Shown one piece after another: positions 1 through 64,000 of a stretch of 64,000 nt of DNA. Both the position numbers and the translations under genes were made by a program. The stretch spans positions 3,968,001 through 4,032,000 of the forward strand of contig NZ_CP071409.1 of NCBI RefSeq assembly GCF_022647505.1, read 5' to 3'. The notes below the pieces were generated by a model. It saw only the letters and a list, made by a program, of their open reading frames with translations. It was not told the DNA's origin and did no database searches. Each line of letters starts with the position of its first letter. The first letter of the stretch is position 1. The DNA is from [Pantoea] beijingensis (GTDB lineage: Bacteria > Pseudomonadota > Gammaproteobacteria > Enterobacterales > Enterobacteriaceae).

Positions 1-117
1 TTGATTCACCTGATCTATTTATCGTGCCGCAAGCAGCTCGCACGCTGGATTGTCTCCTCTGCTAAATGCTTGCACACGCCATACCATGAGCGATTACCCA
101 TATTATGGGAGACTCAC

Positions 118-1011
118 TTAAAGCCTCTGCCGTTCTGCGGATACTACAGAACGGGGATCCTGATGAATAATAATGTCCGAGGCAGGAAACTTCATCAATA
201 ACGCCTGCTCGACCTGCTCGGCGACTCTGTGCGCCTGGACTAAAGGTAAATGATCGTCCATTTCCAGATGGATTTGAATAAAACGCGTTGGACCAGACTG
301 TCGCGTACGTAAACCATGGACTCCCCGCACACCAGGCCATGAAGTAACAATATCAATGATAGTGCTACACTCTTCATCCGGAAGCGCGTGGTCAAGCAGT
401 GACTGAACGGCTTCATAGCCCATACGCAGCGCGCTATAAAGAATCCAGACGCCAATCCCCAGGGCAAAAAGCGCATCCGCGCGCGAAAAACCGTACCAGC
501 TTAGCGCCAATGCGATCAAAATCGCCCCGTTCATCACCACGTCAGATTGATAATGCAGCATATCGGCACGAATCGCCTGGCTACGCGTTTTGCGCACCAC
601 CCACCGCTGAAACGTGACCAGAACAAATGTGGATAAAAGCGCAATGACGGTGACGACTACACCCACCAGTGGTGCACGGAGCGTTTCAGGCTGAGCAAGA
701 TGCTGAAATCCGGTCAGAAATAAAAACAGCGCGGAACCCGAAATGAACATGCTTTGAGCCAGCGCAGCCAACGATTCGGCTTTACCATGCCCAAAAGCAT
801 GTTCATCGTCCGCAGGTTGCAGCGAATAACGGACAACCAGTAGGTTAGTTAGGGACGCAGCAATATCCACCAGTGAGTCAACCAGTGCGGCAAGCAAGCT
901 GACCGATCCGGTATACCACCAGGCAAAGATTTTGACTATTAGCAGTAGCGAAGCCAATATCGTAGCAGCAATGGCAGCAGTATTGACCAGACGGGCGTAT
1001 TGAGAATTCAT
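118..1011 (-). CDS. fieF: Cation-efflux pump FieF (YiiP), Fe(II)/Zn(II)
   Basis: Cation diffusion facilitator of the inner membrane that exports Fe(II)/Zn(II) in exchange for protons. It is nearly colinear with E. coli FieF along its whole length (297 residues). The transport-site aspartates in DSLVD (about 45 and 49) and the HYQSD motif (about 153-157) are present, as is a C-terminal cytoplasmic metal-binding domain. About six membrane segments fill the first 200 residues. The ATG at 1011 was chosen over an in-frame TTG at 1026 because GGAG lies 7 nt before it and the protein then starts like the family (MNxxYxRL). It follows cpxP on the same strand, with a terminator between them, as in E. 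coli. The E. coli downstream gene pfkA is not reached; 1-117 shows nothing coding. Confidence 0.96.
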
Positions 1012-1058
1012 GCCACAACTCCGCAATATTTTAGCGTCAAGTATACTGAATTTAGAGC

Positions 1059-1085
1059 AAAAAAAACCCCGCCATCATGGCGGGG
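1059..1085 (-). terminator. Rho-independent terminator of cpxP/CpxQ
   Basis: On the minus strand CCCCGCC-ATGAT-GGCGGGG is followed by eight T residues. It lies between cpxP and fieF and would form the 3' end of CpxQ. Confidence 0.92.
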
Positions 1086-1116
1086 AAGACAGGGATGGTG
1101 TCTATGGCAAGGAAAA
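1059..1116 (-). ncRNA. cpxQ: CpxQ-like sRNA from the cpxP 3' UTR
   Basis: Read on the minus strand, the segment starting 15 nt after the cpxP stop runs TTTTCCTTGCCATAGACACC and continues without an obvious change into the terminator hairpin with a T8 tail. It matches, as I recall it, the E. coli/Salmonella CpxQ RNA, an Hfq-bound fragment of about 58-60 nt released from cpxP mRNA by RNase E that represses envelope-protein mRNAs. Conservation of a non-coding 3' UTR next to a diverged cpxP supports an RNA function. The 5' end is set by analogy and was not measured. Confidence 0.8.
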
Positions 1117-1130
1117 ACAGGGATACTATA

Positions 1131-1637
1131 TTACTGGTTACTGCCGGTACTACTCACTGCCTGCAGCGGTGTTGCCTGCTGCATATTCGTTAGCTTGCGC
1201 AATTCAGCTATGCGCTGCTGGTGTTTCTGTTGCAAAACGTCCTGCTGCTCAGGCGTTAGCAGGTGAAACATTTGGTTGCGTACGCGGGCCATTTCGACCT
1301 GTCGTGCAACACGTTCCTGCGCTATTTTTTCTGCCAGAGCCTTTACGGCCGTTTCATCAAATTTTTCTGCAATGACAAGGTCATGCATGGTTTCAATATC
1401 ATTAACACTAACGGGAGGACGTTCATGTCGCGCTTGTTGCATCAAGTCCCGCATTTGCTGACGCTGTTGTTCCGTCAGGTTGATGCCATCAAACATGTGG
1501 CTTTGCGAATTTTGCGTCATACTACGATTCGCAAATTCATCGTCTTGATGCATCTCGTCAATCGTCGTAACGTCTGCTGCCCATGCGATGGGGAAGACCA
1601 GCGCTGAAGCAATGACGACGGCGGTTAAGTTGCGCAT
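1131..1637 (-). CDS. cpxP: Periplasmic Cpx adaptor CpxP
   Basis: Small periplasmic protein that holds CpxA inactive and delivers misfolded proteins to the DegP protease. A signal peptide covers residues 1-20 (cut after AWA). Two LTxxQ motifs, LTEQQ at 54-58 and LTPEQ at 127-131, define the Spy/CpxP fold. The length of 168 residues is typical. It is divergent from cpxRA across a 150-bp region that holds a perfect CpxR box, so feedback induction by phospho-CpxR is expected. The 3' UTR appears to encode CpxQ. The sequence is more diverged from E. coli than its neighbours, as is usual for this family. Confidence 0.93.
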
Positions 1638-1717
1638 CGTTTACTCCCAGGTTCGTTTCCGTCTCGATTCAATGAGAGCCAGTGTACGGTGATGGCTGCA
1701 AACTAGCGTCAGGGGGT

Positions 1718-1732
1718 GTAAAACTACGTAAA
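1718..1732. promoter_or_regulatory. CpxR box between cpxP and cpxR
   Basis: GTAAA-N5-GTAAA, an exact match to the consensus for phosphorylated CpxR. It sits about 80 bp upstream of the cpxP start and 56 bp upstream of the cpxR start, placed to drive both divergent units. Confidence 0.9.
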
Positions 1733-1787
1733 GCGATGGATTGAGGATATGGGATCACGGTATTTTGCCTGTGGAGGGAAATAAAAA

Positions 1788-2486
1788 ATGAATAAAATCC
1801 TGTTGGTTGACGATGACCGCGAATTAACTTCGCTGCTTAAAGAATTACTTGAAATGGAAGGTTTTGATGTGGTGGTCGCCAGTGATGGCGAACAGGCGCT
1901 CAATATACTGGACAGCTCTATCGATCTGTTGTTACTCGACGTCATGATGCCGAAAAAGAACGGCATTGATACGCTAAAAGAGCTACGTCAGCAGCACCAA
2001 ACCCCGGTGATTATGCTTACCGCACGCGGTAGCGAACTGGACCGTGTCCTGGGGCTGGAGTTGGGCGCCGATGACTATTTACCCAAGCCTTTTAACGATC
2101 GTGAACTGGTGGCGCGTATTCGCGCTATTTTGCGTCGCTCTAACTGGAGTGAACAACAGCAGCAACATGACAGTAGCTCGCCTACTTTGGAAGTGGATTA
2201 CCTACGCCTCAATCCCGGCCGCCAGGAAGCCAGCTTTGAAGGGGAAACCCTGGACCTCACCGGCACCGAGTTTACCCTGCTCTATCTTTTGGCCCAGCAT
2301 CTTGGTCAGGTGGTTTCACGTGAGCATCTCAGTCAGGAAGTATTAGGTAAACGCTTGACGCCTTTTGATCGTGCGATTGATATGCATATTTCTAATCTTC
2401 GCCGTAAATTACCTGAACGCCATGACGGTCATCCCTGGTTTAAAACCTTGCGTGGCCGCGGTTATCTGATGGTTTCCGCAACATGA
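1788..2486 (+). CDS. cpxR: Envelope-stress response regulator CpxR
   Basis: OmpR/PhoB-type response regulator of the Cpx envelope-stress system. The receiver domain (about 1-115) has the acidic pair DD at 8-9, the phospho-acceptor D51 (LLLLDVMMP) and the conserved lysine near 101. A winged-helix DNA-binding domain occupies about 130-230. The 232 residues equal the E. coli length. A strong GGAGGG lies 9 nt before the ATG. The stop overlaps the cpxA start by 4 bp (ATGA), so the two are translationally coupled. Autoregulation through the upstream CpxR box is expected. Confidence 0.98.
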   Translation: MNKILLVDDDRELTSLLKELLEMEGFDVVVASDGEQALNILDSSIDLLLLDVMMPKKNGIDTLKELRQQHQTPVIMLTARGSELDRVLGLELGADDYLPKPFNDRELVARIRAILRRSNWSEQQQQHDSSSPTLEVDYLRLNPGRQEASFEGETLDLTGTEFTLLYLLAQHLGQVVSREHLSQEVLGKRLTPFDRAIDMHISNLRRKLPERHDGHPWFKTLRGRGYLMVSAT

Positions 2487-3856
2487 TAAGTAGTTTGACC
2501 ACCCGCATCTTCGCTATTTTTTGGTTAACACTTGCGTTGGTGCTGATGTTGGTACTTATGGTACCTAAGCTCGATTCCCGCCAGATGACCTCGCTGCTCG
2601 AAAGTGAGCAGCGCCAGGGCATCATGATTGAACAGCACGTCGAAGCAGAACTGGTGCAGGATCCACCTAACGATTTAATGTGGTGGCGCAGGCTTTTTCG
2701 CGCTATTGATAAGTGGGCTCCTCCTGGGCAGCGATTATTGCTGGTCACCAGTGAAGGCAGGGTGATCGGCGCGCAACGAAACGAAATGCAAATTATCCGA
2801 AATTTTATTGGCCAGTCGGATAACGCCGATCGTCCCCAGAAGAAAAAATATGGCCGCGTTGAATTGATTGGCCCGTTTTCGATACATGATGGCGAGGATA
2901 ATTATCAACTCTATTTGATTCGCCCTGCAGCAAGCTCACAGCTTGATTTCGTCAATCTGCTGTTCGATCGTCCTCTATTGTTGCTTATCGTCACCATGCT
3001 GATCAGCTCCCCATTACTACTCTGGCTTGCCTGGAGCCTGGCTAAACCAGCGCGCAAATTGAAATATGCAGCAGATGAAGTTGCCAGTGGTAATCTACGC
3101 CAACACCCTGAACTGGAGGCCGGGCCGCAAGAGTTTCAGGCAGCAGGTGCGAGCTTTAATCAGATGGTCAGCGCGCTGGAGCGCATGATGACCGCACAAC
3201 AACGCTTACTCTCCGATATTTCCCATGAGTTACGTACCCCTCTCACTCGCTTACAGTTGGCAACGGCGTTAATGCGCCGTCGCCAAGGAGAAGGGAAAGA
3301 GCTACAACGCATTGAAACAGAAGCGCAAAGGCTTGATGGGATGATCAACGATCTGCTGGTGTTATCACGCACGCAGCATAAAAACGCACTGATCAGCGAG
3401 GTGATGAAAGCCAACCAATTGTGGTCTGGCGTTCTGGATGATGCCACATTTGAAGCTGAGCAGATGGGTAAATCACTGGAGATCCCCTACCCACCCGGGC
3501 CATGGCCGCTTTACGGCAACCCCAACGCGTTGGATAGCGCGCTGGAAAATATCGTTCGTAATGCATTGCGCTACTCCAACTCAAAAATTGAAGTGAGTTT
3601 TTCTGTAGATAACCAAGGTATTACCATCCACGTTGATGATGATGGCCCCGGCGTCAGTCAGGAAGATCGTGAGCAAATCTTTCGCCCATTTTACCGAACC
3701 GATGAAGCGCGCGATCGTGAGTCTGGCGGGACAGGTTTAGGACTAGCAATTGTAGAAACAGCCATTCAACAGCATCGCGGTTGGGTAAAGGCTGATGACA
3801 GCTCACTTGGCGGCCTGCGCCTAACCATTTGGCTACCGCTGTACTCCCGTCGTTAA
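2483..3856 (+). CDS. cpxA: Envelope-stress sensor kinase CpxA
   Basis: Inner-membrane histidine kinase/phosphatase partner of CpxR. Membrane segments lie at about 7-29 and 164-186 around a periplasmic sensor domain. A HAMP segment follows. The phospho-acceptor H248 is in SHELRTPLTR. The HATPase domain has N, D-x-G-x-G and GTGLGL boxes towards the C-terminus. 457 residues is the E. coli length. It overlaps cpxR by 4 bp. Confidence 0.98.
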   Translation: MISSLTTRIFAIFWLTLALVLMLVLMVPKLDSRQMTSLLESEQRQGIMIEQHVEAELVQDPPNDLMWWRRLFRAIDKWAPPGQRLLLVTSEGRVIGAQRNEMQIIRNFIGQSDNADRPQKKKYGRVELIGPFSIHDGEDNYQLYLIRPAASSQLDFVNLLFDRPLLLLIVTMLISSPLLLWLAWSLAKPARKLKYAADEVASGNLRQHPELEAGPQEFQAAGASFNQMVSALERMMTAQQRLLSDISHELRTPLTRLQLATALMRRRQGEGKELQRIETEAQRLDGMINDLLVLSRTQHKNALISEVMKANQLWSGVLDDATFEAEQMGKSLEIPYPPGPWPLYGNPNALDSALENIVRNALRYSNSKIEVSFSVDNQGITIHVDDDGPGVSQEDREQIFRPFYRTDEARDRESGGTGLGLAIVETAIQQHRGWVKADDSSLGGLRLTIWLPLYSRR

Positions 3857-3872
3857 TATTTTGCTATTCTTC

Positions 3873-3892
3873 GGCCCTCGCTACTGAGGGCC
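3873..3892 (+). promoter_or_regulatory. Hairpin overlapping the trmL ribosome-binding site
   Basis: GGCCCTC-GCTACT-GAGGGCC forms a perfect 7-bp stem 16 nt after the cpxA stop. Its right arm holds the only plausible Shine-Dalgarno sequence (GAGG) for the trmL ATG at 3900. There is no T-tract, so it is not a typical terminator. It may sequester the trmL ribosome-binding site; that is inference. Confidence 0.45.
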
Positions 3893-3899
3893 AGCACCC

Positions 3900-4373
3900 A
3901 TGTTAAACATCGTTTTGTTCGAACCTGAAATACCACCCAATACGGGTAATATCATTCGTCTTTGCGCGAATACCGGTTTTCAATTGCATTTAATCGAGCC
4001 GCTTGGATTTACCTGGGACGATAAACGTCTGCGCCGGGCCGGGCTTGATTATCATGAATTTACTCACATTAAACGCCATGCTAATTACGAGACATTTATC
4101 AGTAACGAAGCGCCACAGCGTCTGTTCGCATTAACCACCAAAGGTACGCCAGCACATAGCGCTGTCCGTTATCAGCAAGGGGATTATTTACTCTTTGGTC
4201 CGGAAACGCGCGGCCTTCCGACATTCATTCTTGATGCATTGCCAGCCGAACAAAAAATCCGTATTCCTATGATCGCAAACAGTCGCAGCATGAACCTGTC
4301 GAATGCGGTCTCGGTGGTGGTATATGAAGCATGGCGGCAACTGGATTATACCGGTGCTTTTATTCGGGGTTAA
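3900..4373 (+). CDS. trmL: tRNA (cytidine/uridine-2'-O-)-methyltransferase TrmL
   Basis: SPOUT-class enzyme (YibK) that methylates the wobble ribose (position 34) of tRNA-Leu isoacceptors. 157 residues, colinear with E. coli TrmL. The knot region is visible as [11 protein letters not shown] (about 99-109) and the SAM-binding loop as IPM...[16 protein letters not shown] near 122-142. It follows cpxA directly, whereas in E. coli it neighbours cysE; here cysE is still next door, convergent. The family start ([18 protein letters not shown]) fixes the ATG. Confidence 0.97.
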
Positions 4374-4433
4374 ATGAAGTGTATAACCGCTGGCCAGCAG
4401 ACTCTGGTCAGCTCAAATAATAAGGATCCCGGG

Positions 4434-5255
4434 CTATATACCATCGCCGAACTCGAAACCAGGCACCATTCCATTAAAATGCTGATCCATCTCCATGGAG
4501 GGTTTATCACTGCCAGGTTTACCGACAATACGGGCCGGGACACCCGCGGCGGTCGTGTGCGGGGGGATTGATTGTAAAACGACAGAGCCGGCGCCAATCT
4601 TTGCACCGCGCCCTACTTCAATATTGCCAAGAATCTTCGCGCCTGCGCCAATCATGACGCCCTCACGAATCTTTGGATGACGATCTCCACTGGTTTTCCC
4701 GGTCCCCCCAAGGGTTACAGACTGCAGGATAGAAACATCATTTTCCACAACGGCGGTTTCACCGATAACAATGCCTGTCGCATGATCCAGCATAATGCCG
4801 CAGCCAATACGTGCGGCAGGATGAATATCAACTGCAAAAGAGACGGATACTTCATTCTGAAGATAGATTGCCAACGCACGACGCCCTTCATTCCATAGCC
4901 AATGACCAATTCGGTAAGCCTGTAGTGCATGGAAGCCTTTAAGGTACAGCAACGGTGTGGAGTATTTATCGATCGCCGGATCACGCTGGCGCACTGCGTA
5001 AATATCGCAGGCCGCTGAGGCAATCATTGATGGATCTTTGCGATAAGCTTCCTCAACAATTTCGCGAATTGCTATCGCCGGCATTATCGGATTGGCGAGT
5101 TTATTCGCCAGCATATAGCTCAGTGCGCTTCCCAGATTTTCATGTTTCAGCAATGTCGCATGGTAAAAGCTGGCCAGCATAGGCTCACCATCAGCCAGCG
5201 CCCGCGCTTCCGCCGTGATGTTTTTCCAGACCAGTGCTAACTCTTCAGACGACAT
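4434..5255 (-). CDS. cysE: Serine O-acetyltransferase CysE
   Basis: Makes O-acetylserine from serine and acetyl-CoA, the committed step of cysteine synthesis. 273 residues as in E. coli. An N-terminal helical domain is followed by left-handed hexapeptide repeats (about 140-245). The catalytic Asp/His pair is in the MLDHATG region near 143-158. The C-terminal tail ends GDGI, and in this family the terminal Ile inserts into CysK to form the cysteine synthase complex. It is the last gene of the yibN-grxC-secB-gpsA-cysE run, 74 bp after gpsA. Confidence 0.98.
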   Translation of the reverse strand: MSSEELALVWKNITAEARALADGEPMLASFYHATLLKHENLGSALSYMLANKLANPIMPAIAIREIVEEAYRKDPSMIASAACDIYAVRQRDPAIDKYSTPLLYLKGFHALQAYRIGHWLWNEGRRALAIYLQNEVSVSFAVDIHPAARIGCGIMLDHATGIVIGETAVVENDVSILQSVTLGGTGKTSGDRHPKIREGVMIGAGAKILGNIEVGRGAKIGAGSVVLQSIPPHTTAAGVPARIVGKPGSDKPSMEMDQHFNGMVPGFEFGDGI

Positions 5256-5329
5256 GACTTTCTCCCCATAAAAAAACAGCGCCCGACAGTCATCGGTACG
5301 CTACAGGCGAACATGCTACGCTTCCCGCA

Positions 5330-6349
5330 TCAGCTACTGCTGTTTTCATCCTTCCTTGTACGACCGAGTAACGTTAATGCTGCCTCGCGTGCGCTTTTTT
5401 CGCAATATAGTACCTGATAAATTTGCTCGGTTATTGGCATTTCGACACCACAACGTGATGCGAGTGCTTTCACCTCTTTGGTATTACGGTACCCTTCAAC
5501 GACTTGACCAATAGTCGCCTGCGCTGAATCAACATCGCTTCCCTGCCCCAGCATCATGCCAAACCGCCGGTTACGTGATTGATTGTCCGTGCAGGTTAGC
5601 ACCAGATCACCCAGACCAGCCATTCCCATGAATGTGGTGGGATCGGCGCCCAACGCGATACCTAAGCGAGTCATTTCCGCCAGACCGCGCGTGATCAATG
5701 CAGTACGTGCATTGGCACCAAATCCGATGCCATCGGAAATACCCGCACCAATAGCAATGACGTTTTTCACCGCGCCACCAAGCTGGACACCGATAAAATC
5801 AGCATTGTTATAAACACGAAAACTTTTACCACAGTGCAGTAATTGCTGCAGATCGTCGGCAAACTGCGGGTCGGTTGCCGCTAAGGTAATCGCCGTTGGT
5901 AAACCGGCAGCGAGCTCTTTGGCAAAAGTAGGGCCTGAGATCACAGCCAGCGGGATATCATCGCCAACGATTTCGCGTGCCACATCCTGTAACAGACGCC
6001 CGGTTTCTTTTTCCAGGCCTTTGGTCGCCCAGACAATGCGGGAATCCTTGCGCAGATAAGGTTGAATCTGTCGCAATACATCACCGAATACATGGCTCGG
6101 CACCACCACCAGCAAATCGCGACTGGCGGCAATCGCCGTTTCCAAATCGCTTTCTAAAAGCAACGTATCGGGGAAAGGGACATCAGGTAGAAAAGCGATA
6201 TTACAACGATCGGCCTCAAGCTGGGCCTGATGTTGGGAATTATGGCCCCACATCACTACGCGGTGTCCGTTACGGGCAAGCGTAATCGCTAAAGCGGTGC
6301 CGTAAGAGCCGGCACCGATGACGGTCATAGACGCGTTCAGATTTTTCAT
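5330..6349 (-). CDS. gpsA: Glycerol-3-phosphate dehydrogenase [NAD(P)+] GpsA
   Basis: Cytosolic enzyme reducing dihydroxyacetone phosphate to sn-glycerol-3-phosphate for phospholipid synthesis. 339 residues. The Rossmann motif [10 protein letters not shown] is at the N-terminus, WATKGLE near 110 supplies a substrate-binding lysine, and [16 protein letters not shown] holds the catalytic lysine region near 190-210. The start ATG overlaps the secB stop by one base (TGATG), indicating translational coupling. Confidence 0.98.
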
Positions 6350-6813
6350 CAGGCATCCTGACGGGGTTCAGCACCTTCACCTTGCTGCTGCAGATAATTC
6401 ATAAACAGCGCATCAAAGTTAACCGGTGCCAGGTTAAGTTGCGGGAAGGTACCGCGGGAAACCAGGCTGGTGATGCACTCACGCGCATACGGGAACAAAA
6501 TGTTCGGGCAATATGCACCGAGACAATGCGCCATTTGATTACCCTCAATACCGGAGATACTGAAGATACCCGCCTGCTGAACTTCACACAGGAACGCCGT
6601 ATCATTTTCTACCGTTGCGGTTACCGTCACACGCAACACAACCTCAAACACATCATCCGCCAGCTGATTGGACGCCGTATCAAGATCCAGTTTGACTTCA
6701 GGTTCCCACTCTTTCTGAAAAACCTGCGGCGCATTCGGTGCTTCAAAGGAGATATCTTTAGTATAGATACGCTGAATCTGAAAAGACATTTCGCTGGAGT
6801 TTTGTTCTGACAT
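6349..6813 (-). CDS. secB: Protein-export chaperone SecB
   Basis: Tetrameric cytosolic chaperone that keeps preproteins unfolded and hands them to SecA. The ATG at 6813 gives the family N-terminus MSEQN and 154 residues (155 in E. coli). An upstream in-frame TTG at 6822 is rejected because it would add MSK and has a poorer context. The core sequence ([35 protein letters not shown]) is almost identical to E. coli. About 160 bp separate it from grxC, so it may have its own promoter. Confidence 0.98.
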
Positions 6814-6973
6814 TTTACTCAATCCTATCTGTTAATAATCCATTATATCCGTCATGTTTCGAGGTCAGGCCGCGCGAAGCCTGTGGGAAAACCGAATCGC
6901 TTATCTGAGTAAACTTAGCGGCATCCTCACCTGCTGCCCACCCTCTGGAATCGTTCAGGTACGCTCGTGAGCA

Positions 6974-7225
6974 TTATTTCAGCAGCGGGTCGAGACCTGC
7001 GCGCTCATCTAATGCAAATAAATCGTCGCAGCCGCCAATATGCTGCGCATCAATAAAAATCTGGGGCACGGTCGTTCGGCCACTGCGCTTAATCATCTCT
7101 TCCCGCTTATCGGCATCACCATCAATTGGGATCTCATGGTATGCCACACCCTTTTGGCTCAGCAATGCTTTAGCACGGTGGCAAAACGGACAGGTTGATT
7201 TGGTATAGATCTCTACATTCGCCAT
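6974..7225 (-). CDS. grxC: Glutaredoxin 3
   Basis: Glutathione-dependent dithiol oxidoreductase of the cytosol. 83 residues, thioredoxin fold, CPFC active site at 12-15, and the cis-proline/glutathione-binding TVP and GGCDD motifs near 52 and 64. It is 19 bp downstream of yibN. Confidence 0.97.
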   Translation of the reverse strand: MANVEIYTKSTCPFCHRAKALLSQKGVAYHEIPIDGDADKREEMIKRSGRTTVPQIFIDAQHIGGCDDLFALDERAGLDPLLK

Positions 7226-7244
7226 TCACAACACCTCAAAAGGT

Positions 7245-7676
7245 TTATTTGCCACGAACCAACGGTAAATTCTCACCACTCCATCCAGACACGCCGTCTT
7301 TCAATACGGATACCTGTGCAAAACCAGCAGCGTTAAGCTGAGCGGCGGATTCTGAAGCGGAAGCTCCCGTAGCACACACCACGATAATCGGTTGAGCTTT
7401 ATGCTTTTCCAATTCGCCAAAACTGCCTTTTTTAATGTCTGCTGCCAGCACGTTCAGCGCGCCGGATATATGACCTTTACGATAATCATCACGCGAGCGG
7501 ACATCAACGACGATGGCGTCCTCTTTATTAATCAAATGTGTCGCCTCGCCGCGGCTAATGGTTTTGACTTTAGAGAACAGACTCTTAGCGGTGGTTCCGA
7601 TCACCAAAACCAGCAAGATAACCCACGCTAAACTTAAGACCGGGTGATTACTTGCGAATTGCATCATTTCTTGCAT
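7245..7676 (-). CDS. yibN: Membrane-anchored rhodanese YibN
   Basis: A single N-terminal membrane helix (about 12-30) precedes a rhodanese domain. The active-site loop is C101-ATGAS, so the catalytic cysteine is present. The precise substrate is not established; E. coli YibN is an inner-membrane rhodanese that has been linked to membrane-protein biogenesis. It is the first gene of the grxC/secB operon. Length 143, as in E. coli. Confidence 0.95.
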
Positions 7677-8022
7677 GAGGGGTAACAGCTCCCGACAGGG
7701 TTAATAAGCTAAAACAAGGCTTCTGAGTATACCTGCGCCACTTCTCATGTACAGTCGCGCAGCGGTCAGAGTGACGTTTTATGCGGTAGATTTCAAAAAA
7801 AAGTCCATTCACCACAAAATCCCTTATCTGCGATATGCCGCTTTGATCTGAACCGGCTATTGATTGCACATCAGCAAAGTAAACTTGTACTCATTTTTTC
7901 TTTGTATAAGAAACGACGATTATTACCCTTTTTCCCTGTTCCTTCGGGATATTTGTCAGGATAAAAAAGCAAACATGGTTGAGTGCCTCAACGAATGATC
8001 AGACAGGCAGAGGAACCAACTG
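7677..8022. other. Gene-free stretch upstream of the gpmI scar
   Basis: About 345 bp without a credible gene. It must hold the promoter for yibN (minus) and probably that for envC (plus). An AT-rich segment lies at about 7880-7970. In E. coli the gpmI gene starts in this position. Weak gpmI-like coding similarity may extend from about 7990 into the clear remnant, but I cannot establish it by eye. Confidence 0.5.
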
Positions 8023-8109
8023 AACATGGCTGTAGCCGGAAACGGTAAATAAACAGAAATAGAAATCCAGCAAGAGATGACTGGTAAGCCGCTGTTCATC
8101 GTGGAATAA
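8023..8109 (+). pseudogene. gpmI: 3' remnant of gpmI (phosphoglycerate mutase)
   Basis: Read in one frame ending at TAA 8107-8109, the DNA encodes EIQQEMTGKPLFIVE. This is the conserved C-terminus of cofactor-independent phosphoglycerate mutase GpmI (E. coli ends EIPQEMTGKPLFIVE). Further upstream in the same frame, NMAVAGNGK resembles the NVKAVAGGK segment that normally lies about 14 residues before it; an in-frame TAA and a short deletion separate the two. The remaining roughly 480 codons are missing. It lies immediately upstream of envC, exactly where intact gpmI sits in E. coli (gpmI-envC-yibQ). This is a deletion scar, not a functional gene. Confidence 0.85.
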
Positions 8110-8137
8110 TCCACCATCTATGAGGGGAAAAGCGGCA

Positions 8138-9427
8138 ATGTCACATCAATGGACCCAGCGTAACGGAATCACCACGAGCCCGCCGTTACGTTCGAGATTG
8201 TCCACTCTATCCGTCGGCGTATTGTGTGCTGGCGTCCTGCTATTGCCTTTTTATAGTCAGGCGGCAGAGGACAATAAATCTCAGCTAAAAACCATTCAGC
8301 AGGACATTGCTGCGAAGGAAAAAAGCGTAAAACTGCAGCAAGATCAGCGTAATAAGCTCCTCGGCCAGTTACAAAGTCAGGAAAAAACCATTGCCCAGGC
8401 CAGCAGACAACTCCGCCAAACGCAAATTTCACTTACCTCATTAGATAAAGAAATCACCACGCTGACCACCTCCATCACGAAACTGCAAAAACAGCAGACC
8501 GAACAGGAGAAAATACTGTCAGAACAGCTTGATGCCGCGTTCCGTCAGGGCCAGCACAGCGGTTTACAGTTAGTATTAAGCGGTGAGGAGAGCCAACGCA
8601 GTGAGCGTATTTTGGCTTACTTTGGTTATCTCAACGATGCCCGCCAGAAAAATATCGATGACTTACAGCGAACCCGCCACGAGCTTTCATCGCAGAAGGC
8701 ATCGCTGGTTGATAAGCAATCCCAGCAAAAAAAGCTGTTGGCGCAGCAACAAATTCAGCAAAGTACGCTGGAGCAAGCACGCATAGCGCGTAAAAAAACC
8801 ATCACAACGTTAGAATCTTCGCTGGAAAAAGACCAGGCCCAGTTGGTTGAGATGCGTCAAAACCAGAGCCGCCTGCAGGATAAAATTGCTAAAGCGGAAC
8901 GGGAAGCGCGCGCGCGCGCGGAGCGAGAGGCCAAAGAAGCCGAACGTGTTCGCCAACGCCAGCAACAAGCGAAAAGCAAAGGCACTACATATAAACCGAC
9001 TGAAAGTGAGCGTTCACTGATGTCTCGTACTGGCGGTCTGGGTCGTGCAGGTCGCCAGGCCGTTTGGCCAGTGCGCGGCACCATAGAACATCGTTTCGGT
9101 GAGGCATTACAAGGTGAGCTGCGCTGGAAAGGATTGGTCATTGACGCGCCGGAAGGCACAGAAGTGAAAGCCATCGCGGATGGCCGGGTGCTAATGGCCG
9201 ACTGGCTACAAGGCTACGGTTTGGTTGTCGTAGTTGAACACGGTAAAGGCGATATGAGCCTATATGGCTACAACCAAAGTGCGCTAGTGAGCGTGGGAAC
9301 CCAGGTTAAGGCAGGAGAGCCAATCGCACTGGTCGGGACCAGTGGCGGCCGGGGCACGCCTTCACTCTATTTTGAAATCAGACGACAAGGACAGGCCGTC
9401 AATCCACTGCCGTGGTTAGGAAGATAA
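8138..9427 (+). CDS. envC: Divisome activator of amidases EnvC
   Basis: Periplasmic septal-ring factor that activates the cell-wall amidases AmiA and AmiB and is controlled by FtsEX. A signal peptide/anchor covers about residues 20-43 (ends SQAA). Long coiled coils fill about 45-275, with an Arg/Ala/Glu-rich stretch encoded by a (GC)n tract near 8915. The C-terminal degenerate LytM domain (about 315-429) lacks a full zinc site, as expected for an activator. The ATG at 8138 was chosen because AGGGG precedes it by about 10 nt; an upstream ATG at 8120 overlaps that ribosome-binding site. 429 residues against 419 in E. coli. gpmI, normally the upstream gene, is deleted. Confidence 0.95.
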   Translation: MSHQWTQRNGITTSPPLRSRLSTLSVGVLCAGVLLLPFYSQAAEDNKSQLKTIQQDIAAKEKSVKLQQDQRNKLLGQLQSQEKTIAQASRQLRQTQISLTSLDKEITTLTTSITKLQKQQTEQEKILSEQLDAAFRQGQHSGLQLVLSGEESQRSERILAYFGYLNDARQKNIDDLQRTRHELSSQKASLVDKQSQQKKLLAQQQIQQSTLEQARIARKKTITTLESSLEKDQAQLVEMRQNQSRLQDKIAKAEREARARAEREAKEAERVRQRQQQAKSKGTTYKPTESERSLMSRTGGLGRAGRQAVWPVRGTIEHRFGEALQGELRWKGLVIDAPEGTEVKAIADGRVLMADWLQGYGLVVVVEHGKGDMSLYGYNQSALVSVGTQVKAGEPIALVGTSGGRGTPSLYFEIRRQGQAVNPLPWLGR

Positions 9428-9430
9428 GTC

Positions 9431-10348
9431 TTGTTTCAGCTCAGAAAATTCAACATCCTGCTGTGCAGTTTATCGCTTGCTTGTTCAGCGCATGCTGGCA
9501 AGCTTGCTATCGTCATTGATGACTTTGGTTATCGCCCTAAGCAGGAAAATCAGGTACTGCAGATGCCACAGGCGGTTTCTGTCGCCGTGTTACCTAACGC
9601 CCCCCATGCCCGAGAAATGGCGACCAAGGCTCACCAACGCGGCCATGAAGTTTTGATCCACCTGCCTATGGCTCCTCTGAGCAAACAACCTCTGGAGAAA
9701 GACACGCTGCACCCGGATATGACCCGTTCAGAGATCGAGCGCATTATCCGTGAGGCAGTTAATGATGTGCCTTTTGCCGTTGGCCTGAATAATCATATGG
9801 GGAGTGCAATGACCTCCAGCCTGTTTGGCATGCAGAAAGTAATGCAGGTTCTGGATCACTATAACTTCTACTTTCTTGACAGTATGACGATCGGCAATAG
9901 CCAGTCAACACGCGCCGCGCAAGGCACCAGCGTAAAAGTCATCAAACGACGTGTATTCCTTGATGATAGCCAGAACGATGCCGAGATCCGTAAGCAGTTT
10001 ACCCGAGCGGTACGTTTAGCTCAGCGTGATGGCTCCGCGATTGCTATTGGACACCCACATCCTGCAACAGTAAAGGTGCTGCAGCAAATGCTTCCAACGC
10101 TGCCGGCAGACATAACGTTAGTTCGACCCAGTCAGCTACTGCATGAGCCACAGCATAACGGCGATAAGCCGCTGGTTACAGATAGCAAACCAACGAAACC
10201 AGAAAAGCCACGCAACCCATTCCGCGGCGGCGAAACCTGTGCCCTTAAACAGCAACCCCCAGCAATCCCAGCCACGCGCGCACTCAGCATCATTGCTGAA
10301 AGTATCGCTAACAGCCCCTTGGTCAAAACGCTAAAAAGTCTGTTCTGA
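9431..10348 (+). CDS. yibQ: Divergent polysaccharide deacetylase-like protein YibQ
   Basis: Periplasmic protein of the divergent polysaccharide-deacetylase family; its substrate is not known. It starts at TTG 9431, three bases after the envC stop, and the product begins with a signal peptide ending AHA (about 22). The deacetylase fold motifs are visible: VIDDFGY near 30, HEVLIHLPM near 75, NNHMGS near 120 and GHPHPAT near 200. The C-terminal tail from about 245 is low-complexity and Pro-rich. Conserved linkage with envC suggests a cell-wall role. Confidence 0.92.
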   Translation: MFQLRKFNILLCSLSLACSAHAGKLAIVIDDFGYRPKQENQVLQMPQAVSVAVLPNAPHAREMATKAHQRGHEVLIHLPMAPLSKQPLEKDTLHPDMTRSEIERIIREAVNDVPFAVGLNNHMGSAMTSSLFGMQKVMQVLDHYNFYFLDSMTIGNSQSTRAAQGTSVKVIKRRVFLDDSQNDAEIRKQFTRAVRLAQRDGSAIAIGHPHPATVKVLQQMLPTLPADITLVRPSQLLHEPQHNGDKPLVTDSKPTKPEKPRNPFRGGETCALKQQPPAIPATRALSIIAESIANSPLVKTLKSLF

Positions 10349-10370
10349 TATTGATATATCGATAAAGTAA

Positions 10371-10396
10371 GCTGGTGAGGCATGTGCCGCACCAGC
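10371..10396. terminator. Hairpin between convergent yibQ and tdh
   Basis: GCTGGTG-a-GGCA-TG-TGCC-g-CACCAGC, bracketed by two copies of the palindrome GATATATC (10353-10360 and 10397-10404). There is no clear T-run on either strand, so it may be a bidirectional terminator or a small intergenic palindromic repeat. The rest of 10349-10500 shows nothing else. Confidence 0.45.
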
Positions 10397-10500
10397 GATA
10401 TATCCGCCGTATAACCAGTAGAAGTTGATTGACCGCGCACTCCCGCTTGGAGAACCTGAGCTTACGACAAACCACAACTCGCATGATGTATAAAACAGCA

Positions 10501-11529
10501 TTAATCCCAGCTCAGAATCACTTTCCCCGATTTGCCCGAGCGCATATCATCAAAGCCTTGCTGAAAATCATCAATGCCGTAGCGATGGGTAACGATGGGG
10601 GTTAAATCCAGGCCAGACTGAATTAAAGCAGCCATTTTATACCAGGTTTCAAACATCTCACGCCCATAAATACCTTTAATAAACAAACCCTTGAAGATAA
10701 CCTGATTCCAGTCAATAGACATATCTGAGGGTGGAATGCCCAGCAACGCAATACGCCCGCCATGGTTCATCACATTAAGCATGGCGCGAAAAGCTGGCGG
10801 CGCACCGGACATCTCCAACCCGACGTCAAAACCCTCGGACATTCCCAGTTCACTCATCACATCACTCAGATTTTCTGAGCTCACGTTAACCGCACGCGTG
10901 ACCCCCATTTTACGTGCCAACTCAAGGCGATACTCGTTGACATCGGTAATCACAACATTCCTGGCTCCCACATGCCTGCAAACTGCTGCCGCCATGATGC
11001 CGATAGGGCCAGCGCCAGAAACCAGTACATCTTCACCCACGAGATCAAATGAAAGTGCCGTGTGTACAGCATTACCGAAGGGATCAAAAATGGCAGCCAA
11101 CTCATCTGGGATATTGTCAGGGATTTTGAACGCATTGAATGCCGGTATCACCAGATACTCAGCAAAACTTCCCTGCCGATTGACGCCGACTCCTACGGTA
11201 TTACGGCATAAATGCGTACGACCGGCACGACAGTTACGACAGTGTCCGCAGGTGATATGCCCTTCACCCGAGACGCGGTCACCCACGCTGAATCCATTAA
11301 CTTCCTGCCCCATTGCGACTACTTCGCCCACATACTCGTGACCGACGATCATCGGGACCGGGATAGTTTTCTGAGACCACTCATCCCAGTTATAAATATG
11401 CACATCCGTACCGCAGATCGCACTTTTGCGGATTTTGATCAGGAGATCGTTGTGGCCTGGTTCCGGAATTGGCGCGTCGGTCACCATCCAGATCCCCTCT
11501 TCTGCTCTTAATTTGGCTAAGGCTTTCAT
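10501..11529 (-). CDS. tdh: L-threonine 3-dehydrogenase
   Basis: Zinc-dependent NAD+ dehydrogenase that converts threonine to 2-amino-3-ketobutyrate. Catalytic zinc ligands C39 (ICGTD), H64 and E65 (GHE), and the structural zinc loop [15 protein letters not shown] near 97-111 are visible. The NAD-binding [11 protein letters not shown] motif lies near 170. 342 residues, one more than E. coli. It is 11 bp downstream of kbl, forming the kbl-tdh catabolic operon that yields glycine and acetyl-CoA. Confidence 0.98.
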
Positions 11530-11540
11530 CTGGGTTCCTC

Positions 11541-12737
11541 TCAGGCAATCACGCCAAGTTGCTTTCCGATACGCGTGAACGCCTCAACAGCGTGGACTAT
11601 CTGCTCATGGCTATGGCCAGCAGACAATTGGGTACGGATGCGTGCCTGCCCTTTCGGTACTACAGGATAAAAGAAGCCTGTCACATAAATACCCTCTTTT
11701 TGCAGCAGACGCGCAAACTCTTGGGCGATACTGGCCTCACCCAGCATCACAGGGATAATCGCATGGTCTGCTCCGGCCAGCGTAAAACCTGCTTTTGTCA
11801 TCTCTTCCCGGAAAAATTTTGCATTGTCCCAGAGGCGCTGACGCAATTCGTCACCTTCAGTCAACATATCCAGCACGCGAATCGAGGCTGCCACAATGGC
11901 TGGCGCAAGCGAGTTGGAGAACAGGTAAGGCCGCGAACGTTGACGTAACCATTCGATGACCTCTTTTTTAGCCGCCGTATAACCGCCAGATGCCCCTCCG
12001 AGTGCTTTACCTAGTGTGCCAGTAATAATGTCGACTCTGTTCATCACATCACAATACTCATGTGTACCGCGGCCATTCGCACCAACAAAACCCACCGCAT
12101 GGGAATCATCCACCATAACCAACGCATCATACTGATCTGCCAGATCACAAATGCCTTTCAGATTTGCAATCACACCATCCATGGAGAAAACGCCATCGGT
12201 CGCAATCATGATATGTCTTGCGCCCGCAGCTTTCGCCTCGTCCAGTCGCGCTTCTAATTCGCTCATATCATTGTTGGCATAGCGATAGCGTTTCGCTTTA
12301 CACAAGCGGACGCCGTCGATGATAGAAGCATGGTTAAGTGCGTCAGAGATGATGGCATCTTCAGGGCCTAACAATGTTTCAAACAGGCCACCATTAGCAT
12401 CAAAACAGGATGAGTACAGAATCGCATCTTCCATTGCCAAAAACGCCGCCAAACGCTGCTCAAGTTGTTTGTGGCTATCTTGGGTCCCACAAATAAAACG
12501 CACTGATGCCATGCCAAAACCATGGCTATCCATCCCCTCTTTTGCCGCCAGGATCAGTTCCGGATGATTAGCCAGCCCTAAATAGTTGTTCGCACAGAAA
12601 TTAATGACATGCTCGTCATCACCTACTTTAATATCTGCTTGCTGTGCTGACGTAATAATACGCTCTTCTTTGAAAAGCCCTTCCTGGCGCGTGAGCGCAA
12701 TTTGCTCACTGATTTGACGATAGAAATTCGCAGGCAT
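11541..12737 (-). CDS. kbl: 2-amino-3-ketobutyrate CoA ligase (glycine C-acetyltransferase)
   Basis: PLP-dependent enzyme that splits 2-amino-3-ketobutyrate with CoA into glycine and acetyl-CoA, completing the Tdh pathway. 398 residues as in E. coli. The PLP-lysine motif GTLGKALGG is near 241-249, and the co-substrate motif VDDSHAVGF is near 208-216. GGAG (GGAGGATAAATATG) precedes the start. It is transcribed away from hldD. Confidence 0.98.
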
Positions 12738-12919
12738 ATTTATCCTCCATTACGGGCTACTTTTCGGCACATATTACTGAATGGAAGACCATTAAACGAG
12801 AATATGCGGCAGTGATTATCATTTTTGCAGCATATATCACGCCATTTTTGTAACTTACTTTCGCTTACGGACTCATCTGGCTGTCGGCCCCGCAATGAAA
12901 TGTTATGATGGGAGGTATC

Positions 12920-12950
12920 CGCGTGTGGAACCTCCTGTTTCACCCCATTA
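12920..12950 (+). promoter_or_regulatory. Possible heat-shock (sigma-32-like) promoter of hldD
   Basis: CCCCATTA at 12943-12950 fits the sigma-32 -10 consensus (CCCCATnTA). A GTGGAA near 12924 could act as a weak -35 box with a slightly short spacer. E. coli hldD (htrM) is reported to have a heat-shock promoter, which is the reason for this call. The -35 match is poor. Confidence 0.35.
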
Positions 12951-12965
12951 TTTAAGGTTAAGATC

Positions 12966-13898
12966 ATGATTATCGTGACTGGCGGCGCCGGGATGATCGG
13001 CAGTAATATTGTCAAAGCACTCAATAATGAAGGTTTTAACGACATTCTGGTCGTTGATAATCTGAAAGATGGCACCAAGTTCGTTAATCTCGTCGATCTG
13101 GATATCACCGACTACATGGATAAAGAAGATTTTATCGCCAGCGTGGTCGCCGGCGATGACTTCGGGACTATCGAAGCGGTGTTTCATGAAGGCGCATGCT
13201 CTGCCACCACCGAATGGGATGGCAAGTATATGATGGATAATAACTATCAATACTCTAAAGAGTTACTGCACTTCTGTCTTGAGCGCGAGATCCCATTCCT
13301 GTATGCCTCTTCAGCTGCGACCTACGGCGGGCGTAGTGATAATTTTATTGAAGAGCGTCAGTATGAACAGCCTCTGAACGTCTATGGCTACTCGAAGGCG
13401 CTGTTTGATAATTATGTACGGCAGATCCTGCCGGAGGCGGAGTCACAAATTTGTGGTTTCCGTTATTTCAACGTTTACGGTCCACGTGAAGGCCATAAAG
13501 GTAGCATGGCCAGCGTTGCATTCCATTTGAACACTCAGTTGAATAATGGTGAAAATCCAAAACTATTTGAAGGTAGCGACAGTTTTAAACGTGACTTTAT
13601 TCATGTTGATGATGTGGCCTCCGTTAATCTATGGTTCTGGAAAAAAGGGATTTCCGGCATATTTAACTGTGGGACTGGACGTGCAGAATCCTTCCAGGAA
13701 GTGGCTGATGCCGCACTAAAATTCCATCAACAGGGAGAAATTGAGTACGTTCCCTTCCCTGAGAAACTCAAAGGACGTTATCAGAGTTATACGCAAGCCG
13801 ATCTGACACGGCTGCGCGCAGCGGGCTACGACAAACCATTTAAAACCGTTGCTGAAGGTGTAGCAGAGTATATGGCCTGGTTGAATCGCAGCGTTTAA
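12966..13898 (+). CDS. hldD: ADP-L-glycero-D-manno-heptose 6-epimerase HldD
   Basis: Short-chain dehydrogenase family epimerase that makes ADP-L-glycero-D-manno-heptose, the heptose donor for the LPS inner core. 310 residues. N-terminal GGAGMIG NADP-binding loop at 6-12, catalytic S116 (ASSAATYGG) and the Y140-x3-K144 pair in YGYSK. AAGG lies before the ATG. It is the first gene of the hldD-waaF-waaC block, in the same order as E. coli. Confidence 0.98.
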
Positions 13899-13906
13899 GG
13901 AAGGCA

Positions 13907-14965
13907 ATGTCGGTGATGAAAATTCTGGTTATCGGGCCCTCATGGGTCGGCGATATGATGATGTCGCAAAGTCTCTATCGTACCCTTAAGGCCGGAAATC
14001 CCGATGCGGTCATTGATGTGATGGCACCCGCTTGGTGCAGCCCACTTCTGGCGCGTATGCCGGAAGTTAACGCAGCGCTGGCAATGCCACTTGGCCATGG
14101 CGCGCTCGAAATTGGCGAGCGCCGCCGGTTGGGCAAAGCACTTAAGACACAGGGATACGATCGTGCCTACGTGCTACCCAACTCATTTAAATCAGCGCTA
14201 GTGCCCTTTTTTGCCGGAATTAAACAGCGTGTTGGCTGGCGTGGAGAAATGCGCTACGGCTTACTCAATGATCTACGTGCCTTAGACAAGTCCGCCTTTC
14301 CACTAATGGTTGAACGCTATGTGGCACTGGCCTACGATAAAGAACACGTTCGTTCGGCACGCGATCTGCCTCAACCCATAATGTGGCCGCGGCTGCAAGT
14401 TAGTGATGATGAAAAAACCATCACGGCGTTGGCATTTTCACTGTCAATTGAACGTCCCGTTATCGGCTTCTGTCCGGGAGCAGAGTTCGGACCAGCCAAA
14501 CGCTGGCCACATTACCACTATGCTGCACTAGCGCAGCAGTTGATTGCGCAGGGCTATCAAATCGTGCTGTTCGGTTCGGCTAAAGATCACGAAACGGGTG
14601 AGCAGATTTTACAATCACTGAACGATGATGAACGTCTATTCTGCCGTAATCTGGCGGGGAAAACCCAACTCGGAGAAGCCGTTATTTTGCTGGCACATTG
14701 TCATGCTGTGGTGAGTAATGATTCCGGGCTGATGCACATCGCCGCTGCGCTAAATCGGCCGCTCGTTGCACTATATGGGCCCAGTAGCCCGGACTTTACC
14801 CCACCGCTATCTAAACAGGCTCGCGTTGTTCGTCTCATCACTGGCTATCACAAAGTGCGTAAAGGTGATGCGGATGAGGGATATCATCAAAGCCTGATCG
14901 ATATCCAACCCACGCGCGTACTTGCTGAGCTTGAAAGTTTGTTCGCTAAAGGCCAGGAGAATTAA
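13907..14965 (+). CDS. waaF: LPS heptosyltransferase II WaaF
   Basis: GT9 enzyme adding the second heptose to the LPS inner core. Starts with the GT9 signature MKILVIGPSWVGDMMM and contains the donor-binding FCPGAEFGPAKRWP (about 185-198) and NDSGLMHIAAAL (about 268-279). The start could be 13907 (MSVMKIL) or 13916 (MKIL, the usual family start); both are served by the AAGGAAGG at 13897-13904. The stop overlaps the waaC start by one base (TAATG). Confidence 0.97.
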   Translation: MSVMKILVIGPSWVGDMMMSQSLYRTLKAGNPDAVIDVMAPAWCSPLLARMPEVNAALAMPLGHGALEIGERRRLGKALKTQGYDRAYVLPNSFKSALVPFFAGIKQRVGWRGEMRYGLLNDLRALDKSAFPLMVERYVALAYDKEHVRSARDLPQPIMWPRLQVSDDEKTITALAFSLSIERPVIGFCPGAEFGPAKRWPHYHYAALAQQLIAQGYQIVLFGSAKDHETGEQILQSLNDDERLFCRNLAGKTQLGEAVILLAHCHAVVSNDSGLMHIAAALNRPLVALYGPSSPDFTPPLSKQARVVRLITGYHKVRKGDADEGYHQSLIDIQPTRVLAELESLFAKGQEN

Positions 14966-15942
14966 TGCAGGTTTTGATTGTTAAAACATCATCAATGGGC
15001 GATGTGCTGCATACTCTCCCCGCATTGACTGATGCGATGAATGCCATACCAGGCATCCGCTTTGACTGGGTCGTAGAAGAAGGTTTTTCCCAGATTCCCA
15101 GCTGGCATCCCGCAGTCGATCGTGTTTTGCCCGTCGCGATACGTCGCTGGCGAAAACACTGGTTTGGTAATCAGCAACGTGAAGAACGAGTGATATTTAA
15201 ACGCGAATTACAGTCACGGACTTACGATATTGTCATTGATGCCCAGGGACTGATAAAGAGCGCGGCCCTGGTTACGCGCCTGGCTAAAGGGATAAAACAT
15301 GGACAGGATAGCCGCAGTGCGCGCGAGTCTTTTGCCAGTTGGTGGTACGACAAACGCCATGAAATCAGCAAGCAGCAACATGCCGTAGAGCGCACTCGCG
15401 AACTTTTTGCTAAAAGCCTGGGTTATGAAAAACCAGCAACACCGGGTGATTATGCCATTGCCCAGCATTTCCGCCATCGTTTAAGCACGGATGCAGGACA
15501 GTACATCGTGTTTTTACATTCAACTACGCGTGATGATAAACACTGGCCGGAAGAGAAGTGGCAGGCGTTAATTGCGCTGATGCAACCTTACGGGCTCACG
15601 ATTAAACTCCCGTGGGGAACTGAGAAAGAAAAAGCGAGGGCAGAACGACTGGCACAGGGCTACGATTACGTTACTGTACTGCCAAAAATGACGCTTGAAC
15701 AGGTTGCCCGACAGTTGGCTGGGGCAAAAGCGATCGTTTCGGTCGATACAGGCCTGAGTCATCTGGCTGCCGCACTAAGCTGTCCCAATATTACCCTTTT
15801 TGGGCCAACCGATCCTGGTTTGATTGGCGGCTATGGCAAGAATCAAAAGGAGATCGTGAGTGATAACCGCAGCATGTCTGGTATCACGGCAGAAGAAGTC
15901 TTTAACCTGCTTGTCTCGATGAGTGACCTGTTCCCTAAATAA
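14965..15942 (+). CDS. waaC: LPS heptosyltransferase I WaaC
   Basis: GT9 enzyme transferring the first heptose to Kdo2-lipid A. MQVLIVKTSSMGDVLHTLPAL at the N-terminus and VSVDTGLSHLAAAL near 255-268 are diagnostic. 325 residues. Translationally coupled to waaF. The last codons (FPK-stop) fall inside a degenerate ERIC repeat, so the C-terminus and stop appear to come from the repeat. Confidence 0.97.
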   Translation: MQVLIVKTSSMGDVLHTLPALTDAMNAIPGIRFDWVVEEGFSQIPSWHPAVDRVLPVAIRRWRKHWFGNQQREERVIFKRELQSRTYDIVIDAQGLIKSAALVTRLAKGIKHGQDSRSARESFASWWYDKRHEISKQQHAVERTRELFAKSLGYEKPATPGDYAIAQHFRHRLSTDAGQYIVFLHSTTRDDKHWPEEKWQALIALMQPYGLTIKLPWGTEKEKARAERLAQGYDYVTVLPKMTLEQVARQLAGAKAIVSVDTGLSHLAAALSCPNITLFGPTDPGLIGGYGKNQKEIVSDNRSMSGITAEEVFNLLVSMSDLFPK

Positions 15943-16041
15943 TCCGAGTTGCAGGAAAGTGTGACGCAAAGAACCCTCAGGAACTGACTGGATGACGGCA
16001 GTAAGTCAGCGCACAGACAGCTTGAAGTATGGTGGGTGTAT
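15929..16041 (+). repeat. Degenerate ERIC repeat overlapping the waaC 3' end
   Basis: CCCTAAATAATCCGAGTTGCAGGAA and CAGCTTGAAGTATGGTGGGTGTA match the two ends of the ERIC consensus (CCCTAAATAATTCGAGTTGCAGG ... CAACTTGAAGTATGACGGGTATA). The middle is diverged and shorter (about 113 bp in place of 127). The waaC stop codon TAA lies in the left arm. The intact copy at 41049-41175 in this window allows direct comparison. Confidence 0.75.
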
Positions 16042-16061
16042 CATTATATAAAGAGAACCAT

Positions 16062-17339
16062 ATGCCTTGCAGTAAGATGTCAACTTATAAAGCTAGCGCT
16101 GAGTTTTTTAAAAACAATGTGTTAAACATGTTAAATAAAACACTGCATTATTTATGCCTGCTGGCACTGGCAGTGCTTATCTTTTATCCCGATGAAGCAG
16201 TTAAGGTATTCACCGTCGCCAGTGCGCTGGCATTTTTTTTAATCGCCAGAGATTACAAGTCACTGCTCCCTAATAAATCCCTGCTGATATTACCCGTCCT
16301 GCTGCTGGCTTTCGGCTTACTACAGATGATATGGGTAGCCATATATAAACAATCGGTCAACGAATTTACTGCCGCGTACCGTTCATATCAAAATGCAGGG
16401 AAACTGATGATATTCTCTGCACTTATTGTCTATGCCTTGCAAACGACGGCAAGGCCGACAAAAGCTGGTTTACATAAAATTCTCTATATAATCATTGGGC
16501 TCAGCCTGATCACCTGCATCTACGCATTTTATCAAAAATTCACCTATCCAGCCGATTTTAGAGTCACGCTGGGACTGGAACGCGCAACCGGAACCGCTTA
16601 TACCATGTCAGGGATTGCGCTTTTAGGTTCACAGGCCATTTTGTCACTCCGCTTCAAGTGTCGTGACCTGCTGTTTATCGCTCATTTTATCCTGACGCTG
16701 ACAGCAATTATCTTTACTCAGACCCGAGCTGCTATTCTGGTATTCCCGGTACTCAATATGGTGCTGTTCATCATTCATCACTGGCGAGATAAAAAACTAC
16801 TTTCATTCTGGATGACCATTTTTATTATCGTCGGCGGTATCACGTTTATCCCTTTCAAAGATAAGTTACTGAATCGTTTTGAACGCGTCGCCTATGAGGT
16901 CAATAAGTACTCTAATGATGACAGTAACACCTCCGTCGGAGCGCGTCTTGCGATGCAAAAAACTGGCCTGCTTAGTGGGCTTGAAGCACCATGGGGGCAA
17001 TCCCTTGAGCTGCGCAGCAAACATATAAAGGGATTAACAAAGCAGGAACCCATGCTAAGTGGTGCATTGAGATTCCTGAATGTTCATCTGCATAATGAAA
17101 TGATTGACACATTTTCCCTTAAGGGCATTCTCGGCGTTACAATGCTTATCAGCCTCTATTACATGTTACTGTATACGGCAATCAGATTGAGAAGTGGGAT
17201 CTTTCTGGTGATAAGCACCAGCATTGCTGTCTATGGTTTGAGCGATGTTGTGTTATATGCAAAAGCAGAGGCTCTTGGTTGCATGCTATTTCTTTGCATC
17301 AGCCTCATGTTACAGCCAGTTTTGAAGAGTCAAGCCTGA
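16062..17339 (+). CDS. waaL: O-antigen ligase WaaL
   Basis: Inner-membrane ligase that joins undecaprenyl-linked O-antigen to the lipid A core at the periplasmic face. About 12 hydrophobic segments. It shares with E. coli WaaL the catalytic-region motifs TQTRAA (Arg near 222), SVGARLAMQKTGL (near 290) and the periplasmic-loop NVHLHNEMID (His near 342-344) followed by SLKG. The ATG at 16062 has AAGAGA a few bases upstream; an earlier ATG at 16029 lies inside the ERIC repeat and is unlikely. AT-rich, like the following genes. Confidence 0.9.
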   Translation: MPCSKMSTYKASAEFFKNNVLNMLNKTLHYLCLLALAVLIFYPDEAVKVFTVASALAFFLIARDYKSLLPNKSLLILPVLLLAFGLLQMIWVAIYKQSVNEFTAAYRSYQNAGKLMIFSALIVYALQTTARPTKAGLHKILYIIIGLSLITCIYAFYQKFTYPADFRVTLGLERATGTAYTMSGIALLGSQAILSLRFKCRDLLFIAHFILTLTAIIFTQTRAAILVFPVLNMVLFIIHHWRDKKLLSFWMTIFIIVGGITFIPFKDKLLNRFERVAYEVNKYSNDDSNTSVGARLAMQKTGLLSGLEAPWGQSLELRSKHIKGLTKQEPMLSGALRFLNVHLHNEMIDTFSLKGILGVTMLISLYYMLLYTAIRLRSGIFLVISTSIAVYGLSDVVLYAKAEALGCMLFLCISLMLQPVLKSQA

Positions 17340-17340
17340 T

Positions 17341-18351
17341 ATGACAAGCAATAGTCACTATACTCTGAGTATCATCATCCCCGTCTACAACAGTGCGGAG
17401 TTCATCGTAGAAACGCTGGAGTCTGTCTATAAAAATATCGCTGAAGATGTTGAAGTGATCATTATCAACGATGGGTCAACAGACAACACCGAAGAAAAAA
17501 TCCAGAGTTTCCTGTTAACGCATGATGTACATCAGACGCAGTTTATATCACAGAGTAATATGGGTGTTTCGGCAAGTCGTAATACAGGGCTCGCCAATGC
17601 TAAGGGTGATTATATTGCGTTTGTCGACAGTGATGATATCGTCAGCCCGGATTATCATGCCATCCTTTTGCCGTTGGTCCGCAAAAACAAGTACGATATC
17701 ATTGAGTTCGACCTGACGCGTGATTACGATAAACTTTATCGTACCGAGCAAAACACCACGCTTCACGATGCAAAAGAAATTACTGTTACACGCGACAAAA
17801 TGCATACCTTGACGCCCGTTTTTGAGGCATCACAATGGCACCTGATGACAAAAATCTTTCATCGCAAGCTGATCTGCAATGAGCAGTTTGAAGTTGCGCG
17901 CCGCTATGAAGATATGATCCTCACCCCTTTTCTTTATCTGAAAAGTACCTGCAACTTAAAAATTGACTGTGCTCTCTATTTTTATAGAAAAAACGGAAAT
18001 AGCATTACAGAAAATTTGCAAGAGAGCGATGCCGAGCATATTTTCTATGCCATGATGAAAATGTGCTCCTACGTACAACATCATCAGCATGCCAGAGCGT
18101 TGGCAACGCTCATGATTGTCAACTGTTTCCTTGAAGGCAGGAAAATCATTCGTAAGAAACGAGGATTTTACGATTATAACGACACTATGCTGGGATATTT
18201 CTCTACCGTAATTAAACATTCCGATAAGAGCGTCATCCCATCAAAAATTTATTTTAAAATGAAATATCCAAAATTTGATAAATTCATATCAAAAATGCGT
18301 TACAGGTTACTTACTGCCCTGAAAGGGATATTTAAATCAGGGGTTAAATAA
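17341..18351 (+). CDS. GT2-family glycosyltransferase, probably LPS outer core
   Basis: GT-A fold family 2 enzyme. IIIPVYNSAEFI at 11-22, INDGSTDNT at 42-50, SRNTGLANAKGDYIAFVDSDD with the metal-binding D-x-D-D at 96-99, and a basic C-terminal tail that may bind the membrane. It starts 1 bp after the waaL stop and ends 1 bp before waaQ, so it belongs to a tight waaL-GT2-waaQ-GT8 unit. The sugar and linkage cannot be deduced. Low GC content marks it as part of the variable core region. Confidence 0.85.
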   Translation: MTSNSHYTLSIIIPVYNSAEFIVETLESVYKNIAEDVEVIIINDGSTDNTEEKIQSFLLTHDVHQTQFISQSNMGVSASRNTGLANAKGDYIAFVDSDDIVSPDYHAILLPLVRKNKYDIIEFDLTRDYDKLYRTEQNTTLHDAKEITVTRDKMHTLTPVFEASQWHLMTKIFHRKLICNEQFEVARRYEDMILTPFLYLKSTCNLKIDCALYFYRKNGNSITENLQESDAEHIFYAMMKMCSYVQHHQHARALATLMIVNCFLEGRKIIRKKRGFYDYNDTMLGYFSTVIKHSDKSVIPSKIYFKMKYPKFDKFISKMRYRLLTALKGIFKSGVK

Positions 18352-18352
18352 T

Positions 18353-19387
18353 ATGAAAAAGATCAACAAAATTTTAATTTGCAAATTAAAGTTTCATGGT
18401 GACATGTTATTAACAACGCCATTAATCGCTACGCTAAATCATTTATATCCTGAAGCAAAAATCGATATTTTACTGTATAAAGAAACAAAATCTCTTTTGT
18501 CTGCAGACAAACGAATTAATACATTTTATGAAATAGAGAAAACACCATCCCTCGTTAAAAAAGTAGCAAACTTTTTTAACGTTCGTTCAGCATTGAAGAA
18601 AAAAAACCATGACATTATCATTAATTTGACGGATCAATGGCCCATCGCTTTATTGCTGGCATCACTGAATCAATACAGCATTGCTTTTAAACGTGGAAAA
18701 AAAACCTGGAATAGGTTGTTTACAAAAGTGGTTCCCAGCCAGGGAGAACACATCATTGAACAAAACTTATCCATTTTACAAGCGTTGGATGTTCCAGAAA
18801 ATAAATTAATTAAAACGCTTTCGCTTTACTACAATGAAAGTGATTATCAAAGCTTATTCACTATCGACTCCTCTTTTAATAGCAATAAGTACGTTGTTAT
18901 TCAACCTACCGCACGCCAACCCTTTAAATGCTGGGATGATGAAAAGTTCGCAGCATTAATTAATAAACTGCATCATGACGGACTGGATGTCATGCTCACA
19001 TCAGGGCCATCAACGGAAGATCTAGCGCAGGTGAAACGCATCGCGGCACTATGCCAACGACCGCCCAACAGTCAATTTGCCGGAAAAACCACATTCTTAC
19101 AGCTTGCAGCATTAATCGACCATGCCGAACTTTATATCGGCGTCGATTCAGCCCCGATGCATATGGCTGCAGCATTAGATATTCCCCAAGTGTGCATGTT
19201 TGGCGCAACCAACTATAAGCAGTGGCGTCCGTGGTCAGACAAAGCTACTGTCTTATGGGCAGGGAATTATCAGAAAATGCCGGAAAGACGTCATCTCGAT
19301 CGTAGTAAAAAATATTTATCTTGTATCCCAGCGGATGATGTTATTCATGAAGCAGAGGTGCTTCTTAATAAGTTCGCCACGCGTTAA
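18353..19387 (+). CDS. waaQ: LPS heptosyltransferase III WaaQ
   Basis: GT9 enzyme predicted to add the branch heptose (HepIII) to HepII of the inner core. The start KILICKLKFHGDMLLTTPLI resembles E. coli WaaQ. Donor-site motifs are YVVIQPTARQPFKCW near 181-195 and GVDSAPMHMAAALDIP near 263-278. 344 residues. In E. coli waaQ leads the waaQGP operon; here it is separated from waaG and waaP and lies on the opposite strand. Confidence 0.9.
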   Translation: MKKINKILICKLKFHGDMLLTTPLIATLNHLYPEAKIDILLYKETKSLLSADKRINTFYEIEKTPSLVKKVANFFNVRSALKKKNHDIIINLTDQWPIALLLASLNQYSIAFKRGKKTWNRLFTKVVPSQGEHIIEQNLSILQALDVPENKLIKTLSLYYNESDYQSLFTIDSSFNSNKYVVIQPTARQPFKCWDDEKFAALINKLHHDGLDVMLTSGPSTEDLAQVKRIAALCQRPPNSQFAGKTTFLQLAALIDHAELYIGVDSAPMHMAAALDIPQVCMFGATNYKQWRPWSDKATVLWAGNYQKMPERRHLDRSKKYLSCIPADDVIHEAEVLLNKFATR

Positions 19388-19402
19388 TAAGGGAATATAA
19401 AC

Positions 19403-20353
19403 ATGAATCATAATAATAACCATCAAATTAACATTGCATATTGCACTGATGCTAATTATCTGGAATATGTTGCGACTTCAATTACGTCAGTTATCATGAA
19501 TAATATGCAGGCATCATTAGCTTTTTATGTCTTTGTCTATGATGTTTCGTCAGATGATATCGAGAAACTAAAGAAAACCAGTCCTTATATAGAAGTGTTT
19601 GAAATGGAGAAATCTGATATTGATAAATATCAGACGGATTTCAAAATAAAACATTTGAACAGGTCAACCTATATGCGACTGGCGGTTCCACGCCTGCTGA
19701 AGGATAAAGTCGACACCTTTATTTACTTAGACGCGGATACATTATGCTTTGATGATATCAGTGCAATAACAGAAATTGATGTCAGTAAGGTTATCTGTGC
19801 TGTTGGACATGATTCGTTAGATGCCGCAGAGACTAAGCATGCAAAGCGTCTGGGATTAAATGTGGATAATTATTTTAATGCAGGTTTTCTCTACATTAAT
19901 GTAGAGAACTGGATTAGTAATGGAATAGAAGAAAAAGCTAATGAAATTCTTTTTGAAAAAGCACAAGAACTGCCCTATCTGGATCAGGATGCATTAAACA
20001 TAGCGATGACTGGTAATGTGACGTTTATCGACAATAAATGGAATTTTATTCATAACTGGTATACCGAGACGCAAAAAGATACCTATTTTTATGATAAATC
20101 TGATTTACCAAGGATTGTACATTTTACCGGTGGACGGAAACCTTGGTTTAAAGAACATGAAGGCCTGTCACAACAACTTTTCTCTTTCTACCATCACTTT
20201 ACTCCCTGGCGTAACGAACCACTGCGTTCTTTTTCTTCGAGAATGCGACCTACGGATTATCGTGTTTACTCGCGTCAACACTTTCAACGCAGGCAATTTG
20301 GTAAAGCAATTGTGAATTACTTAAAATATCTCAAAGCTAAATTTAAACCATAA
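19403..20353 (+). CDS. GT8-family glycosyltransferase (LPS core)
   Basis: Family 8 retaining hexosyltransferase. NIAYCTDANYLEYVATSITS near the N-terminus, the D-x-D in YLDADT (110-112), NAGFLYINVENW near 160, DQDALN near 195, and the HFTGGRKPW motif near 238. A basic C-terminal tail is typical of WaaI/O/J-type LPS enzymes. 316 residues. Only distantly similar to the two GT8 genes on the other strand. It is the last gene of the rightward run. Donor (glucose or galactose) not determinable. Confidence 0.85.
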   Translation: MNHNNNHQINIAYCTDANYLEYVATSITSVIMNNMQASLAFYVFVYDVSSDDIEKLKKTSPYIEVFEMEKSDIDKYQTDFKIKHLNRSTYMRLAVPRLLKDKVDTFIYLDADTLCFDDISAITEIDVSKVICAVGHDSLDAAETKHAKRLGLNVDNYFNAGFLYINVENWISNGIEEKANEILFEKAQELPYLDQDALNIAMTGNVTFIDNKWNFIHNWYTETQKDTYFYDKSDLPRIVHFTGGRKPWFKEHEGLSQQLFSFYHHFTPWRNEPLRSFSSRMRPTDYRVYSRQHFQRRQFGKAIVNYLKYLKAKFKP

Positions 20354-20360
20354 TTATTTA

Positions 20361-20399
20361 AATAGAAAACGAGTTAAACAGTACGCTGATTAACTCGTT
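20361..20399 (-). terminator. Terminator of the waaG-waaP-GT8-GT8 operon
   Basis: AACGAGTTAA (20368-20377) and TTAACTCGTT (20390-20399) form a perfect 10-bp stem with a 12-nt loop. On the minus strand it is followed by TTTTCTATTT. It lies between convergent GT8 genes, 22 bp after the minus-strand stop. Confidence 0.8.
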
Positions 20400-20420
20400 A
20401 ATAAAAAATCACATACTCAA

Positions 20421-21428
20421 TTACTTGCTCTTAAGTTTAGCGAGGAGATATTGTATATAACTTATTATTGACGTGGCATATTTTCCCTGTAGCCGTTCAT
20501 GCCGTGATTTTTTCTTAAACTGCTTGGGAGTACGGGCTCCAACTAGCGGTTGGTCAGCCCAAGGGGATAATTTCCAGGGACGAACAAAATATTGAGCGCT
20601 AGGATAATCAGCCCAGGTATTCCACGGTTTTGTCACGCCAATATAATGGATTAATTTAGTTGATTCCGTAATCGTTTCTTTATACCGAGTGATATCTCGA
20701 TTTTTAAGCTCTTGCTTAATGCCATAGATGCAATTAAAATTATTACTTAAGAATTGCACATTTCCTACATAAAGAAGGTTTAATACATCCTGATCAAAAA
20801 ACTGGAATTTATTATTCTTATCTAAAAGTAATGACAACGCTTTTTCAAAGAAACCATTCTCTTTCCATTTATTAAGTTTTACCAGCATAACGCCAGCATT
20901 GAAATATGAATGATTTAATTCACTATTTTTTAGCCTTTCCCCTGTCTTTTCTCTTATTTCAGCAACATCAGGAATCACTGCAGCATATCTTTCAAAAAAG
21001 TTATAATTTAATAACTCCAGTAAGCTTCCTTTGCACATTACATCTGCATCCAGATAGAGTACAGAGTCTATTTTCTCCGATAAATATTCAAAAGCAATAA
21101 ACCTGTAATAGGTTGCAATGGACCATGCATTAGAAATAGGCAACATACTGAAAAAATCAGAACTTATATAATAAACACTAATGGAAATCTTATTTTCTTC
21201 TGCAAGTTCGTTACATTTTATACTAAACTCATCACTTTCATAATCAGTAAAAATATGGAAATTTAAATTTATATCTTTATTGTTTAATATTATAGATGTA
21301 ATGGAAACTGCGGCCCCAAAAAGGAAATTTTTATCAATACCATAAGCAATATTTAAAGACTTTTCTTCACTTTCTTTATAATTATACTCATTTATTTTTT
21401 TTATTGCATTGCCAAGTTCAAAAACCAT
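20421..21428 (-). CDS. GT8-family glycosyltransferase, WaaI/WaaO/WaaJ type
   Basis: LPS outer-core hexosyltransferase family. SLNIAYGIDKNFLFGAAVSITS, D-x-D in LYLDADVMCKG, HSYFNAGVMLVKLNKW, FDQDVLN and LIHYIGVTKPWNTWA follow the WaaO/WaaI pattern, with the conserved KSRHERLQ tail box. The ATG at 21428 was chosen because GAGG lies 6 nt before it; the ATG at 21440 overlaps that site. 335 residues. Clear paralogue of the next gene upstream (21521-22534). Very AT-rich. Acceptor and sugar unknown. Confidence 0.87.
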   Translation of the reverse strand: MVFELGNAIKKINEYNYKESEEKSLNIAYGIDKNFLFGAAVSITSIILNNKDINLNFHIFTDYESDEFSIKCNELAEENKISISVYYISSDFFSMLPISNAWSIATYYRFIAFEYLSEKIDSVLYLDADVMCKGSLLELLNYNFFERYAAVIPDVAEIREKTGERLKNSELNHSYFNAGVMLVKLNKWKENGFFEKALSLLLDKNNKFQFFDQDVLNLLYVGNVQFLSNNFNCIYGIKQELKNRDITRYKETITESTKLIHYIGVTKPWNTWADYPSAQYFVRPWKLSPWADQPLVGARTPKQFKKKSRHERLQGKYATSIISYIQYLLAKLKSK

Positions 21429-21520
21429 TGTATACCTCATCTATACTATTAATAATACTTGCGTGAGATATAGTATTTCACACTGTATCGAAATATAAAC
21501 AATATATTCTAACCACATGA

Positions 21521-22534
21521 TCATAGTGACGATTTTATTATTTTACTCTTAATATACATAATATGACTAAATATGGATTTAACGTATTTCTTCTGTAGTC
21601 GTTCATGTCTGGATTTTCGCTTGAAAAGTTTCGCTGTATTGGCCTTTAATAGTGGCTGTTCATTCCAAACAGATTTCTGATATGCATCAAGGAAATATTT
21701 TGAGATCGGATAGTCAGCCCAACTATGCCATGGCTTAGTCACACCAACGTAGTGGACCAATATGGTATTATCGGTAATACTCCCCACATGCTTTTTACTT
21801 GTTTTATCGAGCACCTGATCGACACCATTAATGCAGTTAAAATCTCGGCGTAGAATAATCAGATGATTAACAAATAGAATATTAAGTACATCCTGGTCAA
21901 AATATAGCAAATGAGATTGTTCATCCAGTAGAATTTTAAAGGCCTCACTGAGAAGCCCCATTCTTTTCCAGATGACAAGATTAGCAAAAACAACACCCGA
22001 ATTAAAATAGTCATGCGCCAATGCTGGAATATTTAAGCGCTCTGCAGATTTCATTCTGATAATATCGAGGTCATTAACAACGGCGGCATACTTCTCACCG
22101 AGATTTATTTTTGTTAGTTCGATTAATGACCCTTTACAGATTACGTCAGCATCTAAATACAATACAGACTCTAACGAACTACTCAAATATTCGAAGGCAA
22201 CATAGCGATAATACATCGCATATGTCCAAAATTTAGTGCTGGGCAAGACCTTAAACTCATCATTATTGAAAATATAAATCTCAATATTCGTACTATATTG
22301 TTTTGCCAACGACTGAATTTTATCTACATATTCTGGATCTGCATAATCAGTGAAAATGTAAAAATTAAATCCCATATCTATATTGTTAATTAATATGGAT
22401 GTTATAGAGATGCCTGCACCGAAAAGAAAATTCTTGTCCACGCCGTATGCAACATTGAGGTTACTCTCTTTGACATCAACACAATAATTGAATTTATATT
22501 CTTTTGTAATGTGCCTGCTAAAGTCAATATTCAT
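21521..22534 (-). CDS. GT8-family glycosyltransferase, WaaI/WaaO/WaaJ type
   Basis: Same architecture as the following gene: LNVAYGVDKNFLFGAGISITS, LYLDADVICKG, HDYFNSGVVFANL, FDQDVLN, LVHYVGVTKPWHSWADYP and the shared KSRHERLQKKY tail. The start at 22534 has GAGG 7 nt upstream. 337 residues. A 92-bp AT-rich gap separates it from its paralogue. Position after waaP suggests it adds an early outer-core hexose; the order of action is inference. Confidence 0.87.
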   Translation of the reverse strand: MNIDFSRHITKEYKFNYCVDVKESNLNVAYGVDKNFLFGAGISITSILINNIDMGFNFYIFTDYADPEYVDKIQSLAKQYSTNIEIYIFNNDEFKVLPSTKFWTYAMYYRYVAFEYLSSSLESVLYLDADVICKGSLIELTKINLGEKYAAVVNDLDIIRMKSAERLNIPALAHDYFNSGVVFANLVIWKRMGLLSEAFKILLDEQSHLLYFDQDVLNILFVNHLIILRRDFNCINGVDQVLDKTSKKHVGSITDNTILVHYVGVTKPWHSWADYPISKYFLDAYQKSVWNEQPLLKANTAKLFKRKSRHERLQKKYVKSIFSHIMYIKSKIIKSSL

Positions 22535-22568
22535 TAAATATCCTCGTTCTATTATCACTCCGTGATAA

Positions 22569-23366
22569 TTATAAAGATTTATTAATTGTCCTTACTTTTA
22601 TTTTTTCAGCCTTTTGTTGCGCTTGTCTGAGCAGTTCAGCCTCTTGCTGTTGAATATCTCTTAGCGGCGTTGAAAAATAACATTTTAAAAAGCGGAAAAT
22701 ATCACGTTGGGTTAAACCAATATCCAGAGATGAAAAATAGAGCCCGATGAGATCTTTGTTACGCCAACGAAGTGGTACACGCTCGCGGAGCTGCGCACGA
22801 TGTAAGTCAATTACCGATATTTTTAAATTTTCAGCATCGCCATTAAATGGCAAGTGGAGGAGAAAATGGCAAATATAGCAATCACGATGATTTACGCCCA
22901 CAGCATGCATATTCCGCACCATCATCGCTACGCGTTCAATAATCATGCGCTTTATCGCTGGAGGGGGTGACGATACTTTCCAGTCGGCACAATAATCTTC
23001 GAGGCTGATCGTCGGTGATAAATCCTCAGTAATAATAAAAGAGATTCTGCGGACTGGATTTAGCCCCTTTTGCCCAAAACCAACCCCATGCATGGTGTCT
23101 ATATGGTGCTTTTGCAAGCGATGAATAGCTTTCCACTCGCGATCGGCCCCTAATACAGGTAAGCGTAAAGACGCAAGGTTTTTTATCACCTCTTTCCAGG
23201 TCGTGCCATAATGAAGTTTAAGAAAATATCCTTTCTTATCAATCTCAAACCGCAAAGTTCTGCGCGTTTCCAGAGCACGAAATACTTCTCCATTTAATTT
23301 TTCAACCTCATTAAAGGGATCTTTATTCCGCCACAGGCTGAGAAGTGGCTCTTTTAATTTAATCAT
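22569..23366 (-). CDS. waaP: LPS core heptose I kinase WaaP
   Basis: Cytosolic kinase phosphorylating HepI of the inner core, important for outer-membrane stability. 265 residues, the exact E. coli length, and closely colinear: LKEPxxxLWRxKDPF at the N-terminus, [12 protein letters not shown], the catalytic loop [15 protein letters not shown] [11 protein letters not shown] near 160, and the [12 protein letters not shown] metal loop near 187. It overlaps waaG by 8 bp. Confidence 0.97.
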
Positions 23367-24483
23367 GTTTACTACCTAATATTAGATCGGCGGCCTTTTC
23401 CGGCAAGCTATACAGGTCCTGAGTATCAGCATAATGGCGAGCATTCGTTGCCCATTGATTCCGGATTGAAATATTTTCCAGACCTTTCCGCACTGCATCA
23501 TTGAATGCGCGCTGCTCAAAAGGCTGTTTAAGGACAACGCCACACTCTGCATCCGAAATATGATGGGCGTAACCACATACTTCTGTCACAAGAACTGGCA
23601 ACCCTGCGACAATACCCTCCAGCAGCACTATTCCGGCGGCTTCCTGATACGCGGGATGCAACAAAAGATCGGCTGCCGCCATCAATTCTGCAATATCATC
23701 GCGCCCTCGAAAAAACTGAACCCTATCCGCTATACCCAGTTGGGTGGCCAACGTTTGATATTTTTCTGCCTTATCTTGCCCAACGATCATTAACGTTGTT
23801 TTCTCTTTTACCGCTTCCGGCAACGATGCGACAGCCTGCAGCGTTCGGTCGACGCCCTTACGTCTGAAATCAGAGCCTATTTGCAATAACAGATAATGGT
23901 CGTGTGGTATATGGTTCCTGGCGCGGTAAACCGCTCTGCTGTCCGGTATCTGATGGCTATATTTTCGATCGAGGCTGATACCTGGCGGGAGCATATGAAA
24001 ACGGTTTTCTTCCGTTTTATAATGCTTACGGAAATCGTTTATCTGCCGCTCCGTTAGCATGAGCAGTTGTGTCTTTGCTCCACGATGGAACGTTGCATAT
24101 TCAAAAGCGGCATAATGCCGATAGCGGCGAGTCAGCTTGTAGAAAAACCCTTTCTCGCGCGCTACTTTTTCAGCATAGCAAACGTCCGCAGCATAATAGA
24201 TATCCAGGCCAGGCATTTTATTAAAGCCAACTACACGGTCAGCCGGATGTGCCTTGAGATGAGCCTGAACCCATTGATAATATTTGCTGTTACGCCCATG
24301 GTTTGTAGGTGATTTTACAGGAACGATAACAACCTCAAACTCAACGGGACGTTCACCTTGCCACTCAAGAACATAAACACGCACACGGTGCCCACGCTTT
24401 GTGACTGCCTGAGCAATCCGCATAAAATCGCGTTGTAACCCACCAAAGGGAAAATATTTATACAAGCAGAAGGCTATCGTCAT
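23359..24483 (-). CDS. waaG: LPS glucosyltransferase I WaaG
   Basis: GT4 (GT-B fold) enzyme adding the first outer-core glucose to HepII. Start at ATG 24483 gives [20 protein letters not shown] and 374 residues, matching E. coli WaaG; the upstream in-frame extension is non-homologous. The donor-site E-x7-E motif is EAAGIVLLE near 281-289. It overlaps waaP and is the first gene of the leftward operon behind the JUMPstart leader. Confidence 0.97.
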
Positions 24484-24552
24484 GCCGCCATTCCCATGTT
24501 GACTGGTAATTAAAAACAGGTGTGTTTGTTTGCATGCCCGCAAAAAATAAAA

Positions 24553-24591
24553 CACGCTACCGCCCCGGGCTCAGTAGCTACCCGTTCGCTG
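24553..24591 (-). promoter_or_regulatory. JUMPstart element with ops site (RfaH)
   Basis: On the minus strand the 39-nt block contains GGTAGCTACTGAGCC and ends GGGGCGGTAGCGTG, matching the JUMPstart consensus. The core ops sequence GGCGGTAG is at 24557-24564. It lies 70 bp before the waaG start. This element recruits the antiterminator RfaH in LPS, capsule and conjugation operons, so the waaG operon is expected to be RfaH-dependent. The remaining 24592-24915 is AT-rich and should carry the divergent promoters for waaG and waaA; nothing else is seen there. Confidence 0.93.
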
Positions 24592-24915
24592 GTATCGCGC
24601 CCAATTTAGGTCGCATAGTGTAACATTTCTTACACGGCAATCCGAGATGAATAACCTTTACCAGGCCGCCTCATTATTTTCTTTAAAAATATATAGATAA
24701 TAAAATTTTATTAAAATTTATTTCCTTTTCCTCTCCTCTTTCGTCCTTATGCACTTATTGCCGCAAAAAACCGCATTAAAAGATAAAAAAACCATTAAAT
24801 ACAAAAAGATAAACACCCTCTCTTTTATCAAGGCCACCTTAGTGGGCAAAAGTAATGGTAATGCCCAGCCTAAATACATAGAATTCCTGCAAATTCATTA
24901 ATCAGCTAAACGCAT

Positions 24916-26681
<1,766 letters not shown>

Positions 26682-26706
26682 AGCATGGTCAGTTGCCCCC
26701 TGCCTG

Positions 26707-27516
26707 TTATTTCTGGCAGCGGCGGCAGAAAAATGTGCTACGTTGTCCATGCTTTGCGCTCTCAATCAGCGTAGCGCAAACGCGGCAAGGTTCCCCGACT
26801 CGGCCATAAACCTGTAGCTCTTGCGCAAAATAGCCTGGCTTACCATCGCTTTGTAAAAAATCACGCAGCGTGGTGCCGCCCTGTTCAATAGAGCGTAATA
26901 ATACCGCTTTAATCGTTTCTACCAGCAATTCGGCCTCGGCAAACGTCAAAGACATTGCCGGGCGATCGGGCAATATCCCGGCAGCAAATAGTGATTCGCT
27001 GGCATAAATGTTTCCGACACCCACCACCAGCTTATTATCCATAATCCATTGCTTAATCGCGGTACGCTTAGTGCATGATTTTGCAAACAGATATTCGCCG
27101 GTAAATGTATCGCTAAGTGGCTCAGGCCCTAAATGCGCCAGTACATTGCTGGCCGCTGGATTGATGCTCCATAGCCAGGCACCAAAACGACGAGGATCGG
27201 TGTAACGCAACACCTTGCCATTACTCATGACTAAATCCACATGATCATGCTTAGCAGCGGGCATATCCTCAGGTAATACACGAAGGCTACCAGACATACC
27301 TAAATGGATAATAATCCAGCCAGTTGGTAACTCCAGCAGCAGATATTTAGCACGCCGCTGCACACTTAACACCTGCTGATCGCTGAGCGTGTGAATCTCC
27401 CGGGACACCGGCCAACGCAGGCGCGCATTGCGCACCACCGCATGCAGAATGGTTTCACCAAGCAGATGTGGCTCAATTCCGCGCCGGCTGGTTTCTACCT
27501 CAGGTAATTCAGGCAT
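26707..27516 (-). CDS. mutM: Formamidopyrimidine-DNA glycosylase
   Basis: Base-excision repair enzyme that removes 8-oxoguanine and Fapy lesions. The N-terminal PELPEVET provides the catalytic Pro/Glu after Met removal. The helix-two-turn-helix region GVGNIYASE is near 167, and the C-terminal zinc finger has CRVC and CRRC pairs. 269 residues as in E. coli. Confidence 0.98.
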
Positions 27517-27550
27517 GACCGCTCCTCTCGTTTTACTGAGTTATAAACAA

Positions 27551-27576
27551 AAAAACCCGGCCGAGGCCGGGTTTTT
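27551..27576 (-). terminator. Bidirectional terminator after rpmBG
   Basis: AAAAACCCGGCC-GA-GGCCGGGTTTTT is a near-perfect palindrome between rpmG and mutM. On the minus strand the stem is followed by seven T residues, ending the ribosomal-protein transcript. Confidence 0.93.
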
Positions 27577-27591
27577 CTTAAGTCACCAAAA

Positions 27592-27762
<171 letters not shown>

Positions 27763-27770
27763 TCAGTTCC

Positions 27771-28028
<258 letters not shown>

Positions 28029-28152
28029 TCAGCTCGAGCTTTAAAAATAAGGTCTTGGCCGCCTCGTCAGGCTCTTAGCCCATCCAAGCGAGTTCCATGT
28101 GAACCCGCTGAGCAGGCCCAAACGCCAAACCCGAGATTCTCAAAGGTGGCGT

Positions 28153-28181
28153 AGTATACGCCCTGTAGCGCCGCTGCTCAA
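28153..28181 (-). promoter_or_regulatory. Sigma-70 promoter of rpmB-rpmG
   Basis: On the minus strand TTGAGC (28176-28181), a 17-bp spacer and TATACT (28153-28158) give a near-consensus promoter. The transcript would start near 28146, about 140 nt before rpmB. The rest of 28008-28275 shows no gene. Confidence 0.75.
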
Positions 28182-28275
28182 GTCCCGAACAGATAAAGAT
28201 CCCAGTGGATCGCGCAAAATAGCCGCACCTGACGATAAATTTTATAGCGACAGAGGCTTAAGCAGCATCTCCTCG

Positions 28276-28944
28276 TCATACCCAACCTCGCTCAGCAAAT
28301 GAAACAAACTCGCCGCGTCCAATCACCAGATGATCCAATATCCTGATGTTGAATAGCGCACTTGCACGCATTATTTGCTGAGTAATATCGCGGTCTGCTG
28401 CGCTCGGCTCGGCAATGCCGGAAGGATGATTGTGTGCCAGAATTAAGGCTACCGCATTTATTTTTAATGCTTCACGGATGATTTCACGCGGATGGACTTC
28501 CACGCTGTCAATCGTACCGGAAAACATCTCCTGCGAACGAATAACACGATGCTGATTATCCAGGAAAATCACCATAAATACCTCACGTTCCTGATGCGCA
28601 AGCACACTTTGCAGAAACTGATGAGTAATATGCGGATTAGCAAGCGTATCCTCACGCGCAAGCTGCGCATTGAAAAAACGTTTGCCTAATTCAGCAATAG
28701 CCTGGAGCTGCGTCAATTTGGCATCGCCAACACCTTTTATAGCAGACAGATGCTGCTTATCTGCCGTCATGACCTGATAGAGCGAGCCAAAATCCTCCAG
28801 CAACTGTGCCGCCAGCATCATGACGTGACAGCCTGTCGAACCGGTACGTAAAAAAATCGCCAATAACTCCGCATCGCTTAAGGCACCAGCCCCCAATTGA
28901 TGCAGCTTTTCCCTTGGCAGTAGTTTTTGCCCTGTTGCTTCCAT
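28276..28944 (-). CDS. radC: RadC family JAB/MPN domain protein
   Basis: Predicted metal-dependent JAMM/MPN+ protein. The original DNA-repair assignment of RadC in E. coli was later withdrawn, so its role is uncertain. An N-terminal helix-hairpin-helix region (about 10-100) includes KGVGDAK. The metal-binding AHNHPSG followed by D at the expected spacing (SAADRD) is intact near 173-190. The start at 28944 has GGGAGG upstream and gives 222 residues, the usual length. Divergent from coaBC. Confidence 0.93.
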
Positions 28945-29154
28945 ACCCACCCTCCCTGATATCAGCAATACCATGCCAGCCCTCATCAGGATTCACCAGG
29001 CATACCCGTGAGAAATTGTCAGGTTTCGAGCCGACTCGCAAAGCTTGTCGCTTGCTAAAGGGAGCAGACAAACAGAGTGTGATAAAATACACAGATTGTG
29101 ACGCTGAATCAGTGCGCCGGCGTCGGACTGAACGAATGATAGCGGGTAATAGTT

Positions 29155-30369
29155 ATGATGGGATTAACCGGTAAACACATTGTCCTGGGTGTCAGCGGTG
29201 GCATCGCCGCCTATAAAACTCCCGAACTGGTACGTCGTCTGCGCGATCGCGGTGCGGAAGTGCGCGTCGTAATGACGGAGGCGGCAAAAGCCTTTATTAC
29301 GCCACTGAGCTTGCAGGCCGTTTCCGGTTTTCCCGTTTATGATGATTTACTCGATCCCGCAGCAGAAGCGGCAATGGGGCATATTGAACTTGGAAAATGG
29401 GCAGATTTGGTTATCCTTGCCCCTGCAACCGCCGATCTTATTGCCCGTGTGGCCGCAGGCATGGCGAACGATTTAGTGACAACTATTTGTCTGGCAACCG
29501 CGGCTCCTGTCGCCGTAGTGCCCGCAATGAATCAGCAAATGTATAGAGCGATTCCTACCCAGCACAATCTAAATATATTGGCCGGGCGCGGCATACTGCT
29601 ATGGGGGCCGGATAGCGGTAGCCAAGCCTGCGGTGATATTGGCCCAGGGCGGATGCTGGACCCGCTGGAAATTGTCGATTATGCGGTAAAATGGTCTTCC
29701 CCTATCAACGATTTGAAACATCTCAATATTATGATTACTGCTGGCCCTACGCGTGAAGCGCTGGATCCGGTACGCTTTATCAGCAATCACAGTTCAGGCA
29801 AAATGGGGTTTGCGATTGCTGCTGCTGCTGCTGCACGTGGTGCAAATGTCACCCTTGTGGCAGGACCGGTCAACCAACCCGCTCCGCCGTGGGTTAATCG
29901 TATTGATGTCACAACCGCGCTGCAGATGCAAAAAGCGGTAATGGAGCACATTAGCCGACAGCATATTTTCATTGGCAGCGCAGCCGTGGCAGACTATCGC
30001 CCGGCAGAGATTGCCGATGAGAAAATCAAAAAACAGGGCGATGACGTTACCGTTAGAATGATAAAAAATCCCGATATTGTGGCCGGGGTCGGCGCAATGA
30101 CCACCAGCCGTCCTTATGTCGTAGGATTTGCTGCTGAAACCCAGAATGTGGAAGAATACGCCCAACAAAAACGTGCGCGAAAGAATCTGGATTTAATCTG
30201 CGCCAACGATGTGTCAAAAGCCGGGCAAGGTTTCAATAGCGACACCAATGCTCTTCACCTTTTTTGGCAGGAGGGAGAAAAAGTCTTACCGCTTAGCGAT
30301 AAGTCACTCCTTGGCCAACAGTTAATAGACGAGATTGTCAGCCGTTATGATGAAAAAAATCGACGTTAA
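29155..30369 (+). CDS. coaBC: Bifunctional PPC decarboxylase/PPC synthetase CoaBC
   Basis: Couples 4'-phosphopantothenate to cysteine and decarboxylates the product, making 4'-phosphopantetheine. The flavin decarboxylase domain (about 1-190) has the catalytic His in [10 protein letters not shown] (near 75) and the Cys in [11 protein letters not shown] (near 158). The synthetase domain (about 191-404) has [14 protein letters not shown] and KIKK motifs. A (GCT)n tract near 29818 encodes an alanine run in the synthetase domain. Start is either of two adjacent ATGs (29155 or 29158). Its 3' end overlaps dut. Confidence 0.97.
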
Positions 30370-30805
30370 AATTATTGATGCACGCGTGGGCAAGGATTTT
30401 CCTCTACCAACCTACGCCACATCGGGTTCTGCAGGCCTCGATCTGCGAGCCTGCCTGGATCACGCAATTGAGTTGGCTCCGGGCGTGACCACCCTGGTAC
30501 CAACAGGCTTAGCCATTCATATAGGTGATCCCTCACTGGCCGCCGTTATCCTTCCACGCTCGGGGCTTGGCCATAAACACGGCGTAGTACTGGGTAATCT
30601 GGTGGGTCTGATTGACTCCGATTATCAGGGACAACTCATGGTGTCAGTGTGGAATCGAGGTCAGGAGACATTCACCATTCAACCTGGTGAACGTATTGCG
30701 CAAATGGTTTTTGTCCCTGTCGTCCAGACCGAGTTTAATCTGGTGGAAGATTTTGACGCCAGCGCACGCGGTGAAGGTGGTTTTGGCCATTCTGGCCGCC
30801 AGTAA
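30347..30805 (+). CDS. dut: dUTPase
   Basis: Hydrolyses dUTP to dUMP, preventing uracil incorporation and feeding dTMP synthesis. All five trimeric-dUTPase motifs are visible: [36 protein letters not shown] and the C-terminal GEGGFGHSG. The ATG at 30347 gives MMKKIDVK and 152 residues, as in E. coli, and overlaps the coaBC end by 23 bp. Confidence 0.98.
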
Positions 30806-30954
30806 CCCCGGAATCTGAAGTTGTTGGTATTGAGGTGAGATAAAACCTCACGCACTGGCGAAGGTCGCTATCCGCTATCGTGCATATTTGCCAACGGCGC
30901 TGCAATTTCGAGTATATAAAACAGCCTTCGCAACACTCTTTAAAAACTTTAACG

Positions 30955-30975
30955 CCGTGAGAGGCTTTCTCACGG
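30955..30975 (+). promoter_or_regulatory. Hairpin in the slmA 5' region
   Basis: CCGTGAGA-GGCTT-TCTCACGG, a perfect 8-bp stem 54 bp before the slmA start, without a T-tail. It could be an mRNA leader structure or an operator-like palindrome; no function is claimed. The rest of 30806-31028 is non-coding, with a weaker stem (TGAGGT/ACCTCA) just after dut. Confidence 0.4.
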
Positions 30976-31028
30976 ATGTTGCGCGGGTATTTGCCCTTTT
31001 ATGGTGAATTTCAGGGGTCTTTGAAGTC

Positions 31029-31625
31029 ATGGCAGAGAAAAAGAGTGCGAAAAGGAATCGTCGCGAAGAAATATTGCAGTCGCTGGCGCAAATGCTGGAA
31101 TCCGGTGACGGTAGCCAGCGCATCACGACCGCAAAATTAGCCGCGAATGTCGGCGTCTCCGAAGCGGCACTGTACCGTCATTTTCCCAGCAAAACCCGAA
31201 TGTTTGACAGCCTAATCGAATTTATCGAAGACAGCCTGATCACCCGAATCAATCTGATCTTAAAAGATGAAAAAGAGACGGTTCCACGACTGCGCTTAAT
31301 TGTGCAATTGATCCTGGGCTTTGGTGAACGTAACCCCGGTCTGACACGTATTCTAACCGGGCATGCGCTTATGTTTGAACAGGACCGTTTGCAAGACAGG
31401 ATAAACCAGCTGTTTGAACGGATCGAAGTCCAGCTTCGCCAGGTATTGCGTGAGCGCAAAATGCGAGAAGGAGAAGGCTTTACCACCGATGAAACATTGC
31501 TGGCCAGCCAACTACTGGCGTTTTGTGAAGGTATGCTATCGCGTTTTGTAAGGTCAGAATTTCGCTACCGCCCAACCGTGGATTTTGACGCGCGCTGGCC
31601 GTTGCTGGCATCACAGTTGATATAG
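31029..31625 (+). CDS. slmA: Nucleoid-occlusion protein SlmA
   Basis: TetR-like DNA-binding protein that blocks FtsZ ring assembly over the chromosome. 198 residues as in E. coli. Helix-turn-helix at about 30-60 ([20 protein letters not shown]). The C-terminal FtsZ-binding helices match the E. coli protein. Downstream of dut as in E. coli. Confidence 0.97.
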
Positions 31626-31631
31626 TCGCTT

Positions 31632-32117
31632 CTAAGGCGCTGCTGCCAAAGGTTTTAACTGGTTATCCAGCATATTCACCAGCAGCGCCGTTCCATCTTC
31701 AGCAACACGCAGTTCACCATATTTAGCCGCAGCAAAAATTTCGGCTTCGCCCTCCTGAAAATACCATGCATCGCTGGCAATACTCACTCCCCGGCTACCG
31801 CGATAGTAATGCAGGTAATGCTGGTTCCCGGCGAGTGACTGGCCACGATCCCACTCGACATCGGTAGCAATCTTTTGCTCATCAAGCGTGACAATTAGCC
31901 GATCGTTTTCAGAACGCTTCCCACCATCATGCAGGCGAACATCCAGCGCATAAGTCAGCGCCATATAATCTCCCTGCAACAACGCACGAGGATCAACGGG
32001 TGCCAGCGCCAGTCGAACAATGTTCCCCTGGCTCAACAAACGTTCTTTCTGATAAATCGATAAATTAGTAACCAATAAAATCACTAACAGTGCGATCAGC
32101 AGCAACCCTTTACGCAT
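31632..32117 (-). CDS. GDYXXLXY-domain membrane-associated protein
   Basis: 161 residues. An N-terminal hydrophobic helix (about 4-20) precedes a soluble domain with the GDYMALTY motif (about 50-57), which defines the GDYXXLXY family. Function is unknown. It overlaps the 3' end of the DUF2157/DUF4401 membrane gene by 8 bp, a pairing that recurs in other bacteria and suggests one complex. E. coli K-12 has no equivalent between slmA and pyrE. Confidence 0.8.
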   Translation of the reverse strand: MRKGLLLIALLVILLVTNLSIYQKERLLSQGNIVRLALAPVDPRALLQGDYMALTYALDVRLHDGGKRSENDRLIVTLDEQKIATDVEWDRGQSLAGNQHYLHYYRGSRGVSIASDAWYFQEGEAEIFAAAKYGELRVAEDGTALLVNMLDNQLKPLAAAP

Positions 32118-34161
32118 ATTCCCCTCCCTCTAAACGGCGATGAGCCAGTGCGGCAATGAGCAGCAACAAAATACCCGCCAGCAGCAGCATTAGCGCCTTA
32201 TTCAACAAGGGAACACTCAAGAAGTAATACCAATCGAGGGTATAAAACACCAGCAACGACGCCGCCGTCAGCATCAGTACTTTGCTGTTCTGATAGCGTG
32301 CGAGCAAAATCAGCAGCCACGCCAATGCAATACCCGGCATAAACAGGCTGGTCGCGCCCAGTAGTGTAGCAATCAGTAATAATTGCCAGGCCGTGGGCAT
32401 ACCTTTACGTCGGCCAATAACCAGTGCAGAAAGCAGCAGCCCTGCGGCAACCCCTTCATTGAGCGTAGAAAAATCGTCCCCACTGGGAATAAACGCATGG
32501 ATCAATACCCGTTCATTCAATGGTATTGATCCATAAAAACAGAGTAGGAATAAACCTGAGGCAATACCCAATAGAAGTGGGCGATAGCGCCAGGCATAGC
32601 GATCGTCTACGCCAAGTAAAATAACAGCGGCAGTGATAAAGGTCACAACCAATACCGGTAAAGTACTGCTTAGCCAAGGCAATAAAATCAAACCGTTAAT
32701 CAGAAAAAAAACCAGCGCGGTACTATTCAAATAACGGTAAAAACCATGGTGGAACAGAACATACAAGAGAGCCAGCGGCGGAAGTAGTACCAGCCAGCCC
32801 CCTTTTTCCCACCAGACGGTGTCTCCCCACCAAAATATTCCCGCCACGCATAAAGCGACCGTACTGGTCATCGCCCAGGATAAACCTATTTGCTGCAAGG
32901 CCAGGTGCCGTTTACGCAATAATATGCTGGCAGGAATGCCGCTAACGAGTGCCATGAGTCCAAAGGGCAGCGCGGTAACGTCATCAAACAGATTGAACAT
33001 AAAGCAGATCAGCACCAGCCATGCAAACGTCATTAATCCGGTAAACCAGCCGCATAACACGAAAGCGACATGGACATACCAGGGTAAATCAGTAAGCACA
33101 TCTTGCGATTGCAGCAGTGTCACCTGTGCGGGTGTCAGTAATGCCTGTTCTTGCAGTTGATGTCCGATGGCAATCTGTTCAACGCGCTCAGCATTCTGAG
33201 GCACGCTTCGGTTCTTCGTATGCCATTCAGACATCCAGTGATGGACCCACAGAATATAGAGCCCCAAAACAATCAATGCGATAGTGCAGGCAAGAACAAT
33301 ATCATGTCGGATAAATATGCGAACCGTTCCTGCCACAAGGACAGTGCCGATGCTAAACAGGCCACAGATGATAACGAAGAGATCGCGTTGCCGCCGATAA
33401 CAGAGTTGATAGCCGACGCAAAGAAGCGACAGCCATATTATCGCCGTAAGCATAACCGAAGGAGTAAAAGGGCTAAACAGCCCGATACTGTTCGCCAAAG
33501 TAAGTATCACCAGCGTCCAGAAAAGCATAATACGGAAAAGCCAGTCACGATGCCGCACCATCACAAATCGTAGTGCCAGCGTCGCCAGCAAAAAAAGCTG
33601 ACAAACAACATCAGAGACAGCGTGTTCCCACCCCCCTAATCGGAGAGCGCAAGCGATATTGGCGACCAGCCAGCAAAGGAACCACAAGACATTAAGACGG
33701 GCAAAACAGGCAAGCGCGAATAGCGCAATTGCCCAGTTGCAAAACAGCAGCCAGCTTTCAGCTCCGGTTTGATAGATTTGTCCGTATACGGCAAAAAGTA
33801 CGCCCAGCAAAAAACCAATGGCCAGCATCGCTAACTGGCCAGGCATCCGTGCCCAACGCCACCAAACTAATAACGCCAGCGCGATAATTAGCCCTTCGAT
33901 CAGGGCAAATTTTGCCATCCGCGGCAGGAACTGCCAGTTCCAGGCAAAGAAAAAGATCGCGCCACAAACAAGTGAGAGCACGCCAGTTAACGCAAGGGCA
34001 GCGCGAATAAATAACAGCCATCCCCGAGCATCAGGGCGCGCACCTATTGCCAGCAAAATAGCATGATGAGCAGGTGCAGAAATAACGCCCTGTAACTGAA
34101 GCCGACGCGCTGCTTGTGCAACCGCCGTCGTTGCGTTTCCTGCATAAAAAGGATTACTCAC
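32110..34161 (-). CDS. Polytopic membrane protein, DUF2157/DUF4401 type
   Basis: 683 residues with roughly 18-20 hydrophobic segments. An N-terminal cytoplasmic helix (about 10-45) is followed by a DUF2157-like block (about 45-230) and a second membrane block (about 350-675) of the DUF4401 type. A soluble linker at about 310-350 separates them. No catalytic motif is visible and the function is unknown. The family assignment rests on the partner gene and on overall architecture. It precedes and overlaps the GDYXXLXY gene. Absent from the E. coli neighbourhood. Confidence 0.75.
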   Translation of the reverse strand: MSNPFYAGNATTAVAQAARRLQLQGVISAPAHHAILLAIGARPDARGWLLFIRAALALTGVLSLVCGAIFFFAWNWQFLPRMAKFALIEGLIIALALLVWWRWARMPGQLAMLAIGFLLGVLFAVYGQIYQTGAESWLLFCNWAIALFALACFARLNVLWFLCWLVANIACALRLGGWEHAVSDVVCQLFLLATLALRFVMVRHRDWLFRIMLFWTLVILTLANSIGLFSPFTPSVMLTAIIWLSLLCVGYQLCYRRQRDLFVIICGLFSIGTVLVAGTVRIFIRHDIVLACTIALIVLGLYILWVHHWMSEWHTKNRSVPQNAERVEQIAIGHQLQEQALLTPAQVTLLQSQDVLTDLPWYVHVAFVLCGWFTGLMTFAWLVLICFMFNLFDDVTALPFGLMALVSGIPASILLRKRHLALQQIGLSWAMTSTVALCVAGIFWWGDTVWWEKGGWLVLLPPLALLYVLFHHGFYRYLNSTALVFFLINGLILLPWLSSTLPVLVVTFITAAVILLGVDDRYAWRYRPLLLGIASGLFLLCFYGSIPLNERVLIHAFIPSGDDFSTLNEGVAAGLLLSALVIGRRKGMPTAWQLLLIATLLGATSLFMPGIALAWLLILLARYQNSKVLMLTAASLLVFYTLDWYYFLSVPLLNKALMLLLAGILLLLIAALAHRRLEGGEYA

Positions 34162-34193
34162 GCGCCCCCCTTCACACCAGCCTGCTCCGGTCG

Positions 34194-34835
34194 TTAAATC
34201 CCGTATGCTTGACGATAGGCGTGAACGGCAGCCAGATGGTCAGCCATTTCGGGTTTCTCTTCAAGATAATCAATCAGATCTTCCAGCGTAATAATCGCCG
34301 CCACCTTGCAATGATAATCCCGCTCAACTTCCTGAATAGCCGAAATATCTCCCCGTCCGCGCTCTTGTCTGTCCAGCGAGATCAGCACGCCTGCCAGCGT
34401 AGCGCCCTGCGCCGCGATAATTTCCATTGATTCCCGGATAGCCGTGCCGGCGGTGATCACATCATCTACCAGCATGATGCGCCCCTGAAGTGGGCTTCCT
34501 ACCAGCAAGCCACCTTCACCGTGATCTTTAGCCTCTTTGCGATTAAAGCAGTATGGCACATCGCGTTCATGATGGTCGGCAAGCGCCACCGCGGTGGTGG
34601 TCGCGATTGGGATACCTTTATAGGCCGGGCCAAATAACAGATCAAAATCAATCGCGGAATCGACCAGCGCCTGAGCATAAAAACGGCCTAACAGTGCCAG
34701 ATCGCGACCGGTATTGAACAGGCCTGCGTTAAAGAAATAAGGGCTTTTACGGCCCGATTTCAGCGTGAATTCGCCGAACTTTAACACCTGCTTGTTGAGT
34801 GCGAATTCAATAAATTGGCGCTGCCAGGGTTTCAT
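34194..34835 (-). CDS. pyrE: Orotate phosphoribosyltransferase
   Basis: Converts orotate and PRPP to OMP in pyrimidine synthesis. 213 residues. The PRPP-binding motif [13 protein letters not shown] is near 117-129, and the flexible catalytic loop [13 protein letters not shown] is near 97-109. It is 56 bp downstream of rph, across an attenuator. Confidence 0.98.
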
Positions 34836-34859
34836 GCCTTTCTCCTCAAACGATTATCA

Positions 34860-34885
34860 TAAAAAAGGCGACCCTCAGGTCGCCT
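34860..34885 (-). terminator. rph-pyrE attenuator
   Basis: On the minus strand AGGCGACC-TGAG-GGTCGCCT followed by T6, starting 7 nt after the rph stop and ending 25 nt before pyrE. In E. coli an equivalent hairpin makes pyrE expression depend on UTP, because translation of rph close to its stop prevents termination when transcription pauses at U residues. Spacing and structure here fit that model. Confidence 0.85.
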
Positions 34886-34891
34886 GTAAAA

Positions 34892-35608
34892 TTACTCTGC
34901 CAGCGCTGCTTTCTGCGCCTGAATCAAACTCTCTATGCCGCCTCTTGCCAGCTCAAGAAGTTTTAACAACTCATCATGGCTGAACGGCTCGCCTTCCGCG
35001 GTGCCCTGCACCTCAATCATCCGGCCATCTTCGGTCATCACCACATTCATATCGGTTTCTGCCGCGGAGTCTTCCACATACTCCAGATCGCAAAGTGCTT
35101 CACCGTTGACAATCCCCACCGAAATCGCCGCAACCATCCCTTTCATGGGGTTAGCTTTCAGCTTACCCTGCGCAACCAGTTGGTTCAGTGCATCGGTTAA
35201 CGCGACACAAGCGCCGGTAATTGATGCGGTCCGGGTGCCGCCATCGGCCTGAATCACATCACAATCCAGCGTAATGGTGAACTCACCCAACGCTTTCAGA
35301 TCGAGTGCCGCGCGCAGCGAACGCGCAATCAGGCGCTGGATCTCAAGCGTCCGCCCGCCCTGCTTGCCTTTGGCGGCTTCACGGGCATTGCGGCTATGGG
35401 TTGCGCGCGGCAACATACCATATTCTGCGGTGACCCAGCCTTTACCCTGACCTTTCAGAAAACGCGGTACGCCTTCTTCAATCGTGGCAGTACAAAGCAC
35501 TTTGGTATCGCCGAATTCAACCAGCACAGAACCTTCTGCATGTTTGGTATAGTGACGGGTCAGTTTGACGGGACGCACCTGCTGTGCGCTACGGCCTGCT
35601 GGACGCAT
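34892..35608 (-). CDS. rph: Ribonuclease PH
   Basis: Phosphorolytic 3'-5' exoribonuclease that trims tRNA 3' ends. The ATG at 35608 gives [16 protein letters not shown] and 238 residues, the full family length. The reading frame is intact to its end, unlike E. coli K-12, whose rph carries a frameshift that reduces pyrE expression. Key motifs: [19 protein letters not shown] (phosphate-binding Arg) and [16 protein letters not shown]. Leader gene for pyrE attenuation. Confidence 0.98.
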
Positions 35609-35846
35609 GGTTTCTCTCCGGCTCGCTAATATTGGCTGCGCATTATACCTGAATTCACTGACGTTGCAGCACTGAGGCTCGCCAGTTCCAGGCAGAAGTG
35701 GAAGATAAGCCGCCATTCTCCTGCCACAAATCATCAGAAATGCGATCCGCCTTATTGCCATGCTGTTGTTTACGTTCTCTAAAACAGGTGAAAACGACAG
35801 CAAACTGTGGCTAAATGCTTTTTTCCCCACGCGATCAAAAACTTAT

Positions 35847-37031
35847 ATGTCGAACTTTTTACATTTTATTCTGGCGCTGGTGATTATTTTCGCCCTTGCG
35901 TTGCTGGTGAGTCATGACCGCAAAAAAATCCGTCTGCGCTATCTGCTTCAGTTGATCATTATCGAAGCCGCGCTGGCGTTCTTCTTCCTCCATGCCGCAA
36001 GCGGTTTAACCGCGATTAAGCATGTGTCCGGCTTTTTTGAGACGTTGCTTACCTTCGCTGCACAGGGTTCTGATTTCGTCTTCGGTGGCATGAGCAAGCA
36101 GGGATTAGCCTTTATTTTCCTTGGCGTACTTTGCCCGATCATCTTTATCTCCGCTCTGATCGGCATTCTGCAACACTGGCGTATTCTTCCATTCCTGGTT
36201 CGCCTGATCGGCACGCTGCTGTCAAAGGTAAACGGTATGGGCAAGCTGGAGTCATTTAACGCCGTAAGTACGCTGATCCTGGGCCAGTCTGAAAATTTCA
36301 TTGCCTATAAAGGCATACTGGCGGATATCTCCCCACGGCGTCTTTACTCCATGGCGGCTACCGCGATGTCGACCGTTTCGCTGTCAATTGTGGGCGCCTA
36401 TATGACCATGATTGATGCCCGCTACGTAGTAACCGCGCTGGTACTGAATATGTTCAGCACCTTCATCGTGCTCTCCATCATTAATCCCACACCCGCCGGC
36501 ACAGAACCGGAAATCAAGCTGGAGAAGCTGCATGAAGATCAGAGCTTTTTTGAGATGCTTGGCGAGTACATCCTTGCGGGCTTCAAGGTAGCCATGATTA
36601 TCCTGGCGATGCTGATCGGTTTTATCGCGCTGATCGCCGCGGTTAATGCCATTTTTGCCGCCATCTTTGGCATCAGCTTTCAACAAATCCTCGGCTATGT
36701 GTTTTACCCGTTTGCCTGGCTTATTGGTATTCCGGCCGCGGATGCGCTTCACGCCGGCAGCATTATGGCCACCAAACTGGTGGCTAACGAGTTCGTCGCG
36801 ATGATTGAGCTGAAGAAAGTGGCGATGGAAATGACGCCGCGCGGGCTGGGCATTTTATCGGTATTTTTGGTATCGTTCGCCAATTTCGCCTCTATCGGTA
36901 TTGTGGCCGGTGCGATTAAAGGCCTGAACGAACAGCAGGGCAATGTGGTTTCACGCTATGGACTGAAGCTGGTCTATGGCTCAACGCTGGTCAGTTTACT
37001 CTCCGCCGCCTTTGCCGGGCTGGTACTGTAA
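35847..37031 (+). CDS. NupC-family concentrative nucleoside transporter
   Basis: Inner-membrane H+-nucleoside symporter family (CNT). 394 residues, about 10 membrane segments. Signature regions are [15 protein letters not shown] near 145 (the G-Q-N/S-E substrate loop) and [15 protein letters not shown] near 320, which match the two inverted half-repeats of CNT proteins. It resembles E. coli NupX/PsuT more than NupC in length. The start at 35847 lacks a strong Shine-Dalgarno; an upstream TTG/ATG extension to 35760 is non-homologous. Inserted between rph and yicC, which are adjacent in E. coli. Confidence 0.85.
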
Positions 37032-37036
37032 CAACA

Positions 37037-37057
37037 GGGCGGATTAAACATCCGCCC
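37037..37057. terminator. Convergent hairpin after the CNT gene
   Basis: GGGCGGAT-TAAAC-ATCCGCCC, a perfect 8-bp stem exactly between the convergent stops at 37031 and 37065. The downstream T content is weak on both strands. Confidence 0.55.
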
Positions 37058-37064
37058 GCTAATT

Positions 37065-37514
37065 CTAGAACCCGACACAAACTGGCGCATCAACGCGCAT
37101 CACGGACTCCTGAGCAAAGCGCTGCTTATAAAAAGTACGTAGTACCTCAATACTGCGTTCACGCGCTTCTGTTGGCGCATAAATCAGCATCAGCGCTTTA
37201 CTGTTTTCGTGGGAAACCTGACCATTTTTACCAAGCCACTGCCCCTTCGCATCGAATACCGTTAGCCCCTCTTTGAAGCGCGGCGTCACATCGCGATCGA
37301 TAAATGCTTGCCACTCCTTTTCGCTAATCGCGGCTCCCGTTTGGCGCTCCACGCCAAAATAGAGCGTAGTTTGCCGCATCATGTCACCCACCGCACAAGA
37401 GGTCGTTACCTCATGAGCCTGCTCCTGCTTTACCGGCATCGCACAGCTGGCTAACAGCAGAGAAAACGCCACCGTCAACGCTTTTGCAGGCAATCCCCTT
37501 TTTATTATGCGCAT
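37065..37514 (-). CDS. DUF3574 putative lipoprotein
   Basis: 149 residues from the ATG at 37514, which has GGGGA upstream. The N-terminus is basic (RIIKRG) followed by a hydrophobic stretch and the lipobox LASC near 21-24, so it is likely a lipoprotein. The rest matches the DUF3574 pattern: TTLYFGVERQTG, ISEKEWQAFIDRDVTPRFKEG and LTVFDAKGQW, and a C-terminal VRTFYKxxFxQESV-like segment. Function unknown. Not present at this place in E. coli. Confidence 0.75.
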   Translation of the reverse strand: MRIIKRGLPAKALTVAFSLLLASCAMPVKQEQAHEVTTSCAVGDMMRQTTLYFGVERQTGAAISEKEWQAFIDRDVTPRFKEGLTVFDAKGQWLGKNGQVSHENSKALMLIYAPTEARERSIEVLRTFYKQRFAQESVMRVDAPVCVGF

Positions 37515-37681
37515 CACTTCCCCTTTTGAAATTAACGAACCCCATGCCAACATCATAAAAGCTTGCAGGCTAAAAATGCTATCCATCCCCGTGGCTTTTC
37601 ACCGCTGCCGACGGTTTTGCCTATCATGCCTGCCGTAGCCTAGTTATAATTCGCTTATATTTCTCTGAACAGGTACGCAAA

Positions 37682-38545
37682 ATGATCCGCAGCATGACCG
37701 CTTACGCACGTCGCGAAACCAAAGGCGAATGGGGCGCTGCCGCCTGGGAACTCCGTTCCGTTAATCAACGTTATCTGGAAACCTACATTCGTCTGCCGGA
37801 GCAGTTCCGCAGCCTGGAGCCCGTGATCCGCGAGCGCATTCGTCAGCGTCTGACGCGTGGCAAGATCGAATGTAATCTGCGATTCGACGCCGATCCCAGT
37901 GCACAAAGCTCGCTGATCCTGAATGAGAAACTGGCGAAACAGCTGGTGCAGGCAGCGAACTGGGTCAAAATGCAAAGCGACGAAGGTGAAATTAATCCGG
38001 TCGATATCCTGCGCTGGCCAGGCGTGATGTCCGCACAGGATCAGGATTTGGATGCGATCACCGCTGAGCTGCTGGTCGCACTGGATGGTGCCATTGATGA
38101 TTTTATCGCCGCACGGGAAAGCGAAGGCGCAGCCCTGAAAACGCTGATTGAAACACGCCTGGAAGGCGTGAGCAGTGAAGTGGCTAAAGTGCGCGCGCAC
38201 ATGCCGGAAGTGATGAAATGGCAGCGTGAACGGCTGGTGAGCAAGCTGGAAGAGGCCGAGGTCCAGCTGGAAAACAATCGTCTGGAGCAGGAACTGGTGA
38301 TGATGGCACAGCGCATTGATGTCGCCGAAGAGCTGGATCGCCTTGATGCCCACGTCAAAGAGACCTACAACATCCTGAAGAAAAAAGAAGCCGTTGGACG
38401 CCGCCTCGATTTTATGATGCAGGAGTTCAACCGCGAGTCCAACACCCTGGGCTCCAAATCGATCAATGCCGATATCACCACGTCAGCCATTGAGCTGAAA
38501 GTGCTGATTGAGCAAATGCGCGAGCAGATTCAGAATATTGAGTAA
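37682..38545 (+). CDS. yicC: YicC-family endoribonuclease
   Basis: 287 residues starting MIRSMTAYARRE. The N-terminal YicC domain and the C-terminal DUF1732 domain ending KVLIEQMREQIQN(I/V)E are both present. The family has recently been described as an endoribonuclease, and E. coli YicC affects RyhB sRNA stability. Full length compared with E. coli. The accessory island starts just downstream. Confidence 0.96.
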   Translation: MIRSMTAYARRETKGEWGAAAWELRSVNQRYLETYIRLPEQFRSLEPVIRERIRQRLTRGKIECNLRFDADPSAQSSLILNEKLAKQLVQAANWVKMQSDEGEINPVDILRWPGVMSAQDQDLDAITAELLVALDGAIDDFIAARESEGAALKTLIETRLEGVSSEVAKVRAHMPEVMKWQRERLVSKLEEAEVQLENNRLEQELVMMAQRIDVAEELDRLDAHVKETYNILKKKEAVGRRLDFMMQEFNRESNTLGSKSINADITTSAIELKVLIEQMREQIQNIE

Positions 38546-38583
38546 CGTTTCACGCGATCTCTTAGAATCTCACTAAGTCTCGT

Positions 38584-39305
38584 CAGGCATTCACGGAGGC
38601 AAAACAGCGTTATGGTGCGCCTCGTCTCGCTGACGTACTGCCGGAGTACAACGTCAAAACTATTGCCGCCAGCCTGCGCCGTCAGGGATTCCGCGCAAGG
38701 CTGCCCGTAAGTTCAGCCCGGTCAGTTATCGTGAACATGGCCTGCCGGTGTCGGAGAACCTGCTGAAACAGAATTTTTACGCCAGCGGTCCGAACCAGAA
38801 ATGGGCGGGTGACATCACGTACTTGCGCACGGACGAAAGCTGGTTGTACCTGGCGGTAATCATTGACCTGTGGTCCCGGGCCGTCATCGGCTGGTCGATG
38901 TCTTCACGGATGACGGCACAACTGGCCTGTGATGCACTGCAAATGGCACTCTGGCGGCGTAAACGACCAGAGAATGTTATCGTTCACACCGACCGTGGGG
39001 GCAGTACTGCTCAGCGGATTATCAGGTATTAATGAAACAGCATAATCTGCATGGGAGTATGAGTGCGAAAGGCTGCTGTTATGACAATGCCTGCGTGGAA
39101 AGCTTCTTTCATTCGCTGAAAGTGGAATGTATCCACGGGGAACGCTTTATCAGCCGGGAAATAATGCGGACGACGGTGTTTAATTATATCGAGCGTGATT
39201 ACAATCGGTGGCGTCGTCACAGTACCTGTGGCGGCCTCAACCCGGAGCAGTTTGAAAACCAGAACCTCGCTTAGGAGCGTGTCCACATTACGTGGGTAGG
39301 ATCAG
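38584..39305 (+). mobile_element. IS3-element remnant (orfB fragment, right end)
   Basis: Encodes in broken frames the C-terminal two-thirds of an IS3 OrfB (DDE transposase): [49 protein letters not shown] (first Asp), VIVHTDRGG and the [17 protein letters not shown] block with the catalytic Glu, ending EQFENQNLA. At least two single-base deletions shift the frame, at the A-run near 38697 and the G-run at 38997-39001. The 5' part and orfA are missing. The right end GTCCACATTACGTGGGTAGGATCA matches the IS3-type terminal repeat. It is dead. Confidence 0.88.
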
Positions 39306-39314
39306 GACAACGTC

Positions 39315-39350
39315 GCAGAATGGGAATTGACATGTCAATTCCCATTCTGC
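39315..39350. repeat. Perfect 36-bp palindrome
   Basis: GCAGAATGGGAATTGACA is followed directly by its exact reverse complement TGTCAATTCCCATTCTGC, giving 18-bp arms without a loop. It lies between the end of the IS3 remnant (39305) and the stop codon of the phosphatase pseudogene (39361). No T-run follows on either strand. It could be a terminator, a protein-binding site or a scar of an inverted-repeat rearrangement. Confidence 0.9.
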
Positions 39351-39360
39351 CTAGATTACT

Positions 39361-39887
39361 TTATTCTAACTCACCTGAAGCTTTATTTATTGCTACGGGT
39401 AAAAGTTTATCAAATTGAACTTCCAAAGCTCTGTATGCAGAGAGTGGTTTACCATAAGGGTCACTCAAATCCTCATGTTTACCCGTTGTGTATTCATACA
39501 GAGTAAAAACCTTATTTTTAGCCTGAGGATTTTGTGCAAGAATTTTGTGCTTATGCTCTTCTGTCATTGTTAATATCAGGCTTGATTTTTTATATCATCC
39601 TCAGTTAATTGCGTTGCCTTATGATTTGATATGTTAATCCCTCTCTCCTTTAATACTGCAACGGTTCCTTCCTCAGGGCTTATTTCTTTTGGAACAACAT
39701 TAAGACCTCTGGATTGAACTTTTAAATTTAAGTGTTCTTTTTTAATTAAATCACTACTTAAAGCTTCAGCCATTGGGCTGCGTCCTGTATTGCCCCTGCA
39801 TACAAATGTTATTAAGTGTTCGGAAGCGCTAGTTGCGACACTCAGCGTTAGTAAACACATGGCAAACAAAATTTTCATCCCTTTCAC
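39361..39887 (-). pseudogene. Frameshifted exported low-Mr tyrosine phosphatase
   Basis: From a GTG at 39887 (AAGGAG 5 nt upstream) the frame encodes a signal peptide (ILFAMCLLTLSVATSAS) and then HLITFVCRGNTGRSPMAEAL, the low-molecular-weight protein tyrosine phosphatase P-loop (C30-x5-R36). The frame breaks at a run of six A (39586-39591 as T). Restoring one A gives KKSSLILTMTEEHK and continues through the 68-residue downstream ORF with the general-acid motif SDPYGKPL. So it is one gene of about 174 codons with a -1 frameshift. Most family members are cytosolic; the export signal is unusual. AT-rich and flanked by IS remnants, suggesting horizontal origin. A second start at 39992 is possible but lacks the ribosome-binding site. 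Confidence 0.78.
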
Positions 39888-40053
39888 TTGAACTCCTTTT
39901 TTATTTAAACTTAACCCGTTTATACTATTGATAAATGACCTTACTCTTATTATCAGTTCTTTAAGAAAAAAACAAGTGACTGTAATTGACAACTAAAACT
40001 GGCCACATCTATCACCGGAACAAGAAACGTGCATAGCAACAGCAGATTACTAT

Positions 40054-40071
40054 GGCTTTTTTGAATAAATC
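40054..40071. mobile_element. Solitary IS903-type inverted-repeat end
   Basis: GGCTTTTTTGAATAAATC differs at one position from the IS903/IS5-family terminal repeat GGCTTTGTTGAATAAATC. No partner end or transposase is visible, so this is a relic. The region 39888-40053 is otherwise AT-rich and shows no gene beyond the possible phosphatase promoter. Confidence 0.5.
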
Positions 40072-40182
40072 GAACTTTTGCCAAACGACAGGATCAGATC
40101 ACGCATTATCCTGGTAATCCCCTCGAAAAACCGGTGTGTTCATAAGTAGAATTTTCTCGTAATCTGAACCGGGAGATTTCTA

Positions 40183-40443
40183 TGACCCGAAGGGCAGCGA
40201 ATCTCAAAAATCACATTTTACTGACAGCCAGATCATGGCCATTCTGAAGCAAGCCGAGGCCGGAACGCCGGTGGCTGAATTGTGCCGCGAGCATGGCATG
40301 AGCAATGCCAGTTTTTATAAGTGGCGTTCACGCTTTGGCGGGATGGATGCCTCGATGGTGGCTCGGCTGAAAGAGCTGGAAGACGAAACTGGCAGGGAAG
40401 GTCCGGTAACGCTGAATTCTGAGCGGGCAAAGCAGGCGGCTTA
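40183..40443 (+). mobile_element. IS3-family orfA remnant
   Basis: The DNA encodes FTDSQIMAILKQAEAGTPV and AELCREHGMSNASFYKWRS, the helix-turn-helix of an IS3-family OrfA (IS407/IS51-like subgroup). The normal start MKKSHFT is out of frame with the usable ATG at 40235 and the C-terminus degenerates after KELEDE. It is a different subgroup from the neighbouring IS3 orfB fragment. Non-functional. Confidence 0.75.
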
Positions 40444-40477
40444 AATTAACCCGGGGTGGCAACTACCTTGACACTTA

Positions 40478-40552
40478 CCGATCTCAGCCCGGAACAATTT
40501 GAAAACCAGAACCTCGCTTAGGACTGTTTCCACATTGCGTGGGTAGGATCAG
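40478..40552 (+). mobile_element. Second IS3 right-end fragment
   Basis: About 75 bp encoding [16 protein letters not shown] followed by TTTCCACATTGCGTGGGTAGGATCAG, closely matching the right end at 39233-39305. Two copies of the same IS end thus flank the phosphatase pseudogene and the orfA remnant, with no left end in sight. Confidence 0.85.
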
Positions 40553-40586
40553 AATACTCGCATTTAAACCATAACAAGTGTTGTCA

Positions 40587-40829
40587 TTACCTCAAGAGTG
40601 ATTCAATAACCGCTGAAAAACCGGTGTCTCCACTAAAATCCTTCAGGCTATTTATATTTAACTCATTACTTTCATTAATCTTTGAGATTGCATCTTCCCG
40701 GCTTTTTGCTTGAAAATCAGTACGTGAAAAACCCTGATTTTCAAGATCCTCAGCCTGTGATTTTTCTAATTTATTTAACTCGATTAGCTTGAAATTTTTA
40801 TTGTTAAAAAAGAAAACATAATCTTTCAT
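40587..40829 (-). CDS. Unknown 80-residue protein
   Basis: Starts at ATG 40829; upstream on the minus strand is AGGGATCGACC-ATG, a plausible ribosome-binding site. The product is acidic and hydrophilic apart from YVFFFNN near the start, with no signal peptide or membrane segment. I do not recognise it. A pattern of F-K-L-I-E-L followed by a predicted helix and then beta-like C-terminal sequence is all that can be seen. AT-rich, in the IS-laden island beside a decayed phosphatase; it may itself be a relic. Confidence 0.5.
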   Translation of the reverse strand: MKDYVFFFNNKNFKLIELNKLEKSQAEDLENQGFSRTDFQAKSREDAISKINESNELNINSLKDFSGDTGFSAVIESLLR

Positions 40830-41048
40830 GGTCGATCCCTACGTTCAAATAATCTAAAAGGGCGAGATTTAACTCATCCATATTATATCGTTTATGGATT
40901 AATGGTTATCACGGGCACATGAAACAGACATTAATAATGCATCCTTTCATTTTTTCAAAAAACTATCAAGTCACATAATAACTTGCCCCTTTGGCCATAC
41001 GTTTTCTGTTTATATTATCATGACTTATAATGATGATTTTTAAATTAT

Positions 41049-41175
41049 TATACCTTAAATAATTCGAATTGCATGACAGCGGCGACGCAGTGAATCCCCG
41101 GGAGCTTACTGGAGTAAGTAACCAGGGTGAACGAGGGAAGCCAACGTACAAGCAACTTGAAGTATGACGGGTATA
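41049..41175 (+). repeat. ERIC (enterobacterial repetitive intergenic consensus)
   Basis: 127 bp, the canonical ERIC length. It contains GTGAATCCCCGGGAGCTTAC and the GAGTAAGTAACCAGGGTGA core (the classical ERIC1R/ERIC2 primer sites) and ends AACTTGAAGTATGACGGGTATA. The ends are imperfect inverted repeats (TATACC.../...GGGTATA). A short spurious ORF covers it on the minus strand. Confidence 0.95.
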
Positions 41176-41407
41176 CATTATTTAAATATCTATCGTACGC
41201 GTTATGCAGGTAAGATCAGAATAACCCAGCGCCTACAGTGTGATTTCAACCAGGCGCGAGGTTTGCCCACAACGCCAAAACTGATACGTTCCGCCAGCTT
41301 CCACGCGAAATACAGGCGTACTCTGATTACGGGCTTACTTATTGATTAACAGGGATTTCGTGATGAGATCTTAATCACATATTTCCGGGCATTATCCGGA
41401 GCTGAAA

Positions 41408-41456
41408 ACCGCTTATAGGGCTAAAAGACCGCTTATCCCGTCTAAATAACCGCTCA
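41408..41456 (+). promoter_or_regulatory. Three direct repeats, putative BtsR sites upstream of btsT
   Basis: ACCGCTTA at 41408-41415 and 41428-41435 and ACCGCTCA at 41449-41456, spaced 12 and 13 bp, so each falls about two helical turns from the next. The reported E. coli BtsR (YehT) site upstream of btsT (yjiY) is a direct repeat of ACC(G/A)CT(C/T)A with a 13-bp spacer. All three copies here fit the consensus exactly. btsT starts 130 bp downstream. Confidence 0.85.
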
Positions 41457-41585
41457 ATCAATAATCCCCCCGCTGCGTGCAAAAATTCGTCACGCTATTC
41501 CGGGTAGAAATAGCGCCTTTGCGCATAAAAAATATCAACCGAAGCGATCCCGGCTTCGCGTACTCATTTGAAAATCAGGCCTCCT

Positions 41586-43739
41586 ATGGACAATAAAAAA
41601 ATTCTCAGGCACATACCCTGGCTGATTGTGGGCATTATCGGTGCATTCTGCCTGTCCGTCGTCGCGTTACGGCGGGGTGAAAACGTTAGCGCATTGTGGA
41701 TCGTTGTTGCCTCGGTGTCGGTTTATCTGGTCGCGTACCGCTATTACAGCCTCTACATTGCGCAAAAAGTTATGAAGCTGGACCCTACCCGTGCCACACC
41801 GGCGGTGATTAACAACGACGGGCTCAACTATGTTCCCACCAACCGCAACGTGTTGTTTGGGCACCACTTTGCGGCGATTGCTGGCGCTGGTCCCCTTGTT
41901 GGCCCGGTGCTGGCAGCGCAGATGGGGTATTTGCCCGGTACGCTCTGGTTACTGGCTGGCGTGGTGCTCGCGGGCGCAGTGCAGGATTTCATGGTGCTGT
42001 TTATCTCTTCCCGGCGTAACGGTGCTTCTCTCGGCGAGATAGTCAAAGAGGAGATGGGGCCAGTTCCCGGTACCATTGCTCTGTTCGGCTGTTTCTTAAT
42101 CATGATTATTATTCTGGCGGTGCTGGCGCTGATTGTGGTGAAAGCGCTGGCTGAAAGCCCATGGGGCGTATTTACCGTCTGTTCGACGGTCCCTATCGCG
42201 CTATTTATGGGCATTTACATGCGCTTTATTCGCCCGGGACGCGTGGGTGAAATATCAGTAATTGGCGTGGTCCTGCTGGTGGCGTCCATCTGGTTTGGCG
42301 GCGTGATTGCGCACGATCCTTACTGGGGTCCGGCGCTTACGTTTAAAGACACCACCATCACCTTCACGCTGATCGGCTATGCTTTTGTTTCCGCACTGTT
42401 GCCGGTATGGCTGATTCTGGCCCCGCGTGACTACCTCGCTACTTTCCTGAAAATCGGCGTGATCGTGGGCCTGGCGCTGGGGATTGTTATCCTCAATCCC
42501 GATTTAAAAATGCCCGCGATGACGCAATACATTGATGGCACAGGGCCGCTCTGGAAAGGAGCACTGTTCCCGTTCCTGTTTATTACCATCGCCTGCGGCG
42601 CAGTGTCCGGCTTCCATGCGCTGATCGCATCCGGTACCACGCCAAAACTGCTGGCCTGCGAAACCGACGCACGCTTTATTGGTTACGGCGCCATGCTGAT
42701 GGAGTCTTTTGTGGCGATTATGGCGCTGGTCGCCGCGTCTATTATTGAGCCCGGACTCTATTTTGCGATGAATACACCTCCAGCAGGATTAGGGATCGTC
42801 ATGCCCAATCTGCATGAAATGGGAACCGCCAACGCGCCGCTGGTGATGGCGCAACTGCAGCAGGTGACAGTACAAGCCGCGGCTGCCGTCAGTTCCTGGG
42901 GCTTTGTGATTTCACCTGAGCAAATCCTGCAGACCGCAAAGGATATCGGCGAACCTTCCGTGCTTAACCGTGCCGGCGGCGCGCCCACGCTGGCGGTGGG
43001 AATTGCACACGTCTTTCACAAAATCATTCCCATGGCGGATATGGGTTTCTGGTATCACTTTGGGATTCTGTTTGAAGCCTTGTTTATCCTGACGGCGCTG
43101 GATGCGGGTACCCGTTCTGGCCGCTTTATGCTGCAGGACCTGTTGGGTAACTTCGTTCCTTTCCTGAAAAAAACCGATTCACTGGTCGCCGGCGTTATCG
43201 GCACCGCAGGCTGCGTCGGGCTGTGGGGCTATCTGCTGTATCAGGGCGTGGTTGATCCGTTGGGCGGCGTAAAAAGCCTCTGGCCGCTATTTGGTATCTC
43301 GAACCAGATGCTGGCCGCCGTCGCGCTGGTGCTGGCGACAGTGGTATTAGTGAAGATGAAACGTACACAGTACATTTGGGTCACCGTGGTCCCCGCGGTC
43401 TGGCTGCTGATTTGTACAACCTGGGCACTGGGCATGAAACTCTTCAGCAGCAATCCAGAAATGGAGGGATTCTTCTATATGGCGAAAGCCTATAAAGCCC
43501 GAATTCTGAGCGACAGCACAGAACTGACCGCCCAACAGATCGCGAATATGAATCATATTGTGATCAACAACTACACTAATGCAGGGCTGAGTATCCTTTT
43601 TCTGGTGGTGGTTTACAGTATTATTTTCTACGGTATCCGCACCGGCATTCAGGCCAACCGTACGCCAGCGCGAACGGACAAAGAAACGCCCTATGTGTCG
43701 GTCCCTAAAGAAGGCATCAAAACGTCTTCCGGTCATTAA
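41586..43739 (+). CDS. btsT: Pyruvate/H+ symporter BtsT (CstA family)
   Basis: High-affinity pyruvate importer of the inner membrane, peptide transporter CstA family. 717 residues from the ATG at 41586, almost identical to E. coli BtsT (YjiY) along its length; an earlier TTG at 41568 is rejected by homology. About 16-18 membrane segments; conserved [30 protein letters not shown] near 90-113 ([15 protein letters not shown] before it). It is closer to BtsT than to CstA in the N-terminus (KKILRHIPW) and C-terminus (DKETPYV). First gene of btsT-yjiX-yjiA. Confidence 0.96.
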
Positions 43740-43810
43740 TACATCCGAGGGGCAAGATACTTGCCTCTATAAGCCCTGCGGCGGCGGGGCGATACCTTTC
43801 AGGAAAGCTT

Positions 43811-44014
43811 ATGTTTGGTAACTTAGGTGAAGCAAAAAAATACCTTGGCCAGGCGGCCAAAATGCTGATCGGTATTCCCGATTACGATACCTACGTTCAG
43901 CATATGCAAACTAACCATCCGGATAAACCCGTCATGACCTATCCCGAATTCTTCCGGGAGCGGCAGCAGGCACGCTATGGCGGGGATGGAAAAGGGGGAA
44001 TGCGCTGTTGCTGA
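43811..44014 (+). CDS. yjiX: YbdD/YjiX family small protein
   Basis: 67 residues, [32 protein letters not shown] ... the DUF466 pattern with the [11 protein letters not shown](Q/D)ARYGG box and a C-terminal double cysteine. Always found after cstA/btsT; it is reported for the family to be needed for transporter activity. GGAAAG precedes the ATG. Confidence 0.95.
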
Positions 44015-44033
44015 ATCCTGCAGGAGAACAACA

Positions 44034-44996
44034 ATGACCACGATTGCAGTCACGGTTTTAACCGGTTTTTTAGGCGCCGGGAAAACCACGTTATTACGCC
44101 ATATTCTGCATCAGCAGCATGAATACCGCATTGCGGTGATTGAAAATGAGTTCGGTGAAGTCGCGATAGACGATCAGTTGCTTGGCGACCGGGCCACACA
44201 AATTAAAACCCTCACCAATGGCTGTATTTGCTGCACGCGTTCCAGCGAACTGGAAGATGCCCTGTTGGATCTACTGGATAGCCTCGATAAAGGTGAGATC
44301 GCCTTTGATCGATTAGTGATCGAATGCACCGGCATGGCCGATCCCGGCCCCATTATTCAGACATTTTTCTCACATCCCGTGCTCTGCCAGCGTTACCTGC
44401 TGGACGGCGTGATTGCGCTGGTCGATGCGGCACATGCCAGTGAGCAACTGGATCGGTTTACTCTCGCACAATCGCAAATAGGTTATGCTGACCGCATCCT
44501 GCTGACAAAAACCGATGTTGCCGAAGAGTACAGCCCACTTCTCGACCGGCTACAACGCATCAACGCCCGCGCGCCCGTCTATCCGGTGCTCCACGGGAAG
44601 ATCGATCTTGAGCTGTTATTTAACACCAACGGTTTTATGCTGGAAGAGAATGTTGTTCCGGCTAAACCTCGCTTTCACCGCCTTGTCGATCCACAGAACG
44701 CAGTATCTTCTATCGTGCTGGAGCTGGATTATCCGGTGATCTTAGAAGAGGTATCCCGTGTGATGGAAAACCTGCTGCTCAGTTTTGCCGATAACTTATT
44801 GCGTTACAAAGGTATGCTGTGGATTGAAGGAAACAACCATCGTTTGCTGTTCCAGGGCGTTCAGCGCCTATACAGCGCCGACTGGGATCGTGAATGGCAG
44901 CCTCAGGAACAGCCCCGTAGTACGTTAATATTTATCGGCGTTCAGCTCCCTGAACAGGAAATCAGACAGGCGTTTGCTAAGCTGCGTCCAGATTAA
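44034..44996 (+). CDS. yjiA: COG0523 (G3E) GTPase YjiA
   Basis: Metal-binding P-loop GTPase related to CobW/HypB. The start at 44034 has AGGAG upstream and gives MTTIAVTVLTGFLGAGKTT (Walker A at 11-19). The CxCC metal motif is C64-I-C66-C67, and the ECTGMADP and LTKTD motifs follow. 320 residues. The exact target is unknown. It is 19 bp after yjiX in the same order as E. coli yjiY-yjiX-yjiA. Confidence 0.95.
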   Translation: MTTIAVTVLTGFLGAGKTTLLRHILHQQHEYRIAVIENEFGEVAIDDQLLGDRATQIKTLTNGCICCTRSSELEDALLDLLDSLDKGEIAFDRLVIECTGMADPGPIIQTFFSHPVLCQRYLLDGVIALVDAAHASEQLDRFTLAQSQIGYADRILLTKTDVAEEYSPLLDRLQRINARAPVYPVLHGKIDLELLFNTNGFMLEENVVPAKPRFHRLVDPQNAVSSIVLELDYPVILEEVSRVMENLLLSFADNLLRYKGMLWIEGNNHRLLFQGVQRLYSADWDREWQPQEQPRSTLIFIGVQLPEQEIRQAFAKLRPD

Positions 44997-45036
44997 CCAC
45001 GGTGCGGGAGAGGTGATCTCCCCACCACATTACCGG

Positions 45037-45756
45037 TCATAATCCCAATACGCCCTTAATGCTTTTCAGATAGCGGCGGCTCACCGGCACGGTTAACCCA
45101 TTGCACAATATCAGCTCCGCCTGGCCGTTATCCTCCAGCCGAATCTCTTTTAAATGTGTCATATTCACCAGATACTGACGATGACAGCGCAGTAACCGGG
45201 TACGGCTTTCCAGCGTACGCAATGTCAGTTCGGTAAATCCCTCCTTGCCGGCATGATCGGTCACGTACACGCCGCTCAGACGGCTGCTGACAAAGGCCAC
45301 GTCATCCATCTGCAGCAAAAAAATTCGGCTTTGGCCATTGCAGGGGATAAATTTCAGCCGTTGCTGGCTCTCGGGAAGAGTCGATATATCCTGCGGAACA
45401 GGGATCTGACGCAGGCGCGTTAAGGTTTTCGCCAACCGGGCCGTGACAATGGGTTTTAGCAGGTAGTCAAAGGCGTGTTCTTCAAATGCCTTGATAGCAT
45501 ATTCATCAAATGCGGTGAGAAACACAATATAAGGCCGGTGCGCGTCATCCAGCATGCCTACCATTTCAAGCCCGCTGATCCGCGGCATCTGGATATCAAT
45601 AAACAGCACATCCGGATGAAGTTTATTCACCGCACCGATGGCTTCAATCGCATTCGCGCATTCACCGACGATATCGATATCATGCTCTTTTTCCAGCAGA
45701 ACGCGGAGGTTTTCCCGCGCCAGTGCTTCATCATCGACAATCAGCACCTTAAACAT
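45037..45756 (-). CDS. btsR: LytTR response regulator BtsR
   Basis: Response regulator activating btsT when external pyruvate is sensed. Receiver domain with D54 (LFIDIQMP) and a LytTR DNA-binding domain (about 135-239). The second of two adjacent ATGs (45756) is preferred: it gives 239 residues with the E. coli D54 numbering and a better GGAGGA spacing. It overlaps the btsS stop. In E. coli btsSR (yehUT) lies far from btsT; here they are neighbours, convergent. Confidence 0.96.
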
Positions 45757-47438
45757 CATCTCTCCTCCAGCGGTAACCGCAGCGCGACACGGGTAAAGCG
45801 ATCGGGTTCACAGGTTACGCTGATCCCACAGCTATCGCCAAAACGTGCCCGCAAACGCTTATCTACCAGGCTCATGCCTAAACCACTGACGATATTTGCG
45901 GGTTGATACAATCCGGCGTTATCTTCAATCGCCAGGATCAGATATCCCGCGTCCTGGCTGGCCTGAATGGTAATCTCTCCCTTGCCAAGCAACTGTGACG
46001 TGCCGTGTTTAATCGCATTTTCAACAATGGGCTGTAGCGTGAATGCAGGCAGCCGTTGCCAGGAAAGTGCGTCAGGAATCGCTAACCGAACCTGTAACTG
46101 CTCCTGAAAGCGCGCCTTTTCGATGTGTAAATAAGCACTGACGTGTTCGAGCTCATCCGCCAGCGTGACGATTTCCGACGAGCGCTTAAGGTTTTTACGA
46201 AAGAACGTCGACAGATATTGCACCAGTTGTCCTGCCTGATCGCTATCACGACGGATGACCGCCATTAACGTGTTGAGCGCATTGAATAAAAAGTGGGGAT
46301 TGACCTGCGCATGCAGCAGCTTGATTTCAGATTGTGCCAGCAACGCCTTCTGACGCTCGTACTGCCCGGCAAGGATTTGCGCCGACAACAGCTGTGCGAT
46401 CCCTTCCCCTAAGGTGCGATTAATGGAGCTAAAGAGCCGATTTTTCGCCTCATAGAGTTTGATGGTGCCAATGACCTGCTGATTCTCACCCCGTAACGGG
46501 ATGACCAGCGTTGAACCGAGCTTGCACTGCGGGTGAAGTGAACAGCGGTACGGGACTTCATTACCATCCGCGTAGACCACGTCACCGCTCTCTATTGCCC
46601 GCAAGGTATAGCCCGAAGAGATCATTTTTCCGGGTAAATGGTGGTCGTCACCAATGCCCGTAAAGGCCAGTAATTTCTCGCGATCGGTAATGGCAACGGC
46701 ACCGATATCCAGCTCGTCATACAGCACCTGCGCAACCCGCATGCTATTTTCTTCGTTAAAGCCCTGTCGCAGGATCCCTTCCGTCGAGGCCGCGACTTTA
46801 AGCGCCACCGCAGAAAAGGCCGAGGTGTATTTCTCAAACATCGCGCGCTTATCCAGCAAAATACGCATAAACAACGCGGCACCGACGGTGTTGGTTACCA
46901 TCATCGGCGCGGCAATGCTTTCAACCAGATGCAGCGCATCCTGAAACGGACGGGCAATCAGTAAGATGATCAACATCTGCACTAATTCCGCAAAGAAAGT
47001 GATTGCGCCTGCCGTCAGTGGGCTGAAGACTTTGTCCGTACGCCCCCGCTTGATGAGCACGCTGTGCATCAAGCCGCCTAACAACCCCTCAGCAATGGTG
47101 GAAATCATGCAACTCAGGGCGGTCATGCCGCCCAGGGAATAACGGTGCAAACCACCCGTGAGACCGACCAGCCCACCGACCAGCGGCCCTCCCAGCAATC
47201 CGCCCATTACTGCACCAATCGCCCGCGTATTGGCGATAGAATCCTCGATATGCAGGCCAAAATAGGTGCCCATGATGCAAAAAATAGAGAACGTGACATA
47301 ACACAACAGCTTATGGGGCAAGCGAACAGTGACTTGCATAAGTGGAATAAACAGGCGGGTTTTACTCATCAGCCAGGCGATAACTAAAAAGACACACATC
47401 TGCTGCAATAACAGTAAGACTAATTTAAATTCGTACAT
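45756..47438 (-). CDS. btsS: LytS-type pyruvate sensor kinase BtsS
   Basis: Histidine kinase of the 5TM-5TMR_LYT type that binds extracellular pyruvate. The ATG at 47438 gives [14 protein letters not shown] as in E. coli; 560 residues. Six membrane segments (about 1-190) hold the arginines and cysteine/serine of the pyruvate site ([19 protein letters not shown]). A GAF domain (about 210-345) and the LytS kinase region with the phospho-His in [13 protein letters not shown] follow. The C-terminal ATPase contains the N-box IVENAIKHG. Confidence 0.96.
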
Positions 47439-47629
47439 ACCCGGTGACCACAAACGCTGAATAACCGCAGCATGCCACGTCAGTCAATTGCGTTCTTTGC
47501 GTCACAACGGAAAAACATAAAATCGCGGGTGCTAAACTACCGAATGTTAATTCTGATATCCGCTAACATCGGAACATTTGCTGCACCGCATCCTTTGATA
47601 ACAATAGTCGGACCGCTCCGGGAGAGAAC

Positions 47630-48025
47630 ATGCTGCCATCACTTACTATCAGCCAATCGATACCCCGTCACTGGATGGATCTCTATGAAACCATCTGGGA
47701 ACCCACATTTTTCCCGAAATGGGCTTCAGGTTTAAGCCAGTCAACGCTGACGCAAGAAGGAGGCTATTGGCTGGCTACAGGTCTGGAAGGCACTGTTCGG
47801 ATTCGCTTCACTCCCCACAATCCGTTAGGCGTCATGGACCATTGGGTCGATACAGGCACCGGTCAGGAGATCTACATGCCGATGCGTATCATCGCTAATC
47901 AGCAGGGCGCTGATGTGATCATTACCGTTTACCGTCAACCCATTATGTCGGATGAGAAATTTGCTGAAGATATCGAATGGGTCACCCGCGACCTGCAAAA
48001 GCTGCATGCGCTACTGACCTGCTGA
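47630..48025 (+). CDS. SRPBCC (START-like) domain protein
   Basis: 131 residues, no signal peptide. The sequence IPRHWMDLYETIWEPTFFPKWASG, then GVMDHWVDT and IYMPMRIIANQQGADVIITVYRQP, then a C-terminal helix, matches the beta-helix grip layout of polyketide-cyclase-like SRPBCC proteins. Such domains bind hydrophobic ligands; no ligand can be named. Alone between btsS and yicG; its promoter must lie in 47439-47629. Confidence 0.65.
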   Translation: MLPSLTISQSIPRHWMDLYETIWEPTFFPKWASGLSQSTLTQEGGYWLATGLEGTVRIRFTPHNPLGVMDHWVDTGTGQEIYMPMRIIANQQGADVIITVYRQPIMSDEKFAEDIEWVTRDLQKLHALLTC

Positions 48026-48210
48026 TTTTTACCGACAGGTTTAGGTTTATTAGTGGATTGTATTTTTAATGCTTTGGTAATCGCGGATATATCCGGATAA
48101 TGCCCTGCATTACATGAGATAAGCTCACATCTATTGCAGCCCTTAGAGAATTTCAGTCGCCTGTACTGGGAGAATCGCTTAGGCTTGCCGCGAATTTTCA
48201 GGAACTGGTT

Positions 48211-48828
48211 ATGTTACTCACCGTCCTTTACATCCTTGGTATCACCGCCGAAGCCATGACAGGCGCACTAGCCGCGGGTCGCCGTAAGATGGATATGTTT
48301 GGCGTCATTATTATCGCCTCGGTTACCGCCATTGGTGGCGGTTCTGTGCGCGATATGCTGCTGGGTCACTACCCACTGGGCTGGGTGAAGCACCCTGAAT
48401 ACATCATGATTGTTGCCGCCGCCGCTGTAGTCACCACTTTTGTTGCCCCCTTAATGACGCATTTACGTAAGGTTTTTTTGGTACTGGATGCCCTGGGGCT
48501 GGTGGTTTTCTCCATTATTGGCGCTGAAGTGGCGCTGAGTATGGGCCATGCTCCCATTATTGCGGCGATCAGTGCCGTGATTACCGGTGTATTCGGTGGC
48601 GTACTGCGCGACATGTTCTGCAATCGCATTCCGCTGGTATTTCAGAAAGAACTCTATGCGGGTATCGCTTTCGCTTCCGGCTGGATCTACATTCTGCTGC
48701 TGAAAACCGCGCTCTCAAACGAGACCGTAATTATTATTACCCTGCTGTTTGGCTTTATCTCCCGATTATTAGCACTGCGCTTTAAGCTGGGCTTGCCCAT
48801 TTTTAATTATCCTCATCCGGATCACTAA
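48211..48828 (+). CDS. yicG: TRIC-family membrane protein YicG
   Basis: 205 residues, seven hydrophobic segments in two repeats with the glycine-rich [11 protein letters not shown] and [14 protein letters not shown] kink motifs of the UPF0126/TRIC cation-channel family. Probably an inner-membrane cation channel; the ion is not shown by the sequence. Convergent with ligB, as in E. coli. 48026-48210 is non-coding. Confidence 0.93.
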
Positions 48829-48904
48829 GCCACCCGCGCAACCTTTATGAGGAAAGGTCGCCACTAATGAGGTGGGGGCAACGGCTGGTGCGGCTGTCGC
48901 AAGC

Positions 48905-50824
<1,920 letters not shown>

Positions 50825-50834
50825 TCAAGAATAA

Positions 50835-51460
<626 letters not shown>

Positions 51461-51513
51461 AGACAACTCAGTATGATGCCGAGTCATTTCGTCACCCGTG
51501 GAGTATCACATTT

Positions 51514-51789
51514 ATGGCACGCGTAACCGTACAGGACGCAGTAGAGAAAATTGGCAACCGCTTTGACCTGGTTCTGGTCGCTGCACGTCGCGCACGTCAG
51601 ATGCAGGTTGGCGGTAAAGATGCACTGGTCCCGGAAGAGAACGATAAATCTACCGTTATCGCCCTCCGCGAGATCGAAGAAGGTCTGATCACCAACCAGA
51701 TTCTGGATGTCCGTGATCGCCAGGAGCAGCAAGAGCAGGAAGCCGCTGAATTACAGGCCGTCACCGCTATCGCTGAAGGTCGTCGTTAA
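51514..51789 (+). CDS. rpoZ: RNA polymerase omega subunit
   Basis: 91 residues, [31 protein letters not shown], identical in layout to E. coli omega. Omega helps assemble the beta' subunit and forms one ppGpp-binding site. It lies between gmk and spoT. Confidence 0.98.
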
Positions 51790-51810
51790 TTAGCTGCCGG
51801 AAGGCTCGCC

Positions 51811-53928
51811 TTGTATCTGTTTGAAAGTCTCAATCAACTGATTGAAAAATACTTGCCTGAGGACCAGATTAAGCGCCTCAAGCAAGCCTATCTTGTTGCA
51901 CGTGATGCCCACGAGGGACAGACACGCTCCAGCGGTGAGCCCTATATCACCCATCCGGTTGCGGTCGCCTGCATTCTCGCTGAAATGAAGCTCGACCATG
52001 AAACACTCATGGCCGCGCTTCTGCATGACGTGATCGAAGACACCCCTGCCACTTATCAGGATATGGAACAACTGTTCGGTAAAAGCGTTGCTGAACTGGT
52101 TGAGGGCGTATCCAAGCTGGATAAGCTGAAATTCCGCGATAAAAAAGAGGCGCAGGCCGAAAACTTCCGCAAGATGATCATGGCGATGGTGCAGGATATC
52201 CGCGTCATTCTGATCAAACTCGCTGACCGCACACATAACATGCGCACGCTGGGTTCTTTGCGTCCGGATAAGCGTCGGCGTATTGCGCTGGAAACGCTGG
52301 AAATCTATAGCCCGCTGGCACATCGGCTGGGTATTCATCATCTGAAAACCGAGCTGGAAGAGCTGGGTTTTGAGGCGCTTTATCCCAACCGCTATCGCGT
52401 GATTAAAGAAGTGGTAAAAGCGGCGCGTGGCAACCGTAAAGAGATGATTCAAAAAATCCTTTCGGAGATCGACGGCCGTTTGCAGGAAGCGGGCATTCCC
52501 TGCCGCGTCAGCGGGCGCGAAAAGCATCTTTACTCGATCTACTGCAAAATGCACCTGAAAGAGCAGCGTTTTCACTCGATCATGGACATTTATGCATTCC
52601 GCGTTATTGTCAGCGATGTGGATACTTGCTATCGCGTGCTGGGCCAGATGCACAGCCTGTATAAACCGCGCCCGGGTCGTGTGAAAGATTATATCGCCAT
52701 CCCAAAAGCCAACGGCTATCAGTCGCTGCATACTTCAATGATCGGGCCGCATGGCGTGCCGGTTGAGGTGCAGATCCGTACTGAAGATATGGAACAGATG
52801 GCGGAGATGGGTGTTGCCGCGCACTGGGCTTATAAAGAACAGGGCGAAAGCAGCACGACGGCACAAATTCGTGCCCAGCGCTGGCTGCAAAGCCTGCTGG
52901 AACTACAGCAAAGCGCAGGCAGCTCCTTTGAATTTATTGAAAGCGTGAAATCCGATCTGTTTCCGGATGAAATTTACGTTTTTACCCCGGAAGGCCGTAT
53001 CGTCGAACTTCCCGCAGGTGCAACCCCAGTCGACTTCGCTTACGCGGTGCATACCGATATTGGCCATGCCTGTGTCGGCGCACGCGTTGATCGCCAGCCT
53101 TACCCCTTGTCACAATCGCTCAGCAGCGGACAAACCGTCGAGATTATTACCGCGCCGGGCGCACGTCCGAATGCCGCCTGGCTCAATTTTGTCGTCAGCT
53201 CAAAAGCGCGCGCCAAGATCCGCCAACTGCTGAAAAACCTGAAGCGCGATGATTCGGTCAGCCTCGGACGCCGTCTGCTTAACCATGCGCTGGGAGGAAG
53301 CCGTAAACTGGCTGAAATCCCACCAGAAAATATCCAGCACGAGCTGGAGCGCATGAAGCTGGCCACGCTGGACGATCTTCTGGCAGAAATCGGTTTAGGT
53401 AACGCGATGAGCGTGGTGGTCGCGAAAAACCTGCAACACAACGAGCCAGCTACCGAATCCGCATCGTCCAGTAAAAAATCGCGCAGCAAGCTGCCGATTA
53501 AAGGCGCGGATGGCGTGCTGATTACCTTTGCCAAGTGCTGCCGTCCTATTCCGGGCGATCCCATCGTGGCCCATGTTAGCCCAGGTAAAGGGCTGGTGGT
53601 GCACCATGAGTCCTGCCGTAATATTCGTGGCTACCAGAAAGAGCCCGAAAAATTTATGGCCGTTGAGTGGGATAAGGTGACCGAACAGGAATTTGTTGCC
53701 GAGATCAAAGTGGATATGTTTAACCATCAGGGGGCGCTGGCCAACCTGACGGCGGCCATCAACACTGCCGGCTCCAATATTCAAAGCCTGAATACCGAAG
53801 AGAAAGACGGACGCGTTTACAGTGCCTTTATTCGCCTGACGGCACGCGACCGCGTTCATCTGGCGAACATCATGCGTAAGATCCGCGTGATGCCGGATGT
53901 GATTAAGGTTCACCGTAACCGTAACTGA
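51811..53928 (+). CDS. spoT: Bifunctional (p)ppGpp synthase/hydrolase SpoT
   Basis: Controls the alarmone (p)ppGpp. 705 residues, start TTG (TTGTATCTGTTTGAA), the same unusual start as in E. coli, 21 bp after rpoZ. The HD hydrolase domain has HDVIEDT near 72-78. The degenerate synthetase domain (about 200-360), TGS domain (about 386-450) and C-terminal ACT domain (about 625-705) follow in order. Confidence 0.98.
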   Translation: MYLFESLNQLIEKYLPEDQIKRLKQAYLVARDAHEGQTRSSGEPYITHPVAVACILAEMKLDHETLMAALLHDVIEDTPATYQDMEQLFGKSVAELVEGVSKLDKLKFRDKKEAQAENFRKMIMAMVQDIRVILIKLADRTHNMRTLGSLRPDKRRRIALETLEIYSPLAHRLGIHHLKTELEELGFEALYPNRYRVIKEVVKAARGNRKEMIQKILSEIDGRLQEAGIPCRVSGREKHLYSIYCKMHLKEQRFHSIMDIYAFRVIVSDVDTCYRVLGQMHSLYKPRPGRVKDYIAIPKANGYQSLHTSMIGPHGVPVEVQIRTEDMEQMAEMGVAAHWAYKEQGESSTTAQIRAQRWLQSLLELQQSAGSSFEFIESVKSDLFPDEIYVFTPEGRIVELPAGATPVDFAYAVHTDIGHACVGARVDRQPYPLSQSLSSGQTVEIITAPGARPNAAWLNFVVSSKARAKIRQLLKNLKRDDSVSLGRRLLNHALGGSRKLAEIPPENIQHELERMKLATLDDLLAEIGLGNAMSVVVAKNLQHNEPATESASSSKKSRSKLPIKGADGVLITFAKCCRPIPGDPIVAHVSPGKGLVVHHESCRNIRGYQKEPEKFMAVEWDKVTEQEFVAEIKVDMFNHQGALANLTAAINTAGSNIQSLNTEEKDGRVYSAFIRLTARDRVHLANIMRKIRVMPDVIKVHRNRN

Positions 53929-54148
53929 GGTTGATAACGCGCCGGGAGGCTATCCCGGCAAGCATAACTCTCAGAGGGATCTTTCTCGGCCATCTGGCAG
54001 GCTGCCACAACGCAGTATTACGGGAAAGCCGCGCCGGTCATGAAGATCAGCCCGCCTCTCCTTTTCTGCGTGTTCAGCCCTGAATTGGCTGCCAATCCCC
54101 CACGGGGATAACAGCAGCATGATGACTTATCGTGGGATACTGCTTTTT
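53929..54148 (+). other. Long spoT-trmH spacer with hairpin
   Basis: 220 bp without a gene, where E. coli spoT and trmH are almost adjacent. A hairpin CCGGGA-GGCTA-TCCCGG sits at 53953-53969 region close to the spoT stop, without a T-tail. An in-frame ATG at 54119 could extend TrmH by 10 residues, but these do not match the family. Confidence 0.5.
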
Positions 54149-54844
54149 ATGAATGCCCAACGCTTTGCTCGCATCCGCGAGATGCTTGCTGCGCGTCAGC
54201 ACGATCTGACCGTTTGCATGGAACAAGTCCACAAGCCACATAACGTTTCTGCCGTGATCCGCACCGCAGATGCGGTTGGCGTACACGAGGTGCATGCCGT
54301 TTGGCCCGGCAGCCGTATGCGTACCATGGTCTCTTCGGCTGCCGGCAGTAACAGCTGGGTTCAGGTGAAAACGCACCCTACTATTGCTGATGCCGTTGGC
54401 CATTTGAAAGACCAGGGCATGCAAATCCTCGCCACACATCTTTCGGACAGCGCCGTCGATTTCCGCGAAATTGATTACACCCGCCCCACCTGCATCCTGA
54501 TGGGACAGGAAAAAACCGGGATTACCCGCGAAGCGCTGTATTTAGCCGATCGCGATATCATTATTCCTATGGTCGGAATGGTGCAGTCACTGAATGTTTC
54601 CGTCGCCTCAGCGCTGATTCTGTATGAAGCCCAGCGCCAACGTCAGAATGCCGGTATGTACGATCGCCAGGATAGCCTGCTGGATTATGCCGAACAGCAA
54701 CGCTTGCTGTTTGAAGGCGGCTATCCGGTCTTGGCCCGTGTGGCAAAACACAAGGGGCTACCTTATCCCGTGATTAATGATCGGGGTGAAGTCGTTGCGG
54801 ATGACGAATGGTGGACCACCATGCAATCTTCGGTGAAAAAATGA
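54149..54844 (+). CDS. trmH: tRNA (Gm18) 2'-O-methyltransferase TrmH
   Basis: SPOUT-class methyltransferase modifying G18 of many tRNAs. From the ATG at 54149 the product begins MNAQRFARI and has 231 residues, as in E. coli (229). RTADAVGVHEVHAVWPG, LMGQEKTGI and the MVQSLNVSVASALILYE knot motif are visible. The stop overlaps the recG start by 4 bp. Confidence 0.96.
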   Translation: MNAQRFARIREMLAARQHDLTVCMEQVHKPHNVSAVIRTADAVGVHEVHAVWPGSRMRTMVSSAAGSNSWVQVKTHPTIADAVGHLKDQGMQILATHLSDSAVDFREIDYTRPTCILMGQEKTGITREALYLADRDIIIPMVGMVQSLNVSVASALILYEAQRQRQNAGMYDRQDSLLDYAEQQRLLFEGGYPVLARVAKHKGLPYPVINDRGEVVADDEWWTTMQSSVKK

Positions 54845-56922
54845 AAGGCCGTCTGCTGGACGCGATACCACTCAGTACGCTCTCCGGTGTCGGTGCCAGT
54901 CAGAGCGCCCGTCTGGCAAAACTGGGGCTGGCAACCGTTCAGGATTTGCTGTTACACCTTCCCCTACGCTACGAAGATCGCACCCAGCTCTACGCCATCA
55001 ACGATCTGTTACCCGGTATTTACGCCACGGTTGAAGGTGAAGTGCTGCATACCGATATCAGCTTCGGTCGACGCCGTATGCTCACCTGTCAGATTAGCGA
55101 CGGCAGCGGGATGGTCACGCTGCGCTTTTTCAATTTTAACGCCGGCATGAAAAACAGCCTGGCTCCCGGTAAACGGGTAACGGCATATGGTGAGATTAAA
55201 CGCGGGCAGCGGGGTGCGGAAATTATCCATCCTGAATACCGCATCCAGGGGGAGAACAGCGTTACCGAATTGCAGGAAACGCTGACACCAGTTTATTCCA
55301 CCACCGAAGGCATACGGCAGGCAACACTCCGTAACCTGACCGACCAGGCGCTGACGCTGCTGGAAACGTGCGCCATCGCTGAATTACTTCCCCCCGATCT
55401 CAGCAGCGGTATGATCAGCCTGCCGGACGCGCTGCGTACGCTACACCGTCCCCCACCTGATATGGCCCTGGTGGAACTGGAGAGCGGAAAGCATCCGGCA
55501 CAGCGACGGCTGATTCTGGAAGAGCTGCTGGCGCATAACCTCAGTATGCTGGCGGTACGGGCGGGCGCTCAGCGCTATCACGCCTTACCGATGCCCGCTA
55601 ACCATAGGTTAAGCGATAAACTGTTAGCGGCGCTACCGTTTAGCCCCACTCACGCTCAGGTTCGCGTGGTGAAAGAGATTGAGCACGACTTAGCACATGA
55701 CTATCCGATGATGCGCCTGGTGCAAGGCGACGTCGGTTCCGGCAAAACGCTGGTGGCGGCCCTGGCGGCGCTGAACGTTATTGCTCACGGCAAGCAAGTG
55801 GCACTGATGGCACCGACGGAGCTGCTCGCGGAACAGCATGCCAATAACTTCCGCCAGTGGTTTGCCCCACTGGGTATCGAAGTCGGCTGGCTGGCGGGTA
55901 AACAGAAAGGTAAAGCGCGACAGGCGCAGCAGGAAGCCATTGCCAGCGGTCAGGTTTCGATGGTGGTGGGAACGCACGCTATTTTCCAGGAGCAGGTGCA
56001 ATTTAAGGAAATGGCACTGGTGATTATTGATGAGCAGCATCGCTTCGGTGTCCATCAGCGTTTAGCCCTGTGGGAAAAAGGGGAAGAACAGGGTTTTCAT
56101 CCGCATCAGTTAATCATGACTGCGACGCCCATCCCGCGCACGCTGGCAATGACCGCCTATGCCGACCTGGATACCTCTACCATTGATGAACTGCCGCCGG
56201 GGCGCACACCAGTAACAACTGTCGCTATCCCTGATACCCGCCGTGCGGAGATCATCGCGCGGGTAAAAGGCGCCTGCGGTGACGAAGGACGCCAGGCTTA
56301 TTGGGTGTGTACCCTAATTGAAGAATCTGAGCTGCTGGAAGCTCAGGCGGCAGAAGCCACCTGGGAAGAACTTAAAATCGCGCTTCCCGAGCTGAACGTT
56401 GGGCTGGTGCATGGCCGGATGAAACCGCAGGAGAAACAGGCGGTAATGCAGGCATTTAAGCAGGGGGAGATTCAGTTGCTGATCGCCACCACAGTGATTG
56501 AAGTGGGCGTAGATGTGCCCAATGCCAGCCTGATGATTATTGAAAACCCTGAGCGCCTGGGACTTGCCCAGCTCCACCAGCTACGCGGCCGTGTGGGACG
56601 TGGCGCCGTGGCTTCACACTGCGTCCTGCTCTACAAATCCCCTCTCAGCAAAACGGCACAAAAACGCCTGCAGGTCTTGCGCGACAGTAATGATGGCTTT
56701 GTTATTGCCCAGTGCGATTTAGAGATCCGTGGCCCGGGTGAGCTGCTCGGTACACGCCAAACCGGTAGCGCAGAATTTAAGGTTGCCGATCTGCTGCGCG
56801 ATCAGGCGATGATTCCCGAAGTTCAGCGCGTTGCCCGCCATATCCACCAGCACTATCCCGAACAGGCGCAGGCGCTGATTGAACGTTGGCTGCCAGAGAC
56901 ACAACGTTATACTAACGCCTGA
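54841..56922 (+). CDS. recG: ATP-dependent DNA helicase RecG
   Basis: Branch-migration helicase that rescues stalled forks and limits over-replication. The ATG at 54841 gives MKGRLLDAIPLSTLSGVG and 693 residues as in E. coli. Wedge OB domain (about 50-160), Walker A GDVGSGKT near 290, DEQH box, MTATPIPRT (motif III) and the motif VI region QLRGRVGRG, then TRG motif. Translationally coupled to trmH. Confidence 0.98.
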   Translation: MKGRLLDAIPLSTLSGVGASQSARLAKLGLATVQDLLLHLPLRYEDRTQLYAINDLLPGIYATVEGEVLHTDISFGRRRMLTCQISDGSGMVTLRFFNFNAGMKNSLAPGKRVTAYGEIKRGQRGAEIIHPEYRIQGENSVTELQETLTPVYSTTEGIRQATLRNLTDQALTLLETCAIAELLPPDLSSGMISLPDALRTLHRPPPDMALVELESGKHPAQRRLILEELLAHNLSMLAVRAGAQRYHALPMPANHRLSDKLLAALPFSPTHAQVRVVKEIEHDLAHDYPMMRLVQGDVGSGKTLVAALAALNVIAHGKQVALMAPTELLAEQHANNFRQWFAPLGIEVGWLAGKQKGKARQAQQEAIASGQVSMVVGTHAIFQEQVQFKEMALVIIDEQHRFGVHQRLALWEKGEEQGFHPHQLIMTATPIPRTLAMTAYADLDTSTIDELPPGRTPVTTVAIPDTRRAEIIARVKGACGDEGRQAYWVCTLIEESELLEAQAAEATWEELKIALPELNVGLVHGRMKPQEKQAVMQAFKQGEIQLLIATTVIEVGVDVPNASLMIIENPERLGLAQLHQLRGRVGRGAVASHCVLLYKSPLSKTAQKRLQVLRDSNDGFVIAQCDLEIRGPGELLGTRQTGSAEFKVADLLRDQAMIPEVQRVARHIHQHYPEQAQALIERWLPETQRYTNA

Positions 56923-56959
56923 TATCATTATCTTTGCCGCAGGATCGACGATGGTAGTC

Positions 56960-57886
56960 TTAATTTTCGATCATTTTCGCATAGCTGTCGGCAAGATGAT
57001 CGATCAGTAAACGCACCCCAGGCAGTAAACCCCGTCGGGAAGGAAAAACCGCATGGATAACTTCCCGACGCGGTGCCCAGTCCGGGACGATACGCACCAG
57101 ATCTCCCTTTTCCAGTTGTTCAGCGACCATGATGCTCGGCAATTGCAATACTCCAATGCCAGCAAGCGCCGCTTCAAGCAGCGTCACCATATCGGTAGTG
57201 ATAAAGCGTGGTGAATGCGGCACCCGGGCATGTGCGCCATCAGGTCCATGCAGGTCCCAGTAAAAACTGTTTTGGGGCTGACCTAATCCCAGGCTCGGCC
57301 AGGTCTGTAGATCTGCAGGCAAAACGGGGAAGCCGTAGCGCTTTATCAGGTCCGGACTGGCGACCAGGCACTGTCCACGATCGGATAACACCCGCATCAC
57401 CAGATTACTGTCTTCAAGCGGCAACGGACGCACGCGGATCGCCACGTCGAACCCTTCCCCAAGAACATCAATACGCCGGTTAGTGGCCTCCAGATGTAGG
57501 TCGATATGCGGATAGCGCAGCATAAAAGCTGTCACCATTTTCCCTACATGCAAGTGCAGCAACGCCACAGGACAACTGATACGTAGCGTTCCCCTGGGTT
57601 CAGCCCAATGCGCATCAACAGACTCCTGTGCAGCTTCGGCCTCAACCAGCATCGCTTTACAGTGTTCGTAGTAAGTCTGTCCGACATCGGTAACGGAAAA
57701 GTGACGCGTGGATCGCTGAATTAAACGCACGCCCAAACGCTCCTCCAACATAGCGATCCGCCTGCTCAGTTTCGATTTTGGCATGTTCAACGCACGCCCG
57801 GCGGGCGCAAATCCGCCATGGTCCACCGACTGAACAAAATAATAGAGATCGTTCAGATCAAACACCTTATCCCCCAACTGTTCCAA
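56960..57886 (-). CDS. LysR-family transcriptional regulator
   Basis: 308 residues. N-terminal winged helix-turn-helix (about 10-70; FAPAGRALNMPKSKLSRRIAMLE) and a substrate-binding domain (about 95-300). It is divergent from the pirin gene across 96 bp containing an inverted repeat with a T-N11-A core, so it most likely regulates the pirin-ycaC pair and itself. Inducer unknown. Replaces gltS, the E. coli neighbour of recG. Confidence 0.9.
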   Translation of the reverse strand: MEQLGDKVFDLNDLYYFVQSVDHGGFAPAGRALNMPKSKLSRRIAMLEERLGVRLIQRSTRHFSVTDVGQTYYEHCKAMLVEAEAAQESVDAHWAEPRGTLRISCPVALLHLHVGKMVTAFMLRYPHIDLHLEATNRRIDVLGEGFDVAIRVRPLPLEDSNLVMRVLSDRGQCLVASPDLIKRYGFPVLPADLQTWPSLGLGQPQNSFYWDLHGPDGAHARVPHSPRFITTDMVTLLEAALAGIGVLQLPSIMVAEQLEKGDLVRIVPDWAPRREVIHAVFPSRRGLLPGVRLLIDHLADSYAKMIEN

Positions 57887-57924
57887 ATAAAGAACGATGA
57901 TTCCTGTTTTACCCGTCTTTACCC

Positions 57925-57941
57925 ATTACTTTACCAGTAAT
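57925..57941. promoter_or_regulatory. Putative LysR operator (T-N11-A)
   Basis: ATTACT-TTACC-AGTAAT, a perfect 6-bp inverted repeat with T27/A39 spaced as T-N11-A, in the lysR-pirin divergent region about 41 bp from the pirin start. Confidence 0.6.
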
Positions 57942-57982
57942 AAGCTTTAATCAAACAACATCATCGTTTCAGGAGAAGGACA

Positions 57983-58843
57983 ATGAAAAAAGTTCTGGGT
58001 GTGTATAGTGCGCCACGTTCCCACTGGGTTGGTGACGGTTTTCCCGTTCGCTCGGTGTTCAGCTATAACAATCATGGTACGCAGCTCAGCCCATTTTTGC
58101 TGCTGGATTATGCGGGTCCCGTGGATTTCACCCCCTCCCAAGCGTCTCGGGGGGTGGGCATGCATCCTCATCGCGGTTTTGAAACGGTCACTATTGTGTA
58201 TGAAGGTGAGGTATCGCACCGGGATTCTACCGGTAATGGCGGCACTATTGGCCCAGGTGATGTGCAGTGGATGACCGCAGGTTCCGGCATTCTGCACGAA
58301 GAATTCCACTCACCAGCGTTTACTGAAAACGGCGGAATGCTGGAAATGGTGCAGTTATGGGTCAATCTACCGGCGAAAGACAAAATGACAGCACCGGGAT
58401 ATCAGGCGATTCAACAGCAGGATATTCCGACGGTGTCTCTGCCGAATCATGCCGGCACCGTGCGCATCATCAGCGGTGAAATGGCGAATATACATGGCGC
58501 GGCCAGGACGTTTACGCCAATAAACCTCTGGGACATGCATCTGAATCAAGGTGGCTTCAGCACGCTCACGTTACCGGAGGGATGGCCCGTTGCGCTGTTT
58601 GTGGTTAAAGGGACCATTCAGGTGCAAGGCAGCACTCTCGCACGGGAAACACAGCTAGTTATTCTCGATCGTGAACGCAGTGAGGTCTCGATTGAGGCCA
58701 ATAATGACGCAGTTGTATTGCTGCTGAGCGGCGCTCCGATTGATGAGCCTGTCGTCGGCCACGGTCCTTTCGTCATGAATAGTCAGCAGGAGATTGCACA
58801 AGCGATTGCTGATTTCAATCAGGGACGGTTTGGTCACGCATAA
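57983..58843 (+). CDS. Pirin family protein
   Basis: 286-residue bicupin. The N-terminal cupin holds HPHRGFETVTIVYEGEVSHRDS (metal-binding His near 53, 55 and 98) and a Glu in the HEEFHS motif; the C-terminal cupin is degenerate. Bacterial pirins such as YhhW and YhaK can have quercetinase activity; the substrate here is unknown. AGGAGAAGG precedes the ATG. It is followed 70 bp later by ycaC. Confidence 0.92.
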   Translation: MKKVLGVYSAPRSHWVGDGFPVRSVFSYNNHGTQLSPFLLLDYAGPVDFTPSQASRGVGMHPHRGFETVTIVYEGEVSHRDSTGNGGTIGPGDVQWMTAGSGILHEEFHSPAFTENGGMLEMVQLWVNLPAKDKMTAPGYQAIQQQDIPTVSLPNHAGTVRIISGEMANIHGAARTFTPINLWDMHLNQGGFSTLTLPEGWPVALFVVKGTIQVQGSTLARETQLVILDRERSEVSIEANNDAVVLLLSGAPIDEPVVGHGPFVMNSQQEIAQAIADFNQGRFGHA

Positions 58844-58913
58844 GTGTTATCTGGCCCGGTATTCCGCTATTTGCACCGGAGTGCCGGGCATCCACCACAA
58901 GAGGAGAATCACC

Positions 58914-59549
58914 ATGAGTAAGCCTTATATTCGCCTTAACAAAGACGACGCCGCCGTCCTTCTGGTCGACCATCAAACGGGGCTATTATCGCTGGTGCGG
59001 GATATCGAACCCGATAAGTTTAAAAACAATGTGTTGGCGCTGGCGGACATCGCCACCTATTTTAAACTGCCGACGATTTTAACCACCAGCTTTGAAACTG
59101 GTCCTAATGGCCCACTGGTGCCGGAATTAAAAGCGCAGTTTCCGGATGCGCCTTATATCGCACGTCCCGGCAATATTAATGCCTGGGACAATGAGGATTT
59201 TGTGAAAGCGGTTAAGGCCACGGGTAAAAAACAACTGATTATTGCTGGCGTGGTTACCGAGGTTTGCGTGGCATTTCCGGCACTGTCTGCGCTGGAGGAA
59301 GGATTTGATGTGTTCGTGATCGCCGATGCTTCAGGGACCTTTAATGAGATGACACGCAACGCTGCATGGGAGCGTATGACCCAGGCAGGCGCGCAAATAA
59401 TGACCTGGTTTGGTGCCGCCTGTGAGCTGCATCGTGACTGGCGTAATGATATTGAAGGGCTGGGTACGCTGTTCTCTCATCATATCCCGGATTACCGTAA
59501 TCTGATGACCAGCTACAGTACCTTAACAGCAGATAAGGTTTCCTCGTAG
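58914..59549 (+). CDS. ycaC: Cysteine hydrolase of the isochorismatase family, YcaC
   Basis: 211 residues from the ATG at 58914, which has GAGGAG upstream; the upstream extension overlapping the pirin gene is spurious. Nearly identical to E. coli YcaC: VLLVDHQTGLLSLV near 16 (catalytic Asp), the KKQLIIAGVVTEVCVAFPA block with the nucleophile Cys near 118, and the oligomer-forming C-terminus. Natural substrate unknown. Probably co-transcribed with the pirin gene. Confidence 0.93.
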   Translation: MSKPYIRLNKDDAAVLLVDHQTGLLSLVRDIEPDKFKNNVLALADIATYFKLPTILTTSFETGPNGPLVPELKAQFPDAPYIARPGNINAWDNEDFVKAVKATGKKQLIIAGVVTEVCVAFPALSALEEGFDVFVIADASGTFNEMTRNAAWERMTQAGAQIMTWFGAACELHRDWRNDIEGLGTLFSHHIPDYRNLMTSYSTLTADKVSS

Positions 59550-59658
59550 TATGTGGGCCGGGATGGTTGCAGCAGCCTTGCTGCCTCAGGTTTAGTGGCG
59601 ACATCGTTCGCGGGTAGGATTCCCGCCTGCCTCTGCTTTCGTGCAGGCGAACGACAAG

Positions 59659-59706
59659 GGGCCGGCATCGCACCGGCCCTGCCTGTTCATCCTTACGGAT
59701 GAACAG
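59659..59706 (+). promoter_or_regulatory. Tandem hairpins in the ycaC-xanP spacer
   Basis: Two consecutive stems, GGGCCGG-CATCGCA-CCGGCCC (59659-59679) and CTGTTCATCC-TTAC-GGATGAACAG (59683-59706), about 80-125 bp before xanP. No T-tail is seen. They may end the ycaC transcript or form a structured xanP leader. Confidence 0.5.
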
Positions 59707-59717
59707 AACGACGGCTT

Positions 59718-59731
59718 AGCAATCGATTGCT
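59718..59731. promoter_or_regulatory. Possible PurR-like operator before xanP
   Basis: AGCAATCGATTGCT is a 14-bp perfect palindrome related to the PurR half-site pattern GCAA-CG-TTGC (consensus ACGCAAACGTTTGCGT), 54 bp upstream of a purine transporter. The match is partial, so the factor is uncertain. Confidence 0.35.
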
Positions 59732-59784
59732 TTTGGCGGGCAGATGATTAAAATCGCCACTTTCTTTTCCAGGGATTTGAAGCT

Positions 59785-61173
59785 ATGTCCGTCTCTCCCC
59801 ATAAAATCACCGCCTCAGACGATATCGCCAAAGTCAAAAGCGAGTTGATCTACCGTCTGGAAGATCGCCCACCTCTACCCCAAACGCTTTTTGCTGCCTG
59901 TCAGCATCTGTTAGCGATGTTTGTTGCGGTGATCACTCCGGCACTACTGATTTGTCAGGCGCTTGGACTTCCGGCAGAAGATACGAAACATATCATCAGC
60001 ATGTCCTTGTTTGCTTCCGGCGTAGCGTCAATTCTGCAAATTAAAACCTGGGGCCCGGTCGGTTCAGGTCTACTCTCGATCCAGGGCACCAGTTTTAATT
60101 TCGTGTCACCGTTGATTATGGGCGGAACCGCACTGAAAACAGGGGGAGCCGATGTCTCCACCATGATGGCGGCGCTGTTCGGTACCTTAATGGTCGCGTC
60201 CTGTACCGAAATGTTTTTGTCGCGGTTACTGCATCTCGCACGCCGTATTATTACGCCGCTGGTCTCCGGGATCGTGGTGATGATTATTGGTCTGTCACTG
60301 ATTCAGGTTGGATTAACCTCTATCGGCGGTGGCTTTTCCGCGATGAACGATCATACTTTTGGTGCGCCAAAAAACCTGCTGCTAGCGGGTGCCGTGTTGG
60401 TAGTGATCGTGCTGCTTAATCGTCAGCGTAATCCTTACCTGCGTGTTGCTTCGCTGGTCATCGCCATGGCCGTGGGTTATCTGCTCGCATGGGGACTGGG
60501 TATGCTTCCCGAAGATAATCAGCCACAGCAACATGTGCTGATAACCGTACCAACCCCCCTTTATTACGGTCTGGGATTTGACTGGAATCTACTTATTCCA
60601 CTGATGCTGGTGTTTATGGTCACGTCGCTGGAGACGATTGGTGATATCACTGCAACTTCGGATGTTTCAGAGCAGCCGGTCAGCGGCCCACTTTATATGA
60701 AACGCCTGAAGGGTGGCGTATTGGCTAACGGCCTGAACTCTTTTGTTTCAGCGCTATTCAACACCTTCCCCAATTCATGCTTTGGTCAAAACAACGGCGT
60801 GATTCAGCTAACCGGCGTGGCCAGCCGCTATGTAGGCTTCGTTGTTGCTCTGATGCTGATCGCGCTCGGCCTGTTTCCCGCCGTTAGCGGGTTCGTGCAG
60901 CATATTCCCGAGCCTGTGCTGGGTGGTGCAACCATCGTGATGTTTGGTACTATCGCCGCTTCAGGCGTACGTATTGTTTCACGTGAGCCACTGAACCGCC
61001 GCGCAATAATGATTATTGCCCTTTCGCTGGCCGTTGGCCTCGGCATTTCACAGCAACCCATGATTCTGCAATTTGCACCCGACTGGCTAAAAACGCTACT
61101 CTCTTCCGGTATCGCTGCCGGTGGCATCACCGCAATTGTGCTTAATTTGGTGTTTCCACACGAAGAGAAATGA
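59785..61173 (+). CDS. xanP: Xanthine permease XanP (NCS2 family)
   Basis: H+-xanthine symporter of the inner membrane. 462 residues (463 in E. coli), 14 membrane segments. The purine-site motifs are intact: [16 protein letters not shown] with His near 40, QGTSFNF near 98, [15 protein letters not shown] near 270, and [23 protein letters not shown] near 320. Followed by yicH, as in E. coli. Confidence 0.97.
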
Positions 61174-61311
61174 TCCTGAAGGCGGGCACGCTCGCCTTTA
61201 ACCTTCCGCAATTTATCGCTTGCTGTAACTGACTTTACACCCGGCCTGTTGAGCTATAAGGGCATTTCAGGCATAACAAGCTGATACCGGAAATTCATAG
61301 GGAAGGATGCA

Positions 61312-62985
61312 ATGAAATTCATCGGAAAATTTATTCTCACACTGCTGCTACTGCTTATTTTTATTGTGGTAGTGCTTTATTTCCTGTTACAGACTCAATG
61401 GGGCGCAGGCTGGGCGGGACGTTTCATTAGTGACCGTACCGATTACCATCTTTCGCTTACTAAAATTGAACATAACTTTTCGTCTCCCTCACATCTGATT
61501 CTGGATAATGTCACGTTCGGACATGATGGTCAGCCTGCGGTATTGGTCGCGAATCGGGTTGATTTAGGTCTGGCGCTCACTCAGTTTAGTAACCCGTTCC
61601 ACTTCGCCAGTATTGAGTTTATGCGAGGATCACTTGACGTCGCGAACAACAATCTGGCCTGGCCACTGCAGGCCAACCGTTTGCAGTTGACTGATATGGC
61701 CGTCAATAGTCCCCATTTTTCTTTGCCGATCTCAGCACAACGCGTTAATGGCGGCGTGATGCCATGGCAACCGAAGGAAAACAACTTTTTGGGTGAAAAT
61801 GCGAATTTCCAACTGAGCGCGGGCTCCATGGAATTGAACGGCATACCGGGTAATAACGTATTACTTCAGGGGAGGATCGCCCAAGACCAGTTAGTGTTCA
61901 GTAACGTTGGTGCAGATTTAGCCCGTGGCTCCATGACGGGGAATGCCGAACGTGATGCTGAAGGAAACTGGAATATCGCCAACCTGCGTCTTAATGATAT
62001 CCGTCTGCAGACAGACTCTTCGCTGACAACGTTTCTTCAGCCCATTTTCGATCTCCCTTCAGTGCATATTGGCCGTCTTGATCTTATCAATGCCCATCTT
62101 CAGGGACCGGAATGGGCGGTAACCGATCTCGATCTCACACTGAAGGATTTAACGCTACGTGAAGGCGACTGGCAGAGCGAAATGGGAACGCTATCGATGA
62201 ATGCCAGTAATTTTATTAATGGCCGGCTGGAGCTTAATGATCCTATTGTAAATATGGATTTTTCGCCCCAAGGCATTAATATTTCCCAGTTTAGTTCACG
62301 TTGGGTTAACGGCTTGCTGCGTGCGAAGGGACAATGGATACGCAATAATAAGCGTCTGATGCTTGATGAGCTGGTCGTGGCCGGACTGGAGTATACGCTA
62401 CCGGACAATTGGCGCGACCGCTGGATGCAACCGCTACCTGACTGGCTGGATAGCGTAGCAGTGAAAAAATTTAGCGCCAACCGTAACCTGATTATCGATA
62501 TTAACCCAGCATATCCCTTCCAGCTTACTGCGCTGGATGGTAAGGGAAGCGATCTGTTGCTGGCACGCAATCATCAATGGGGAATATGGCGCGGCGAACT
62601 CAGCTTCAATGCAGCAGAAGCCACCTTCAATCGCACCGATATAAGGCGTCCTTCTATCGCACTTAACGCTGATGCTAACCAAATCAGCGTGACCGAGATG
62701 AGTGCTTTTGCCGCTAACGGTATGCTGGAGGGTTTAGCTACCGTCACACAACAGCCCACGCGCGACCTCTCCCTGACGCTCAATGGCCGTGAAGTGCCAA
62801 CGAATATACTGCATAACTGGGGCTGGCCAACGGTACCGCAAGCGGAAAATAGCGCACTGCAATTACAGCTTAATGCCCGACTGGAAAATAATAAGCCGCT
62901 ACGCGATAGCGCCAGTGGAAAATTGACGATCTCAGTGAATGGGCAAACGACTGAACAAAACATGGTAAATGGAAGCGTGTATTAA
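61312..62985 (+). CDS. yicH: AsmA-family protein YicH
   Basis: 557 residues (569 in E. coli). An N-terminal membrane anchor (about 5-28) precedes a long periplasmic beta-rich AsmA-like region (NVTFGHDGQPAVLVANRVDLGL; NGMLEGLATVTQQPTRDLSLTLNG). AsmA-like proteins are implicated in lipid transport between membranes; the role of YicH itself is unproven. GGAAGG lies 6-10 nt before the ATG. Confidence 0.92.
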   Translation: MKFIGKFILTLLLLLIFIVVVLYFLLQTQWGAGWAGRFISDRTDYHLSLTKIEHNFSSPSHLILDNVTFGHDGQPAVLVANRVDLGLALTQFSNPFHFASIEFMRGSLDVANNNLAWPLQANRLQLTDMAVNSPHFSLPISAQRVNGGVMPWQPKENNFLGENANFQLSAGSMELNGIPGNNVLLQGRIAQDQLVFSNVGADLARGSMTGNAERDAEGNWNIANLRLNDIRLQTDSSLTTFLQPIFDLPSVHIGRLDLINAHLQGPEWAVTDLDLTLKDLTLREGDWQSEMGTLSMNASNFINGRLELNDPIVNMDFSPQGINISQFSSRWVNGLLRAKGQWIRNNKRLMLDELVVAGLEYTLPDNWRDRWMQPLPDWLDSVAVKKFSANRNLIIDINPAYPFQLTALDGKGSDLLLARNHQWGIWRGELSFNAAEATFNRTDIRRPSIALNADANQISVTEMSAFAANGMLEGLATVTQQPTRDLSLTLNGREVPTNILHNWGWPTVPQAENSALQLQLNARLENNKPLRDSASGKLTISVNGQTTEQNMVNGSVY

Positions 62986-63362
62986 ATAACAGCGATACTT
63001 ACTGGGGCCACGCCGCAGCCGAAGTTTCCGGCCTGTGATTTTTTAGACTCTGAGGAGGATGAACCTCCTCTTCTCATCATCACGTGAAAAACAATGATAT
63101 TCTCTGCGACTGTCAGACACAGGTGCGACCATCCCGTGTATCGCGGTAAAGAATGTTGCCTCCATTTATTCCTGGTGCGGGTCCTGGTGCGGGCTACTCA
63201 TGCCATCAGGGACCCGGTAAGGTGAAACCGTCATACCTGGAGGGTGTTGAAATACTCCGCCTCAATGCCTGACTCAAGATGAGAGTGAAATAAAGATTTT
63301 GGCGGTTCCTGCGTAGAGTTTTTTACGCGAACAAGGGCGGATAACCTTCCGCCCTTTCTGCC
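62986..63362. other. Gene-free convergent spacer yicH/fabY
   Basis: 377 bp without a gene. Contents: a strong hairpin GAGGAGG-ATGAA-CCTCCTC at 63053-63071; an exact 12-bp tandem duplication (TCCTGGTGCGGG) at 63170-63193; and AAGGGCGG-ATAACCTT-CCGCCCTT at 63333-63356, which is probably the fabY terminator on the minus strand although the following T-run is weak. Confidence 0.6.
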
Positions 63363-64000
63363 CTAGTGTCCTGAGCCCCCTTGCTCCAGCGGACCATCAG
63401 GATCGGCGGGTAACACAATATAAACCCCTTCAAATACGGCCCCAAGCAGATCGTTACCGAACAATTCGACTTCCAGTTGCACCCGGGCCTTACGCCCGCG
63501 AGCCAAACGATCAAGATCGCCGCTCAGCGATCCCAAACTGGCTACCGCGCCCGGTTTACCGGTTATCGCGTGACTATAGCGGATATGTGCATCGGCCAGG
63601 ATGATCGTCCCACCCAGATGACGCTCGCGCAGCAGCAGCCAGATTAATCCCCATCCGGTCAATGTTGCCAGCGAGAACAAACTTCCGGCAAACAACGTAT
63701 GGTGCGGGTTTTGATTACCGGTCTCCGGCATCGTGGTAATAAACTTTTGGCCGGTATATTGGGTAATGCGAACACCCATTTTCTCACTTAGCGGGATATG
63801 TTCGTACCAGGCTTGTTGCAGCTGACCGCACCAGTCAGCACGGTGTAAAATATCGTCAAGCGTGACGACCGGTTTAATCATCAGGAAATGTCGTACCGGC
63901 GTTGTTTGTGGCGCGGTGATTTCCCCCTGATTGAGATAACCAAGTTTGGAAAAGAACTCGGCGGCGTCTTCACGCGCGCTACATACCACACGCTTGACCC
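63363..64000 (-). CDS. fabY: FabY (YiiD) acetyltransferase/thioesterase, C-terminal part
   Basis: The open frame runs off the window edge, so the N-terminus is missing. Visible are the end of the GNAT acetyltransferase domain ([21 protein letters not shown]) and the complete C-terminal thioesterase-like domain ([24 protein letters not shown], hotdog fold). It matches E. coli YiiD/FabY closely up to the C-terminus. FabY has been reported to act in initiation of fatty-acid synthesis in E. coli strains lacking FabH. Convergent with yicH, unlike E. coli. Confidence 0.93.

Follow-up and report, generated by a model that had tools for sequence, protein, structure and literature searches.

The last codons of a lost gene, gpmI, persist immediately upstream of envC in [Pantoea] beijingensis and, on the comparison of related loci, they very probably correspond to the envC promoter, which was spared in separate losses of gpmI. 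The window, a stretch of 64,000 nucleotides, belongs to a genome made of one contig (4,107,390 bases). The original prediction described these bases as a deletion scar. Its homology to gpmI stands; the decay that a scar implies does not, the block being constrained in a promoter-like manner.

The gpmI-derived stretch, the 3' end of the lost gene with its stop codon, covered positions 8057–8109 of the plus strand, as delimited by ungapped identity to gpmI 3' ends and by the encoded peptide. Positions 8074–8109 read GAG ATG ACT GGT AAG CCG CTG TTC ATC GTG GAA TAA and encode EMTGKPLFIVE-stop, the C-terminal peptide of GpmI, as originally recognised. The 31 bases from 8081 to 8111 on the same strand (CTGGTAAGCNGCTGTTCATCGTGRAATAATC) showed no difference from the 3' terminus of E. 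coli gpmM and the two bases beyond it, and this conserved block is the proposed envC core promoter. It starts with a CTGGTAA box (8081–8087), in which TGGTAA (8082–8087, plus strand) is the proposed −35 hexamer. The proposed extended −10, TG-G-AATAAT (8102–8110, plus strand), contains the gpmI stop TAA, and its hexamer is separated from TGGTAA by 17 nt. The envC gene, coding for the murein hydrolase activator, followed on the plus strand (8120–9427; NF008644 equivalog, 686.2 bits), with a first in-frame ATG at 8120 and an alternative ATG at 8138 behind GAGGGG. The divergent upstream neighbour was the rhodanese-like yibN (7245–7676, minus strand), and yibQ (sddA; 9431–10348, plus strand, no NCBIfam match) lay 3' of envC. 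The arrangement yibN-(gpmI)-envC-yibQ agrees with that of E. coli, in line with the ancestral order gpmI-envC-yibQ that had been assumed. By EnvC, the nearest named relatives were Winslowiella iniecta (86%) and W. arboricola (85%), followed by Erwinia, Pantoea and Mixta species.

Compared with 60 gpmI 3' ends, the 24 nt located 5' of the block showed ungapped identities of 87% and then 76% per 12-nt step; the steps further upstream gave 25, 19, 24, 41 and 19%, for a shuffled expectation of 32%. Another gpmI fragment with a stop and a small deletion had been predicted in this upstream part. No gpmI homology was seen beyond about position 8057 in the ungapped comparison, which a remnant broken by indels could escape, and a tblastn search with E. 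coli GpmM (E ≤ 1e-3) found no piece in the window locus. Two terminator-like inverted repeats were present on the minus strand, at 7978–7992 and 8067–8084 (2 found for 0.4 expected).

The loss of gpmI and the presence of GpmA, both part of the prediction, were confirmed. PF06415 (iPGM_N) had no match across the entire host genome, and there was no intact gpmI elsewhere in it; GpmA was present as a 250 aa protein (NF010713 equivalog, 458.8 bits for a cut-off of 305). None of the 35 other genomes of the genus matched PF06415, and all 36, the host included, had a pgm_1 (GpmA) match above cut-off. A second match to the pgm_1 family above cut-off, besides gpmA, was observed in the genus genomes G002, G011, G022, G028 (with an internal stop) and G033. 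In the wider family gpmI was found in 103 of 246 genomes, and in other families of the order in 20 of 24. E. coli GpmM is 514 aa long, which puts the loss at the window locus at nearly 500 codons; the figure first given was about 480.

The locus was compared in two sets of genomes. The gpmI-less set contained 83 loci, 36 of them from the genus (the host included) and 47 from the gpmI-less genomes among the EnvC matches listed, in which weaker EnvC matches are missing. The gpmI-bearing set contained 66 loci, 65 of them hand-picked from the 103 (mostly one per genus) plus E. coli. Site counts were made over 82 gpmI-less loci, L115 having no block, and block and hairpin counts over 60 gpmI-bearing loci, with the block-less L150, L157, L159, L160, L161 and L169 left out.

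A sharply unequal distribution of changes was observed in the 82 gpmI-less loci. The seven sites of the CTGGTAA box required 1, 2, 1, 0, 6, 4 and 0 Fitch changes. In the extended −10 there was no change at the T and the G, 12 at the n, and none at any of the six sites of AATAAT. The spacer between the boxes showed a mean of 7.3 changes per site. Outside the block the means rose to 16.4 in the nearest 20 nt on the 5' side, 21.4 in the next 20 and 34.7 from −70 to −41, and reached 16.1 in the 15 nt on the 3' side, as compared to 18.2 at the third codon positions of envC. TGnAATAAT was found in all 82 loci, and AATAAT matches TATAAT at five of six positions. A CTGGTAA-like box was kept 14 nt before the TG in 79 loci, the upstream box being CTGGTAA in 67, CTGGTCA in 7, CTGGCAA in 5 and another sequence in 3. 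Two short A-tracts, at 8057–8066 in the window (about −52 to −60 of the proposed promoter), were slow-evolving and UP-element-like in these loci, with 8 and 7 changes at block positions −23/−22 and 4 and 4 at −17/−16, their neighbours having mostly 11–29.

An extended −10 promoter of the sigma-70 type consists of TGn joined to the −10 hexamer, at a 17-nt spacing from a weak −35, and transcription starts about 7 nt downstream. In the block, TGn stands right before a hexamer close to TATAAT, and the n is free while the TG and the hexamer are constrained. TGGTAA, 17 nt from the −10, matches TTGACA at three of six positions and is largely conserved; a simple sigma-70 promoter scan did not report it or the proposed envC promoter site as a whole. 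We infer the binding of the block by RNA polymerase, the identity of the sigma factor and the position of the transcription start. The weak −35 also leaves some room, though rather little in our judgement, for the block being the site of a regulator or a promoter of another sigma factor, sigma-70 making only partial contact; this explanation overlaps with that of a sigma-70 promoter, and the confidences placed in the two do not add up to one. The base at −12 was A and never T in the 82 loci, which would be odd if promoter strength alone mattered, and much of the spacer GCTGTTCATC was conserved in many loci beyond what a bare spacer needs. Both points favour the regulator or other sigma factor too; against that explanation, the site-by-site pattern fits an extended −10.

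The anchor for these counts was the place where the entire block matched best, and a second test was therefore anchored on the spacer alone. This anchor fell at the same place in 68 of the 82 loci, and TGnAATAAT was present in 68 out of 68. The 14 loci in which the anchor shifted all had at least four mismatches in the block. The promoter-like conservation pattern is not an anchoring artefact.

The strict two-box form, CTGGYMA-N14-TGNAATAAT, was located upstream of envC in 79 of the 83 gpmI-less loci (35 of 36 in the genus and 44 of 47 in the others), and no further site was present in these gpmI-less loci, which amount to 990 kb with both strands counted. It occurred once in the host genome; G002, of the same genus, has a second site elsewhere. 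The four gpmI-less loci without it were L115, L139, L141 and L148, and in the last three the −10 was kept and the strict form of the −35 was missing. L148 (G004, 3.4 Mb), in which TGGAATAAT was kept, was the sole member of the genus without the strict two-box form and the usual ATG. The full 31-mer had no mismatch in the window and 0–7 in 79 of the 83 gpmI-less loci, as compared to 10–17 for the best matches of 40 permuted 31-mers in the approximately 500 nt upstream of envC. The predicted gpmI tail is thus no chance resemblance. The outliers were L141 (9 mismatches), L142 (11), L140 (12) and L115 (13), the last three within the permuted range, and in L140 and L142 the site is identified by the two boxes and not by the 31-mer. 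Little beyond the two boxes survives in the most diverged loci, and the distance between them is unchanged. With up to three mismatches, the 31-mer was found in 128 of the 246 genomes of the family sample, which holds many reduced genomes with neither gpmI nor the block, and its reversed control in none.

In the gpmI-bearing relatives the bases of the block are the last codons of gpmI, and the two-box form was present in 60 of 66 loci. The last nine informative codons had a mean normalised codon entropy of 0.25, versus 0.69 over 433 columns (66 loci), and ranked first of 425 gpmI segments for low synonymous variation. In the six block-less loci the gpmI stop was 272–467 nt away from the projected EnvC residue 48, as against a median of 151 nt (115–328) in the other 60, and these six presumably possess another envC promoter. 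Among 80 named loci, the two-box form was missing in the gpmI-bearing Chimaeribacter (2) and Edaphovirga (1) and present in the other 77. G174 (L115), the only gpmI-less genome here in which the block is absent, shares its genus with G277, which bears gpmI and is likewise block-less. In this single case, where gpmI would no longer have carried the promoter, nothing of the promoter was kept. Outside the family, the two-box form was located at the gpmI 3' end in five genomes (G036, G044, G045, G047 and G059) and elsewhere in G038. The coding sequence may suffice to explain its presence at these gpmI ends, which suggests how the promoter arose.

A role of the block in RNA, through ribosome loading, processing or a small-RNA site in a gpmI-envC message or an envC leader, would agree with its position close to the envC start and with the hairpin that covers the ATG in gpmI-bearing species. 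It is improbable, as the boxes at a fixed distance, the drifting spacer and the invariant TGnAATAAT with its free n fit a promoter better, and a search of Rfam over 7600–8400 up to E=5 gave a single match, under the gathering score, on the other strand and away from the block (7923–7956). The scar of a recent deletion, neutral and not yet decayed, would account for a tail derived from gpmI in a genome from which gpmI is absent, and it is hardly credible given that gpmI is missing from every one of the 35 remaining genus genomes and that the two boxes are kept in nearly all gpmI-less loci between flanks averaging 16–35 changes per site. Decay of 8081–8111 at a neutral rate was rejected, the block being near-invariant; a neutral scar may describe 8057–8080, which is a drifting stretch. 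The fairly recent date proposed for the loss does not hold either, the tail being near-invariant in 35 of the 36 genus genomes between diverged flanks.

The changes were also distributed by codon. The most variable site of the block was the second base of the Pro codon (27 changes), followed, with 12 changes each, by the first bases of this codon and of the Glu/Lys codon. Third bases along GGT AAG CCG CTG TTC ATC GTG GAA changed 6, 7, 7, 7, 3, 1, 0 and 0 times, and in GTG GAA TAA the changes seen in the 82 loci were confined to two of the nine bases, neither of them a third base. Judged by these counts, selection acts on the nucleotides of the block and not on a peptide. Conservation of a translated short peptide MTGKPLFIVE, for instance a leader peptide coupled to envC translation, is accordingly rejected as very improbable: in the window its frame stays open up to a stop 10 nt ahead of ATG 8120, but its ATG is lost in several members of the genus, the site with most changes is the middle base of a codon and its last bases are mostly fixed as nucleotides.

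The number of losses was estimated on trees. The gpmI label needed 7 changes, at least 6 of them forced by starred branches, in a 66-row tree built from six neighbouring proteins, and in a larger FastTree tree 7 by Fitch parsimony, or 13 maximal gpmI-less clades if regain was forbidden; label changes cannot separate gain from loss. As gpmI is present in 20 of the 24 genomes from other families, loss is the natural direction. A single clade of all gpmI-less rows (without L115) was rejected with a p-AU of 0.0004, in a test where branches were long and the group was named after inspection of the data. A single loss within the Erwinia–Pantoea–Mixta group was not rejected (p-AU 0.247), because the gpmI-bearing G145 (L149) could not be firmly placed. 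L149 is the only gpmI-bearing row within that group of the tree. Its GpmI formed a long and deep branch, with a top identity of 80%, and was not nested in a donor clade, and this gpmI may be a late survival or a horizontal re-gain of old date. The gpmI homology left 5' of the block extended, as we read the comparison, for about 12 nt in L121 and in L134/L135, 24 nt in the window and at least 36 nt in other groups, as expected if separate deletions, or separate decay, took place. On this evidence the losses of gpmI are more than one event.

We propose the following scenario. In the ancestor the envC promoter would have been situated within the last codons of gpmI, with the −35-like TGGTAA, 17 nt, and the extended −10 TGnAATAAT overlapping the stop. 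Transcription by the sigma-70 RNA polymerase would begin a short distance downstream, at ATG 8120 or immediately ahead of it. The gpmI gene would be dispensable because GpmA catalyses the same reaction, and the deletion would have had to spare the promoter, since daughter-cell separation depends on cell-wall amidases that EnvC activates. After the loss, drift would have altered the remainder of the tail, as well as the spacer in diverged lineages, with no change at the promoter bases. The tail would persist because its bases are constrained, so that its preservation says nothing about the age of the loss. What looks like the tidy leftover of a gene can function in regulation, and is then no clock. 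The repeated losses of gpmI constitute natural deletion experiments, which locate the probable envC promoter with nearly single-base precision.

A second feature accompanied gpmI. In the 24 nt located 3' of the −10, a stem of at least four pairs was found in 59 of 60 gpmI-bearing loci (shuffled 21%) and in 18 of 82 gpmI-less loci (22%; shuffled 15%). In the gpmI-bearing loci the hairpin was often CCCC-ATGA-GGGG, the first in-frame ATG of envC being within or beside the loop. The median 30-nt folding energy was −9.9 kcal/mol in gpmI-bearing versus −2.45 kcal/mol in gpmI-less loci. Energies of −7.0 or below were found in 58 of 60 versus 4 of 82 loci; at an initial threshold of −3, 26 of 48 gpmI-less rows had counted as hairpin-bearing, and the thresholds of −4.9, −6.2 and −7.0 were applied once the medians were known. 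The fold z-score was −2.1 for the E. coli region and +0.45 for the window. The fold was strong (−13.6) in L149, which bears gpmI in a mostly gpmI-less group, and weak in L134 (−4.4) and L135 (−2.0), which are gpmI-less among gpmI-bearing enterics. Independent pairs relating hairpin to gpmI numbered 5 on starred branches (6 on all) with none opposite, and no sign test fell below 0.05. In the covariation analysis 80.4% of the cells were paired versus 78.2% in shuffles (20 of 500 reached the value), with an ambiguous register, and pairs changed on both sides were not above shuffles (436 of 500 reached the value). Covariation was rejected as a proof of the stem, on account of the weak signal and the register. 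The run of U that an intrinsic terminator needs after its hairpin was absent by eye.

An in-frame ATG or GTG was present 6–9 nt 3' of the −10 in 58 of 60 gpmI-bearing and 73 of 82 gpmI-less loci, and in 8 and 10 of them, respectively, no other in-frame ATG, GTG or TTG preceded the signal peptide. The annotated envC start of E. coli is 24 nt beyond the first in-frame candidate. This position of the start codon makes a leaderless or near-leaderless envC message possible in some species. The presence of the hairpin with gpmI, and its large absence without it, suggests that it acts in the read-through mRNA. It is conceivable, and put forward tentatively, that the two messages differ in use: the read-through mRNA from gpmI would be poorly translated for EnvC owing to the hairpin, and the message of the tail promoter, leaderless or nearly so, would lack the left arm of the hairpin. 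That the tail promoter starts at or beside the envC ATG is, taken jointly with this switch, an equally speculative proposal. The same limited confidence goes to the joint suggestion that, once gpmI is lost, the hairpin has no purpose and decays while the promoter stays. If such a switch exists, the presence of gpmI predicts the hairpin, and the expression of a cell-separation gene is decoupled from glycolysis. This offers the testable idea that genes for glycolysis and cell separation share a stretch of DNA without forced sharing of expression.

In phage T4, gene e is carried by an early read-through mRNA in which a hairpin blocks the start, and is later transcribed from a promoter inside the hairpin. 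The control of envC would be alike if its hairpin blocks the read-through mRNA, with the differences that envC is chromosomal and that its hairpin largely disappears with the upstream gene. Compared to sigma-70 extended −10 promoters in general, the site in the gpmI tail lies within a coding gene, around its stop codon, and its −12 A is fixed. For E. coli, PMC4808223 reports that the Keio deletion of gpmM (=gpmI) reaches the seventh-to-last codon, that the mutant is as HNP-1-sensitive as an envC mutant, and that envC with about 200 bp of upstream sequence rescues both. According to the paper, which cites Kroger 2012 and RegulonDB, an envC promoter within the deleted gpmM region had been proposed earlier. 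The deletion would leave the −10 in place and remove the CTGGTAA box wholly or for the greater part, in agreement with the boxes located in our comparison. The promoter described in that paper for the gpmM 3' end of E. coli and Salmonella is in the same place and before the same gene, and its removal gives the envC phenotype (PMC4808223); what differs is that the boxes are now placed by conservation, and outlive the host gene. This placement also applies to E. coli, where the gpmM deletion is reported to give an envC phenotype (PMC4808223). The 3' regions of amiA and amiB hold promoters for downstream genes in E. coli, again according to PMC4808223. Like the gpmI tail these are internal promoters carried by an upstream gene, with the difference that the upstream gene is still present. 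In the open-licence literature, nothing beyond PMC4808223 was found on the envC start or on a promoter kept after the loss of its gene. Internal promoters are known and an envC promoter in gpmM has already been proposed in E. coli; relative to the open-licence papers, the placement of the promoter by conservation, its survival of several gene losses and the hairpin linked to gpmI appear to be new.
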